Shown: positions 1 to 64,000 of the stretch, in pieces | Position numbering within the stretch: the stretch's first letter is position 1 | Layout of the letters: the number at the start of each line of letters is the position of its first letter | Assembly (NCBI GenBank): GCA_949752735.1 | Contig: OX457039.1 | Coordinates: 23,414,830 to 23,478,829 of the forward strand | Origin: Lumbricus terrestris | Lineage: Eukaryota > Annelida > Clitellata > Crassiclitellata > Lumbricidae | Direction: 5' to 3' | Length of the DNA stretch: 64,000 nucleotides | Position numbers and translations under genes: made by a program | The notes under the pieces: model-generated | The model's database searches: none | Told to the model about the DNA's origin: nothing | Seen by the model: the letters and a program-made list of their open reading frames with translations, nothing else

Positions 1-539
1 TTGAACGAAAATGTTTTGAGATGCATTGTTTACTGGCGTCAAGTGACGCGAATAGTGTGCGCTATGTTTAACATGTATGCAAATCTACAGTCGCTATATA
101 GGAGACAAATTTATGCCCTTCTGGATAACAAAATTCTTTCAACAAGACGACTTTTCACCAAAATTTACCTCGCATTTACCGGTCAATTATTTACTTTATC
201 AATAGCTCATAGGTTCAAGCGGATATAGATATTTGAAAAGAGAAAGATAAGAGTCGATCAAACCCCAGATTTCGCGTCTTTTATCCGCCATAGGCATTCC
301 ATCAGTTCAAGTTCGTTGGAAGCAGGCTTAGAACCCTCTCTAAAAATGTGGAGAGGTGCACAGAGTGTCTCACATAATTAATGACTGTAGAATAACTGGC
401 TTTTCCTGGCGTACTTTCCGCCTTGCATTTTGCTGATAATAATGTTGTGTTCTGGCTTTGCGCGAACTGCAAACGCTAAATAAATAAATAAATAAATAAA
501 ATTCCTTCAGTATTCTTTTTACGTGATTGTCTACAACAG
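1..539. other. Intron sequence upstream of the first visible exon
   Basis: No exon or recognisable transposon ORF is seen here. An (AAAT)n run near 477-502 follows a short G+C-richer stretch and looks like the 3' tail of an old non-LTR element. The last bases (CTACAACAG ending at 539) form the 3' splice site of the exon that starts at 540. The long reading frame at 1-228 has no recognisable protein character. Confidence 0.5.
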
Positions 540-733
540 GATTGGAGTGGCTCCAGCAGTTGTTTGACGTCGTAACTGAAGAAGGTTATGTAATGCGAAC
601 TCATGTATACCGTGTGAGAGATGCAGAAGACGCCTATTCAACTCTACAGCGCATTGATGCCCGAAGATCTGACGACAAGCGACTTCTGCTCGATCTACCG
701 ACCAAAGAATGCGAACGACTGATTGAAATGGAA
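540..733 (+). CDS. GRIA-like: AMPA-type glutamate receptor, amino-terminal-domain exon (first in window)
   Basis: This exon codes part of the extracellular amino-terminal (LIVBP-like) domain of an ionotropic glutamate receptor. It reads LEWLQQLFDVVTEEG, and further on KRLLLDLPTKECERLIEME. That matches the GRIA stretch in which a 'GLSTLQ' helix is followed by a beta strand ending 'RRVILDCE'. The acceptor is ACAG at 536-539 and the donor is GAA|GTAAGG at 733/734. It enters in phase 1 (the first codon is completed by two bases of this exon) and leaves in phase 0. The frame stays open into the intron up to 769, but the homology stops at the GT. Earlier exons (signal peptide and first part of the domain) lie outside the window. 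Identity rests on the whole exon chain downstream, since this domain diverges quickly. Confidence 0.85.
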
Positions 734-999
734 GTAAGGTCGATAAATAAGCTCCTGTGCTTAAATTGAAGCGTTATAAGGTGGTGATGAGGATGATGTG
801 CAAAACCGAGTGCGCTTCACTGTTAAAATATGCGATATAGAACATCGACGCAGTTAGTTCTGAATTCTCTGATTTCATCTAATTGCCGTTTTGGCCGTTT
901 TGGCTACACATTGGGTCAAAAACCTTTCCAAGAATAAAATTGAGAATAAAACTCTCACTTTATCAATAGCTCATTCTGTTTCAATCTTTTTGCTTTGTT

Positions 1000-1047
1000 G
1001 AGGTCTGTACTGTTTGGCGGCCACAGCCGCCCGACAGCACAGACCTC
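1000..1047. repeat. 48-bp imperfect hairpin
   Basis: GAGGTCTGTACTGTTTGGCGG is followed, after a six-base loop, by its near-complement ending ACAGACCTC. Two or three positions mismatch in a 21-bp stem. It lies in intron 1 and may be a foldback fragment or a small structured RNA. Confidence 0.6.
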
Positions 1048-1075
1048 AATCCGTAACTACTCAGCAACTGTAGTC

Positions 1076-1102
1076 GCTGTCCCGGGTATATCCCGGGACA
1101 GC
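1076..1102. repeat. 27-bp palindrome around a double CCCGGG
   Basis: GCTGTCCCGGG and its exact complement CCCGGGACAGC flank a five-base TATAT centre. It sits 30 bp from the hairpin at 1000-1047, and the two may belong to the same foldback repeat. Confidence 0.6.
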
Positions 1103-1260
1103 TTACAGCGCACTGCGTCTGCAGCTGAACTGAACTTCCTTTCAGCTTTTGAATGTTGGAAATTTCTCTTTCACGTCGCTGCATCTCAAACGCTCGTAAA
1201 CTTGACAAACTCACCAACATTTCTAAACGATGTTTTGGTAATATGGCTAGATTCGTTTTT

Positions 1261-1504
1261 GGGGGGCCTGGTAGCGCAATGGATAACACGCTGGCGTAGA
1301 GTGCGAGAGGTAGCAGGCTCGAGCCCCCGTTGGGCGGACATGCTTTGTAGGCTGCTATTAGCGCCGTGTAATTGCGAAGCTGTCTGTTCAGTTAGTAGTT
1401 AAGTTTAATTAAGATTTCTGCTTAACTTGTAAATGTAAAGCGCAGTGCGTTTGTAGGCGGTGAATTAAAGAAAAAATATTATATTATTATTATTATTATT
1501 ATTA
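1261..1504 (+). mobile_element. tRNA-derived SINE, family S1, copy 1
   Basis: A tRNA-like head contains an A-box-like TAGCGCAATGG and a B-box-like GGCTCGAGCCC. A body of about 150 bp follows (GCTGCTATTAGCGCCGT... AAAGCGCAGTGCGT) and then an (ATT)n tail. The same sequence occurs at 11031-11260 in the same orientation and also ends in ATTATTATT. The two copies share the full length, so head, body and tail form one unit. Polymerase III transcription is expected of such elements but is not shown. A target-site duplication was not clear. Confidence 0.85.
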
Positions 1505-1691
1505 AAATTACATGAAAATACTCAAATTTTGACCGAATGGTGACTTTTTTGCGGGAGGTCTACTTTTAATCGGACATCATTTATTTCTTCTGCGACAACG
1601 CTGGCCATTTTTGGAACTTAATATTAAACTAGGTAATCAAAGAATGAGAAGTTTGTAGAATTATAAAATTCCGCTGCTTGTTCACTTTCAG

Positions 1692-1739
1692 AATAAGTCG
1701 CCAAGGACGATTAAACACCATTATATGCTCGTTGGTCTC
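1692..1739 (+). CDS. GRIA-like: AMPA-type glutamate receptor, 48-bp micro-exon
   Basis: This is a 16-codon exon reading NKSPRTIKHHYMLVGL. It fits exactly the receptor gap between the exon ending at 733 and the exon starting at 2627. In GRIA proteins the same place holds a short segment of the form 'GKHVKGYHYIIANL'. The acceptor is TTTCAG (ending 1691), the donor is CTC|GTGAGT (GT at 1740), and both borders are phase 0. Vertebrate GRIA genes, as I recall them, also have a very short exon here. The aromatic HHYML core is a beta strand of the amino-terminal domain. The exon is too short for an ordinary ORF search. Confidence comes from exact phase, good splice signals and homology at both neighbours. 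Confidence 0.82.
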
Positions 1740-2292
1740 GTGAGTATTTGTTTTCTTATGCATCAAAAACATTTATTCATTAAGATATATTTTTTCAGAA
1801 TGCACTCGGTCATTCAGCGACACTTGTTGCTCTGTTCACATTGAATAATTAGGATTGCAATTGCAGGATAGCCAAGTTTGTAAAATTAAGTAAAAGATAA
1901 CGCACGTGGAAAATAATGTCTGTTTTTATTGATATTTAACGTTACCGAGGTTGCGACTCGGAATAATCACATGACCTAACTGTGACCGAACAACGGACCC
2001 TGTTCTTTTTTGTGTTTTTTTAAAGTCATTTGGTCGAGGTCTTTGTTGTCTATGAGACCGACATAAAGTCATAAACGACAGGATTTTACAAATAAGCTGA
2101 CCATACCCTTCGAATCAAGCTATTTCCTACTTCCTAAGATGGGCCTTTGTAACTTCCCGAACAGTCTCGAATACCGTTACTATTATTTTATCGGACCAAA
2201 GTCTTCATTCAACCTGAATGGAATCTCGCACCTTCAGCGATTTAAAGTCGGTGTTTGTAGGCAAGTTCGCGGCTAGGTGACCTTAATTTTGG

Positions 2293-2422
2293 ATGAGCGG
2301 CGCATTGAAAACTGAGTTCTTACTGTGACCGAACGACGGACCATCCGTGGTTAGTTAGTTGTTAGTTCGGATGGTCCGTCGTTCGGTCACAGTAAGAACT
2401 CAGTTTTCAATGCGCCACTCAT
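2293..2422. repeat. Near-perfect 55-bp inverted repeat with 20-nt loop
   Basis: Arms 2293-2347 and 2368-2422 are reverse complements except for one base (54 of 55). The loop is TGGTTAGTTAGTTGTTAGTT. Part of the arm (GTGACCGAACAACGGACC) recurs at about 1981-1998, so the arm belongs to a repeat. It lies about 200 bp before the exon at 2627. A foldback MITE or a long dsRNA hairpin in the pre-mRNA are both possible. Confidence 0.9.
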
Positions 2423-2626
2423 ACTTGTAAACTAAGTCTTTGCGTTTGCATAATTTTTAAGTATATTGCGGTTAAGCTAAGAGTGGCGAAAAAATTGGCC
2501 AAAAAATCAAGTAGTACTAGATAAATGTCTGTTTGATCGTTACCAAACCGCCGCGAGATAAGCACGGAACCAATAAACGTTTGACAGTCGAAATTGTATA
2601 TGCTTTCTTTTTTCTTTTGAAATTAG

Positions 2627-2791
2627 GGACTTGGAGAGTTTCAAGAAAACATCTTGAAGACAGGAGGCATAAATGTTACAGGATTACAATTGGTGAATCT
2701 AAGAAGTGCCACAATAAAGAGATTCGTAGAAGAATGGCAAAAGAATTCGGCAAACCCAACTCTACATGCTATAAAGGACACGCGCGTTAAA
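2627..2791 (+). CDS. GRIA-like: AMPA-type glutamate receptor, amino-terminal-domain exon
   Basis: Fifty-five codons start GLGEFQENILKTGGINVTG and run through FVEEWQKNSANPTLHAIKDT. The GG-N-TG-Q-V pattern, followed by a helix containing EEW, is the GRIA amino-terminal-domain segment 'GGANVSGFQIV ... FIERW'. INVTG contains an N-glycosylation sequon (NVT). The acceptor is TTAG (2623-2626), phase 0. The donor is placed at AAA|GTTATG (2791/2792), because the next exon then aligns without extra residues. An alternative in-phase donor, ACG|GTACAA at 2800/2801, would add three residues (VMT). The ORF continues into the intron to 2974 but is not conserved there. Confidence 0.82.
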
Positions 2792-3217
2792 GTTATGACG
2801 GTACAATCAGTTTGTAATGCCGTACAACTAATATTGTTTAAAAGGATTATGCTTCAATTCATGGAGAATAAAATAATAAGTGGTCAAGAAATAAAAACGC
2901 TCTTGTGTAGCATATTATCGATTCCGAAATCATTTCAATCAATCATTGTTCGATATATCAGGTGGTTGATTTAATTTGCACTGGAAATATTGGAAACAGA
3001 AGGTATGAAGCAGGTCAAAGGCCTGATCACGCATTAAATCAAGATATATTTATACATGACGGATTCGCAGCGATACGCTTCTTCTGAAATAAGGCCAGTT
3101 TCCAAGCCCTGCAGACTTCCAACCAGCACTCGCAATTGTAGATGTAGGTAGTACATGTAGATGGCCTCCATCTCAATTTAGAATCTAAAATCGTACTCAA
3201 TACGTTGTTATTAGCTA

Positions 3218-3630
3218 TATGAAGGAAGCAAGTGGCTGCAATTTGCCCGCCATCTTGTTTTGTCATCGAGTCGTTCAAAATCAAGTTTGCAAACGCGATT
3301 TTCGTTTCCAGCAGATCAATTCAGTCTAGAAACGCCTGTTGCAAATTCATTTACGATTTCCTTCTTCTAAGATGATTTCCATAACCTTTTCACAATTATA
3401 AGCCATGTCTACATCTTTGAAAGGGTGCCATCCGAAATCATCCACGCAATTCAAAATAATGGATTAGTCAGAAATGGTGTTCTGAAGCTATAAAAATTTT
3501 ATGAATGACTATTTTTGATTCGTGCTTATCGAGTCATAAAAATTTACAAAATGACAATTTAAGAGTTAAGCATCCGGAATTGCGTCTAGAACTCAAACTG
3601 ACAGCTTTCGGAAGTGGCTTCTATCTAAAA
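3218..3630. repeat. Unclassified dispersed repeat, copy 1
   Basis: Two segments here recur near 14440-14700. The segment with CCGCCATCTTGTTTT and TCTAGAAACGCCTGTT (3230-3345) recurs in inverted orientation at about 14550-14700. The segment with AACTCAAACTGAC (about 3575-3625) recurs in direct orientation at about 14455-14515. No coding potential was recognised. A non-autonomous element is likely but the class is unknown. Confidence 0.6.
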
Positions 3631-3939
3631 CATTCCTGAAAATCGTCAAGACATTTCAAGTCCCGTGCCTTTTGCTTATGTTTTTTACCCTTCAAATTGT
3701 AATATTGCATAAAAAACTAGAGCAAATTCAGAGAAATATAAAAACTGTATTTAAAATTAAATTACATCTTTTATTTCTTTGTTTCAAGTTTTCTATGGCA
3801 TCATTAGATGGTCTTGTAGTACCCTACAAAATCTATTGGTTATATAGGGCGTTCTTCCTGAACCACAGAAAAGATCCATTGTCTTCCCTACTGTGGAACT
3901 TGACCTAAAACTTGACTAAAACTTGACCTCAGAGACCCG

Positions 3940-5100
3940 TCTAACTTTCGCCCAATGTCCAATGTCTCCTTCCTCTAAAAAATAATTGAAAAGATTGTGT
4001 CAGAACAAATTACCACTTACTTAAGCACTAACAACTTGCTTCCGAAATATCAGTCGGGCTTTCGCAGGGGCCATTCCAATGAGACGCTGTTGCTCCGCTT
4101 GTTAGCTGACTGCTGCGGGGCCATTGACCCAACTAGCCCTTTTCGACGTTAGTGCAGCATTCGACACGGTCGATTATGATATATTCATTAAACGCCTCTC
4201 TATCTCTTTTAGACTCTCTGGCCATCCACTTGAGTGGCTTTTCTAGCAGGGCGGTCCGGCTGTGTGGTTTTGGGAGAAAGTAGTTCATCCTGGGCCCCGG
4301 CTCCACAAGGCTCTGTCCTAGCTCCCTTGGTTTACTTGCTCTACACCTCTGACATTGGCAAGCTCTTAACATCTCACGGCGGATGTATGCAGATGACACT
4401 AAGGAATATCTGCACTGCCCTCCACTCGCAGCCTCCGCCCGCATCATGCAACAAGCAATCGGGGTCCTCACAGATTGGATGTCGTCAAACCGACTCCGCC
4501 TCAACGCCCAAAAAACCCAATTCATTTGGTTGGGCTTGACCTGAGCGTTCTCTCTTCTCAACTCCCATCTATGACCTTTTCTTTGGTGGTGCGTGACCTT
4601 GGAGTGCTCCTATACTAGGAACTCAATTTTGCATCTCACATAGATCAGGTATGCCGCAGTTGCTACTACCAACTGCGGCAGCTCAGGGTCTCTGACTTCT
4701 AAAGCTCAACTTCTCTTGTTCATGCATTTGTGCTGAGCCGCCTCGACTACTGCGCCTCCATCTTTGCTGGTCTCCCGCGGGCTCGGATTGAGAGGTTGGA
4801 GAGGGTCCACCGGGATGCCGCACGAATTATTGGTGGTTCACCAAGTACGACCGCGTATCCCAATATATGCGTGAGGTCTTGCACTGGATTCCTTTCCCGC
4901 AGCGCATCTCATTTAGAATTGCATCTTTGGTGTGGCGATGCTTATCAGGCTGGGCACCCTCTTATCTGTGCATCTGTATCCCTCTTCCCACTTGCATAGG
5001 CCGCCGCGCACTGCGCTCTGTTCATGGTGACTTAATGGTTCCTTTCAGTCGCTCTGCAACAATTTATTTATTATTATTATATTCGTTTAATGCTAACAAA
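3940..5100 (+). pseudogene. Degenerate CR1/jockey-like LINE reverse transcriptase
   Basis: A 3' part of a non-LTR retrotransposon is split over several frames. In order there are a palm-entry stretch (LLPKYQSGF near 4035), the catalytic A motif FDVSAAFDTVDY (about 4142-4177), a PQGSVLAPL stretch (about 4303-4330), a badly changed YADD region near 4390, and the C-terminal block LSRLDYCASIFAGLP (4730 on) followed by a RIERLERVHRDAARII helix. At least four frameshifts and stops rule out function. It is an old copy in intron 3, and the 5' part with the endonuclease is missing. Confidence 0.85.
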
Positions 5101-5308
5101 AACTGATGGACACACCGCTATCAGGTACAAAAAGCAGTTTGTCAAATACAATATAATACCTCCAGAATGTCTTTAGCCTTGACTTGTTGGACTTGTCTTT
5201 GGATGAGAGCACAATTTAAATTAAATAAATTACAAAAAGAATAATTATATGCTTATAATATTATAGGCTAATATAGATTAATCAGATTAGACTTTTTTAA
5301 CATCATTA
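5101..5308. other. Intron sequence, nothing recognised
   Basis: AT-rich DNA between two LINE remnants. No ORF or repeat structure was identified. Confidence 0.4.
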
Positions 5309-9230
<3,922 letters not shown>

Positions 9231-9439
9231 GTCGGCGTGACAGCGATGCGTTGCCATTAACAACAAAGATATTGTGGCGTCATTGGCCTATAAAAGTGGC
9301 GCACGCCCATCAGCGAAAATTTAAATGGCGCGACTGTCAGTTAGGTTAAGTTTGAAAAGAGAATTTTCTCTAACCAAATTGCGTCAAGGTTCCAGCGGAT
9401 CAGATGCAACTAATATGACTATTATTATTATTATTATTA

Positions 9440-9491
<52 letters not shown>

Positions 9492-9590
9492 CACAATCAT
9501 TTATTAAACGAAACATGTTTTACAAGAAAAAGCATAACAAGTTCTTTGTTCATGAGTTAGCGACTCTTTGTTTATGAGTTAGTTAGTTAG

Positions 9591-9594
<4 letters not shown>
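9231..9594 (-). mobile_element. 3' tail of a second RLE-like LINE copy and flank
   Basis: The (ATT)n run at 9419-9490 is followed on the + strand by CACAATCATTTATT. On the minus strand this is AATAAATGATTGTG plus (ATA)n, the same end as the RLE-like LINE at 6055. It looks like a heavily 5'-truncated copy. The stretch 9231-9418 holds no recognisable gene and is possibly 5' UTR of the neighbouring element. Confidence 0.5.
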
Positions 9595-9684
<90 letters not shown>

Positions 9685-11398
9685 GCCGCCAGAGGAAGTT
9701 GCAGTTAAAGGTCCATGTGCTTGAAAGCCAAAGAGAAATAGTGAGTTTTGAGCCGTTTTTTTAAGGTAGGGAGTGAATTTGAGCAACGAAGAGAGAGTGT
9801 AAGTAGATTCCATTCTTTAGGAGCAGATGCATGGAATACACGCGAGCCCATAACAGTTCTGCATCGAGGCTCAGCTAAAAGACCCATGCTTGATGGTCGC
9901 AGGCAACGAGGAGGAATGTAAGGAGTAAGCAGTGACTGAAGGTAGGTAGGTGTTCCGGTAGAGAGGGATTTGTAGGTTAAACAGGCCAATTTAAATTTAA
10001 TCCTGAACTCGACAGGAAGCCAATGCAGCTTATGAAGCAAAACTGAAGAACTTGATCGTAGTGGGACACGCAGCACAACCCGAGCTAAGGAATTTTGGAT
10101 GCGTTGCAGTCTATGTAACTCATAGTCTGAAATGCCAACAAAAATCGCATTAGCATAATCAAGGCGAGAGGAGACAATGGAGCAAGCTAAAGTCTTCGAC
10201 ATATCCTTAGTCAGAGCCGACCTAATGTGGCGTATTGCCCTGATGTGATAAAAACAAGATCTACAAAGGTTAGTTACATGCATCCGAAAAGTAAGCATAC
10301 TGTCCAGGGTAACCCCAAGAGTTTTAACAGAATCTGATAATGGTACTGCAGAGCCTGCGAGGTCGATGCTGGAAAGTGAAGGAAAAGAACGCAGGCGTTG
10401 TCGTGACCCGAACAAAATTTCCTCAGACTTGCTTGGGTTTATAGCCAAACCGTTAAAACAGAACCAGACATATAAAGATGAAAGGCACTCCTCAAGTTTA
10501 AGTTTACCAGACTGATCAGTGTGTGACAGAGCAATCTGAGTGTCGTCCGCGTACTGCTGCAATTGGACACAAAAATGATTAGCTATGCGATTAATTGGTG
10601 AGGTAAAGACTGTGAATAATAGAGGACCAAGGACAGATCCCTGTGGAACTCCAGCAGTGCAAACAGTGGGATCAGACCGAGCGGTACCGATGCCCGCCTG
10701 CTGATTGCTGTCACACAGATAAGACGCTAACCAGTTTAAAGCAGTACCAGAGACACCGAAGCTTTTCGTGAGTCTAGAAATAAGTAATTGATGGTCTACG
10801 GTATCGAAAGCTGCACTGAGGTCAAGACATACAGAAAGGCAGGCTTTACCATTGTCAATAGACGAAAAGATGTTGTCCAGCGTGGATGTAAGGGCAGTCT
10901 CATTGGAATAGCCTTCACGATAAGCTGACTGAATAGGACTGAAGTTGGGAGCAGAAGTGATGTGCTTCTTGATACGAGTAAGAAAGAGACGTTCGAGGAT
11001 CTTGGAAATGTTACTCTGCAGTTACAGGTGTGGGGGGGCCCGGTAGAGTAATGGCTAACACGCTGGCCAAGAGTGCGAGAGGTAGCAGGTTCGAGCCCCC
11101 GTTGGGCGGATATGCTTTGTAGGCTGCTATTAGCGCCGTTGTGATTGCAAAGCTGTCTGTTCAGTTAGTAGTTAAGTTTTTATTAAGATTACTGCATAAC
11201 TTGTAAATGTAAAGCGCAGTGCGTCTTGCAGGCGCTCAATTAAAGAAAAGATTATTATTTAGGTTCGAGATAGGTCTAAAGTTAGACAAATTATTGGAAT
11301 CTAGGTCAGGCTTTTTAAGCAAAGGTGTAACTAAAGCAGACTTAAAGCATGACGGGAAACATCCTTCAGCAAAAGACAAGTTGGCCAGGTGTGCAATA
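9595..11398 (-). pseudogene. CR1/L2-like LINE, RT to C-terminus, 5'-truncated
   Basis: Minus-strand reading from 11398: an entry region (HLANLSFAEGCFPSCFK, LVTPLLKKPDLDSNNLSNF), interrupted by a SINE (11031-11260), then NISKILERLFL, CLDLSAAFDTVDH (motif A), AGVPQGSVLGPLLF, and QQYADDTQ (catalytic YADD, about 10562-10539). A 285-residue frame runs to 9705 with SRLDYANAIFVG and LHWLPVEFRIKFKLACL. It ends in a (AAT)n tail (9595-9684 on + as ATT). The copy is fairly well preserved, but the SINE breaks it and the 5' half (ORF1, endonuclease) is absent. It is inserted into another LINE that resumes at 11399. Confidence 0.85.
11031..11260 (+). mobile_element. tRNA-derived SINE, family S1, copy 2
   Basis: Same family as 1261-1504: TAGAGTAATGG (A-box-like), GGTTCGAGCCC (B box), a GCTGCTATTAGCGCCGTT body and an ATTATTATT end. 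It splits the minus-strand LINE RT between SNF...ISNL and SNISKIL. It is therefore a later insertion and dates the SINE as younger than that LINE. A short AGGT at both borders may be a remnant of the target duplication. Confidence 0.88.
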
Positions 11399-13600
11399 AG
11401 GTGAGAGAAAACATCTTACGCATCAATGAGCAGATAGGTGTCATCCGCCAATTTCACTATGCAATTTTTAGGGTTAATCGGCTGAAGATCAGAAGCATCG
11501 ATTATATAAGACGATGGTCTAATCCCAGATTCATGGACTATGATACAGTTGATGGTCCGGATCGAGGAGAGGTATCTCTGGAACTTGGCGATATGCCTTC
11601 TATCTTTGAAAAAGTTTAGGAGTCAGTTATAAAAAAATCAGGAATGTCTAATTCCGATAGCTTTAAAGCAAGTGAAGCGTGCCGGACCATGTCAAATGCC
11701 TTTGAAAAATCAAGGGAGATTACTGTTACATAGTTATTTTCTTGAAGGAGATTTGATGTGTGATGTACTACAGAAATAATGGCAGAGGTTCTAGAACCGG
11801 TTGGACGAAATGCATACTGGTCCTTGAGGTTACATGCCATCGGTGAAACTGAAATCGCATGATAAATGAACTGCTGTACCAATTCTCTCTCCGTGATAAC
11901 ACAGGTGTGACGGATATTGGTCGATAATCAGACAAAGGCGACGTAGGAAGTCTGTCCATTCCATCGGCAGTATGGTGTGGGTGATAAAGCAGATGGAATA
12001 TTCTCATATAAAAAAACCGGTTTGTTAGCGGGTACCGACAGTCGTAGGGCAGGCTCGGTGTAGTCGCTATCAGTTGACGCAGCAGCATATTGGTCGTTCA
12101 AGCTCTCAGCTGTTATTGTGTTTGAAGGAGGAGGCATGGATCGTCTCTTTGCAACCTCTCCCACACGCCGCCATAGTTCACCAAGGTCACTTTGTTGGTC
12201 AATCTCAGCAAGATGTCGCCTTGTCGTTCGCTCAATAAGGATAGAAATTCGTCTAGCAAGCGCCGAAGCCTCGTCAGTTCTTCCTGCCCGCATAAGTCTG
12301 TTCTTTTTTCTGAGCAAAAATTTAACTTCAGGGCTGAGAAAGGGGGATCCGACGATGTCATAGTTATCACACGCACAGGAAGCCCCCAAGTCAAGTTCAC
12401 GAATAGCCTCTGCATAGAATTGACCCAAAGCTTGCTGTGGATCGGTTATAGAGAGAATCTCGGAAAAATTTCGCTCCGAGAGTCTGCTCAATAAGGTGGC
12501 ATGTTGATTGGGAGTGCGGCGGCGGAACGGGACCCTTCTTGGTCTCTTATTCAGGCTAAAGACTGTACCATTTGACAACGAAATTATAGCCTTGTGGTCA
12601 GTCTTTATTGATGACTCCAATGTCTTAATTGTAGGGTCTGAGACAAACAGTCTGTCAAGGATGTTATCGCCAAGGGTGATCAATGGACCTGATGAATGGA
12701 CTCAACAGCCACATTCTCTTGTAATTTGTTGAAGTCACCTGCAAGTACGACCAGCGCTTCGGGTTCAGCTTTTGTTATTTCTTCGATTGTGCTCTCAATT
12801 CTTGATACTAAAACGTCAAGGTCGTAGATGGGCTTTGGAGGGTGGTAGATGGCTCCGATGAACAATGCTCTTCTTCCAAGTGGCACTCTGACCCACAGTA
12901 ACTCCAAGGAGCAAGTGTGGAATAGGATACTCCACTGCATTTAACTTATCAGCAGCAAGGACTGCAACTCCACCCCCACGCCTCCCAACTCGATCGATCG
13001 ATTAACGAGTATCCCTCAACCTGGCTTATAGAACCATGATAGTGTTTCTTAAGATGCGTTTCTGTCACAATTGCCAAGCTCAATCCATACCCTATCATCT
13101 CAGCATGGAGTTGGTAGAGAGCATTTGGCTTAGCAATCGAGCAGGCATTGATGATATACATTCCCGGCAGGTCTTCGGTGTCTCCATTTTTTGCAGAGGC
13201 TTTTTGAGGCACAAGCTTTATATGTGTTAGAGTTCTCAGGGCATCATTATTACGCGTAAGTCTCTTCTCTCGAACAGCATTGTCCAGTCAAACAATCAAT
13301 GACGATTGTTCCGCATTTCTTCGATCTCCCATTTCTTATTACGACGGGAATCGGGGTATCAATTAAAATGGTGACACAGTCACTAACCTTATTTATAGTA
13401 GAAGAACCGCTTTGGTTGTATTGAGAAGAATGGAATTTTATTTCGGACTTCACGACCAGCGCGAGAGCCTCTAAATTGGAGTATGCCAGACCTAGATAGA
13501 GACGAAATGACATGGCTTGGGCGTCCAGCCAAACGTCTCTGGCAAAAAACAAGAATTGTTTTTCTGTCGTAAACAACAATTTCTGATAGAGACGCCGGTG
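11399..13600 (-). pseudogene. APE-type LINE (endonuclease plus RT N-half), degenerate
   Basis: Minus strand, 5' to 3': IVTETHLKKHYHG (endonuclease entry, about 13080), GAIYHPPKPIYDLD and LVVLAGDFNKL (about 12860-12735, with the GDFN motif), then a 251-residue frame (12683-11928) with TDHKAI (an endonuclease SDH-like motif) and a linker. RT follows with LSDYRPISVTPVLSR, QYAFRPTGSRTSAII, VISLDFSKAFDMVRH (motif A) and then, near 11550-11410, SSYIIDASDLQPINP and KLADDTYLLID (YADD-like). The rest is cut by the CR1/L2-like LINE at 11398. Several frameshifts. 13250-13579 probably holds the sequence just upstream of the endonuclease. Confidence 0.82.
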
Positions 13601-13659
13601 TTCGATGTTCGATTTTGATTCAAATCCAAAAATGTCAATTAGTCAAGGTCCAAACAAAT

Positions 13660-13890
13660 AAGTAGCATACCGCAAGAGGTCCGCACAACATAATGCAGAT
13701 GCGTTCATTCTTTGTGGTTGGTCCAACAACCTGGAATGGACTTCCCTTGACTATGCGACGCCTCCAAAGCTGTTCTCAATTTCACAAACTGTTGAAGACT
13801 GTTTTTTTCGCTTGATTTCGGTCGGGAGCGCCTCTGAATACTACGTCGAAGGGGCGCTATATAAATAACGATTGATTGATTGATTTTATA
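13660..13890 (+). mobile_element. L2-like LINE 3' end with GCGCTATA tail
   Basis: The + strand carries a GPTTWNGLPLTMRRL-like C-terminus, then GGAGCGCCTCTGAATACTAC...GGGGCGCTATATAAATAACG and (ATTG)n. This 3' end is shared by the S3 SINEs at 16457 and 53250 and by a fragment at 52018-52077. 5'-truncated. Confidence 0.72.
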
Positions 13891-14439
13891 ACGATTGAAG
13901 TTGTTCATATTTCACTTTGTTTAAAAGAAATTGCTTAACCTGGATTCTTGAAGTTTCCCTCTGCAGTTGGATTTGCAGCACTTGAATTTCGGATGCTTCG
14001 CTATATCTTTGCCACGAATGATTGTTTTCGCACAGGACTTAACGTCGTCGTGCGATTTTTTAACGACAATCGGAGTGTTTACAAAATGGCACTTGACACG
14101 AGTAAAACTTGCAAAAACCACGTGAAAATTGCCATAGTCTTTGGCATTAGAAATGGAATGTGATGTGGGGCAGTTACATGGGCAATTGGGCATCCACAAG
14201 AATAATATTTGCAAAATTCCAGGCTTACTGCACTAATGCACGCTCTTCGAGCAATGTACAAAAGTGGTCAGAATCATGAAGACAGCAGTAACTCTATTTG
14301 ATTGTGGCTGAACACAGCGAATTGTCGTGCAGACTCCATTCCTTTTTTAAATACGGGTGGAAATAAGGATTATCTATTTTGATTTACAAAACGAAATAGC
14401 ATGATAATTTGATTCTATAAATATTATGATAATTTAGAA
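13891..14439. other. Intron sequence, nothing recognised
   Basis: Open frames of 60 to 97 codons exist on both strands, but none shows a known domain or splice-supported homology. Confidence 0.4.
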
Positions 14440-14700
14440 GTTAGGTAGCGGAATTGCTCGGAATTGCGCTTAGAACTCAAACTGACGGCTTTTGGAAATG
14501 GCTCCCTCTCTAGACCAGGAATTCTAAGAAGGCTCTGGAAATCATTGTTAGAAGCATATCATGTAATAATTGGCTAACAGGCGTTTCTAGACAATTTTGA
14601 CCCGGCTGAAAACGAATATCGCGGTTAGCAAGCTGGATTTTGGCGGTTCCATGGGAAAACAAGATGGCGGACAGAATGGCGGTCACTTGCTTCAAATGGC
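14440..14700. repeat. Unclassified dispersed repeat, copy 2
   Basis: See 3218-3630. The two modules are arranged differently here: one is direct and the other inverted relative to copy 1. This suggests a foldback or composite element. Confidence 0.55.
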
Positions 14701-15195
14701 TATAAGTAAAGTATTGTACCGTTTGTACGTGACAGGAAGACGATTTTAGACCCTTAAATTGAGATTATGGAGTGAAAGAAATGCTTCGAACAGTGTAATA
14801 TAGAACTTTTGACAAGTTTTTTAAGATTAATGAAGATAGATGCCACGAAAAAATTTCATAACAAGCAATGATTTGCTATTATAAAACTACTTTGTTTTGA
14901 AACAAATTGACCATGCGTTGCTATATTTCGATGATGATCTTGATTCGTGTCAGACAGATCAAGCTTGATCTTTCTTACATATAACTATTTAGCGATTCGC
15001 AAGAATTTTATGAATTCAAGTTTGTGAATTCCAAAGGAAATTTCGTATGGATTCCTTTATAAACTGTTCTCGAAGTTCTCTATAACGACGAAATTTATTT
15101 ATTTCTGCATAGCCATTTAAATTTTTCAAATTATAAACATGACATTGATGGTATGTATGATGCAGTTTGCAATCAGAGATCTTTCGTGATTTTAG
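14701..15195. other. Intron 3 end, no gene seen
   Basis: AT-rich DNA ending in the acceptor TTTTAG (15190-15195). No repeat or ORF was recognised. Confidence 0.5.
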
Positions 15196-15396
15196 CACGA
15201 GTTGGCATTAGTTATGGATGCAGTTCAAGTTTTGTTAACTGCAGTTAACAAAATATTTCAACACAAACCGAATGTCTTCCATTCATCTCTGAGAGATGGA
15301 AATTTGCCAAATAACGGAAGTGATGTAATCGACTGCGACGCCGAACCGCTTCAACCATGGAAACACGGATACGACATAATGAAAACCATGAGAGAG
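15196..15396 (+). CDS. GRIA-like: AMPA-type glutamate receptor, amino-terminal-domain exon
   Basis: Sixty-seven codons, phase 0 to 0. The exon starts HELALVMDAVQVLLTAVNKIF, matching the GRIA helix 'SALTYDAVQVMTEAF'. It ends DCDAEPLQPWKHGYDIMKTM, matching the conserved 'GDCLANPAVPWGQGVEI' Cys-Pro-Trp-Gly segment. The cysteine is the one expected to form the domain disulfide with an earlier exon outside the window. The acceptor is TTTTAG and the donor is GAG|GTATTA. The middle (QHKPNVFHSSLRDGNLPNNG) is the variable loop. The preceding intron is 12.4 kb and packed with LINEs. The next exon is only 484 bp away. Confidence 0.92.
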
Positions 15397-15880
15397 GTAT
15401 TAGTTTGCATTGTATCTGAGAACTTATAAGGCGCTTCTCGCAGAAAAAACCTTTTCAGAAACGCCTCCCCGTGCGTGCAATACCGAGGGAACGCCAGATT
15501 TTGAGACGAGAGAAAGAAGGTATTGGAATGTCGCACGGGCTCTTTCAATTTGAAATTCTTAAATTAAAAATTAAATAATGCAACACTTTGTAACAGGTGT
15601 TTAAACAGTATCGCTTTCTCCACCATCCCAAAGGGTTGAATAGGCAAAGGGTATTAGTAAAATGAGCAATAAGCCCTGTTTAGTTGGCTGCCGGCAGTTA
15701 TTCGCATCAGGCTGAAATAACTGCGTAGTTTGAGATCGATTAAATTAAGTAGGTCTATAAACGGTTGCTAGAATAATATAGTAATATAAGTTATTTTTCG
15801 TCATTATCACATCATATTCATTGACTGTCTGTTAAAAGCTCCTCGGGGCGCTAAAATTGTTTTAACGATTGCTATTCTAG

Positions 15881-15991
15881 ATTCACGTTCATGGTTTCTT
15901 CAGCGGAAATATTCAATTCGACAAATTTGGTCTAAGACAGAACTACAAACTTGAAGTGTTGGAAGTCAGCCTTAACCGAGGATTAGCCATG
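15881..15991 (+). CDS. GRIA-like: AMPA-type glutamate receptor, short exon with GNIQFD motif
   Basis: Thirty-seven codons read IHVHGFFSGNIQFDKFG, then LRQNYKLEVLEVSLNRGLAM. This is the GRIA segment '[24 protein letters not shown]', the last beta hairpin of the amino-terminal domain before the linker to the ligand-binding domain. The acceptor is CTATTCTAG (ending 15880) and the donor is ATG|GTACAAG. Phase is 0 at both ends, exactly bridging its neighbours. The match to G-x-x-S/T-G-N-I-x-F-D is strong, so the call is firm despite the small size. Confidence 0.92.
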
Positions 15992-16456
15992 GTACAAGCG
16001 ATATCTTGAAAATCTTATAAAACCAAGCAGTTTAATTAATTGTCAAAAATTTTAAAAATGTTAATACTCAGTTTAGTCGGGTACATGTTATCGAACGGCT
16101 TTTGCACCACATCTCGACTCTCTTCATCGGTGACTACAGGCGGTCAATCTTCAATTGAAAGTTTAAATAAACATCGTCGTAATTTATAACTTAATGCTAA
16201 AAATTACCAAGAGATTTTGACACTTATTACCGACGTCATTATTAAGCCAACATTTTTTAATTTGTCGAAATTCTTTGCTGGCATTACCTGCAAATAAACA
16301 GTTTTATTTCATAGAGTCTTCTCTATCCTGATTGACATCGAACAAATACAAATTATTCATTTCTTCACATGAAAACCGTTGAAACTTAAAACATAGGCAT
16401 CGTTGAAGAAATTCAGCAGAGTGGGTTAACCGTTTCTAAAGTTACATGTCAATAAT

Positions 16457-16953
<497 letters not shown>

Positions 16954-17091
16954 GTACCTAAATGCAAATCAATTTAGTTATTTTAATGCATTTGATGGCC
17001 ACAATATCAGACACTACCAACCAAGCCAAGATAATCTAATATAATATATATTATTAGTACTACTATATACGTGGCCATTTCATTGTCTTAG

Positions 17092-17202
17092 ATCGGAACA
17101 TGGAGCGCTGAGACGGGGCTGTCGATCCACGCGCCTGCCATGATTCGCATGAAAGGAAATACAACATTTCACAACAGAACACGCATTGTCACTTCAATTG
17201 TG
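17092..17202 (+). CDS. GRIA-like: AMPA-type glutamate receptor, linker exon (IGTW)
   Basis: Thirty-seven codons begin IGTWSAETGL and end NRTRIVTSIV. In GRIA proteins this is the stretch 'IGYWSEVDKMVV ... LENKTVVVTTIL', which joins the amino-terminal domain to the first strand of the ligand-binding domain. NTTF and NRTR hold possible N-glycosylation sites. The acceptor is TCTTAG (ending 17091) and the donor is GTG|GTTAGT. Phase 0 to 0. The next exon (APPFLM) is 20.9 kb downstream, the longest intron fully contained in this window. Confidence 0.9.
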
Positions 17203-17389
17203 GTTAGTCTCCCAAATAGCGTTTTGTCCCTATAGGTGTGTTGGAAATGTCAGAAGTGGGCGTTAAGAACAAAATGTTCAATTCACTCTTATCTCTACAA
17301 TTTTTTATGCCTTTTAATGAACAACTATGCAATTTGTAAATGAATTTTTCTAGTGTTACCTTCTCATAGATTACCTTGTCATCCCAGAG

Positions 17390-18482
17390 CCGGTGTCATG
17401 CGAGATACTATCCGGGCAACAGAAACTATCCGGCCACGCCCACTTCCTTGTCGGATACAATCTCGCACGACATACGTGCGAGATTGTATCCGTTGACAAA
17501 TACTATCCGGGTTGCTTTTCGATGTTTATTGGGGATGATTCGCTTCATGAAGCATATAACTCGGTATGCAAAGGTTTATTGTAATATATGCATGTAAGTG
17601 ATATTGTGATCCACAAACATTACGAGTGTGCAAGTAAATTTGGAACAAAGCGTGATTCTTATTACCGAAGCGGTGTTAAGTCAGTAGGAATTTTTCTATT
17701 TTTAGAATGATAAATCCATCTTTTAAATTGGATCGCTTAACAAGAAACTTCATAAAAGAAACTAGGGTGTCTAACAATACAAATTTTACAATTTTTAAAT
17801 ATTTTTCAAATACATCTGTCTAACTCCGTCACTGACTGCACTCTGCAAATGCCAGTCCCATGCCTGGATAAAGAAGGAGGGCGTCGCTAATGAGTTTCGT
17901 TACCACACAGTGACGCTAAACTGCAAATATTACCGTAGGCCTATATAATATTACATATCTGCAGATTCTGTTAATCGAATCATCTACAACTAACTAATCA
18001 CCTTGATCATCCATCTTCAAAACAACTTAATCTCTCGATCGGTTCTTGTCATCAACCCTTAAGCTAACTCTGGCAGACTGTGGCAGTTATTTAATTCTGT
18101 TTACCACCTTGTGGTTGCTCTACGTAGGCTTAAAAACCATGGATCACAGCTAGGTTGCACAGGCCTAATCTTCAGAAGTTGCGACAAAATTTTCGGAGAC
18201 ATTGCAACGCAATAAGATTACATTAATGTCTCGTTCTTGATAAATAAATAGACTAAAGATAGATGGATTTGTAATTATGTAATATTATTGATAAAGAACC
18301 CGCAATTTTTTCCGCAAGCAACTACAGGCAGCCCCACGGATTTTAGCAGTCCGGATCATATTTGTCAACGAAAACGAGGCTGAGTCGTCTAGCGTTGCTC
18401 TCTGACGTCATATGTCACGTGAACCAATGAAAGAAGTTTTCGGATAGTTTTTGTTGCCGGATAGTTTCTCGTACCACACCGG
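17390..18482. mobile_element. TIR element T1 (CCGGTGT...), about 1.1 kb, non-autonomous
   Basis: The left end CCGGTGTCATGCGAGATACT and the reverse complement of the right end CCGGTGTGGTACGAGAAACT continue in parallel for about 45 bp (both with ACTATCCGG and CAACA-AAACTATCCG). Subterminal copies of ATCCGG occur inside both ends. The middle shows no transposase frame. Related ends occur at 39290-39430 and 46030-46135, and a sister family has ends at 20559 and 32745. A clean target duplication was not found, so the exact borders are uncertain. Confidence 0.75.
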
Positions 18483-19869
18483 CAGTCATTGCCTAGGGCC
18501 CTAGGTGTACTGTACGCCGGACTTAAAGGCTGCTCTAGGTCGTAAGTATTTTGGGGATTTGTTTTACTCTTGTATGGTAGTCATGAGGAAGCGTAGACTA
18601 AAGCATCTGACTAAAGCGATGGCTATAGATTTCTAGGGTATCGCGCATGCGCATAGCCTACTATATTTATATGCAATCGTTTCCGACGAGAAGTAAGATG
18701 TCCAGGAATTGCTCTCTTCGGCTTTGCTTTTCTCTACCAACGTCTACTCTCATTCATTTACGATAATAATAGCAGGATTTCTGAGTCTAACTTGCACCGA
18801 GGAGAAGTTTTTTTAAGTTGTGGAAACCGTTAACTCCTTGATTTTCATGAAGTCTTTAATGCAATTGCTACGAATTGCCGCGAATTCGCTAAGATTTTCG
18901 CTCATTTACACAAAATGCTACTTCACATCAATAAAAAAAATTTCATCCGTCAATCTCTCTTCTATCTTCTAGTGCTATGTGAGTATGAGAATGAGGTTGA
19001 TAACTCGTTTCTGGCAAGTTGCAGATGAGAGATGTCTATTCTTTAATTCAACAAAGGTGAAACGCATGCGGTTTTCGTTTACGGTTAATATACATTATGC
19101 ATTTATGCACAACGCTAATGTCCATGTTTTCGTATTAAATCGATATTATTTGAAACGTACAATTAAATTTTATTCTCATGCGTGTCCAGTTGAGAAGAAT
19201 ATGGCCTGGAAAACAATAGCATCAGCTCCTAATAATGTCAAGATTATAAAGGTAAATACAACATTGCAGATCGCACAAGGATGCACTAGTGCATCGCACT
19301 AGTGCATCGCACTAGTGCATCGCCTGAAACGTCAAGCATCTTTGCCTTAACTTAAATGACCTTCCTCCTCTTCGGCCGGAGACCAACGTGGCAGCACAAG
19401 CTATTTAACGTTATGCACACAATCATCAGAACTACTTTTAAAAATGGAGTTATTGTAACTTGTAACTCGCTGTCATACCGCAGACGCGAGCGTGTGTAAT
19501 TCAAATCCAGTAAATTTCCATTTTTTCCAGACGAATCCAAATCGTTGAAAGTCCATAAAAAAACATTGAGCAACAAAAAAGCGATTTCGCACATCCAAAA
19601 CAATTTGTAAGATGATCATTAATAGCTATTAATAGCTATTATCATTAATATTATTATATTTACAACAGGAACCAGCGTAGATGCACATCATTCTGAAGAA
19701 GACGATCAAGTTGTCAAAAAAATAATCTGATAGATTAATAATTTATGACATTAAAATTATAAATTTGAAATATCCAGGAGTTAAAATGCCCAAGGTGTCA
19801 TGGCAAACTAAATGTAGCTGTGTCTGTTAGCCAGAGCTATAAATCACCCGCGGGCATATCCAGGAGCAA
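18483..19869. other. Intron sequence without recognised gene
   Basis: AT-rich sequence. The 107-codon frame at 18979-19302 superficially resembles the receptor motif but was rejected, since the real exon is at 15881. A 13-bp repeat (ACTAGTGCATCGC) of nearly three units lies at 19284-19323 and contains the palindrome GCACTAGTGC. Confidence 0.5.
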
Positions 19870-20290
19870 TATTGATTATGGCATTGTAGTCGTTTAGTAT
19901 CTTCCCTGCTATCCTCACTCCTTCCTCCGCCCCTTCCAATCCCTTCATTCGTATTATTCTTTCTGCAAATAGGTTAAACAGAATCGGGGACAGTATACAG
20001 CCATGCCTCACTCCCCTCCGATCTTTGAGTTCTCATTGTGACGCCGTATTCCGTCCTGATTATTGCTTCTGAGCTCACGTATAAACTTTCTTTAGCAGCA
20101 GAAAAGAGGTGCCATGGTATTCCAATTTCTTCCAGCATCGAACACATCGCTAATGCAATAAAATTATTTGCTGTAGTCTAAACCGCCTGAGCTCTCTTTC
20201 CACTGTGCTCTCCATCATTTTGTGCATTATTTTGAGCAATATCTTGCTTGTATGGGATATCGTTGCTAAAGTTGTTCTGCGCGTCCCACC
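19870..20290 (-). pseudogene. RTE-like reverse transcriptase fragment
   Basis: The minus strand reads GVRHGCILSPILFNLFAERI (RT motif between palm parts, about 20025-19965) and EGVRIAGKILNDY. This is the same family as the RTE copies at 23 kb, 33 kb and 55 kb. The fragment is internal, lacks the YADD and is broken by stops. Confidence 0.75.
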
Positions 20291-20301
20291 CGATCAAGTT
20301 C

Positions 20302-20558
20302 TTCAGTTTCACTTCATCACTGCATTGGCTTCCTGTCGAGTTCATGATAAAATTTAAACTGGCCTGTTTAACATACAGATCCCTCTCCACCGGAACACCT
20401 CCGTTCCTTCGGTCACTGCTTACTCCTTACATTCATGGATTTTTTGCTGAACCTCAATGCAGAACTGTAATGGGCTCGCGTGCATTACATGCTAAGAAGT
20501 AATGGTAATCTACTTCCACTCTCTATTCGTTGCTCAGATTCACTGCCTACCATCAAAG
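20302..20558 (+). pseudogene. CR1/L2-like LINE C-terminal fragment
   Basis: The + strand reads LHWLPVEFMIKFKLACLTYR and FAEPQCRTVMGSRALHA, nearly the same as the C-terminus of the LINE at 9705-10562. A few residues are deleted after TPYI. It abuts the RTE fragment head to head, so this is a composite of two truncated LINEs. Confidence 0.85.
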
Positions 20559-20600
20559 CCGGTGTGGCATGAAATCTTGTCCGGCTTGAAATTATGTCCG
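20559..20600 (+). repeat. Terminal inverted repeat of family T2, left
   Basis: CCGGTGTGGCATGAAATCTT followed by GTCCGGCTTGAAATTATGTC. The reverse complement of 32704-32745 matches it with only a few differences. TGTCCGG-type units recur in the next 100 bp (20600-20700). The two ends could bound a 12.2 kb composite insertion or belong to two separate copies. Confidence 0.65.
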
Positions 20601-21045
20601 ACTCCGCCCACTTCCGTTGTCAAGACAACGGCATACGTATGAGATCTTGTCCGGAATTAAATCCTGTCCGGCATGAAATGGACACGACTCCGCCTACTTA
20701 ATTTGTCGAAACAGTATTTCCTACTATTATTATATAAATTATCCGCGTTAAAGTATCTTACTAACTTAAATCAATAATATAATTTTATATATGGGACGAG
20801 AAATCAAGATGTAAACAGTTGAATTATTGTTTTAGTGTGCGATGTTTGTTGTTGCGACCACGATGGCGCTAGTTCTATATGTAGAAAAAATTCCCATCGC
20901 GGAACGTGGCGAACTGGCGATGAGTCGAGACCTGTGTAAGATCGCTCTCAGAGCATAGAACGGAGTTCTAAAACCTTTAAAAATTAGACTTTCTAGTTAT
21001 CCATTAGTTTTCAGTTCTGTTTATGGCACATGTTATAATTGTAAA
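20601..21045. other. Subterminal T2 sequence and unrecognised DNA
   Basis: To about 20700 the sequence holds further TGTCCGG repeats of the T2 end. Beyond that no gene or repeat was recognised. Confidence 0.4.
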
Positions 21046-22778
21046 CTTCTATGATGTGAAGCAGCAGAGGGCAAGAAGCAAGGAGGATAAGGAGGAGGAA
21101 GATGATGAGGAGGAGGAGAAGGGTTTCTCATTTCTTCACTTCTTGAGTAGTTCTAAATACTTGTATCTTTCAACATCTCAACCCTGCAAATTCTGCAATT
21201 CCTTAACAGCTTACTTACTTACTCACAAAATTTCAGCACTGTATCAGCTTTACACATGGTGTAGGAGGAGGGGGAGGGTGTATTCACATAGTGGAACGCA
21301 CCGCTTGAAATGAAGATGGCCAAGTTTATTACACATAGAAAGCAGTATTCGTATGTATTTTCGTTTCGTAAGACGGTCACAAGTTTAGCTGAGTCATCAA
21401 TTTGTGCAAAAAGTATGTGTATACCTGCTTCTCATTTCTTCACTCCTTGAGTTCTAAATACTTGCATCTTTCAACATCTCAAACCTGCAAAGTCTTCAAT
21501 TCCTAGTGACATTTCAACTTTTCTTATTCAACGTCACAATTCTTGACTCAAATCAATAGACGTCACATAGTTTTAAAATTGATGTGAGGCCATTTTTAGA
21601 AACAACGGAATACTTTGACGAGCAGAAGCAGTGTTGAATGAGATGCGAACCGGTCACTTGACAGAATGGGCATTAGTGTATTTCTTTAACACACAGTCTA
21701 AAACGGTCATGGAATTACCCAATTCTAAAAATAGAAACATTGGAAATGTTCATTTGTAAGGAATGAGTATATGATGACATTGGTTTAAACTACCAATATT
21801 GATGACATAGCATGAGCGGCGAATGCAGAGAGAGGAAAAGAGGGTCTTAGAAGCATTTGAAGTCTTCATTCTATGCGACTTTGCACATAATTTTTTTTAT
21901 TTGCAGAGGTGCATGTGAACAAGGTTCACATATTCCTACTTTCCAGCATTTGTAAGAAAGAAAATGGAATGTCCATGACTGCAATGCATATCAGCTGAAG
22001 GAGTGGATATAACTCTTAGTTACACAGTTTATAAAAACAAAAATGGACGGCTGAGAGATGGAATGGGAGAAAAAGATTCTCATTTCATTTCACATGGGTT
22101 CTAAAATGACAGACTGAACAAGTACAGACAGTGTTGGTCGATTTGTGATGTGAAGCGGCAGTGTGCAAGAAGCAACGAGGAGGAAAACGAGGAGGAGGAG
22201 AACGCATGAGCCTTAGAAGTATGAGTTCCTAGTTTTCTATCTTATGCGATGCGACATTCATTGAAATTAGCTTCAAATAGATTGCAGGACTTAATAATTT
22301 TGAATGCTACATTGGCGAATTCACAGTAAGACGATTATTTTGAAACTTGCGTGAAACTTGCATGACGATTATTTAGAAACTTGCACGTGCAAAGCAATGC
22401 TTGTACGGATTTTCCGTTCTTAGTTGTGATTTGTCAAATGATGAAGGAAACGAGCGACACTTAACGTTCTGCTCTGTTTCCGTTACAATACTTTACTCTA
22501 CGTTGTACGGAATTGTAATTTTCGAATGCATAAAATGGTAAAGTACGCAACTCTTAGACACCACTTTTAATTCTTTTAGTTTGACAACATGCGTGTCAGT
22601 TAAGATGATTCATCATATTATGTAACAATGCCAATTTGCTATAGTAAAGTGGTGTAGGAGGAAGGGGAGGGTGTATTCACATAGTGGAATGCACTGCTTG
22701 AAATGAAGATGGTCAAGTTTATTACACATAGAAAGCAGTATTCGTATGTATTTTCGTTTCGTAAGACGGTCACAAGTT

Positions 22779-24687
22779 AGACATAGACATAGACATATTT
22801 TTATTGATCCCAACAATTCAATTGTACATGCATGTTTAATAAAGTATAGACATAATTCGCAATAAGAAAAATACTCAAAGCGAATAGGTATTATAAGAGT
22901 GAGGGAGCAAATAGGCACACCAAAAGGGACAAGTCCCGTTAAGCAGGGGCCTAATTAACAAAAAGTGAAGTGAGAAAGTGAAAGCTGAAGTATTGGAATG
23001 CAGAGATATTACTTAACTCACCTGGTCACCTGGTGCCGTCAGCTTTTGGAGCTCTGGCGATATTCTCGATGTATCCTCTCCAGTGTCCCCTCTCTCTTGT
23101 TGCCTCTCTCAGCTCCTCCAAGTTCATGCCAGACTTTTCCTGTACCTCATCCAACCATCTCTTCCTTGGTCTTCCGCGTCTCCTCCTTCCCTCACCGCAT
23201 GCCGTCATCAGCTCCTTCTCCAAACCGTTAGATCTCATCACATGGCCGAAGTAGCTCAATTTCCTCCAAGTCGCTGTTTGCTGTAGTGTCTCATCTCTCT
23301 CTATTCCGTGCTCCTCACGCACCGATTCGTTAGTTCTCTTCTCCGTCCATGAAATCCTTAACATTTTTCTCCAAATCCACATCTCGCACGCATTGATTTT
23401 CTTTTCCATATCCAGTGTCTTTGTCCATGTTTCGCATCCATATAGGACGACCGGGAAGATCAGTGCTCTTACCAGTCTTTTCTTTGTTTCCCTGCTCACA
23501 TATTTATCTTTCCAAATATTTCCCAGACCGTTCATTGCCGTTTTTCCCATTGTTACCCTCCGCCTTATTTCCATATCACATCTTCCCTCCTTCTCTAACA
23601 TAGATCCCAGGAATGTGAAGCTCGATACTACCTCTATCGTTTCTCCATCCACCTCAAAGTTTTCCCATGTTGCAGTTGTCATAACTTTTGTTTTCTTTAC
23701 ATTGAAGTATAGTCCCGCCTTTTCGCTTTCCATCCTTACTCTTCTTATTAACTCGGCCAGGTCGTCCTTCTTACCCGCCAATAATGTCGTATCATCAGCG
23801 TACCTCAAATTATTCAGTATATTCCCCGCTATCCTTACCCCCTCTGTTGCCTCCTCCAATCCAGCCCTCCTCATAATTCTCTCGGCATACAGATTGAACA
23901 GGTAAGGGGACAAAATGCACCCCTGCCTCACTCCTTTCCTTATTTTAAATTTCTCTGTGTCTCCATATTCAGTTCTTATAACCGCCTCTTGATCCACGTA
24001 AAGGCCTTTCAGTAGTTTAACCAGATTCTTCGGAATTCCCATCTCGATTAGTGTCCTCCACAGTAGTGTATGGTCTATGCAATCAAACGCCTTGCTGTAG
24101 TCCATAAAACACATATGCACCTCTTGCCCGTACTCCCTCTGTCTCTCCATAATCCACCTTATATTGGCGATGTGATCACGCGTTCCTCGCGCCTTCCTGA
24201 ATCCCGCTTGGTTGTCTGGTAATTCTCTTTCAATTGTCTTCTCCATTCTTTTGTGGATTATTTTGAGTAGTATTTTGCTCGTGTGCGATATCATCGCTAT
24301 CGTTCGATAATTTCCACACTCTCTCGCGTCTCCTTTCTTGAATATTGGTATGAACACTGACTTTTCCAGTCCTCCGGCCAGTCCCCAGTTCTCCTGATTT
24401 GATTGCATAGCCCTAGGTTAACTAGGGAAAGAAAAAAAATTATTATAAAAAAACTAATGTAGTTAACACTACATGAAAAACTCCGAGAAAATAACAAAAT
24501 AAAAGCAAAAGCAATCAAACAATCAAATAAATCAGCATTAGCATGGGTAACCCCACATGCTATTAACAGAAAACATTACATAATGCATACACACGTAACA
24601 GGTGTCTAAAGTGAGTTAAGTTAGTAGCCTTACGAATGTGAATCGGAATTTTATTCCATATGACATGGCCTTGGAATTTAATGGAAA
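22779..24687 (-). mobile_element. LINE insertion with AAGTT target duplication, itself carrying an RTE element
   Basis: The uninterrupted block at about 21345-21420 reads CACAAGTTTAGCTGAGTC. Here the same block is split after CACAAGTT (22778) and resumes AAGTTTAGCTGAG at 24688, leaving a 5-bp AAGTT duplication. The insert is a minus-strand LINE. Its C-terminus is at 24687-24610 (IKFQGHVIWNKIPIHIRK), and the 3' UTR ends GGGATCAATAAAAAT plus ATGTCT repeats at 22779-22815. The same 3' end is found at 52885-53075. The RTE copy sits inside the 3' UTR. Confidence 0.88.
23016..24408 (-). pseudogene. RTE-type retrotransposon, 5'-truncated, long intact RT frame
   Basis: A minus-strand frame of 460 codons (24408-23026) covers most of the RT domain and the C-terminus. 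It shows FIPIFKKGDARECGNYR, CFMDYSKAFDCIDH (motif A), KGVRQGCILSPYLFNLY, NNLRYADDTTLLAG (catalytic YADD), LYGCETWT, RISWTEKRTNESV, YFGHVMR and GRPRKRWLDEV. The 3' end is GGTGACCAGGTGA, a short repeat as in other RTE tails. A one-base shift near 24360 puts the first 18 or so codons out of the RT frame, and the endonuclease is missing. This is the youngest-looking of the RTE copies because the frame is otherwise open. Confidence 0.9.
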
Positions 24688-25320
24688 AAGTTTAGCTGAG
24701 TCATCAGTTTGTGCAAAAAGTATGTGTTTCGTTGAATACATGACTGTTGTTGGAAGGTTCAGCGACGTGAAGCATAGCTCACATTGAGCTAAATACACAG
24801 CCATGCAATCGTATGCAAGGTCACCTTAGCAGAAATTCTTGTGCGGTGCAGCTAAAATTATAAGACGCTCAAATTTTTTCAGCAATTCAAAGCGTATGCA
24901 CGGGCCCACGACCTGCTGTGAATTCGCCAATGTAGCATTAAAAATTACTAAGTCCTGCAATCTATTTGAAGCTAATTTCAATGAATTTCGCATCGCATAA
25001 GATAGAAAACTAGGAACTCATACTTCTAAGGCTCAAGCGTTCTCCTCCTCCTCGTTCTCCTTCTCGTTGCTTCTTGCACACTGACGCTTCACATCACAAA
25101 TCGACCAACACTGTCTGTACTTGTTCAGTCTGTCATTTTAGAACCCATGTGAAATGAAATGAGAATCTTTTTCTCCCATTCCATCTCTCAGCCGTCCATT
25201 TTTGTTTTTATAAACTGTGTAACTAAGAGTTATATCCACTCCTTCAGCTGATATGCATTGCAGTCATGGACATTCCATTTTCTTACTTACAAATGCTGGA
25301 AAGTAGGAATATGTGTGTAT

Positions 25321-25369
25321 TGTTCTTATAATAATATTTGTTTATTCAAATTCAATCTGACACACCGCT
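25321..25369 (-). mobile_element. Truncated SINE tail, family S2
   Basis: The reverse complement (GTGTCAGATTGAATTTGAAT, AAACAAATATTATTATAAG) matches the 3' end of the S2 SINE at 43148-43187. It interrupts arm 2 of the palindrome, while arm 1 lacks it near 21920. It is thus a 5'-truncated insertion younger than the inverted duplication. Confidence 0.75.
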
Positions 25370-26322
25370 GTTCACATGCACGTCTGCAAATATTTGCTTC
25401 CAATATGTGCAAAGTCGCATAGAATGAAGACTTCGTGTGACGTATGCCCAGCCACTTCAACTAATGTAACATCAAATGCTTCTAAGACCCTGTCTTCCTC
25501 TCTCTGCATTCGCCGCTCATGCTATGTCATCAATATTGGTAGTTTAAATCAATGTCATCATATACTCATTCCATACAAATGAACATTTCCAATGTTTCTT
25601 TTTTTAGAATTGGGTAATTCCATGACGTCACTCGTTTTAGACTGTGTGGTAAAGAAATACACTCATCTCATTCATCACTGCTTCTGCTCGTCAAAGTATT
25701 CCGTTGTTTCTAAAAATGGCCTCACATCAATTTTAAAACTATGTGACGTCTATTGATTTGAGTCAAGAATTGTGACGCTGAATAAGAAAAGTTGAAATGT
25801 CACTAGGAATTGAAGAGTTTGCATGGTTGAGATGTTGAAAGATGCAAGTATTTAGAACTCAAGGAGTGAAGAAATGAGAAGCAGGTGTAGGATTGTTCAT
25901 GTGTAAAGCTGATGCAGTGCTGAAATTCTGTGAGTAAGTAAGTAAGCTGGTAAGGAATTGCAGAATTTGCAGGGTTGAGATGTTGAAAGATACAAGTATT
26001 TAGAACTCAAGAAGTGAAGAAATGAGAAACCCTTCTCCTCCTCATCATCATCCTCCTTATCCTTCTTGCTTCTTGCCCTCTGCTGCTTCACATTATAGAT
26101 CGAAGAACACTGTCTGTACTTGTTCAGTCTGCCATTTTAGAAATCATGTGAAATGAAATGAGGGACTTTTTCTGCACATTCTGCTTAGTGCCGTATTCAT
26201 CTCTGTTTCTGCTTCTCAGTATGTTTCTATCCCTTGAAAATTAGCGTTTCCAAAATTGTTACATGAGTGGTGGCTATTTCACGCATCAAAGAATGAAGGA
26301 ATTATATGCTAAAAACTGAAAA

Positions 26323-26625
26323 TAGCAAGTAACAAGCTCTCCAATAGATGTAGGATGGAGGATGGGAGGAAGGGAGGATGAGGTGTGGAATGATAGACTT
26401 GCGTCTCATAGCTACAATAGTCGTATATTCATTCATACTTAGTGCTACAATGTTAGAAAATATCAAGTAATGCGCTCTCCACTGGATGGAGGAAGGGAGG
26501 GAGGGAGGATGAGATGTGGAATGATAGACTTGCGTCTTATAGCTACAATAGTTGTATTTTCATTCATACTTAGTGCTACAATGGTTGAGAATATCAAGTA
26601 ATGCGCTCTCCACTGGATGGATAAA
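26323..26625. repeat. Tandem repeat, unit about 131-138 bp, 2.3 copies
   Basis: ATCAAGTAATGCGCTCTCCA occurs at 26462 and again at 26593, with a related start at 26323. The unit includes GGAGGAAGGGAGG and ATAGACTTGCGTCTTATAGC. Non-coding. Confidence 0.85.
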
Positions 26626-27039
26626 GGGGTCTTTATTACAACGCCGCTGCAAATGCTTATACAACAGTTTCTTCCAACCTAAGTGCCAGACGCAAGCTGC
26701 ATTAAGAGAGGGTGCCGCGTTTTGTATAATGTGATGGAAAGAAAAATTATCGTTGAAATAAATGCAAGCCCGCTGCAAACCGATTTCAATGACGCGTGGA
26801 TGGGTGAATGGTTTGTGGCGTACGCTTAATTATGGCAGAGACACCTCACATAATGGCATTCGGTGCAGATGCCCAGAGGCGCTTAGAGAGGGCCGTTGAT
26901 CTTTGTAGAAGGATGGTGTGGTTACTGCACTGTTAATACAATAGACACGCGCAGGGTCAGACAGAGGACAGAAGGGTACACAGAGAAGGTGTGTGCAATT
27001 ATCAAATCCTCCAGTGACTTGCACAAAGAACGAGACGGT
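26626..27039. other. Intron sequence, nothing recognised
   Basis: Short frames only (26560-26778 and 26830-27024, both minus), with no recognisable domains. Confidence 0.4.
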
Positions 27040-27560
27040 TCCAGGTCTATGACGTCATCAATGACCTAGGTATACACACAGACAGCCAGGCAGGTATCCA
27101 GACAGACAGACAGACATACAAATAAGCATACACCTTCTACAAGCTTCTGCAAGATTCTGGAAAATGACGTCACAGCATTAGGTACGTAGCACGCCATTAA
27201 AGGTCCCTTAATCACCTAGGTATACAAACAGACAGACGCAAACATGCAGACTGACAGACAGAACATACAAATAAGCATACACCTTCTACAAGCTTCTACA
27301 AGATTCTGAAAAATGACGTCACTGCGCTATGAATAGTAATGACCGCAATGCATGCTAGTGGCACAGACACACACAGACAGGCAGACAGACAGGCAGACAG
27401 ACAGACATACACACATACAAAGACACATACACCTTCTAGAATGTTCCAAAAAGTACTCGAATTATGACGTCATATCATTACATGAATATTAATTAGGGCG
27501 CGGGGCTAATGACACAGATACACACAGACAAAGACACAGACATACAAACTTATGCACACA
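27040..27560. repeat. Degenerate tandem repeat with CAGA tracts and TGACGTCA sites
   Basis: Four units of about 110-150 bp. Each has a run of ACAGACAG/ACACACAGAC, a CATACACCTTCTA(C/G)AA segment and a TGACGTCA octamer (27050-27057, 27165-27172, 27314-27321, 27465-27472). The octamer is the consensus cAMP-response element. Whether it acts as one here is unknown. Confidence 0.8.
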
Positions 27561-28620
27561 TACAAACACACAAAATCTCTAAAAGTGGTAGTCTCGCCAC
27601 TACTCATGATACAGATCAAACCGGTATAAGATTTTCATTTCGCTAATCCGCTTTCCTGTGGGAGGGGTAAGGGCGCGCCTATGCTATCTACGATAGGTGT
27701 GATATGGCGTCTATGAACTATCTTGTCACGTTCGTGTATAATAGTAACTAAATGATGTGACGCAGAAACCTCATACTTGTCACCGACATGTTCGTGTATT
27801 CCGGTCACTTGCTGACTATGATAACGGAAGTGACCTGACATCTCTCTCAGCCCAGTTTATAATTGCCGTGGGTTTGAGGTGGTTCAAACCTCGCAAGTCT
27901 TTCTTAAGGTCATAATTATATAGTTCAAGTCTTCATTTCACTTTTCACAACCCAACTCTTTATTTCTCTACAATTCCCATTTTGCTTTCAACTCCTCTCA
28001 GCTCTCACTCAAAATCTGGTAGACACTAAATGAAGGCTTAGGCACGTGTTCGAGAGAATCACGTATTTGACCATATTTTTGCACTTGCAGGGAATATTGC
28101 TAAACTTGTTTTTAGGCAAATAAGCCTACTATGAAACATTGACGATCACGTCGTTTTTGGTGTGCAAATTGCAAATCATGAACCAGAATTGATAGATGAT
28201 TGACATTTTTTGCTGAACAAAATGCTAGAAAAGAACTTTATGATGCCATGACATTGTTTTAAGTGAGCCTTCTATAATACGTGGATAAGTCTGCAACATG
28301 ATAGATTTTAAATTCTACTGAGATATTACTGCAGTTAGAATTACTTTATCTGTCTCATTTGTGCAGCATTCATGTTTATTCTGTGAGTGAACCGTATTGC
28401 ATAAGTCAGGTCTAATAGCGAATGCCATTGATTAGCTATTGGTGATTTTGATCGCAAGAACTCAAGGTCAAACAGGGGCCCATGCGGGACCTCTGCACAC
28501 GGGCCCATGAAAAGCTAGCTACGCCACTGCTTTTCATTCTTGTATCATATGGCAGGCGCAATGCAAAATTTATTACAAGAAGCTGAGATCTAGTTGATAG
28601 GCAGTACTGATATCACTTCC
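27561..28620. other. Intron sequence, no gene recognised
   Basis: No coding frame with recognisable homology. GCTAGCTACGCCACTG at about 28516-28531 resembles one end of a CAGTGGCGTAGC-type hAT element, but its partner was not found. Confidence 0.45.
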
Positions 28621-29235
28621 ACTGAAGCAGGTGGAAACGTTTAAATATCTGGGATCGACGATGAATGCGAAGGGAGGATGCGAGCAGGACGTCAGGAACA
28701 GAATCAGAGTAGCGTGGCAGAAGTGGAGAGAACTATCAGGTGTGCTGTGCGACCATAAAATGCCGACTCACCTCAAGGGAAAAATCTACAAAACGATGAT
28801 AAGGCCAGTAATGTTATATGGAGCAGAGGCCTGGGCATTAACGAAAAGGGACGAGAGTTTGCTGGAAAGAGTTTGTTGGCTGAGAATGCTGCGATGGATG
28901 CTTGGAATATCACTGAAGGACATGAAACGAAGTGAGGACATCAGGAAAAAGGTCGGTGTGGCATGCATCACTGACAAAGCACGGGAGACCAGGCTGCGGT
29001 GGTATGGACACGTAATGAGAAAAGAGAAGGGTAGCTGTGTCAAAAGAATAATGCAAGCGGAAGTATATGGTCGACGCAGTCGGGGACGACAGAAGAAAAG
29101 ATGGGAGGACGTGATACAACAAGACCTGTAGCTGCTCAAATTGAAGAAAGAAGACACCGGAAGCAGAGACAAGTGGAGGGAAAGGATCCGAGTGGCTGAC
29201 CCCTCGCCAGAGGGAATAATCCTAGCATGAAGGGA
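28621..29235 (+). pseudogene. LINE endonuclease-RT family C-terminal fragment
   Basis: A 166-codon + strand frame (28631-29131) reads ETFKYLGSTMNAKGGCEQDV, PVMLYGAEAWALTK, RMLRWMLGISLKDMKRSEDI, RWYGHVMRKEKG and RGRQKKRWEDVIQQDL. This is the thumb and C-terminal region after YADD in RTE-like LINEs. After one stop it continues to about 29230. 5'-truncated, from a different subfamily than the RTE copies at 23, 33 and 55 kb. Confidence 0.88.
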
Positions 29236-29297
29236 AAGACTGATATCACTTCGGCTATGCGAAGATGTCTTCACAAAGGAGAGGTTCCCGTGCAAAG

Positions 29298-29552
29298 CAG
29301 TGGCGTAGCCAAGGGGTGTTTGGGGGAGGGTTAAAACCCCCCGTTGGCTTATGAAATTTAAAAGAAAAATTATTTATCCACTTAAATTAGAAAAACAAAA
29401 CAATTGTTTATAGTAGCAATTGTTTTTCTTACTCTTTGTTACTTTATTCCCTTGTTATCTACTGTAACACTGTTGGTTTGGTGTCAGAAAGGGCATCCGG
29501 CCAGGCCATAAAACCCCCAAAACCCCACAAGAAATTCCTGGCTACGCCACTG
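29298..29552. mobile_element. Small hAT-type non-autonomous element
   Basis: Ends are CAGTGGCGTAGCCA and TGGCTACGCCACTG, perfect 14-bp inverted repeats of the common hAT terminus type. Flanks GTGCAAAG (29290-29297) and ATGCAAGG (29553-29560) look like a diverged 8-bp target duplication (6 of 8). At 255 bp it has no coding frame. Confidence 0.88.
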
Positions 29553-29639
29553 ATGCAAGGTACTACTCAATTTACGCCTACACCAAGGAATCAGAGTTTG
29601 GATGACAACCTATAACCAATTGTACTTTTCTATTTGGGA

Positions 29640-30440
29640 GAGATGATCTTGCAGCCCTGGTAGCAGAGATTCTTCTGAGCCAATTTCCACTTACTCTTCA
29701 CTTAAATGACAAGATTATGCCAGATGTTACAAAGACAGGACGATATGGTATATTATTTCAACAGGTGTTACCAAACTAGTGGCCATCGTCTTACTCCAAT
29801 CAGTGACAGCTACTGTCATGCCAGATTCTTGTTGGCTGAAATCTGAAGCTGGAGATTGGAAGACAAAATCCTGGCCATGTGTTTTGACACAGTGGGGAGT
29901 AAAACGAGTTGCAAGGGCGGCATATGGATGAATCTGGAAGCGAAATTAGGAAAGGACCTCTTGAACCTAGCCATCGATACCATGTATCTGAAATTGTTCT
30001 GGAAAAGTCTTTCACTGCATGATTCTGCAGGGACTCCAGTATTGGAAGTCTATTGTCAATAGCTAATAGTCGTTTTCCAAAGATGAATTCCATCAAGGGA
30101 ATAAAGTTCAGGTAGCCAGGTGCATTTCACCTGAGGGCGTTGGATGATTTACATGATCGAGTTGTGGCATTTCAGTTATCAATTTTCCGTTAAGCAACGT
30201 TAGAGCACAGAGAGGATAATCTAGACCATCCTACTCTGAAAAGGCGCGGAATCATTTACTTGAAGTGTCACTCTCTGTGACAGCAACTTAGTCTCACGCG
30301 AAGTGCTATTACATCTGTATGTACCTGAAACAATGAATCCCAAAGGGGAATCCATACTTGAGTCATCATATCTGACCCCAATTAAGAGTGACGAATGATC
30401 TGGCAGAGTGACTTTTATCCAGTCCTTCAATAAAGTCCTG
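29640..30440 (+). pseudogene. Fragment of an unclassified transposon-associated protein
   Basis: The + strand carries FPLTLHLNDKIMPDVTKTG (about 29680-29735). After a shift comes DKILAMCFDTVGSKTSCKG and LEAKLGKDLLNLAIDTMYLK (29865-29995). This resembles a protein family often found as multi-copy, transposon-like genes in invertebrates ('CFDTT(A/S)SNTG ... LE..LG..LL.LACRHHI'). I recall the pattern but cannot name the superfamily. The normal His-rich stretch after 'LLNLA' is altered. Frameshifted and not functional. Confidence 0.5.
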
Positions 30441-31580
<1,140 letters not shown>

Positions 31581-32353
31581 GGGGAACGGACATTAGCCCC
31601 CCTGGACATTATCCCCCCCGGACATTATTTCCCCCGCACACTAGCCCCCCGGACATTAGCCCCCCCGGGGTAGGACATTATCCCCCCCAGTATATGATAG
31701 CATTACATAATTCTATACATTACACATTAGTTTAACATCCTGTAGGAATATGCTAAGTTAATTGAAGGTTTAATATGTATAATATAAGACATTTTAAAGG
31801 TCTGAAACGACGCTAAGAAGTCTACGAAGCTCATACGTAAATGTCGTTAATAAACCTTCGTTGTAGCCATAACTGACACTAACAAGTAGGCCTACTTACT
31901 GTATAAGATTCCCATTCGTTCATTTCTCAAATGTATTGAATCTGATTTTGAATTGAAATGACACTAATAAAAAATTTAAGTCTAGGAAGCTGAGACATAG
32001 CCTAACTGACATTAAGAAATCTTTGTTGTGAGACACTAAACAAGTAGACTGTATAAGCCATAGGCCCTACATACGATTCCCATTCGTTCATTTCAAATCT
32101 AAGTCTAGGCCTAGGCCTATTGATACAACTAGGATCTAAATGACACTAAGTACTTTCGTTTGCATGTGAATGCCAGTGACAAGTCTTATCGGTTACGGCA
32201 TTATTCTACGATTTGCACATAGGGGGGGGGACTTTGTCCGGGGGGGCTAATGTCCTACGCAAAATCAGGGGGGGAATATGTCCGGAAGGCTAATGTCCGG
32301 GGGGGACAATGACCGAGGGGAGATAATGTCCAGGGGGGCTAATGTCCTACAAC
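31581..32353. mobile_element. G-tract TIR element A1 with 9-bp target duplication
   Basis: The left end is GGGGAACGGACATTAGCCCC and the right end is GGGGGGCTAATGTCCTACAAC. Inside each end are 5 to 6 spaced repeats of GGACATTA-CCCCCC (or complement). The flanks are TGTTGGCGT (31572-31580) and CGTTGGCGT (32354-32362), 8 of 9 identical. The core (about 31700-32215) is shared with A2 and A3 in inverse orientation (CGATTCCCATTCGTTCATTT, GACAAGTCTTATCGGTTACG). No coding capacity. The 9-bp duplication and G-initial ends resemble Mutator-like (MULE) elements, by inference. Confidence 0.85.
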
Positions 32354-32703
32354 CGTTGGCGTATAGGCTATCTGTCTGAAGTGTGATTATAGCCTACTCG
32401 CTTTATAATTTCATACACAATCACTTTCAAATAGCCGTTATAATAGAATCTATTTCTTCCAATTTTAGGACAACCTAATTTGACTTAAAACCAAAATTTT
32501 TGGATGATACAGGATTTCGACATGTAGGCCTTAGTTTTAATAACATTATTATAGTAAGGCCTAGCATGCATGCTTCGTATCATTGGTCTTAGTAGGCTGA
32601 ATAATTGTCTATTTTGTGTTTTCCCGCGGTCAAGATCTCATGGTGCTATTAACACTGTAGCTATCTGATGTAATCGGTCATGTGAACCAAAAACAAGGCT
32701 TTC
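32354..32703. other. Intron sequence between A1 and T2 end
   Basis: No ORF recognised. From about 32625 the sequence (GTCAAGATCTCATGG) may be subterminal T2 sequence. Confidence 0.4.
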
Positions 32704-32745
32704 CGGACATTATTTCATGCCGGACAAGATCTCATGCCACACCGG
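32704..32745 (-). repeat. Terminal inverted repeat of family T2, right
   Basis: The reverse complement begins CCGGTGTGGCATGAGATCTT and continues GTCCGGCATGAAATAATGTC, matching 20559-20600. No shared flanking duplication is visible. Confidence 0.65.
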
Positions 32746-32784
32746 CACTATTTCTCCTTGGCTTTTAAGTGCTTGGCTTTCACT

Positions 32785-35700
32785 GAGTAGAGCAGGGAGG
32801 AGACCTGACCGACGACTCCAATTGGAGCGTAGACTCGAAACCGACCTGGGCTGGCGAACCACAGTCCACCGTGCCCACCTTCTCGTGGGGCGACCTGTTA
32901 GTAACCCGTCCGTATGAAGGGGTGAACGAACGAACACGGATGGCAAACGGGAGGGAAGGCAATGGCAAACCACCCCTTATCTTCTGCCAAGAAAAATTCA
33001 TGATGTATCCAAGAAGAAAACCAACGATAGTCACCAAAGGTGAGACCCTCAGGCCTGAGGGTGACTTAATGGCTACTGAGGAAGAGTGCACTGACGAGTC
33101 GGGAGCTTCGGGTCCGAATGAAGCCACAGGACCAAAGCCGAAAGGACGTCCAGCGGCGAATATGGCCATGAAGCAAAGACTTGACATGAGCTGCCAAAAA
33201 TCTATGAAGGTCGGAACATGGAATGTTAGAAGCATGCAGAGCGGGAAGATGGACATCATCCAAAAAGAGATGGGAAGGATGGATATAGCGATACTGGGAT
33301 TATGTGAGACCAGATGGAAGGGAAAAGGACATTTCAGATGGAACGGTTTTAAGATAGTAATGTCGGGGCAGTACGAGACGGGGAGGAACGGGGTAGCAAT
33401 CATGTGCGATAGGAAGAGCGCTGATGCGATAATGGGGTATAATACAGTGAGTGACAGAGTACTGAGTGTAAGATTTAGGAGAGGATGGATCAATACGACA
33501 ATCATGCAGGTATATGCCCTTGCAGCGATGGCGGCAGAGGAGAAACAAGAAGCCTTCTACATAGAGCTGCAAGGCACAATTGACGCAACACCGAGGGGAG
33601 ACATACTGGCGATTATGGGTGACTTCAACGCGAAAGATGGTGAGGAAAGAAATGGATGGGAAGAAGAAGTGGGTAAGTACGGACTGGGTGTACGGAACGA
33701 GGCGGGGGAGAGAATGGTGGAGTTCTGCGGTTCCAATGAACCACGAATAATGAACATATGGTTCTTCGAACAACCGAAAAGAAGACTTTATACATGGACG
33801 ACGCCGGATGGAAAACACAGGAATCAGATCGACTACGTGGTGGTGAACAAAAGATGGAAGAGCACGATAAAAGATGCAAGAACAAGACCGGGGGCGGATT
33901 GCAGAACAGACCACGAGATAATAGTGGCTACATTGCAGCTAAATTTGAAGAAGATGAAGATAGGCAAAAGACTGACCAGTTTCGATTGCAAAGGCATAAC
34001 ACCAGAATACAGGGTGGAGATAAAGAAGAGGTTTGAGATCTTAGAGAGAGACGTTACAACGGAACAGGAGGATGCAAACAAGTTATGGACAAAGATGAAA
34101 ACTGCGAGGCGGCGCAGAAACATATGCCAAAGAAAACGTCAAGGAAAATTACCCCATGGCTATCCAAAGAGGCCATTGAGGTGGCAATTGAAAGGAGAGA
34201 AGCAAAGAAGGAAGGGAGCAGGGATAGGGTAAAAACATTGAATAAGGCCTTCCAAAGGAAGGCAAGGGAGGATAAGGAAAATCATCTTAAGGAAATGTGC
34301 AGGGAGCTGGAGGAAGAAGGGAAGAAAGGAAGAACTAAAGAACTGTTCGCAAAGATAAAGGAAATAACGAAGACAGCAGGCCCTAGAATGGGATCACTCA
34401 AGACGAAGGATGGGAAGACAATAGGAGATGAGGAGGAGATGAAAGAAAGGTGGAGAGAGTATACGGAAGAGCTGTACCAGGAGAACGAACGTGTCATGAA
34501 GGAAAACATCAAAATAGAGGAAGTTGAAAACGAACCAGAGATATTGGAGGCAGAGGTGGAGTGGGCGATAAAACAGCTCAAGGACAACAAAGCGCCAGGA
34601 CATGATGGAATACCTATTGAACTGGTAAAAGCGGGAGATGAAGCAGTGGTGAGGACTATTACAAAACTATGCAATCAAATCTGGAGAACTGGGGAGTGGC
34701 CGGAGGACTGGAAAAGGTCAATGTTCATACCAATATTCAAGAAAGGAGACGCGAGAGAGTGTGGAAATTGTCGAATGATAGCGATGATATCACACACGAG
34801 CAAAATACTCCTCAAAATAATCCACAAAAGAATGGAGAAGACAATTGAAAGCCAACCAAGCGGGATTCAGGAAGGCGCGAGGAACGCGCGTTCACATCGC
34901 CAATATAAGGTGGATTATGGAGAGACAGATGGAGTACGGGCATGAGGTGCATATGTGTTTTATAAACTATAGTAAGGCGTTTGATTGCATTGACCATACA
35001 CTACTATGGAGGACGCTGATCGAGATGGGAATTCCGACGCATCTGGTTAAACTACTGAAAGGCCTTTATGTGGATCAAGAGGCGGTAATAAGAACTGAAT
35101 ATGGAGACACAGGGAAATTTTAAATAAGGAAAGGAGTGAGGCAGGGGTGCATTCTGTCTCATTTCCTGTTCAATCTGTATGCCGAGAGAATTATGAGGAG
35201 GGCTGGATTGGAGGAGGCAACATATAGCGGGGAAAATACTGAATAATTTGAGGTACGCTGATGATACGACATTATTGGCGGAGAAGAGGGACGAATTGGC
35301 CGAGTTAATAAGAAGAGTCAGGAAGGAAAGCGAAAAGGCGGGACTATACTTCAATGTAAAGAAAACAAAGGTTATGACAACTGCAACATGGGAAAACTTT
35401 GAGGTAGATGGAGAAACAAAAGAGGTAGTATCGAGCTTCACATTCCTGGGATCTATGTTAGATTAAGAGGGAAGAAGTGATGTGGAAATAAGGCGGCGGA
35501 TAACAATGGGAAAAACGGCAATGAACGGTCTGGGAAATATTTGGAAAGATAAATACGTGAGCAGGGAAACAAACAAAAAGACTGGTAAGAGCACTGATCT
35601 TCCTATATGGATGCGAGACATGGACGAAGACTCAAGATATGGAAAAGAAAATCAACGCGTGCGAGATGTGGATTTGGAGGAAGATGCTAAAGATCTCATG

Positions 35701-36033
35701 GATGGAAAGGAGAACTAACGAGTCGGTGCGTGAGGAGCTCGGAATAGAGAGGAAGGAGACACTGCAACAAACAGCAACCAGGCGGAAATTCAGCTACTTC
35801 GGCCACGTTATGAGATCAAACGGTTTGGAAAAGGAGCTGACGACGGCATGCGGTGAAGGAAGGAGGAGACGCGAAAGACCGGGGAAGAGGTACAGGAAAA
35901 ATCTGGCATGAGCCTAGGGGAGCTGAGAGAGGCGACAAGAGAGAGGAGACAGTGGAGACAGTGGAGAGAGAGCAGTGGAGAGGATACATCACGAATGTCT
36001 CCAGAGCTCCAAGAGCTGACGGCACCAGGTGAC
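32785..36033 (+). pseudogene. Nearly full-length RTE retrotransposon (copy B)
   Basis: 5' region with TAACCCGTCCGTATG, then an endonuclease frame (32871-33950) reading VGTWNVRSMQSGKMDIIQKE, LGLCETRWKGKGHF, LAIMGDFNAKDG, NQIDYVVVNKR and CRTDHEIIVATL (catalytic DH). A linker frame follows. RT: QLKDNKAPGHDGIPIELVKA (from about 34573), MFIPIFKKGDARE, CFINYSKAFDCIDH, RKGVRQGCILSHF, RYADDTTLLAEK and SFTFLGSMLD. The C-terminus (35639-35911) reads YFGHVMR and ends near CACCAGGTGACC at 36033. A frameshift near 33900-34100, one near 34855 and several stops after 35120 break it. Same family as 54296-57660. Confidence 0.93.
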
Positions 36034-36549
36034 CATCGCCTCCCAAACCCCGGCTCTTTTCCGCCTGATGCTCGCTTTTCCCTATAAATCTTGATTCCCA
36101 CAGAAGGGACTTGATCAAGTACTGGTTATTGCGGGAACGGCTAGATGAAAATGTTCAAAGTGGTTATTAATTCTACCACTAACGAGCTATATTCCGAAGT
36201 CTTATCTGAACAAATGGGAAAGGACTTTTTTTTGAGTCTGAAACCATGTTTTTCAGAAGTTTTCATGAATTTATCGCTCATAAATACAGCTGGCAAACAA
36301 GGGTTTGAAACGTGCTCTAGCTGCTGTCAAAAGTAAAAATGCGCTGGTTTCTACCCCGCTTGGGGAGCTTACGGCGCTCCCCAAGGACCCTAGTCGGCAT
36401 TGATTTCGTTCCTTCGGCACTCGCTGCTTCGCACCTTTGGGGCTTATAATAATAATTCTGAGCACCCCCATGAAAATGTTCTGGTTGCGCCCCTGGCGGC
36501 CAAATGTGTGCCGCACACGTGTATCTGTAGCTCCCATGGTCTCTCATGC
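36034..36549. other. Intron sequence, nothing firm
   Basis: Short frames only. A CTTGGGGAGC...GCTCCCCAAG inverted pair lies near 36359-36385. Confidence 0.4.
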
Positions 36550-37130
36550 TCCCTTTGATTCGGTCGACAGGCAAGACAGCCATCAACGACTTTGTTTACC
36601 GAGGTCTGAATAGAGCTGGTACTCCGGCAATCAAGGAGCCGTCGGGGGCTTACGGGGTTGGACGGGAAACGCCGGACGACCAGACCCTAATCCTTTGGAG
36701 TAACGGGTGATCGTTGATTTGGGATGCGACCGTGGTTGACACGGTGGCTGCTTCGCACGTCCTCGAAAACGCGACCGAAGCTGAGAGAGAGAGAGGCGAA
36801 AAAAGTCGCAACTAGGAAACTTTCAAAATACTTGGACCTCCAAAGGACACGGACACACCTCTTCGTCCCCTTGGCTGTCGAAACAATGGGACCCATCAAC
36901 AATGAGGGTCTCGCCTTTGTGTCCGAAATTGGACGCCGACTGTCAAAGTTATCTGGAGATTTACGCGAAGCTAACTTCCTTTTTCAGAGCATTTCAGTTA
37001 CAAACGAGCGCTACAACGCCGTTGCTTACCAAGGCACCTTGTCTGGACTGCCCGGGGCCACGGACCGGCCACCCTAAACAACTCAAATTGTTCTGTAAAA
37101 ACTAAATCGAAACCTAAACCTAACATTCCG
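36550..37130 (+). pseudogene. RLE-like LINE, C-terminal fragment (second copy)
   Basis: The + strand reads INDFVYRGLNRAGTPAIKEP, TLILWSNG, a stop, then LIWDATVVDTVAASHVLENA (about 36570-36775). It continues as one frame to 37077 with LFVPLAVETMGPINNEGLAF, SEIGRRLSKLSGDLREANFL and FQSISVTNERYNAVAYQGTL. This matches the C-terminal part of the element at 5937-9230 (WD-T-V after the PDG region; SLGPIN...GRR...FLFQRLS). It then reaches an (ATA/ATG)n-rich tail at 37135. 5'-truncated. Confidence 0.8.
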
Positions 37131-37339
37131 GTTATAATAATAATAATGATAATAATAATGATAATAATAATAATAAGAATAATAATAATAATAATATATA
37201 ATAATAATAAGAATAATAATAATAATAACACGGAATATGAATGGGGCCTTTCCAGACTGTGATTTTATATTAGGCGGTAGTGAAGTTCTTGAGGGATCCT
37301 CTATACCACGGGGCAAAAAAAATTTTAAAAATAAAATAA

Positions 37340-37388
<49 letters not shown>

Positions 37389-37458
37389 TAATATAATATA
37401 AATAATAATAAAATAATAATAATAATAATAATAATAATTATTATTATTATTATTACAA
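37131..37458. repeat. AT-rich simple repeats ((ATA)n/(ATAATG)n and (AAT)n)
   Basis: Two runs, about 37135-37230 and 37335-37458. The first is likely the tail of the RLE-like LINE. Between them (37231-37330) no gene is seen. Confidence 0.9.
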
Positions 37459-37705
37459 CGGAGCGATAATTATCGCATTCCTTGGCAATTTCTTTCTTGA
37501 AGATGGGTATGAATATCGTGCTCCTCTAATCGCTTGTCTCCCATATCCGGTTGCATAGTGTCGATGTTCTCTTCCTCATCTTCTCTCGTCCCGATTTCAT
37601 GATCTCTACATGTATCTCATGTGATCCCAGTGCCTTGTTGTCCTTGAGCTACCGAATGGCCCACTACACATCGCTCTTTAATATTGCAGGTTGTCGCTCG
37701 CAGTT
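37459..37705 (-). pseudogene. RTE-like RT N-terminal fragment
   Basis: The minus strand reads LKDNKALGSHEIHVEIMKSG (about 37660-37600), CNRIWETSD, and IFIPIFKKEIAKECDNY (about 37525-37475). This is the fingers region preceding the first RT motifs. Truncated on both sides and adjoining an (ATT)n tract. Confidence 0.75.
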
Positions 37706-38073
37706 GCCATACAAGTAGCTATATTTATGCATTTTGGTCCTGATCTGTTTGTACAGTACAGAATATGTGATTTAGTCGCCATGGTAATATTGTGTGCCGT
37801 TTGCCGTTGGTCTGAGGACGAGAGATTACATTGAAACCTTGGATCCCCGAAAGTTTTCTGCTTATTGTTCAGATTCTTGTTTCAAAGATCGTCCTCTTCA
37901 CATTTATTCCGCAATAAATTTCTATTAATAAAACCATTTATTTCCGATTACTGTCAGAATGGAACGTAATCGGACTTTACCGACGTTTTGGCTTCGACCA
38001 AACGCCGCATTTGAAATAACCTAGCTTGCAAAAATCTGGTATTTTTATATCTTGGTTCAATTAATGTGTATAG
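37706..38073. other. End of the 20.9 kb intron, nothing recognised
   Basis: No ORF or repeat seen. It ends in the acceptor GTGTATAG (38066-38073). Confidence 0.45.
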
Positions 38074-38274
38074 GCACCACCGTTCCTTATGCTGCGCGAA
38101 ACGGCATTTAAGGAAACCAACAACGACCAGTTCGAAGGATATTGTGCTGACCTTGCACGGGAGATCGCAAATATTATACATTTCGACTACGAGATACGTC
38201 CTGTCAAGGACGGAAAGTACGGCAATAATGAAACCGGAGCATGGGATGGCATGGTCGGAGAACTGCTACGGGGG
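38074..38274 (+). CDS. GRIA-like: AMPA-type glutamate receptor, ligand-binding S1 exon
   Basis: Sixty-seven codons, phase 0 to 0. It starts APPFLMLRE, corresponding to the first strand of S1 ('ESPYVMMKK'), and continues QFEGYCADLAREIANIIHFD, VKDGKYGNNETGAWDGMVGE and LLRG. The FEGYC-DL-EI helix and the DGKYG motif are diagnostic of AMPA/kainate S1. The tyrosine in DGKYG is the agonist-capping residue (Y450 in GluA2 mature numbering). The donor is GGG|GTTAGT at 38274/38275. The next exon begins with EADMAIAPL. Confidence 0.97.
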
Positions 38275-38635
38275 GTTAGTTGATTATTCCAATTGTTCAT
38301 TTTCTTCTAAAACCGTATAAAACTTAATAAAATTGGATTTACTCCATGAAATGCTAGATATGTTTAAACGCGTTGGACAAATTTCTAGATGCTGTTACAT
38401 ACATGTGCGTTACTTTAAATTATTTACTTGGAATTACTTGAAATCCTTATCCTTACATTCGTTGTTGTATTTCAGCACTCAGTTCTCCTGTAAAGCGTTT
38501 TTTGCATAAATGGAAGCTATTTGGCACGGGGCGCGGACATTTCCCTGGACAAAAACCCCAGACAACAACCTTTCGGACAACAACAAACCCGAACAATACC
38601 CCCTAGGGTAGGACAATCCCCCTGGTAGAACATAT

Positions 38636-39324
38636 TTGTCGGATAAAATCTCGCACATATACGGGCTCATTGTGACTAATTTTGACTAATATTGCGTACG
38701 CGAGTCAAATTGACGAAAATAATTATCGGTAAAAAGAAGCCAAATAAATTTTACTTAAACGGAAGCTGGATTGATGAAATCGGAGCTGCATTGATGGAAA
38801 TTTTCTTGCTTAAAGTGAAGCTGGATGGATAAAAAATAATTGTTATTTAAATAATAGTTGGATTAAACGAATTTTTGCATAAATGGAAACTGGATTGATG
38901 ACAACGATTCAAGTTGTCCTAAATTACTCCAGCAGGTATTAGCTTTATATATGAGTGAGTGAACGACAATAAGAAGCTATAAAGTTCACGCCTGAATAAC
39001 AGTGACAGGACCTGTTATCTACTCGTATTTATTTATTTATTTAACGCCTCTTCGATAAACTACAAAGAGGCGCTCTCTGCGCTAACTAGACGAAATGATG
39101 TTAAGTGTAATAACAACAAGAAAATTTCATCAATTAGCAAAATAAGTCACAGTGAGCCGGAGACAAATAGAAGTTGTAATAACCGAATTTTTGCCTAAAT
39201 GGAAGCTGGATTGATGACAGCGATTCATGCTTTCCTAAATTAATCCTACAACAACAAGAAAATTTCTTTAATTAGCAAAATTAGTCACAATGAGCCCGTA
39301 TATGTGCGAGATTTTATCCGACAA
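38636..39324. repeat. Perfect 48-bp inverted repeats flanking 593 bp
   Basis: 38636-38683 and 39277-39324 are exact reverse complements (48 of 48), beginning TTGTCGGATAAAATCTCGCA. Beyond the right copy the DNA continues as a T1-type end (CAACAAAAACGATCC..., to about 39430). The interior carries copies of AAGCTGGATTGATGA and a LINE-like tail on the minus strand at about 39027-39076. The exact identity of the arms suggests a recent event or gene conversion. Confidence 0.85.
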
Positions 39325-39651
39325 CAAAAACGATCCGAGACCTTCTGTCATTGGTCCACGTGGTCCACGTCAGAGAGCAACGTTAGACGCCACTGCCACG
39401 TTTTCGCTGACAAATATGATCCGGGTTGCTTGCTAGCGGTAAACTAGCGGGGTTGATTGTTTAGACTCTAGGGGTACGGTATAGTACTAAATAGAGTGAA
39501 AAAATACCAGAATTAAGGGTTGATGGACAAGAGCCGAGAGAATAAGTTGTTTTGAGGATGGATGATCAAAGTGATTTCCTTGCCGAATGACATGGTGTAA
39601 GACTTCAATGCACCTCCATTTGTTTGATTTTTAAAATGTCCATACCGTAAT

Positions 39652-41244
39652 CATGGTGTAAGAAGGATGGTGTGCGCACTTGGCTGAAATTTCTGGCAAA
39701 AGGCGCCAGATGGCGATGGCGTTCCCAATTGACGGACATTGCCAATAAGCCTAATGAAATTTCATGATGTTGTACTTATACTCCTTCACTGCGTTCCTTA
39801 GTGCCAGTCTCATGTCTGGACGAAGGAGGAATGGAGGAGGGCGACACAAATTACCTTTGCTATGTTCTGTTCCCTTTGCTCTTTATTTTTCTCCTGTGTT
39901 CCGTGTTCTCTGTTCCATGAGATGTCATGTGTTCCCTGTGTTCCCATGTTCTCTATGTCCTCTGATCCTGATGGATGTTCCATGTTCGCTTGCTCTCTGT
40001 GATGTACCCTCTGTTCCCTGTCAATTGTTTTTCCATGTTCCCTGTGCTCATTGTTCCCTGATGGTCACTGTGATATACCAGATTCCTAATGTTCCATGGT
40101 CCTTAATTGTTTATATCTTTTATGCTCCACGGTCCTTGTTGCTTGTTTCGCGTCCATTATTTTCTGTTGTCGCTGGTGTTCAATGTGATGTTCCATGTTC
40201 CTTTTGTTCCCTGCTGTTCCTGTTTCTTATGTCCCACAGTTTTTGTTACATATTCCATGTTCTATGTTCCTTGATATTTCTGATGCTTATCGTGATGATT
40301 CATGTTCCTAATGTTTCACGGTCCTTGTTGCTTGTTTCGCGTTCCTTGTTCCTTAATGTTTCCGTTTTCTCTGTTGTTCCATGTTCCTTATGATCCACGG
40401 TTTTTTTGCGTGATCCGCGTTCCGTATTTTTAAATGCCTCTGAAGTTCCCGCGATGTTCCTTATTTCTTATGTTTCCTTATGTTCCTTGTGTTCCTCATT
40501 CCTTGTTGCCCATTCCGCGTTTCATGTTCCTTAATGTTTCATGTGTTTCGTCTTATGTTCCTTGTTCCTTGCGTTCAACGGACTTGCGTGCTCCACATTC
40601 CGTGTTCAGTTTTCCCGTTATGATCCATGTTCCTTACGTTCCATGATGTTCTCTGTTCCTTGTGTTCCACACTCCTTGTTCCACATTCCGTGTTCCATGT
40701 TTCTTAATGGTTCTGATCTTCCCTCTTATGTTTCCACGGTCCTTGCTGCTTGTTCCGCGTCTTTTGTTTTCTGATGTCTCTGGTATTCCTTGTGATGTTT
40801 CATGTTCCTTGTGTTCCGTGATGTTCCCTGTTCTTTGTGTTCCACATTCCATGTTCTTCACTGATTCTGATTTTTTCGGATGTTCCATGTTCCTTATGTC
40901 ACCTGATGGTCCATGTTCCTTGTGTTGCAATTCCTTGTTGCACTTTCCATAATTCCATGTTCCTTGATGTTATCGATGTTTCCCATGACGTTCCATGTTC
41001 CTTACGTTCTACAGTCCTTGTGGCGTGTTCCGCAATGCAAGCATGTTCCGTCTTCCTCGTCCTATATTCCCATATTCTCTGAACAATGTTCTCTATGATG
41101 CTTCATGTTCTTTACGTTCCACGCTCTTTGTTGTATACGAGCAAATGTAGAAGGCAGCGCCACCTGCTGAAATAAAATAAGTCTAGCCAAAAACATTGTG
41201 TGGCCAGTACAGGAAATGCGCACACCATCCCTTCTTACACCATG
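39652..41244 (+). mobile_element. TIR element S filled with a TGTTCC satellite, copy 1
   Basis: The left end CATGGTGTAAGAAGGATGGT and the reverse complement of the right end CATGGTGTAAGAAGGGATGG give inverted repeats of about 30 bp (continuing GTGTGCGCA). Inside, from about 39885 to 41120, is a degenerate satellite of TGTTCC spaced by 2 to 9 bases (ATGTTCCTTGTGTTCC and variants). Long Cys/Phe/Val-rich frames run through it on the + strand, but they follow from the repeat composition. Flanks CCGTAAT and CTGTAAT may be a 7-bp target duplication. A second, inverted copy is at 61066-62965. Confidence 0.82.
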
Positions 41245-42110
41245 CTGTAATGTAGGATTTTAAGGTGTCATATCAATAAAAACAGCTCATTTTTTATGTC
41301 TATAGTCATATATTTTAGTTTAAAATTTCAGAGTGTTGTCTCACAATTACTTAAAAAGTTTAGATTTACATCGTGCACCGCTACTTTTAAAGCTGTCATT
41401 TTTACAAAATAACTCGTGATTTTAGTGCTCAGAGACGTGATATTATGATAATTATAAGATTTCAATTCATGTCACTTCCAATCGCTTAAGAATTTTTTAA
41501 TTTACACGCACTGCAACGACAGCATTTTAGGCTGTCGCCTTCAAAAATTTCATTACAGATAAACAGTGGATAACAAAAATTTTTAATAATATTTATGACA
41601 TATTGGGGGATATAACCATCTCTGTCCCCTTACCACAAACTATGGAGGTTTAAAACTTTAGAGTGTTGCCTCACAATTACTTACGTCTTCCCTATCTCCT
41701 TAAATATCCGCCCATGATAGTAAGTTTTGCACATTATAGTATCATAATTATTATATTAATAAATAAAAAATTCTAATTATATGGTAGGAAATAAGATCAT
41801 GGTGTACTATGGTAATTTATGCAATGCAATAATTATAATAAGCAGCAACTAAAAACTGCCATCATTTTGTCAAATTTTCTGGGGAAACATTTTCATTTTT
41901 TATCGCCTTCTCCCCTGTAAACGTCTAGATCTGTGGCGAACATGCCACAAACGGGCGATACATGTGAATGATAACTTTCGGGTAACTCGCGGGAGTAACC
42001 ATGACTCTCGTTACGTAGCCATTTGGCTTGGGTGAAAGTATCTGAAACCGGTTTCATTTGGATTTCGGTTTCGTCACAGTTTCGTTTAAGTTGCCGGTGG
42101 ACTAAAGCCA
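41245..42110. other. AT-rich sequence with a diverged direct repeat, no gene
   Basis: GAGTGTTG(T/C)CTCACAATTA occurs at about 41332 and 41660, with similar flanks, pointing to an old tandem duplication of about 330 bp. Nothing coding was recognised. Confidence 0.45.
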
Positions 42111-42119
42111 ACGGTGCGC

Positions 42120-42760
42120 TGCTATATCATGGAGTAGTACCGACTATTCCATGCGTACTGTGATTCCCACCAGCAGAGGGCCCTTGAAGAACCAGGGCGG
42201 TAAACAGTCAGAAGTGTAGTTGGTCCTCGTTTAGATGAAAACGAGGCCGCAAGTGCTTAAAAAGTCGATGGAGTATGGAGTAGCTCAATCTTCTTCGCAC
42301 GTAGTAGACGATCACACCACCACCACATCGCAAGTCTGCTTCCTGGCCTTCAGATCTTGGACGATCGATGGCCAGTGGGGTCAGAACGGCGGACGGTGAC
42401 ATCAGTGGATGACAGATGACACGATTCCGTAACCGTAAGAACATCCAGTTCATTGGTTGATATTGTGTCAGCAACTTGCACAAACTTCGTCTTCAGCGAG
42501 CGGACGTTCAGCGTAGCAAGACGAAGGAAGCGAAGAGCGGTTAGGCCACGAAGACAGCAGTTGTGGAGAAGAAGTCCAGGCTGGCAGACCTGTTGGTCGC
42601 CATAGTCCATAATAGAATAGCGTCTTTCGAACTGACCGTTTAATTGTCGATGGACACGTGCTGAGTGAACGAATCAGGTTGACTGTGCACACGAGCGAAG
42701 AAGGTGTAGACATTGTTGAACAGACGTTCAAAAATATTGTCTAACTGGTAAATCGGAATA
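42120..42760 (-). pseudogene. LINE endonuclease fragment
   Basis: The minus strand reads LRLATLNVRSLKTKFVQVAD, NELDVLTVTESCH and, after a shift, GGGVIVYYVRRRLSYSI. This has the shape of an APE endonuclease N-terminus ('LNVRSL... DVL.VTET... GGGV...YR'). Broken in at least two places and with no RT beside it. Confidence 0.6.
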
Positions 42761-42830
42761 GCAACGTGAGACTAGACATGCTCAGTGCTGCGACTGTAGG
42801 AAATAATTTTTAAATTAAATTGTAAAATTG

Positions 42831-43187
42831 GGGGGGGTCCGTAGCTCAGTGGAGAGAGCGTTGGCCGATAAACTGAGAGTCAATATCGCGACCCGGGTTC
42901 AAGCCTCGCTCAGGGCAAAAATTTATTTGAATTTTCTGTTAGCTGCCAGTGGCGCTTTGCTGTTGCGTTGTTTGACTCGGGTCTGTTGAAAAATAAGTTA
43001 GCCCCTCCCACTCCTGGCTTGGCCGATCAGGAGCGTTCCAACACTTAGGCCATTAGTGTTAAGCTACCGAACCTGTTGTAGCCGACCTGCGTGTCGAGCG
43101 AAGCTGGCCGTATTTCGTATAACCTTGTACCTGTAATCGTTCTGCGTTGTGTCAGATTGAATTTGAATAAACGAATATTATTACAAG
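42831..43187 (+). mobile_element. tRNA-derived SINE, family S2
   Basis: The tRNA-like head GGTCCGTAGCTCAGTGGAGA has an A box (TAGCTCAGTGG), an anticodon-loop-like CCGATAAA (GAT, Ile-like) and a B box (GGGTTCAAGCC). A body of about 250 bp with GCCAGTGGCGCTTTGCTGTT follows, and then a tail GTGTCAGATTGAATTTGAAT plus AAACGAATATTATTAC. The tail recurs alone at 25321-25369. It is too long, with too poor an acceptor stem, to be a real tRNA gene. Confidence 0.85.
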
Positions 43188-45066
43188 ACAATATGAACTA
43201 CATAATATTTTGTAACTGAAATAAAATTGGCAAGATTGGCAGAAGTATAACTTCTGATTAGGAGTAGCTAAATCTTTTGGGTCTATATCCTATTTGAACT
43301 TCTAAAGCGCTAATCGAAAGCCAAACGTAAAAATAACTGAGGGGTCAGACGTTGATTTATATCGACTTGTATTCTTAATGGATCAAGATAGGAGATCCGA
43401 ACGAGCCACGATCTGGATCCCTGAGGCAGGACGTGGTAGAGGGATACCAGCTAAGGATCAACGGGATGGGGACTGCGAGAGGATCTGCGATGTCTAGTGA
43501 TGACGTGGAACGATGCTGCTGAGGTGTTGATTAACGGTGTGGAATGCGTTGCCCGAAGTGCAGATCCGCACGCGAAGGATTAAGGTCTAAGCTAAGGAAA
43601 TGGGTCTTAATGAGGACTCCACTACGGGGTCCTAACTATGTTATTAGTTATGAGTGGAATGGGTGAAGGGAAAAGAATCAAGATAGTTCAAGAGATGGTA
43701 CAGTGTTGGACATGGTTTGATTTAAGAAGTTGAAGACTTGAGATGGGCGTGGACTGTTTCAGTAGGAGAATTATAGAAAAGTTGATTTATAGAGTTTGGG
43801 TACAATGAAGACACTACGGGGTTTCAAGAAAGACTAGGGGCTATAAGCCTGACAACCTCTTGCAATTCTCACCAGGTTCCAGGATGTGAGTATAGAGTAG
43901 AATCGTATAGTGTTACTTTACTTGCAAGCTTATGACAACTCTACTGCAGTTAATTCTTATATAGGTTTGTGAGATCGCGAGAAAAAGGTGTTTACGATAA
44001 ATAACATCATAATTGTAATCCACACACAAACAATCAGACAAAAGCCAACAGACAAAGACAAAAGCCTTAAAATAAGATGCCCGTAACACATGACGTACTT
44101 AATTTATAAACAATACAATTTGAAATGGACTGCAGCAATTAGTTACATTTAGCGCCCCAACTCAGGTTGGTCGTTGGCAAAATGGCCGACGATGTGGCCT
44201 CTGAGTCGTTATGGCAGATTATGGTGTCTGTAGTGAAAGTCGCCGAGAAATTCACGAATATTTGTTAGTCTTTTGAAGTCGTGATTGCTTCTCTGACTTT
44301 GTCGTTTCCGTTTTCATAATGTTTGGACGGGATTTTGTATCGCAAGTTCGCGTGGACCTAGGCGTTCGCCATTGGACGGGTCTACTTCGTCTTCCGCAGG
44401 GGATGCCAGGTTGGTCAGAATACCATCATATCTGCCAGCAATTTCTTGGTGTGCGGACCAAATGAAACCGGCGTTCACCAGAGGACGGATCTGTTTCGTC
44501 CTCCGAAAGGGATGCCAGTTTTGATCATACCATCATATCCGCCAGCCTGCGATTCAATTACCGGACTTGCACACTACACGAATGAGACGATGAAACGAGA
44601 GAAGGATTTTATGCTTCATTTACTGTCTTTCAGCGACGATTGTACCGTTGCGGTGCTACGTGTTTGCGATAGTTCTGCTCGTTGCTGTTCTTTGCTTCGA
44701 CCATCAAGCAGAGACTCGAATATTTCGATCCTAAACTCAACTTAACATCGTACGAGAAACTTTCGGCTGGACTCTTATGTCTTCATCGGAGTTCATTCGC
44801 TTGTGACTCGTGTTGTTTATTTTTTGGTGCGTTATTACTGTCAGATGACATTGTTTGCTGTAGCGACTGTTAACATCATAGGCCGTGCGCTTTTGTGCAA
44901 GACGTGTCTTGTTAAAGCGCGTTAGAAATAATAAATTGTGTTGTATATTGTATAGTTCATTTTTCCAACGCGGATTTTCCATTCTAAAAATAGCATACGC
45001 TACGCAACGGTACTTAAAACCGCTTCGTCCTTTAGAGTCACGTTATCTTTCAAATATTTTCTCATA
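43188..45066. other. Long stretch without recognised gene
   Basis: No known domain. Between about 44350 and 44560 a unit of roughly 115 bp is duplicated: GTTCGCCATTGGACGGGTCT and GTTCACCAGAGGACGGATCT each lead to (C/T)GTC(T/C)TCCG...GGGATGCCAG and ATACCATCATAT. The remainder looks unique. Confidence 0.5.
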
Positions 45067-45075
45067 TTCGTGATG

Positions 45076-45897
45076 GGGTGTGGGACAAAAGTCCCCTCGG
45101 ACAAAAGCCCCCGGACATTAACCCCCCTGGACAAAAGCCAACCACCCATTTTTCCTAGCACATTGGCTCCCCCGGACAAAAACTCGCTATGTGCAAATCA
45201 TAGAATAATGCCGTAATCGATAAGACTTGTCACTGGCATTCACATGCAAACGAAAGTTCTCAGTGTCATTTAGGTCCTAATTGTGTCAGTAGGCCTATAG
45301 ACTTAGATTTTAAATGAACGAATGGGAATCCTATAGGGTCTATACAGTCTATTTGACGCCAGTTAGGCTACGTCTGTGCTTCGTAGACTTGCTAGCGTCG
45401 TTTCAACTTTCAATTCAACATTGATTCAATACATTAGATAAATGAACGAATGGGAATTGCATACAGTAGGTCGGTCTACTTGTTAGTGTCAGTTTTGACA
45501 ATTACGAAGGTTTGTTAACGTCAGTTAGGCATTAAACTTTTATCTAGATTTCGCAAACTTTGACTTATAATTTTTTCATTTATGAGAGACTTTACACAAT
45601 GAGTTGTTCGCGTCGTTATACAATTAATGCCTTTAAATGTTTTATAATATGCCTATTAAACCTACAATTAACTTAGCATATTCAAAAGCAATTGTTTCTT
45701 ACATTGTTAAACTTATGTGCAATGTTTAGATATTCGCTTAGCTTATTGCTACATTTTGTGCATCGTTTTTAGATACTGGTTTCATAGACTGGGGGGCTAA
45801 TGTCCTACCTCCGGAGGGGCTAATGTCCTACCTCCGGAGGGGCTAATGTCCGGGGGGCTTTTGTCCGGTGGGGCTTTTGTCCAGGAAGTCGTTCCCC
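45076..45897. mobile_element. G-tract TIR element A2 with 9-bp target duplication
   Basis: The left end is GGGTGTGGGACAAAAGTCCC and the right end is ...TTTTGTCCAGGAAGTCGTTCCCC. Flanks are TTCGTGATG (45067-45075) and TTCGTAATG (45898-45906), 8 of 9. Subterminal units alternate GGACAAAAG-CCCC and GGACATTA-CCCC. The core (CGATAAGACTTGTCACTGGC and CAAACGAAAGT) matches A1 and A3. No coding capacity. It is nested inside E2. Confidence 0.85.
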
Positions 45898-46029
45898 TTC
45901 GTAATGTTACTACCCCCACAATCACACTTAGGCATACATGAGTGAATTACAATAGGTTTTGCACACCGAGTTATTATGCTGAATAAACAGAATATTATTA
46001 TCATTGTTAACAAAGTTGGTGAAGCCACC

Positions 46030-46135
46030 CGTATCGTACTTGTCAACGGATTAGATTTCGCACGTAAGTCGTGCGAAATTGCAGCGAAGTGGGCGTGGCC
46101 GGATAGTATTTGTTGCCCGGAGAGTATATCGCTCC
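46030..46135 (-). mobile_element. T1-type transposon end
   Basis: The reverse complement reads CCGGCGTGGAGCGATATACT, then CCGGGCAACAAATACTATCC and GGCCACGCCCACTTC, in step with the left 110 bp of T1 (17390 on). A short internal palindrome, TTCGCACG-TAAGT-CGTGCGAA, is also shared. The other end of the copy was not found nearby. Confidence 0.7.
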
Positions 46136-46718
46136 ACGCCGGAAACAGTCATCAGTGCCGACCCCTCGCAGACACGTAGAATCATCCAACGGAATCCCGT
46201 CAACAGCTTTCAGATGATGTGAATGTTCAGGTTGCGTCAATAGAGTAGAGCGGCGACAGGTGACCGGACTTGCAAACACGAAACGCTGACGAAACTGAAG
46301 GTCCTCGCTGGTTGAAGATGATGCGTCCGGCCGGCCAATCGTCGGGCACAAGGTTTGCACAGTAGAAGGCATTTGTCGCTTGTCGGTCTGTAGTTTTGAA
46401 CGCCACCAGAGACAACGTATGACACTAACTAGTTGACAAAGCACCTCGAACTGAATAATTAACCTAAGTTTGAAAAAATTATACCTGCAGAAATAAGCTA
46501 TTTGCGCAGCAAGGGGGGAATTGTCCGGTGAGAATAATATCCTAGGCTAAACCTGGGGATTATTGTCCGGGGTGTTATTGTCCTGGTTTTTTCCAGGGGG
46601 GAATGTCCTACACTCATTTGGCACATTCATTGATTTTGTGAAATTGACATCGAGAGAACGAGCGTAAAGTTCGAGTAAGGCAGTTCTGTATATGCTCCTT
46701 ATTGCACTTTGTTCTTAG

Positions 46719-47090
<372 letters not shown>

Positions 47091-47111
47091 TAAAGTGACA
47101 CACACTCGCGC

Positions 47112-47172
47112 GCACACACACATACACACCCATATATATATATATATGTATATATATGTGTGTGTATATATT
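47112..47172. repeat. (CA)n-(TA)n-(TG)n self-complementary repeat
   Basis: ACACACACATACACACC, then alternating AT, then GTGTGTGTATATA. The CA and TG parts can pair around the TA centre to make a hairpin. It starts about 38 nt after the splice donor of the pore exon. Confidence 0.85.
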
Positions 47173-47862
47173 TACTTATATATTCTTTTAATATTAGGCT
47201 GTTGATCAATCGCGATTAACGAATTTAAAAGAATTGCGATTAACATTTTTTAAAGCATTAATCATACGCGTTAATTGGATCTCATTAAAATGGAATCATA
47301 GAGAGAAAAGGCCGTTTAAGCTCATGATTAGACATTCTTTGTAAATATTCCAAGAAAGAATTTCGTAGGACATTAGCCCCCTGACATTAGCCCACCCGGA
47401 CATATCCCCCCATTTTGCGCAGGACATTAGCCTACCGGACAAAGTCCTCCCCCCTATGTGCAAAAAAGTCCTCCCCCTATGTCCAAATCGTAGAATAATA
47501 CCGTATCCGATAAGACTTGTCACTGGCATTCACATGCAAACGAAAGTACTTAGTATCATTTAGGTCCTAATTGTATCAATAGGCCTAGGCCTAGACTTAG
47601 ATTTGAAATGAACGTATGGGAATCGCATGTATGTCTATATGTTTAGTGTCTGACAACAAAGGTTTGCTAACGTCAGTTAGGCGCTACGTCTGTGCTTCGC
47701 AGAATTAGGCTATTAGCGTTATTTTCATTCAAAATTAGATTCAATACATTAGAGAAATGAACGAATGGGAATCGTGGGGCGCGGACATTTCCCCCTCCTG
47801 GACAAACCTCCCGGGACAACAACCCCCCGGACAACAACAACCCGGACAATTCCCCCCTTACT

Positions 47863-48893
47863 TAGCACTTAGTCCATCCCGTGCAGAACTGCACATCGGG
47901 CAACGCAGCCTTTCCACTCCACCCGGTCCATCGCCATCCGAACAGCATCCTCCACCGTCATCTCCAAGCACTTCAGATCTTCTTGAACAGTTACCATCCA
48001 GTTCTTTCTTGGCCTTCCTCTTCCACGCTTCTCCTTTGGAATCCAGTTCATCACCTGATTGGCTCTTCTGTCGCTGCTCATTCGTGCCACGTGTCCCATC
48101 CAGTTCAGTCTTCTCTTTCTGATGATGTTCTCCAGTTTGTCGTATCCCTGTTCTTTCTCTGATGATTTCATTTGTGATCTTGTCCTTCCAGGAGACGTGC
48201 AAAATTCTTCTTTGCCACCTGTGATGCGCTGCCACTAGTTTTTTCTTATTTGCCACCGTCATTGGTCATGTCTCAGCTCCATATAGCAGTGTACTCATCA
48301 CTATGGCCTCATACAACCGGATCTTGACTTTTATACTACATCCATTGCTCTTCCATATCTTTTCCAATTTTCCAAAGGCCGTATTTGCCTTCCCAATACG
48401 TACCCTTACCTCCTTGTCACAGCTACTATCTGCTGTTAGCGTACTGCCAAGGTAACAAAAGTCCTGCACCTCGTCGACTGGCCTGCCGTCAATCGTGACC
48501 CTGTACACTACTTGCCATTTCCCTATCTTCATAATCTTGGTCTTTTCTGGGTTTATAGTAAGCCCGACTCTAGCTGCCTCTTCCTGTACTTTATCTGTTA
48601 TCTCCTTTATTCCTTCCCAGGTGCCATCCAGCAGCGCGATATCATCAGCAAAGTCAAAGTCACTGAGCCTGTCAGCCTTTATCCATTTCAGTCCGGTGTT
48701 ATTATTCTCTGTTGCTCTTTTCATGACCCAGTCCACCACTAGTACAAATATCATTGGTGACAACACACAACCCTGACGTACTCCAGTCATAATCTTGAAA
48801 CCACTCTCCTACCTCTCCTCCATGCCTCACCGCACAGCGACTGCCATCATAGAAGCTCCTGGCGATGTCTATGATCTTTGTTGGTATTCCATA
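47863..48893 (-). pseudogene. LINE RT and C-terminus (RTE-like), inserted in E1
   Basis: Minus strand: GIPTKIIDIARSFYDGSRC (about 48890-48835), a shift, then MTGVRQGCVLSPMIFVLVVD, DFDFADDIALL (FADD in place of YADD), INPEKTKIMKI, FCYLGSTLTADSSCDKEV and LLYGAETW. After a gap comes RRILHVSWKDKITNEII, another shift, and LNWMGHVARM to MDRVEWKGCV. The 5' part, including the endonuclease, is missing. Two or three frameshifts. Confidence 0.88.
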
Positions 48894-49030
48894 GGGTAGG
48901 ACAATTCCCCTTCCTGGTAGAACATATTGCGTATAAGTGGTTGTACTATAAAACGCCGGTGCTAAGTATGCAAGTTAAATTGATGAAAAGAATTCTCGCT
49001 AAGTAGAAGCCGGATACTAAATAAATTTTC

Positions 49031-49290
49031 CTTAAATGGAAGCTGGATTGATGAAAATGTTCTTGCTTAAATTGGAGCTGGATTGATGAAAATATTCTTC
49101 TTTAAATTGGAGCTGGATTGATGAAAATATTCTTGTTTAAATTTGAGCTGGATTGATGAAAATATTCTTATTTAAATTGGAGCAGGATTGATGAAAATAT
49201 TCTTGTTTAAATTGGAGCGGGATTGATGAAAATATTCTTGTTTAAATTGGAGCTGGATTGATGAAAATGTTCTTGCTTAAATTGAAGCTA
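49031..49290. repeat. 35-bp minisatellite, about 7 units
   Basis: The unit is AAATTGGAGCTGGATTGATG plus AAAATATTCTTGTTT, with small changes between units. Single or paired copies of the same unit occur in E2 near 38755-38920 and 39195-39225, so it is part of the E-family core. Confidence 0.92.
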
Positions 49291-49977
49291 AGTTTGAGCA
49301 AATTATACCTACAGATATAGGCTATTTGTGCAGCAAGGGGGGAATTGTCAGGGGGAGTTAATGTCCTAGGCTAAATCAGGGGGAAATTGTCCGGGGGTTA
49401 TTGTCCGGGGGGGTTATTGTCCGGGGGTTTTGTCCAGGGGGAAATGTCCTACACTCGGGAATCGTATACAGTAAGTAGGCCTACTTGTTAGTGTCAGTTA
49501 TGGCTACCATGTAGGTTTATTAACGACATTAACGTATGAGCTTCGTAGACTTCTTAGCGTCGTTTCAGTCCTTTTAAATGTTTTATAATATATCATATTA
49601 AACCTTCAATTAACTTAACATATTCCTACAGGATGTTAAACTAATGTGTAATGTATAGATATTCATTTAAATTGGGGGGAATTGTCCTACCCTAGGGGAG
49701 AATTGTCCGGGGGTTGTTGTCCGCGGGGTTGTTGTCCGGGGGGTTTGTCCAGGGGGGAAATGTCCGCGCCCCACGATTCCCATTAATTACATTTTGTGCA
49801 TCACTTTTGGGTAATTATATCATATACTGGGGTCCGACCCCGGAGGGATAATGTCCGGGGGGGCTAATGTCCGTTCTCCGTGACAAGTAATCAGTTACGG
49901 TACTATTCAATGGTTTCAAAAGGGGGCTTTTGTCCGGGGCTTTTGTCCGGGGGGGCTAATGTCCTACACCCTCTGTA

Positions 49978-51045
49978 TATAACCTTCATAGACTATAAGA
50001 AAGCTTTTGACTCGGTATAGCATAAGAAACTCTGGACAATGCCAAAAGAAATGGGAGTGGACAGCCAAGTAGTGAAGGTGTTTCAAAGCCTGTACGACAA
50101 CCAGCAGGCAGCGGTCCGCATAGACAAGGAAATCACGGACTGTTTCAGGATTGGAAAGGGCTGCCACCATGGTATCACCACTGTCGTTTAACGGGTACTC
50201 AGAGAAGGTGATAAGAGAGTCTGCGGATATACTTAGCTGGATCGGAGTAACGGTAAGCGGACGGACAATAAACAACTTGCGATACGCGGATGATATCGTA
50301 CTCGTCGCTACATCAAAAGAGGCGCTCCAGTAATTAATGGACAGAATGAAACATCTAAGATATATGGACTGGAAATAAATATCAAGAAAACAAAGGGATG
50401 GTGGTGAGCAGAAATCGAGAGAGGATAGTGATCACATGTAATGGATGAATCTTGGAACAAGTGGAGTCGTTCCGTTACCTAGGCGCTATAGTGGAGGAAA
50501 GTGGAGATGGAGGCAGGGAAATAAGAGTCAGACTGGGGATGGCGCGAACGGCCTTGGGGTCTTTGACTGCGCTGTGGAAGAACAGAACTATTGGAGCGGG
50601 GCTGAAGCTAAGGCTTATGGGCTCACTGGTGAGGCCCGGTGGCGCTGTACGGCTGTCAAACTTGGACGCTAAGGAAGGAAGACAAAAGAAGAATATCAGC
50701 ATTTGAGATGACAACATATAGAAAGATGCTGAGAGTCAGCTGGAAAGAGTTTAGAATAAACGAATATATACTGGAAGAGCTGCAGCCGGAGTGGCGCCTG
50801 TTGGAGGTGGGGAAAGGAAGGAAGCTGAACTACTTCGGACACATGATCAGAGCAGACAAGCCGCCGGTATTCAAATGTCAGGGCTATCTGGACGGAAAAA
50901 GGGCTAGGGGAAGGCCGACGTGGATTACGTGGATGAATGGACGGGGATGGTGATGGCGGACTGTGTGAGGACCGCGAGAAACAGAGAGCAATGGAGGAAG
51001 ATGGCGTCGTCGACTCTGATCCCCGATCCGCAGCAATGAGGATGG
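49978..51045 (+). pseudogene. RTE-like LINE, 5'-truncated, degenerate
   Basis: The + strand starts TFIDYKKAFDSV (RT motif A) and DSQVVKVFQSLYDNQQAAVR. It continues NNLRYADDIVLVATSKEA (50274-50320), VESFRYLGAIVEESGDGG, ALYGCQTWTLRKEDKRRISA, RKMLRVSWKEFRINEYI, LNYFGHMIRADK and GRPTWITWM. Multiple frameshifts. It begins directly after the last G-tract end at 49977 and ends near 51045 at GACGACGACGTC. Confidence 0.88.
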
Positions 51046-52251
51046 TCACGACGACGACGTCAGCACAGAACGCATAGGAGTTATGCTAGAAATTACTACA
51101 TGGCAAACATAATATTCGATTCGTTTTGTTCCTAGTGGTGTGTGTGATGATTTTTCAAAGCTGCTTCCTCAGTGAATTTATTCATTAAAATATACCGGTT
51201 GAAAGCAAAAACTGATATATGTATATAAATGACTGTATATATTATATGCAATTTTATTCAATTTAAACATTAAATCAGTTTTTCCATGCCTTAACGAGCT
51301 GGACCTGTGCTGTTGTACTTATGCATTTACTGCCAGATATCCTAGGAAATAATAAAGGAAGATTGTGGAATATAATGCATCGCCCTATCATAGCTTGTCA
51401 AGCTGCATATCAAATGAATCTAGCAACAATATCGTGCCGTGATCTTCTCTCTAAGCCAGTGGCCTTGTATTCTTTCTGAAAAAAGTCTAGTCAGCATTTC
51501 TCTAACATAGGCATGGCATTTAGTTGCACTCGTAATCGCTCCAGGTCCAACCACGTTCGGGTTTATATTCTTAAGGAACGTAGCGTTGTGAGAAGGGGTT
51601 GCCTGCCACCCATTCAGAGATTGTAGTGCTAGCTTAATAGAATGAAAGCAGTCTGCTAGCCAACCAGAAGTTCAACTTGATCCGCTACCCTTACGCTGGA
51701 CACCCGAGGTTGAACAACAGTTTTCCAGATACTGCGGACAAGTCCATCAATTCGCCGCGGTAAAGGAGGCCAATGAGACGATACCTGCATGAGACGTCAC
51801 AAAATATTGCGAAATAACCAAATATGTTGCTCCGCAGTTCAAGTTTAATCTCGCCATGTACACCTACGTGCATTTACATTGACAGCAACCAGTCCTACTC
51901 CAGTTTTTGTCTAGATATGACAATTTCACTGCATTGAGCTCAATTATACATATAGAAAGTGATTTTTTTCGCAATTGCTGGTGCGCTACGGTGCTAAACT
52001 CCTATTCAGTGTAGTCGCGAGCGCTTCTGAGTAGTCCTCGAAGAGGCGCTATACAAGCGCACATACATACATACATAAATTCTGGCATGAGACGTTCTAT
52101 CGCAATCTAAAAACTGTGCTCTTTCGATTGGATCGAGCGCTGTCCTAGCAATTTAATGAATGTTGTCGGAGATGTGCTACGTGCTTATTCAAAGCAAACT
52201 CATACTTCCAACATCCTTCGGTAAGGCTTATATTGCTACTTGTTTACACAG
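51046..52251. other. Intron sequence with an L2-like 3' tail at 52018-52077
   Basis: No exon. GAGCGCTTCTGAGTAGTCCT followed by CGAAGAGGCGCTATACAAGC and (ACAT)n is the same 3' end as the LINE at 13845-13880. The rest is unrecognised. The region ends in TTTACACAG, the next exon's acceptor. Confidence 0.55.
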
Positions 52252-52450
52252 ATCTATGTCTGGGCGCATTGTTGGAAGTGTTTGGTGGTTCTTCACTTTA
52301 ATTCTGATATCATCTTACACCGCCAACCTGGCAGCTTTTCTGACAGCCGAACGTATGCAGTCACCGATCGAATCGGCTGAAGATCTGGCGAAACAGACCG
52401 AAATAAAATACGGAACATTAGAAGGAGGCTCAACAAAAGACTTCTTTAAG
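52252..52450 (+). CDS. GRIA-like: AMPA-type glutamate receptor, M3 and start of S2
   Basis: The 199-bp exon completes the arginine codon split at 47074 (AG|A) and reads [60 protein letters not shown] and [15 protein letters not shown] is the channel-gate motif at the end of M3. LAKQTEI-YGTL-GGSTK-FF is the first part of S2, with the agonist-contacting S-T pair in GGSTK. The wording ([15 protein letters not shown]) is AMPA-like. The acceptor is TTTACACAG (ending 52251) and the donor is AAG|GTAAAA, phase 0. The remaining exons (rest of S2, flip/flop region, M4, tail) are not found in the following 11.5 kb and must lie beyond the window. Confidence 0.98.
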
Positions 52451-52884
52451 GTAAAAAAGTACGATAAAGTTGTAAGAAATTGTCAATTAGCTCGAAAACT
52501 TGGAAGACAGTTTTGTGAGCAATATCGGGTGTAGGCCAATCGCAATCTTAAAACTCTCCTCATTTGTCGATGTTGAGACGGAGTGTTGATCATGAAATCT
52601 GTTGATGGAACCAAGTGCTCCAAGGATTAGTGCTTTGCGTCTCCGTTTTGAGGGTCTTCGTCCACAGATATTTTTAATATCAAGCAAATGCAACCAACCT
52701 TTAGTCTGCTCAATTATATCTAAAATGAGGTATAACACGATTTTCGGGGCCGAAAGTGTATTCGATAACACGCTGGCAATGTGGGATCTCGGCTTGAAAA
52801 AAGAACAGTTGTCATTATTACTATTTAAACATTTTATGTACCAGGTTTATATTTTTATTTCTGTTATATTCGGCGCAAACCGTA
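52451..52884. other. Intron sequence, nothing recognised
   Basis: The frames at 52487-52937 lack known domains. Confidence 0.45.
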
Positions 52885-53249
52885 TGATAGACAGACAGAC
52901 AGACATTTTTTTATTGATCCCAATTTCAATCATATAACAACCATGTAACTAGGTAAACATAATCAGAATTATGCAAAATTCACATAAAGAGTAGGCAGAA
53001 TAACAACGTGGGAGCAATAGGCACACCAAAAGGGACAAGTCCCGCTAGGTAGGGGGCCTAAATACCATTGAGAAGTACAATAAGACAATGAACAGTGAGT
53101 GGTAAATGAGTTCAATTTTTCAGCCATTAGTAAGGGGTCATTTGTTAACTTCCCATCTAGTTTTAATTCGTTAATAAACGTGTCCTTCTTAGCTGATTTA
53201 ATTATTGTTCTAATAATCTGCCAAGTTTTTTTATGTCCCTACTGTTTTG

Positions 53250-53462
53250 TATGTGCACTTGTTATTGCGCCCCTTCAAGCTCATTACTCAGAGGCGCTCC
53301 CGACTGCAGAGCGGACACTGCATCGGAGTTTCACGCCGAAGCGCTGAGCAATTGCGAGTGAAGGACTTGCCCAAGGTCTTTACGCGGCGACTTGAGGTGG
53401 ATTCGAACCTCGAACCTTCCGGCTTCAAGGCAACGACGCCACCACTACACCAGCGCGCCCCA
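53250..53462 (-). mobile_element. tRNA-derived SINE, family S3, copy 2
   Basis: On the minus strand the copy starts GGGGCGCGCTGGTGTAGTGG (A box), with B box GGTTCGAATCC (about 53408-53398). The body carries the AGTCCTTCACTCGCAATTGC region, and the end is GGAGCGCCTCTGAGTAATGA...GGCGCAATAACAAGTGCAC. Flanks TACTGTTTTGT and TACTGTGTGTT resemble a diverged target duplication. It interrupts the LINE between the linker and the 3' UTR. Confidence 0.85.
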
Positions 53463-54295
53463 CATACTGTGTGTTATGAATTCATTTGAATAGTAGGAGC
53501 GTTCTATATTTGTGCGAATTAATTTATATTTATTACGGGAAATAGTAATTTTTTTAAATTTCAGTTGTAGGATTTTTTATATATTTTATGTAGAGCGCTT
53601 CCTTTTGTTTGGTAGATTTCAGTAGGACTCGTGTCATCCACGGTTGACGGAAGGTGTTTTTTTGGATTTTAATGGACTTAAGAGGAAATGCTTCGTCATA
53701 ACTTATCCTAACCATTTTCAAAAATTATATGCCAAGTCAGGATCATTTTCATTACACAATTGCAAAATTGGACTAAAATCAAGGTCAATTAATTTACTTT
53801 TAAAATTAGCAGAGGCTTCATCAGTTAAGCTTCTCTTCAATTCAGTCTTATCTATGTTGCGCAGTGTGGGTGGAAGATTATCAGTCCAGGTTATTATAGG
53901 CAAATGATCGGATATGTCAGAAGTTATTATAGCAGAGTCAATAACGGAATTAAGACAGTTTGTGAAGATATTGTCTATTAGCGTGGCAGTAGTAGTGGTA
54001 ATTCTAGTCGGTTGCAGGATCAGGAAAAAAAGTGATAGGTAGCCAAAACCGTTAGATTCAATGAACTCATTTGTAAGCCAAAAGCCAGCAAGTCAATATT
54101 AAAATCACCAGCCGAGAAAATTTCTTTGGACTTATTATCAAAAGTGCTTCAAGATCTGTGTTAAATTCATTTACGTTCAGTCCCGGAGGGTCTGTATATG
54201 ACACCAAGTTGCTTATCCACTGCATTGTGTTGAGAAATATTAATAAACTGACTTTCAAATGAAGTTACTGTATCTGTGTCAGAGTGCTCAATTTT

Positions 54296-57200
54296 CATCT
54301 GGTCACCTGGTGCCGTCAGCTCTTGGAGCTCTGGCGACATTCGTGTCCAGTGTCTCCTCTCTATTGTCGCCACTCTCAGCTCCTCCAGGATCATGCCAGA
54401 CTTTTCCTGTACCTCATACAACCATCTCTTCCTCGGTCTTCCGCGTCTCCTCCTTCCCTCACCGCATGCCGTCATCAGCTCCTTCTCCAAACCGTTAGAT
54501 CTCATCACATGGCCGAAGTAGCTCAATTTCCTCCAAGTTGTTAGTTCTCTTCTCCATCCATGAAATCCTTAGCATTTTTCTCCAAATCCCCATCTCGCAC
54601 GCGTTGATTTTCTTTTCCATATCCCGTGTCTTTGTCCTTGTCTCGCATCCATATAGGACCACCGGGAAGATCAGTTTCCCTGATTTGTTTCCCTGCTCAC
54701 GTATTTATCTTTCCAAATATTTCCCAGACCGTTCATTGCCGTTTTTCCCATTGTTATCCTCCGCCTTATTTCCATGTCACTTCTTCCCTCCTTCTCTAAC
54801 ATAGATCCCAGGAATGTGAAGCTCGATATCGTTTCTCCATCCACCTCAAAGTTTTCCCATGTTGCAGTTGTCATAAGCTTTGTTTTCTTTACATTGAAGT
54901 ATAGTCCCGCCTTTTCGCTTTCCTTCCTGACTCTTCTTATTAACTCGGCCAGGTCGTCCCTCTTCCCCGCCTATAATGTCGTATCATCAGAGTACCTCAA
55001 ATTATTCAGTATTTTCCCCGCTATCCTTACCCCCTCTGTTGCCTCCTCCAATCCAGCCCTCCTCATAATTCTCTCGGCATACAGATTGAACAGGAAAGGA
55101 GACAGAATGCACCCCTGCCTCACTCCTTTCCTTATTTAAAATTTCCCTGTGTCTCCATATTCAGTTCTTATTACCGCATCTTGATCCACCTAAAGGCCTT
55201 TCAGTAGTTTAACCAGATGCGTCGGAATTCCCATCTCGATCAGCGTCCTCCACAGTAGTGGATGCAATCAAACGCCTTACTATAGTCTATAAAACACATA
55301 TGCACCTCTTGCCCGTACGCCCTCTGTCTCTCCATAATCCACCTTACTGTATATTGGCGATGTGAACGCGCGTTCCTCGCGCCTTCCTGAATCCCGCTTG
55401 GTTGGCTGGTAATTCTCTTTCAATTGTCTTCTCCATTCTTTTGTGGATTATTTTGAGTAGTATTTTGCTCGTGTGCGATATCATCGTTATCGTTCGATAA
55501 TTTCCACACTCTCTCGCGTCTCCTTTCTTGAATATTGGTATGAACCCTGAACACTTTCCAGTCCTCCGGCCACTCCCCAGTTCTCAAGATTTGATTGCAT
55601 AGTTTTGTAATAGTCCTCACCACTGCTTCATCTTCTGCTTTTACCAGTTCTATAGGTATTCCATCATGTCCTGGCGCATGTGTTACCCTTGAGCTGTTTT
55701 ATCGCCCACTGCACCTCTGCCTCCAATATATCTGGTTCGTTTTCAACTTCCTCTATTTTGATGTTTTCCTTCTCGACACGTTCGTCCTATTTGTACAGCT
55801 CTTCCGTCTACTCTCTCCACCTTTCCTTCATCTCCTCATCTCCTATTATTTTCCCATCCTTCGGCTTGAGTGAACCCATTCTAGGGCCTGCTGTCTTCGT
55901 TATTTCCTTTATCTTTGCGAACAGTTCTTTAGTTCTTCCTTTCTTCCCTTCTTCCTCCGGCTCCCTGCACATTTCCTTAAGATGATTTTCCTTATCCTTG
56001 CTTTCCTTTGGAAGGCCCTATTCAATGTTTTTACCCTATCCCTGCTCCCTTCCTTCTTTGCTTCTCTCCTTTCAATTGCCACCTCAATGGCCTCTTTGGA
56101 TAGCCATGGGGTAATTTTCCTTGACGTTTTCTTTGGCACATGTTTCTCCGCCGCCTCCTTGATCGCAGTTATCATCTTTGTCCATAACTTGTTTGCATCC
56201 TCCTGTTCCGTTGTAACGTCTCTCTCTAAGATCTCAAACCTATTCTTTATCTCCACCCTGTATTCTGGTGTTATGCCTTTGCAATCGAAACTGGTCAGTC
56301 TTTTGCCTATCTTCATCTTCTTCAAATTTACCTGCAATGTAGCCACTATGGTCTCACTCTCAAATCGTACTTTCTTCTTGTCATCTTGCCTAGGTGAATT
56401 AACATTCACAATTCTCTTGAGCATACCTTTATGCCCAACTTTTTCTAGGTTCTCACTCACAATCGTTTCATCCACTTTCTTACAATTGTCACAATTGATC
56501 GCAGTTTCATCCGTGTTCTCGTTCGTTACTGTAGTCTGTTCCGCAATCCGCCCCCGGTCTTGTTCTTGCATCTTTTATCGTGCTCTTCCATCTTTTGTTC
56601 ACCACCACGTAGTCGATCTGATTCTTGTGTATAAAGTCTTCTTTTCGGTTGTTCGAAGAACCATGTGTTCATTATTCGTGGTTCATTGGGACCGCAGAAC
56701 TCCACCATTCTCTCCCCCGCCTCGTTCCGTACACCCACTCCGTACTTACCCACTACTTCTTCCCATCCATTTCTTTCCTCACCATCTTTTGCGTTGAAGT
56801 CACCCATAATCACCAGTATGTCTCCCCTCGGTGTTGCGTCAATTGTGCCTTGCAGGTCTATGTAGAAAGCTTCTTGTTTCTCCTCTGCCGCCATCGCTGC
56901 AAGGGCATATACCTGTGTGATTGTCGTATTGATCCATCTTCCCCTAAATCTTACAATCAGTACTCTGTCACTCACTGTATTATACCCCATTATCGCATCA
57001 GCGCTCTTCCCATCGCACATGATTGCTACTCCGTTCCTCCCCGTCTCCTCCTGCCGCGACATTACTATCTTAAAACCGTTCCATCTGAAATGTCCTTTTC
57101 CCTTCCATCTGGTCTCACATAATCCCAGTATCGGTATATCCATCCTTCCCATCTCTTTTTGGATGATGTCCATCTTCCCGCTCTGCATGCTTCTAACATT

Positions 57201-57660
57201 CCATGTTCCGACCTTCATAGATTTTTTGCAGCTCATGTCAAGTCTTTGCTTCATGGCCATATCCGCCGCTGGACGTCCTTTCGGCTTTGGTCCTGTGGCT
57301 TCATTCGGACCCGAAGCTCCCGTACTCTTCTTCAGTAGCCATTAAGTCACCCTCAGGTCTGAGGGTCTCACCTTTGGTGACTATCGTTGGTTTTCTTCTT
57401 GGATACATCATGAATTTTTCTTGGCAGAAGATAAGGGGTGGTTTGCCATTGCCTTCCCCCCGTTTGCCATCCATGCCCGTTCGTTCACCCTTCCATACGG
57501 ACGGGTTACTAACAGGTCGCCCCACGAGAAGGTGGGGCCCGGTGGACTTTGGTTCGGCAGCCCAGGTCGGTTCCGAGTCTACGCTCCAATTGGTGTCGTC
57601 GGTCAGGTCCCCTCCCTGCTCTACTCGCGTGAATGAGTGGCTGACGAACCTTCGCGACAC
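54296..57660 (-). pseudogene. Nearly full-length RTE retrotransposon (copy C) with an in-frame insert
   Basis: Flanked by CTCAATTTT (54287-54295) and CTCACTTTT (57661-57669), a 9-bp duplication with one mismatch. From 57260 on the minus strand: VGTWNVRSMQSGKMDIIQKE, LGLCETRWKGKGHF, LVIMGDFNAKDG (endonuclease). The normal CRTDHEIIVATL is replaced by a run of about 58 extra codons between GRIAEQT and ESETIVATL (56532-56356). Then come KAPGHDGIPIEL (near 55660), FKKG, a damaged motif A near 55290, a weakened YADD region near 54990, and YFGHVMRSNGLEKEL at 54520. Many frameshifts in the RT half. The 3' end is CACCAGGTGACCAG. Confidence 0.92.
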
Positions 57661-58147
57661 CTCACTTTTAGAAAATGTAATATCATCTCTTGCAAAAAAT
57701 CCAACGCCCCCTCCATTCTTCAGTTTTCTATTCTTGTGTATGAAGTTGTAGCCAGGAATGTGAAGTGTATCAGACATTAGCTCAGTTAGCCAGGTTTCAG
57801 TTACTGCAAGGACAGAGACCGGAAGCTGATGTAGTAAGAGTTGGATTTCACTAATTTTAGGAGAGATACTCCGACAGTTGAGGTGCATTAAGGAAAAAGA
57901 GGGAGAGTGATTATCAAATTTAGATGAGAGCTGAGACGGACCAAAGTATTCACTTTCTTAAACAACATTCCATATGTAATTTCCATCAGGGTCCAAATCC
58001 TTGTTATTAAGTAAAGGTCGATGCACATCTTCACATTGAAATAAATCTAATCTAGTGGGTTTATAGCAATCAGAGACATCCTTATTAACAGGGATGGGCA
58101 AAGGTTCAGCATCATTGGCAACAGAGAAGTTCGAAATACAAGCACTA

Positions 58148-59307
58148 CAGGGTGCGCCGAAAAGAAATCCCATTACGAAAATCGCGATTTCTCAAAAACC
58201 GCAGAATATTTTGTTATAAAACTTCGTCGGTCTATTTGACACATGTCTATCTACAAGTCGGCTAAATCTAATTAAATTCGATTCATGAACACCAAAATGA
58301 TGCAACCCTGAAGTGAAACAATGTTTTTTTCATTTCAACAGACATTTAGTGACAGCAATAACAGCAATAAGTAACAAAGTAGCGACGCAAACAGAAATGT
58401 AACAAAGCGCAAGGTTACTTATTGTTATTGACAAGATTAGGCCAAACTGTTAAGTTTTGTGCAATGAATGTTCGAAATGACCACCGTTTGCTTTTACGCA
58501 AGCTTGCAGACGTTTTCGAAATCCCAGAACAGACTTCTGAATGGTGTCAAGTGGCAAGTCATTCCAGATGATTTGCAGCGTAGTTTTCAGTTCAGAAATG
58601 TTCTTTTGCTTGGTGAGAAATTTGTTGTAAGTCTCAAGCATTGCACCCCAGGCAGCATAGTCGATTGGGTTCATATCTGGGGAACTTGGCGGCCATGAAA
58701 CCTTGTCGATGAAGTCCGGACAGTGACTTGTAACCAATCTTGGGCCAGCTTGGCGCCGTGAGCAGGGTCTCCATCTTGCTGAAAAGTGAACTGATTTCTC
58801 ATCGACAAGCTTAGGCAAAGGATTCTCTACGTAGTACTTAGCGTTGACTTTGACCTTCTCCTCGTCAATGAAGTGCAAACGTCCTTTGCCCTCATAGCTG
58901 ACACCTGCAGAAACCACAATGTTGGGCAGGAACTTGGCTCTCTCGAACAACAGGCGACTTGGATGGATATTGGCTTTTTTCTTCTTCGCCCAGACGCATT
59001 TGTTTTGAGTGTTAATGGGTGGATTGATGTAAAAGATCTTTTCATCGGTGAATAAAACCTTATTATGGCACGCTGAAGGCTGCTTTATGTAAAATTATGA
59101 TTTCATATTTCGTGAATGCCGTGCTAAATTGAAAAAATGCAGTTCTTTCTTCTGCCTGATCACAAATATAAAGATACTAACATGAAATTTTCAAATAATA
59201 TGCAGAAATATGTTACGAATAAGAATGAAAATATTTGTAAGAAAATATTCAGCGGTTTTCGAGAAATCGCAATTTTCGTAATGGGTTATATTTTTGACAG
59301 CACCCTG
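58148..59307 (-). mobile_element. Tc1/mariner element with TIRs and TA duplication
   Basis: Flanked by TA at 58146-58147 and 59308-59309. The ends CAGGGTGCGCCGAAAAGAAA and (reverse complement of the right) CAGGGTGCTGTCAAAAATAT both continue CCCATTACGAAAAT-GCGATTTCTC-AAAACCGC, giving TIRs of about 50 bp. The minus strand codes FERAKFLPNIVVSAGVSYEG, then (shifted frame) FQQDGDPAHGAKLAQDWLQ with the second catalytic Asp, then SWPPSSPDMNPIDYAAWGAM with the third acidic position. At least one frameshift separates QQDGDPAH from SPDMNP. At 1160 bp it is near full length but dead. It lies in the LINE's PHD-like region. Confidence 0.93.
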
Positions 59308-59584
59308 TATTTAAGCATTCTTTACATCGCCAGTTAAAGTGCCAAATCATAGGCACACAGACAATTTACAAAGTACTTAGACGCACATTCACTACAAATT
59401 AATGCCTTCTGTTCAAGATTTGATTTAGTTGTGCACACACAATTCAATGATGTAGATCGCTGTGGATCAATGCTAGACACCCACAGAAGAATAGAACAGG
59501 TTAGAAGATGGGTGAAGCCAGTTATATAAAGTAGCTTTGAGAAATTGAGAATAATGAGAGAATAAGCAAATATGTAACGCATAT

Positions 59585-60199
59585 CTAGAGTGACTTGGAA
59601 AAAAACCAGTCATGCTTCGGTAGGTCATTGATGGCATCAATCCGGATCGGTTTTTCATTTGCAAGGAGTGTTCGCTTGATGTAAACCTGACCGTTCATTG
59701 TCCATGTTCCTGCAATTTTCTTATTTCTCAGAAGTTTTCGTGCGTTGAAGAAGATGTCACCAGCTTTCTTGGTCAATTGCTCGTTAATGTAGATCGGCGA
59801 GTGATTCACACCGATTTCTCGCAAGGTCTTGCGCGCACAATAGACCTGGTCACGAACCCGTCTTGTCGCAAATCGTACGACGATTGGACGACCCTTGGTT
59901 GTTTTCCCAGCATGTATTCGATGAGCAACGGAAATATCCTGTTTAGTGATTTGAATTCCGAGTTTATCTCTGCAGAGAGATATCACAGAGTCGCAGGTGG
60001 CATCAGATGACTCATAGGATCCGTGTGTATTGGAGGATTTCTTCGCCAGGGATACTTCAGGAAGCCCATAAACGAGCAGGTTGTCAGCTTTCGAATACGT
60101 CTCCAGATCATCCAGGCGGGTCATCAACTGGCTGTTTTGAGATTTCAGATTGTTAATTTCTATGATGCAATTGAACATGTGAATCATATATACTGACAC
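59585..60199 (-). pseudogene. LINE ORF1-like protein (nucleic-acid binding)
   Basis: A 204-codon minus frame. The N-terminal coiled-coil-like stretch is INNLKSQNSQLMTRLDDLET, then YSKADNLLVYGLPE, a central RRM-like part (KLGIQITKQDISVAHRI, RPIVVRFATRRVRDQVYCAR), and a C-terminal part (FFNARKLLRNKKIAGTWTMN, GQVYIKR). The 'R-DNLL-YGLPE ... AHRIG ... RPIIVRF ... R' layout is typical of ORF1p-like proteins of L2/CR1 and related LINEs. The frame is intact here, but its start is probably cut (60200 upstream is unrelated AT-rich DNA). Confidence 0.75.
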
Positions 60200-60484
60200 A
60201 AATATTAATTTTAAAGCATTTTAAAATCATGGTTAATTTTTTATTGTTCTGGAAAAAATCGTCACCAAGTGTCAGCTTCTAAGCAACAATAGGTGATTTA
60301 CAACTACAGTGATGTATGGATATGAGCTAGTCTAACACTGCCTGCAACGTCACACCCATATGAAACCCATGTATATACGGATATGTATATGGGTTCCATC
60401 AAAAAACGTGATTACACCAATGTTATAATATTACAATATTACACTTAAATTTTTTTAAATTTGTTGCCGTCCTGAATCTAACTC
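60200..60484. other. Intron sequence with a short hairpin
   Basis: AACCCATGTATA...TATATGGGTT near 60365-60397 can fold. No gene was recognised. Confidence 0.4.
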
Positions 60485-60573
60485 AATTCTGAACAGCAAG
60501 AACATCTAACCATAGGATCAATCAAACAATAAAATCCGGTGTTGATAGCTAGGTGTTCTTGCTGTTCAGAATT
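60485..60573. repeat. 20-bp perfect inverted repeat, 49-nt loop
   Basis: AATTCTGAACAGCAAGAACA (60485-60504) and its exact complement (60554-60573). Seen directly. It could be a small MITE or a structured RNA. Confidence 0.85.
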
Positions 60574-61065
60574 AATTCATATTCTGGCCTGTAACAAAAT
60601 TGTCCTTAATGGGCAAGATCAGGCAAGCAGATCGTGACGCATTTCTTGAAACTGGAACGGTAAACACACTATGGCTTGCTATTTAGTGGAGACTGTTCCC
60701 AGATTTAAAAGCTGAAATCAGGTTACCAATTTGCATATTGTCTGGCTATTTGTTGCAATGTTGGTTATTGCCATAAATGTCACCCAATCAGCAAGACATT
60801 GGTTTAATATAAAAATAACAGTTGAATACCGAATATTAATATATCAACATGTTTAGCTAATGAATTCCACGTCTAGTGGCCGTGGAAATGTCAGACTAAT
60901 TACAAGCCTATTTAAATACCTAGACCAGTGCTGAATAAAATAATTTTGAGGGATAAAACTCTTATATCTACCCTCCCGCGTTGAAGTCTTTGGCTGAAAC
61001 TGTAGTTCGCCACCGGCCAATGGTTCTCTTCTTCTCCCCAGGCGCTGCTACCACGGGCTGTAGAT
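60574..61065. other. Intron sequence, nothing recognised
   Basis: No ORF or repeat was identified. Confidence 0.4.
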
Positions 61066-62965
61066 GATTATTTTCAGAAGGGATGGTGCGCGCACTTCCT
61101 ATTCTGGCCACACAATGTTTTTGGCTAGATTTATTTTATTTCAGCAGGTGGCGCTGCTGTCCACATTTGCTCGTTGGCGGCATAGACAATATAGAGCAAG
61201 AAGCATAAGGAACATCCGAAACATGAAACATAAGAACAAGTAGAAGGCAACAACATAGCATAGCACTTGGAGCATATAAGGGGGCGATTAGGATCAGGTA
61301 GCATTACAGGGAACATGGAACATCACGCGGAGCACCAGAGAACATAGGCCTAAGCGAATATATATACAACAAAGAGCGTGGAACGTAATGAACATGAAGC
61401 ATCACAGAGAACATTGCTCAGAGAATATGGGGATATAGTACGAGGAAGACGGAACATGCTTGCATTGCGGAACACGCCACAAGGACTGTAGAACGTAAGG
61501 AACATGGAACATCGATAACATTAAGGAACATGGAATTACGGAAAGTGCAACAAGGAATTGCAACACAAGGAACATGGACCATCAGGAGACATAAGGAACA
61601 TGGAACATCAGGAAAAATCAGAATCAGTGAAGAACAAGGAATGTGGAACACAAAGAACAGGGAACATCACGGAACATAAAAAACATGAAACATCACAACG
61701 AACACCAGAGACATCAGAAAACAAAAGGCGCGGAACAAGCAGCAAGGACCGTGGAGCATAAGCAATATAAAGCAAGGACCATGGAACATAAGGAACCTGG
61801 AGAAACATATAAGAACACGGACTGTGGAACACGCAACAGGGTCCGTGGAACATAAGGAACATGGAACATAAGAGGGAAGATCAGAACCATTAAGAAACAT
61901 GGAACACGGAATGTGGAACAAGGAGTGTGGAACACAAGGAACAGGGAACATCATGGAACGTAAGGAACATGGATCATCACTGGAAAACTGAACACGGAAT
62001 GTGGAGCACTCAGCAAGGTCCGTGGAACGCAAGGAACAAGGAACATAAGAGGAAACACATGAAACATTAAGGAACAGGGAACCCGGAATGTGCAACAAGG
62101 AATGAGGAACACAAGGAACATCAGGGAACATAAGAAACAAGAAATATCGCGGAAACTTCAGAGGCATTTAAAAATACGGAACGCGGAACACGCAACAAAA
62201 ACCGTGGATCATAAGGAACACGGAACAACAGAGGGAACACTAGAAACATTAAGAAACAAGGAACGCGAAACAAGCAACAAGGACCGTGAAACATTAGGAA
62301 TATGAATCATCAGGATAAACATCAGATATATCAAGGAACATAGAACATGGAATATGTAACAAAAACTGTGGGACGTAAGAAACAGGAACACCAGGGAACA
62401 CAATGAACATTGAACATCACATTGAACACCAGCGACATCAGAAAACAAAAGACGCGAAACAAGCAACCAGGACCGTGGAACGCAAGAAATATAAACAACT
62501 AAGGACCATGGAACATAAGAAATCTGGTATATCACAGTGACCATCAGGGAACATTGAACACAGGGAACATGAAAAAACAATTGACAGGGAACAGAGGGTA
62601 CATCGCAGAGAGCAAGCGAACACGGAACATCGATAGGAACATCAGGGTCAGAGGACATAGAGAACATGGGAACACAGGGAACACATGACATCCCATGGAA
62701 CAGATAACACGGAACACAGGAGAAAAATAAAGAGCAAAGAGAACAGAACATAGCAAAGGTAATTTGTGTCGTCCTCCTCCATTCCTCCTTCGTCCAGACT
62801 AAGAAACGGACGTGCAGTGAAGAAGTATAAGTATGTATGCCATACAATATCATGAAATTTCATTAGGCTTATGGGCGAGGTCCGTCAACTGGGAACGCCA
62901 TCGCCATCTAGCGCCTTTTGCCAGAAATTTCAGCCAAGTGCGCACACCATCCTTCTTACACCATG
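61066..62965 (-). mobile_element. TIR element S with TGTTCC satellite, copy 2 (inverted)
   Basis: The minus strand begins CATGGTGTAAGAAGGATGGT at 62965, with the next 120 bp nearly identical to copy 1 (GGCGCCAGATGGCGATGGCG in copy 1, one base changed here). It ends near 61080 with GTGCGCGCACTTCC...GCCACACAATG, as in copy 1. The last bases of this end are diverged. The satellite (here GGAACA/GGAACATAAG on +) spans about 61370-62760 and is somewhat longer than in copy 1. All long frames in it are repeat-derived. Confidence 0.82.
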
Positions 62966-63199
62966 GTTTCTTCGTAGATATTCGTCACCTTGCTTTTCTG
63001 TTCGTATGTTCTTTGATGTAGCTGTTTGCGAATTGAACATTTCTTGTTTCTTATCGAATTTAACGTCCAATTGCCGTTAGAAGGAACTTTCGTAGTTTTA
63101 TTGTCACTTCTCCATGAGAAATAGCGCCGAAGATCGTCGAAATCCAATGAAGGTTGAATTTTGACGCCAATTACTGGTTGGTAATGCGCTATTTATATA
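62966..63199. other. Intron sequence, nothing recognised
   Basis: Short frames only. Confidence 0.4.
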
Positions 63200-63785
63200 C
63201 AGGGGTTCTCAAACTTTATTTTTATTGTACCCCCAAGTAAGACAATCGAATGATGGCGTACCCCCTTGCAGAAAAGTCTGATCAGAAACAAAATGTCATT
63301 GCGATGTCCGGTGGCACTGGTGACATCGTTTATTCGAGTCTAGGCACAGGCCCCTGTATAGGGAGCAAAATCTAGTTTGGAATCATATATTTTATCAACA
63401 AATTTTAAAATAGAAAATTGTTCTATAACCCATGTAAGAAAGAGGAAAGAGCTGTGAGCCTGTTGAGACTAGCACAGATTCACAATATCTGGTTTAATAT
63501 TTGTCAATTTCAAACGCAAATTTTCCCAATGTTTGTTTTAGTAATAGGTCTAAACATAAATATATTGCATGCACTGCATTGTATCCGAGTCTAATTACAT
63601 GCTGTGAACGAAATAAATGACGATGCTGTTATATGTTGCAACGTTAAAATCACTGCTAATCAAAAACGATCGACACACAGTTCATAAACTCAAAGAAAAA
63701 TTTTATTTCTGGAATTTTTCGCATAGCCCTTACCGGCGTCTGCCGTACCCGTGGGGGTACGCGTACCACAGTTTGAGAACCCCTG
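63200..63785. mobile_element. hAT-like MITE (CAGGGGTTCTCAAACT)
   Basis: The left end CAGGGGTTCTCAAACT and the reverse complement of the right end are identical for 16 bp. GTACCCCC (or complement) recurs just inside both ends. This terminus type is widespread among hAT elements. At 586 bp there is no transposase. A clean 8-bp duplication is not visible, although CGCTATT occurs close to both borders. Confidence 0.82.
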
Positions 63786-64000
63786 CGCTATTACGATCGT
63801 CTTATCACGCTTTACGAACTTCATGAATTGTCCACACTTTAGGATTATAGACTACCGTTGCTTACCGTCCACGGTCCGATCATTCAAATGTCACGGAATA
63901 CGTCCTACACATCCAGCGAATACCTATCGTCAATCTACAACAGTCCTCCTTAGACGGCCATTTCTCCTCTTCTGTACCGATTCGGCTCTTCAGTGCGCAT
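63786..64000. other. Window end, nothing recognised
   Basis: No coding match to the missing S2/M4 receptor exons is seen here. Confidence 0.4.

Follow-up and report, generated by a model that had tools for sequence, protein, structure and literature searches.

Array-ended, non-autonomous transposons of Lumbricus terrestris that very probably belong to the FLYWCH-MULE lineage

Results

The window, by which we mean the whole 64,000-nucleotide stretch of DNA analysed, is part of contig C5 in a 1.056-Gb genome, and carries insertions of two types, A and E, several of them nested in one another (Table 1). Four of these insertions, with their ends and duplications, had been described in a first-pass annotation, and they are real, being present in the sequence at about the places it gave. 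All four had been assigned 9-bp target duplications, which holds exactly for E1 and E2, but the duplication of A1 is exact over 8 bp only (taken as 9 bp, it has one mismatch), and the flanks of A2 differ at one base. The interior of E2 holds A2 plus other repeats, while a third A-type element, A3, which is older and nested with E1, spans 47361-49975 together with loose end fragments. Joining the flanks of E1 gave a sequence that matches other A copies across the junction (52 BLAST hits at 85–95% identity, of which 37 have distinct contexts), and these A copies carry the target with a single GGGAATCGT. For E2, A1 and A2, the loci collected yielded no junction-spanning hits, in a comparison where the right flank of A2 was placed one base off.

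Table 1. Positions of insertions and other features in the window
Feature	Position	Strand	Ends or content	Flanking duplication	Basis
A1, A-family element	31581..32354	+	L end GGGGAAC left, R end (TACAACC) right	GTTGGCGT, exact 8 bp, 31573-31580 and 32355-32362	reading, flank comparison
E2	38528..46615	+	E-type ends 8.1 kb apart	ATTTGGCAC, exact 9 bp, 38519-38527 and 46616-46624	flank comparison
A2, A-type, nested in E2	45076..45897	-	R-like end GGGTGTG left, L end (GTTCCCC) right	TTCGTGATG at 45067-45075, TTCGTAATG at 45898-45906, one mismatch in 9	
A3, older A-type, split by E1	47361..49879	-	degraded ends, R-like left (TTTCGTA), L-like right (GTTCTCC)	none found	comparison and reading
E1, E-type, inside A3	47776..49456	+		GGGAATCGT, exact 9 bp, 47767-47775 and 49457-49465	flank comparison, empty sites in A copies
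Frame inside E1	48266..48808	-	reverse-transcriptase-like		named by eye
Loose E-type L end	49674..49772	-	GGGGCGC, array, partnerless		comparison and reading
Loose A-type R end array	49923..49975	-	TACACCC		reading
Receptor exons	38080..38271, 46719..47090		Lig_chan-Glu_bd, Lig_chan		
Inverted repeat, 55 bp	38636..38690, 39271..39324		inside E2		
GTTCC-rich block, two inverted copies	39649..41049, 61525..62968		degenerate tandem repeats		
tRNA-like stretch	42838..42920		GTAGCTCAGTGG ... GGGTTCAAGCC		

Several other features of the window are listed with the insertions. E2 sits between two exons of an ionotropic glutamate receptor, and its 55-bp inverted repeat (98% identical) perhaps represents the ends of another inserted element. 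The tRNA-like stretch may be the head of a SINE; an ARAGORN scan of the window called no tRNA, there or elsewhere. The two copies of the GTTCC-rich block are 84.6% identical over 1,471 columns, with long open frames and no evident gene. Outside the window, A and E elements are densely clustered and nested at C1:1106000-1125999. One A copy there has GTGACAAGT as its insertion site within another A-type element, and an A-type end at window position 49880 occupies the same site.

The description of the ends also has to be corrected, as an element's ends are of two kinds: the motif is GGGGAAC, GGTAAAC or GGGGCGC at L ends, and GGTTGTA, GGGTGTA or GAGTGTA at R ends. Pairing was analysed among the matches listed, namely 100 L and 100 R ends, all on C1, and neighbouring opening and closing ends 300–1,100 bp apart were L-R in 61 of 63 cases, with 2 RR and 0 LL. 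Most copies seen are short, because 64 of the 76 L-R pairs found within 10 kb among these matches measure at most 1,150 bp (three of the longest share one end). Genome copies could be collected in large numbers, with thousands of exact ends (2,558 of the L-end motif GGNRNRCGGACATTWSCC and 2,335 of the R-end motif GRKTGTAGGACATTWSCC, with controls at 0).

Both ends of A and E elements carry arrays of GGACA units in inverted order. The units recur mainly every 16 bp, and 349 of 455 have a C-run 6 or 7 long. The array is followed by a spacer (e.g. GGGGTA, CGATTTTGCGTA or CTGATTTAGCCTA), and then by one or two further units. Across the genome, the unit pattern GGACATTA N0-10 CCCCC has 6,096 forward matches vs 21 for the reversed pattern; on the reverse strand the count is 13,420, but this takes in overlapping matches that differ in length. 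The annotation had also regarded A and E as having interchangeable ends, and the ends are indeed related, some E-type ends bearing the A-type motif GGGGAAC, which is less than free interchange.

For a statistical check of the 9-bp duplication, the arrays of 52 elements were paired by position alone, without viewing the flanks, and each end was placed 7 bases beyond the outermost unit. Young A copies weigh heavily in this sample, most loci being the best matches to A1, and the rest coming from C1 and the window. Exact target duplications occurred at 9 bp in 24/52 elements and at 8 bp in 8/52, with 0/52 at 6, 7, 10, 11 or 12 bp, and mismatched pairs, made from the flanks of different elements, gave 0/2,652 exact matches at 8, 9 or 10 bp. 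The remaining 20 elements lack an exact duplication; in 4 of them the flanks agree at all but one of 9 bp, and several represent mispaired or nested arrays or have two ends with the same motif. The duplication length in A and E elements is 8 or 9 bp. Copies with 8-bp duplications, which the earlier reading had counted against itself, are no refutation, because MULEs commonly make duplications of 8–10 bp according to the available text of PMC5225508 and PMC3169594.

Thirty-eight of the 52 elements could be oriented and aligned, and 32 of these, with different flanks, form the A family, with a consensus of 805 bp and an average pairwise identity of 96.8% (gaps left out). Three others make up a second A subfamily, two belong to E and have a core built of ~36-bp tandem repeats, and one stands alone. 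The homogeneity of the A copies bears on whether we are looking at old relics spread by segmental duplication instead of recent transposition. Some copies do lie in duplicated segments (C1 14.58 and 14.90 Mb share a pattern of ends), and no intact transposase of the sister clade described below was found in this assembly, but we consider such an origin very unlikely, given the identity among differently flanked copies, the exact duplications that many of them have of their own, and an intact relative of the sister enzyme, P0001, in another public source.

Several searches addressed whether a transposase lies between A or E ends. A search with PF10551, the DDE transposase domain encoded by autonomous MULEs, found none inside the window's stretch of C5 (150 of 211 candidates scored, which may have left weak matches unnoticed). 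All 10 MULE matches on C1 below 38.6 Mb were at least 32 kb from R ends among the matches listed, and a comparison by eye of 30 places of GRKTGTAGGACAAT (control 10) with the listed MULE matches showed none within 2.5 kb. Besides the loci retrieved for inspection, the matches listed on C1 include two long L-R pairs (2.2 kb). Across these searches (PF10551, C1 pairs, GRKTGTAGGACAAT and the slices around MULE loci described below), no copy with A or E ends turned up that holds a transposase; the A and E copies are non-coding for transposase, and the PF10551 domain was found in sister elements that have the same array type.

The sister family, which carries GGACAAAACCCCC arrays, encodes a FLYWCH-MULE transposase, and its two ends have arrays of the same type. 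One sister copy, holding the C-terminal part of the transposase, is flanked by an exact 9-bp duplication, and sister ends adjoin transposase matches in 6/77 cases vs 0.05 expected. The C14 and C2 elements have imperfect duplications only (7/9 and 6/8), and the left end of the C8 element was placed by pattern only. An N-terminal FLYWCH finger alongside a MULE domain marks this lineage. FLYWCH and MULE domains scored above cut-offs in P0001, both are also present in C13, and a FLYWCH frame is present in C2. A Foldseek search returned three hits below E 0.001, all to ISCth4, an IS256-family element. The unit GGACAAAA-CCC is common to E arrays (9/49 E units) and MULE-coding elements, while A units are mostly GGACATTAK (187/224), unlike the sister unit. 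Among 34 MULE loci sliced, most of them covered on the 3' side alone, only those on C14, C8, C10 and C2 had C-run GGACA arrays that are part of the MULE element. A C-run array at one further locus (GGACAAAAAGTCCCC, L057) was rejected as the C13 element's own, as it belongs to a neighbour, and the C13 element has GACAAATGCGCGC arrays. Separately, a MULE family that combines FLYWCH with a C-terminal RING finger occurs at C13:33675900-33679900 and nine more places. Its ten matches are identical in score and in frame length, it has 152-bp and 15-bp tandem arrays, and it looks recently active.

Arrays are widespread beside MULE domains, with a 12–16-bp array in 20/27 slices taken 3' of such domains vs 15/102 control slices, where several of the arrays are simple repeats and at least one (L30b) comes from another MULE family. 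Seven of the 27 slices are without an array (L056, L064, L066, L067, L068, L069 and L082), and L052 and L053 have no 13–16-bp array with at least 2.5 copies in ~4 kb. Many FLYWCH-MULE families of this genome have arrays of 13–16-bp units alongside them, and the units include TGCGCGCATTTGTC, CCCGTCAAAATAGT, CGCCCTTTTGTCGGG, CTGTCGCCCGTTCTA and ATTGCTCATAGGCTT. Several families retain a GACAA core, with the other half varying (CCCCC, GCGCGC, GGGCG); this core was spotted after the units had been seen, which makes its recurrence a lead and not a test. MULE-domain identity correlates with unit similarity among 11 families (Spearman 0.50, permutation p 0.009), on the basis of a 92-aa domain (26 aa for C2), with two near-identical pairs contributing, and with L052 and L053 left out (no array, and for L053 no domain frame found).

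The C/G runs had been proposed to be either transposase binding sites or G-quadruplexes, and binding sites appear to fit them better. Were the arrays to act mainly as a G-quadruplex or i-motif, serving as a transposition signal or chromatin anchor without sequence-specific docking, one could point to G4Hunter scores of at least 1.5 in 103/104 ends vs 33/104 shuffles, and to four-tract patterns, if loops may be as long as 12, in 98/104 ends vs 16/104 shuffles. Placozoan Mutator TIR motifs are also reported to mark chromatin loop anchors, although the accessible part of PMC12221973 does not claim a quadruplex there. However, canonical quadruplexes (four G3+ tracts with loops of 1–7) occur in 1/104 ends vs 6/104 shuffles, and in related MULE families GCGCGC or TAGCCC halves replace the C-run, which suggests that C-runs are dispensable for the lineage. 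We see only a slim chance for this alternative; quadruplexes are probably not the signal, because long loops would be needed and related families do without C-runs, and the short tandem repeats at the ends probably dock the transposase.

Discussion

We conclude that A and E are, in all likelihood, non-autonomous MITE/Foldback-like transposons of the FLYWCH-MULE (Phantom/Muta/Tm1-like) lineage in the Mutator superfamily. Mutator-like transposition, as put forward in the first-pass annotation, gains support from the 8–9-bp duplications together with FLYWCH-MULE coding elements that have the same array type, and the MULE reading is supported because a sister copy has a 9-bp duplication and sister ends adjoin transposase matches far above expectation. 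We infer that the link from A and E to a MULE enzyme runs through the sister family, which shares an array unit with E, and E would be best fitted by the GGACAAAACCCCC sister enzyme. Under the proposed mechanism, a FLYWCH-MULE transposase would bind the GGACA-containing units via its zinc finger, pair one L end with one R end, cut with its DDE site at the 7-bp terminal motifs, and join the ends to target DNA with an 8–9-bp stagger, so that A and E copies would be moved in trans.

Since domain identity tracks unit similarity, the unit may serve the enzyme as a docking site, and we give about even odds that the two change together. If so, this genome would amount to a natural library that pairs enzymes with their sites, and one could read in it the FLYWCH recognition code and how new transposon specificities are born. 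One animal holds related FLYWCH-MULE transposases, many beside an array of their own, which makes end recognition and its change directly testable.

It could be argued that another superfamily (Merlin, P or hAT) moves A and E, and that their likeness to MULEs arose by chance or convergence, as the A and E elements searched yielded no MULE, 8-bp duplications occur in 8/52, and Galileo, of the P superfamily, pairs long, internally repeated Foldback-like ends with a P-type transposase (in the portion of PMC3169594 available). Our family resembles Galileo in the structure of these ends, and would differ from it in enzyme. Duplications of Galileo are 7 bp long, unlike those found here, and those of the hAT superfamily are described as 8 bp throughout, whereas here 9-bp duplications outnumber 8-bp ones by three to one (24 vs 8). 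The exact unit common to E and MULE-coding elements, and the GGACA-array ends with 7-bp terminal motifs in A, E and MULE-coding elements alike, also speak against another superfamily, which we regard as very unlikely.

Mutator-type cut-and-paste elements with end arrays are a known kind, and a FLYWCH-MULE assignment places A and E among them. MULEs are characterised by target duplications of 8–11 bp, mostly 9, and by long inverted repeats in terminal or subterminal position, and A and E agree with them in both respects. In the excerpted text of PMC3169594, Tm1 of root-knot nematodes (Mutator/Foldback) has 7-bp end motifs that are asymmetric and lie beyond the inverted repeat, tandem arrays of ~14-bp units followed by a spacer and one more unit, duplications of 8–10 bp (mostly 9), a MITE-like majority, a FLYWCH-MULE transposase, and rare elements that lack a duplication and bear a single motif at both ends. 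The anatomy of our family is similar, with two 7-bp end motifs, unit arrays, and a spacer plus further unit. Compared by eye with the Tm1 sequences in that excerpt, however, it shows no match to CGGTTAA, CCTACCC, the unit CGATTCAGTATCCGC or GGGAAAAGGGGA; its spacers differ, its units contain a C-run and mostly repeat every 16 bp, and it is represented by ~2,300–2,600 exact ends, with copies much more alike.

Muta1 of Aedes aegypti, as presented in the available sections of PMC5225508, has 12-bp subterminal units with 3–4-bp spacers, 8–9-bp duplications, a 10-bp imperfect palindrome at its end and an intact element of 3,198 bp, and, like other MULEs of that species, a MULE transposase and many non-autonomous copies. 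Our family shares its duplication length, subterminal tandem repeats and abundance of non-autonomous copies, but has 7-bp ends that differ between L and R, and are not palindromic by eye. Phantom MULEs, according to the accessible text of PMC6446971, have animal hosts, 8–10-bp duplications and in some cases a FLYWCH finger, and the present lineage resembles them by described features only (host, duplication size, and FLYWCH in the sister lineage). The unit string GGACATTAGCCCCC was not found in the literature text searched, and the family may already be listed in Repbase or Dfam. Judged by its sequence, it is a family of its own, outside Tm1 and Muta1, and it adds a large, homogeneous member to the MULEs with repeat-array ends, few of which have been studied.
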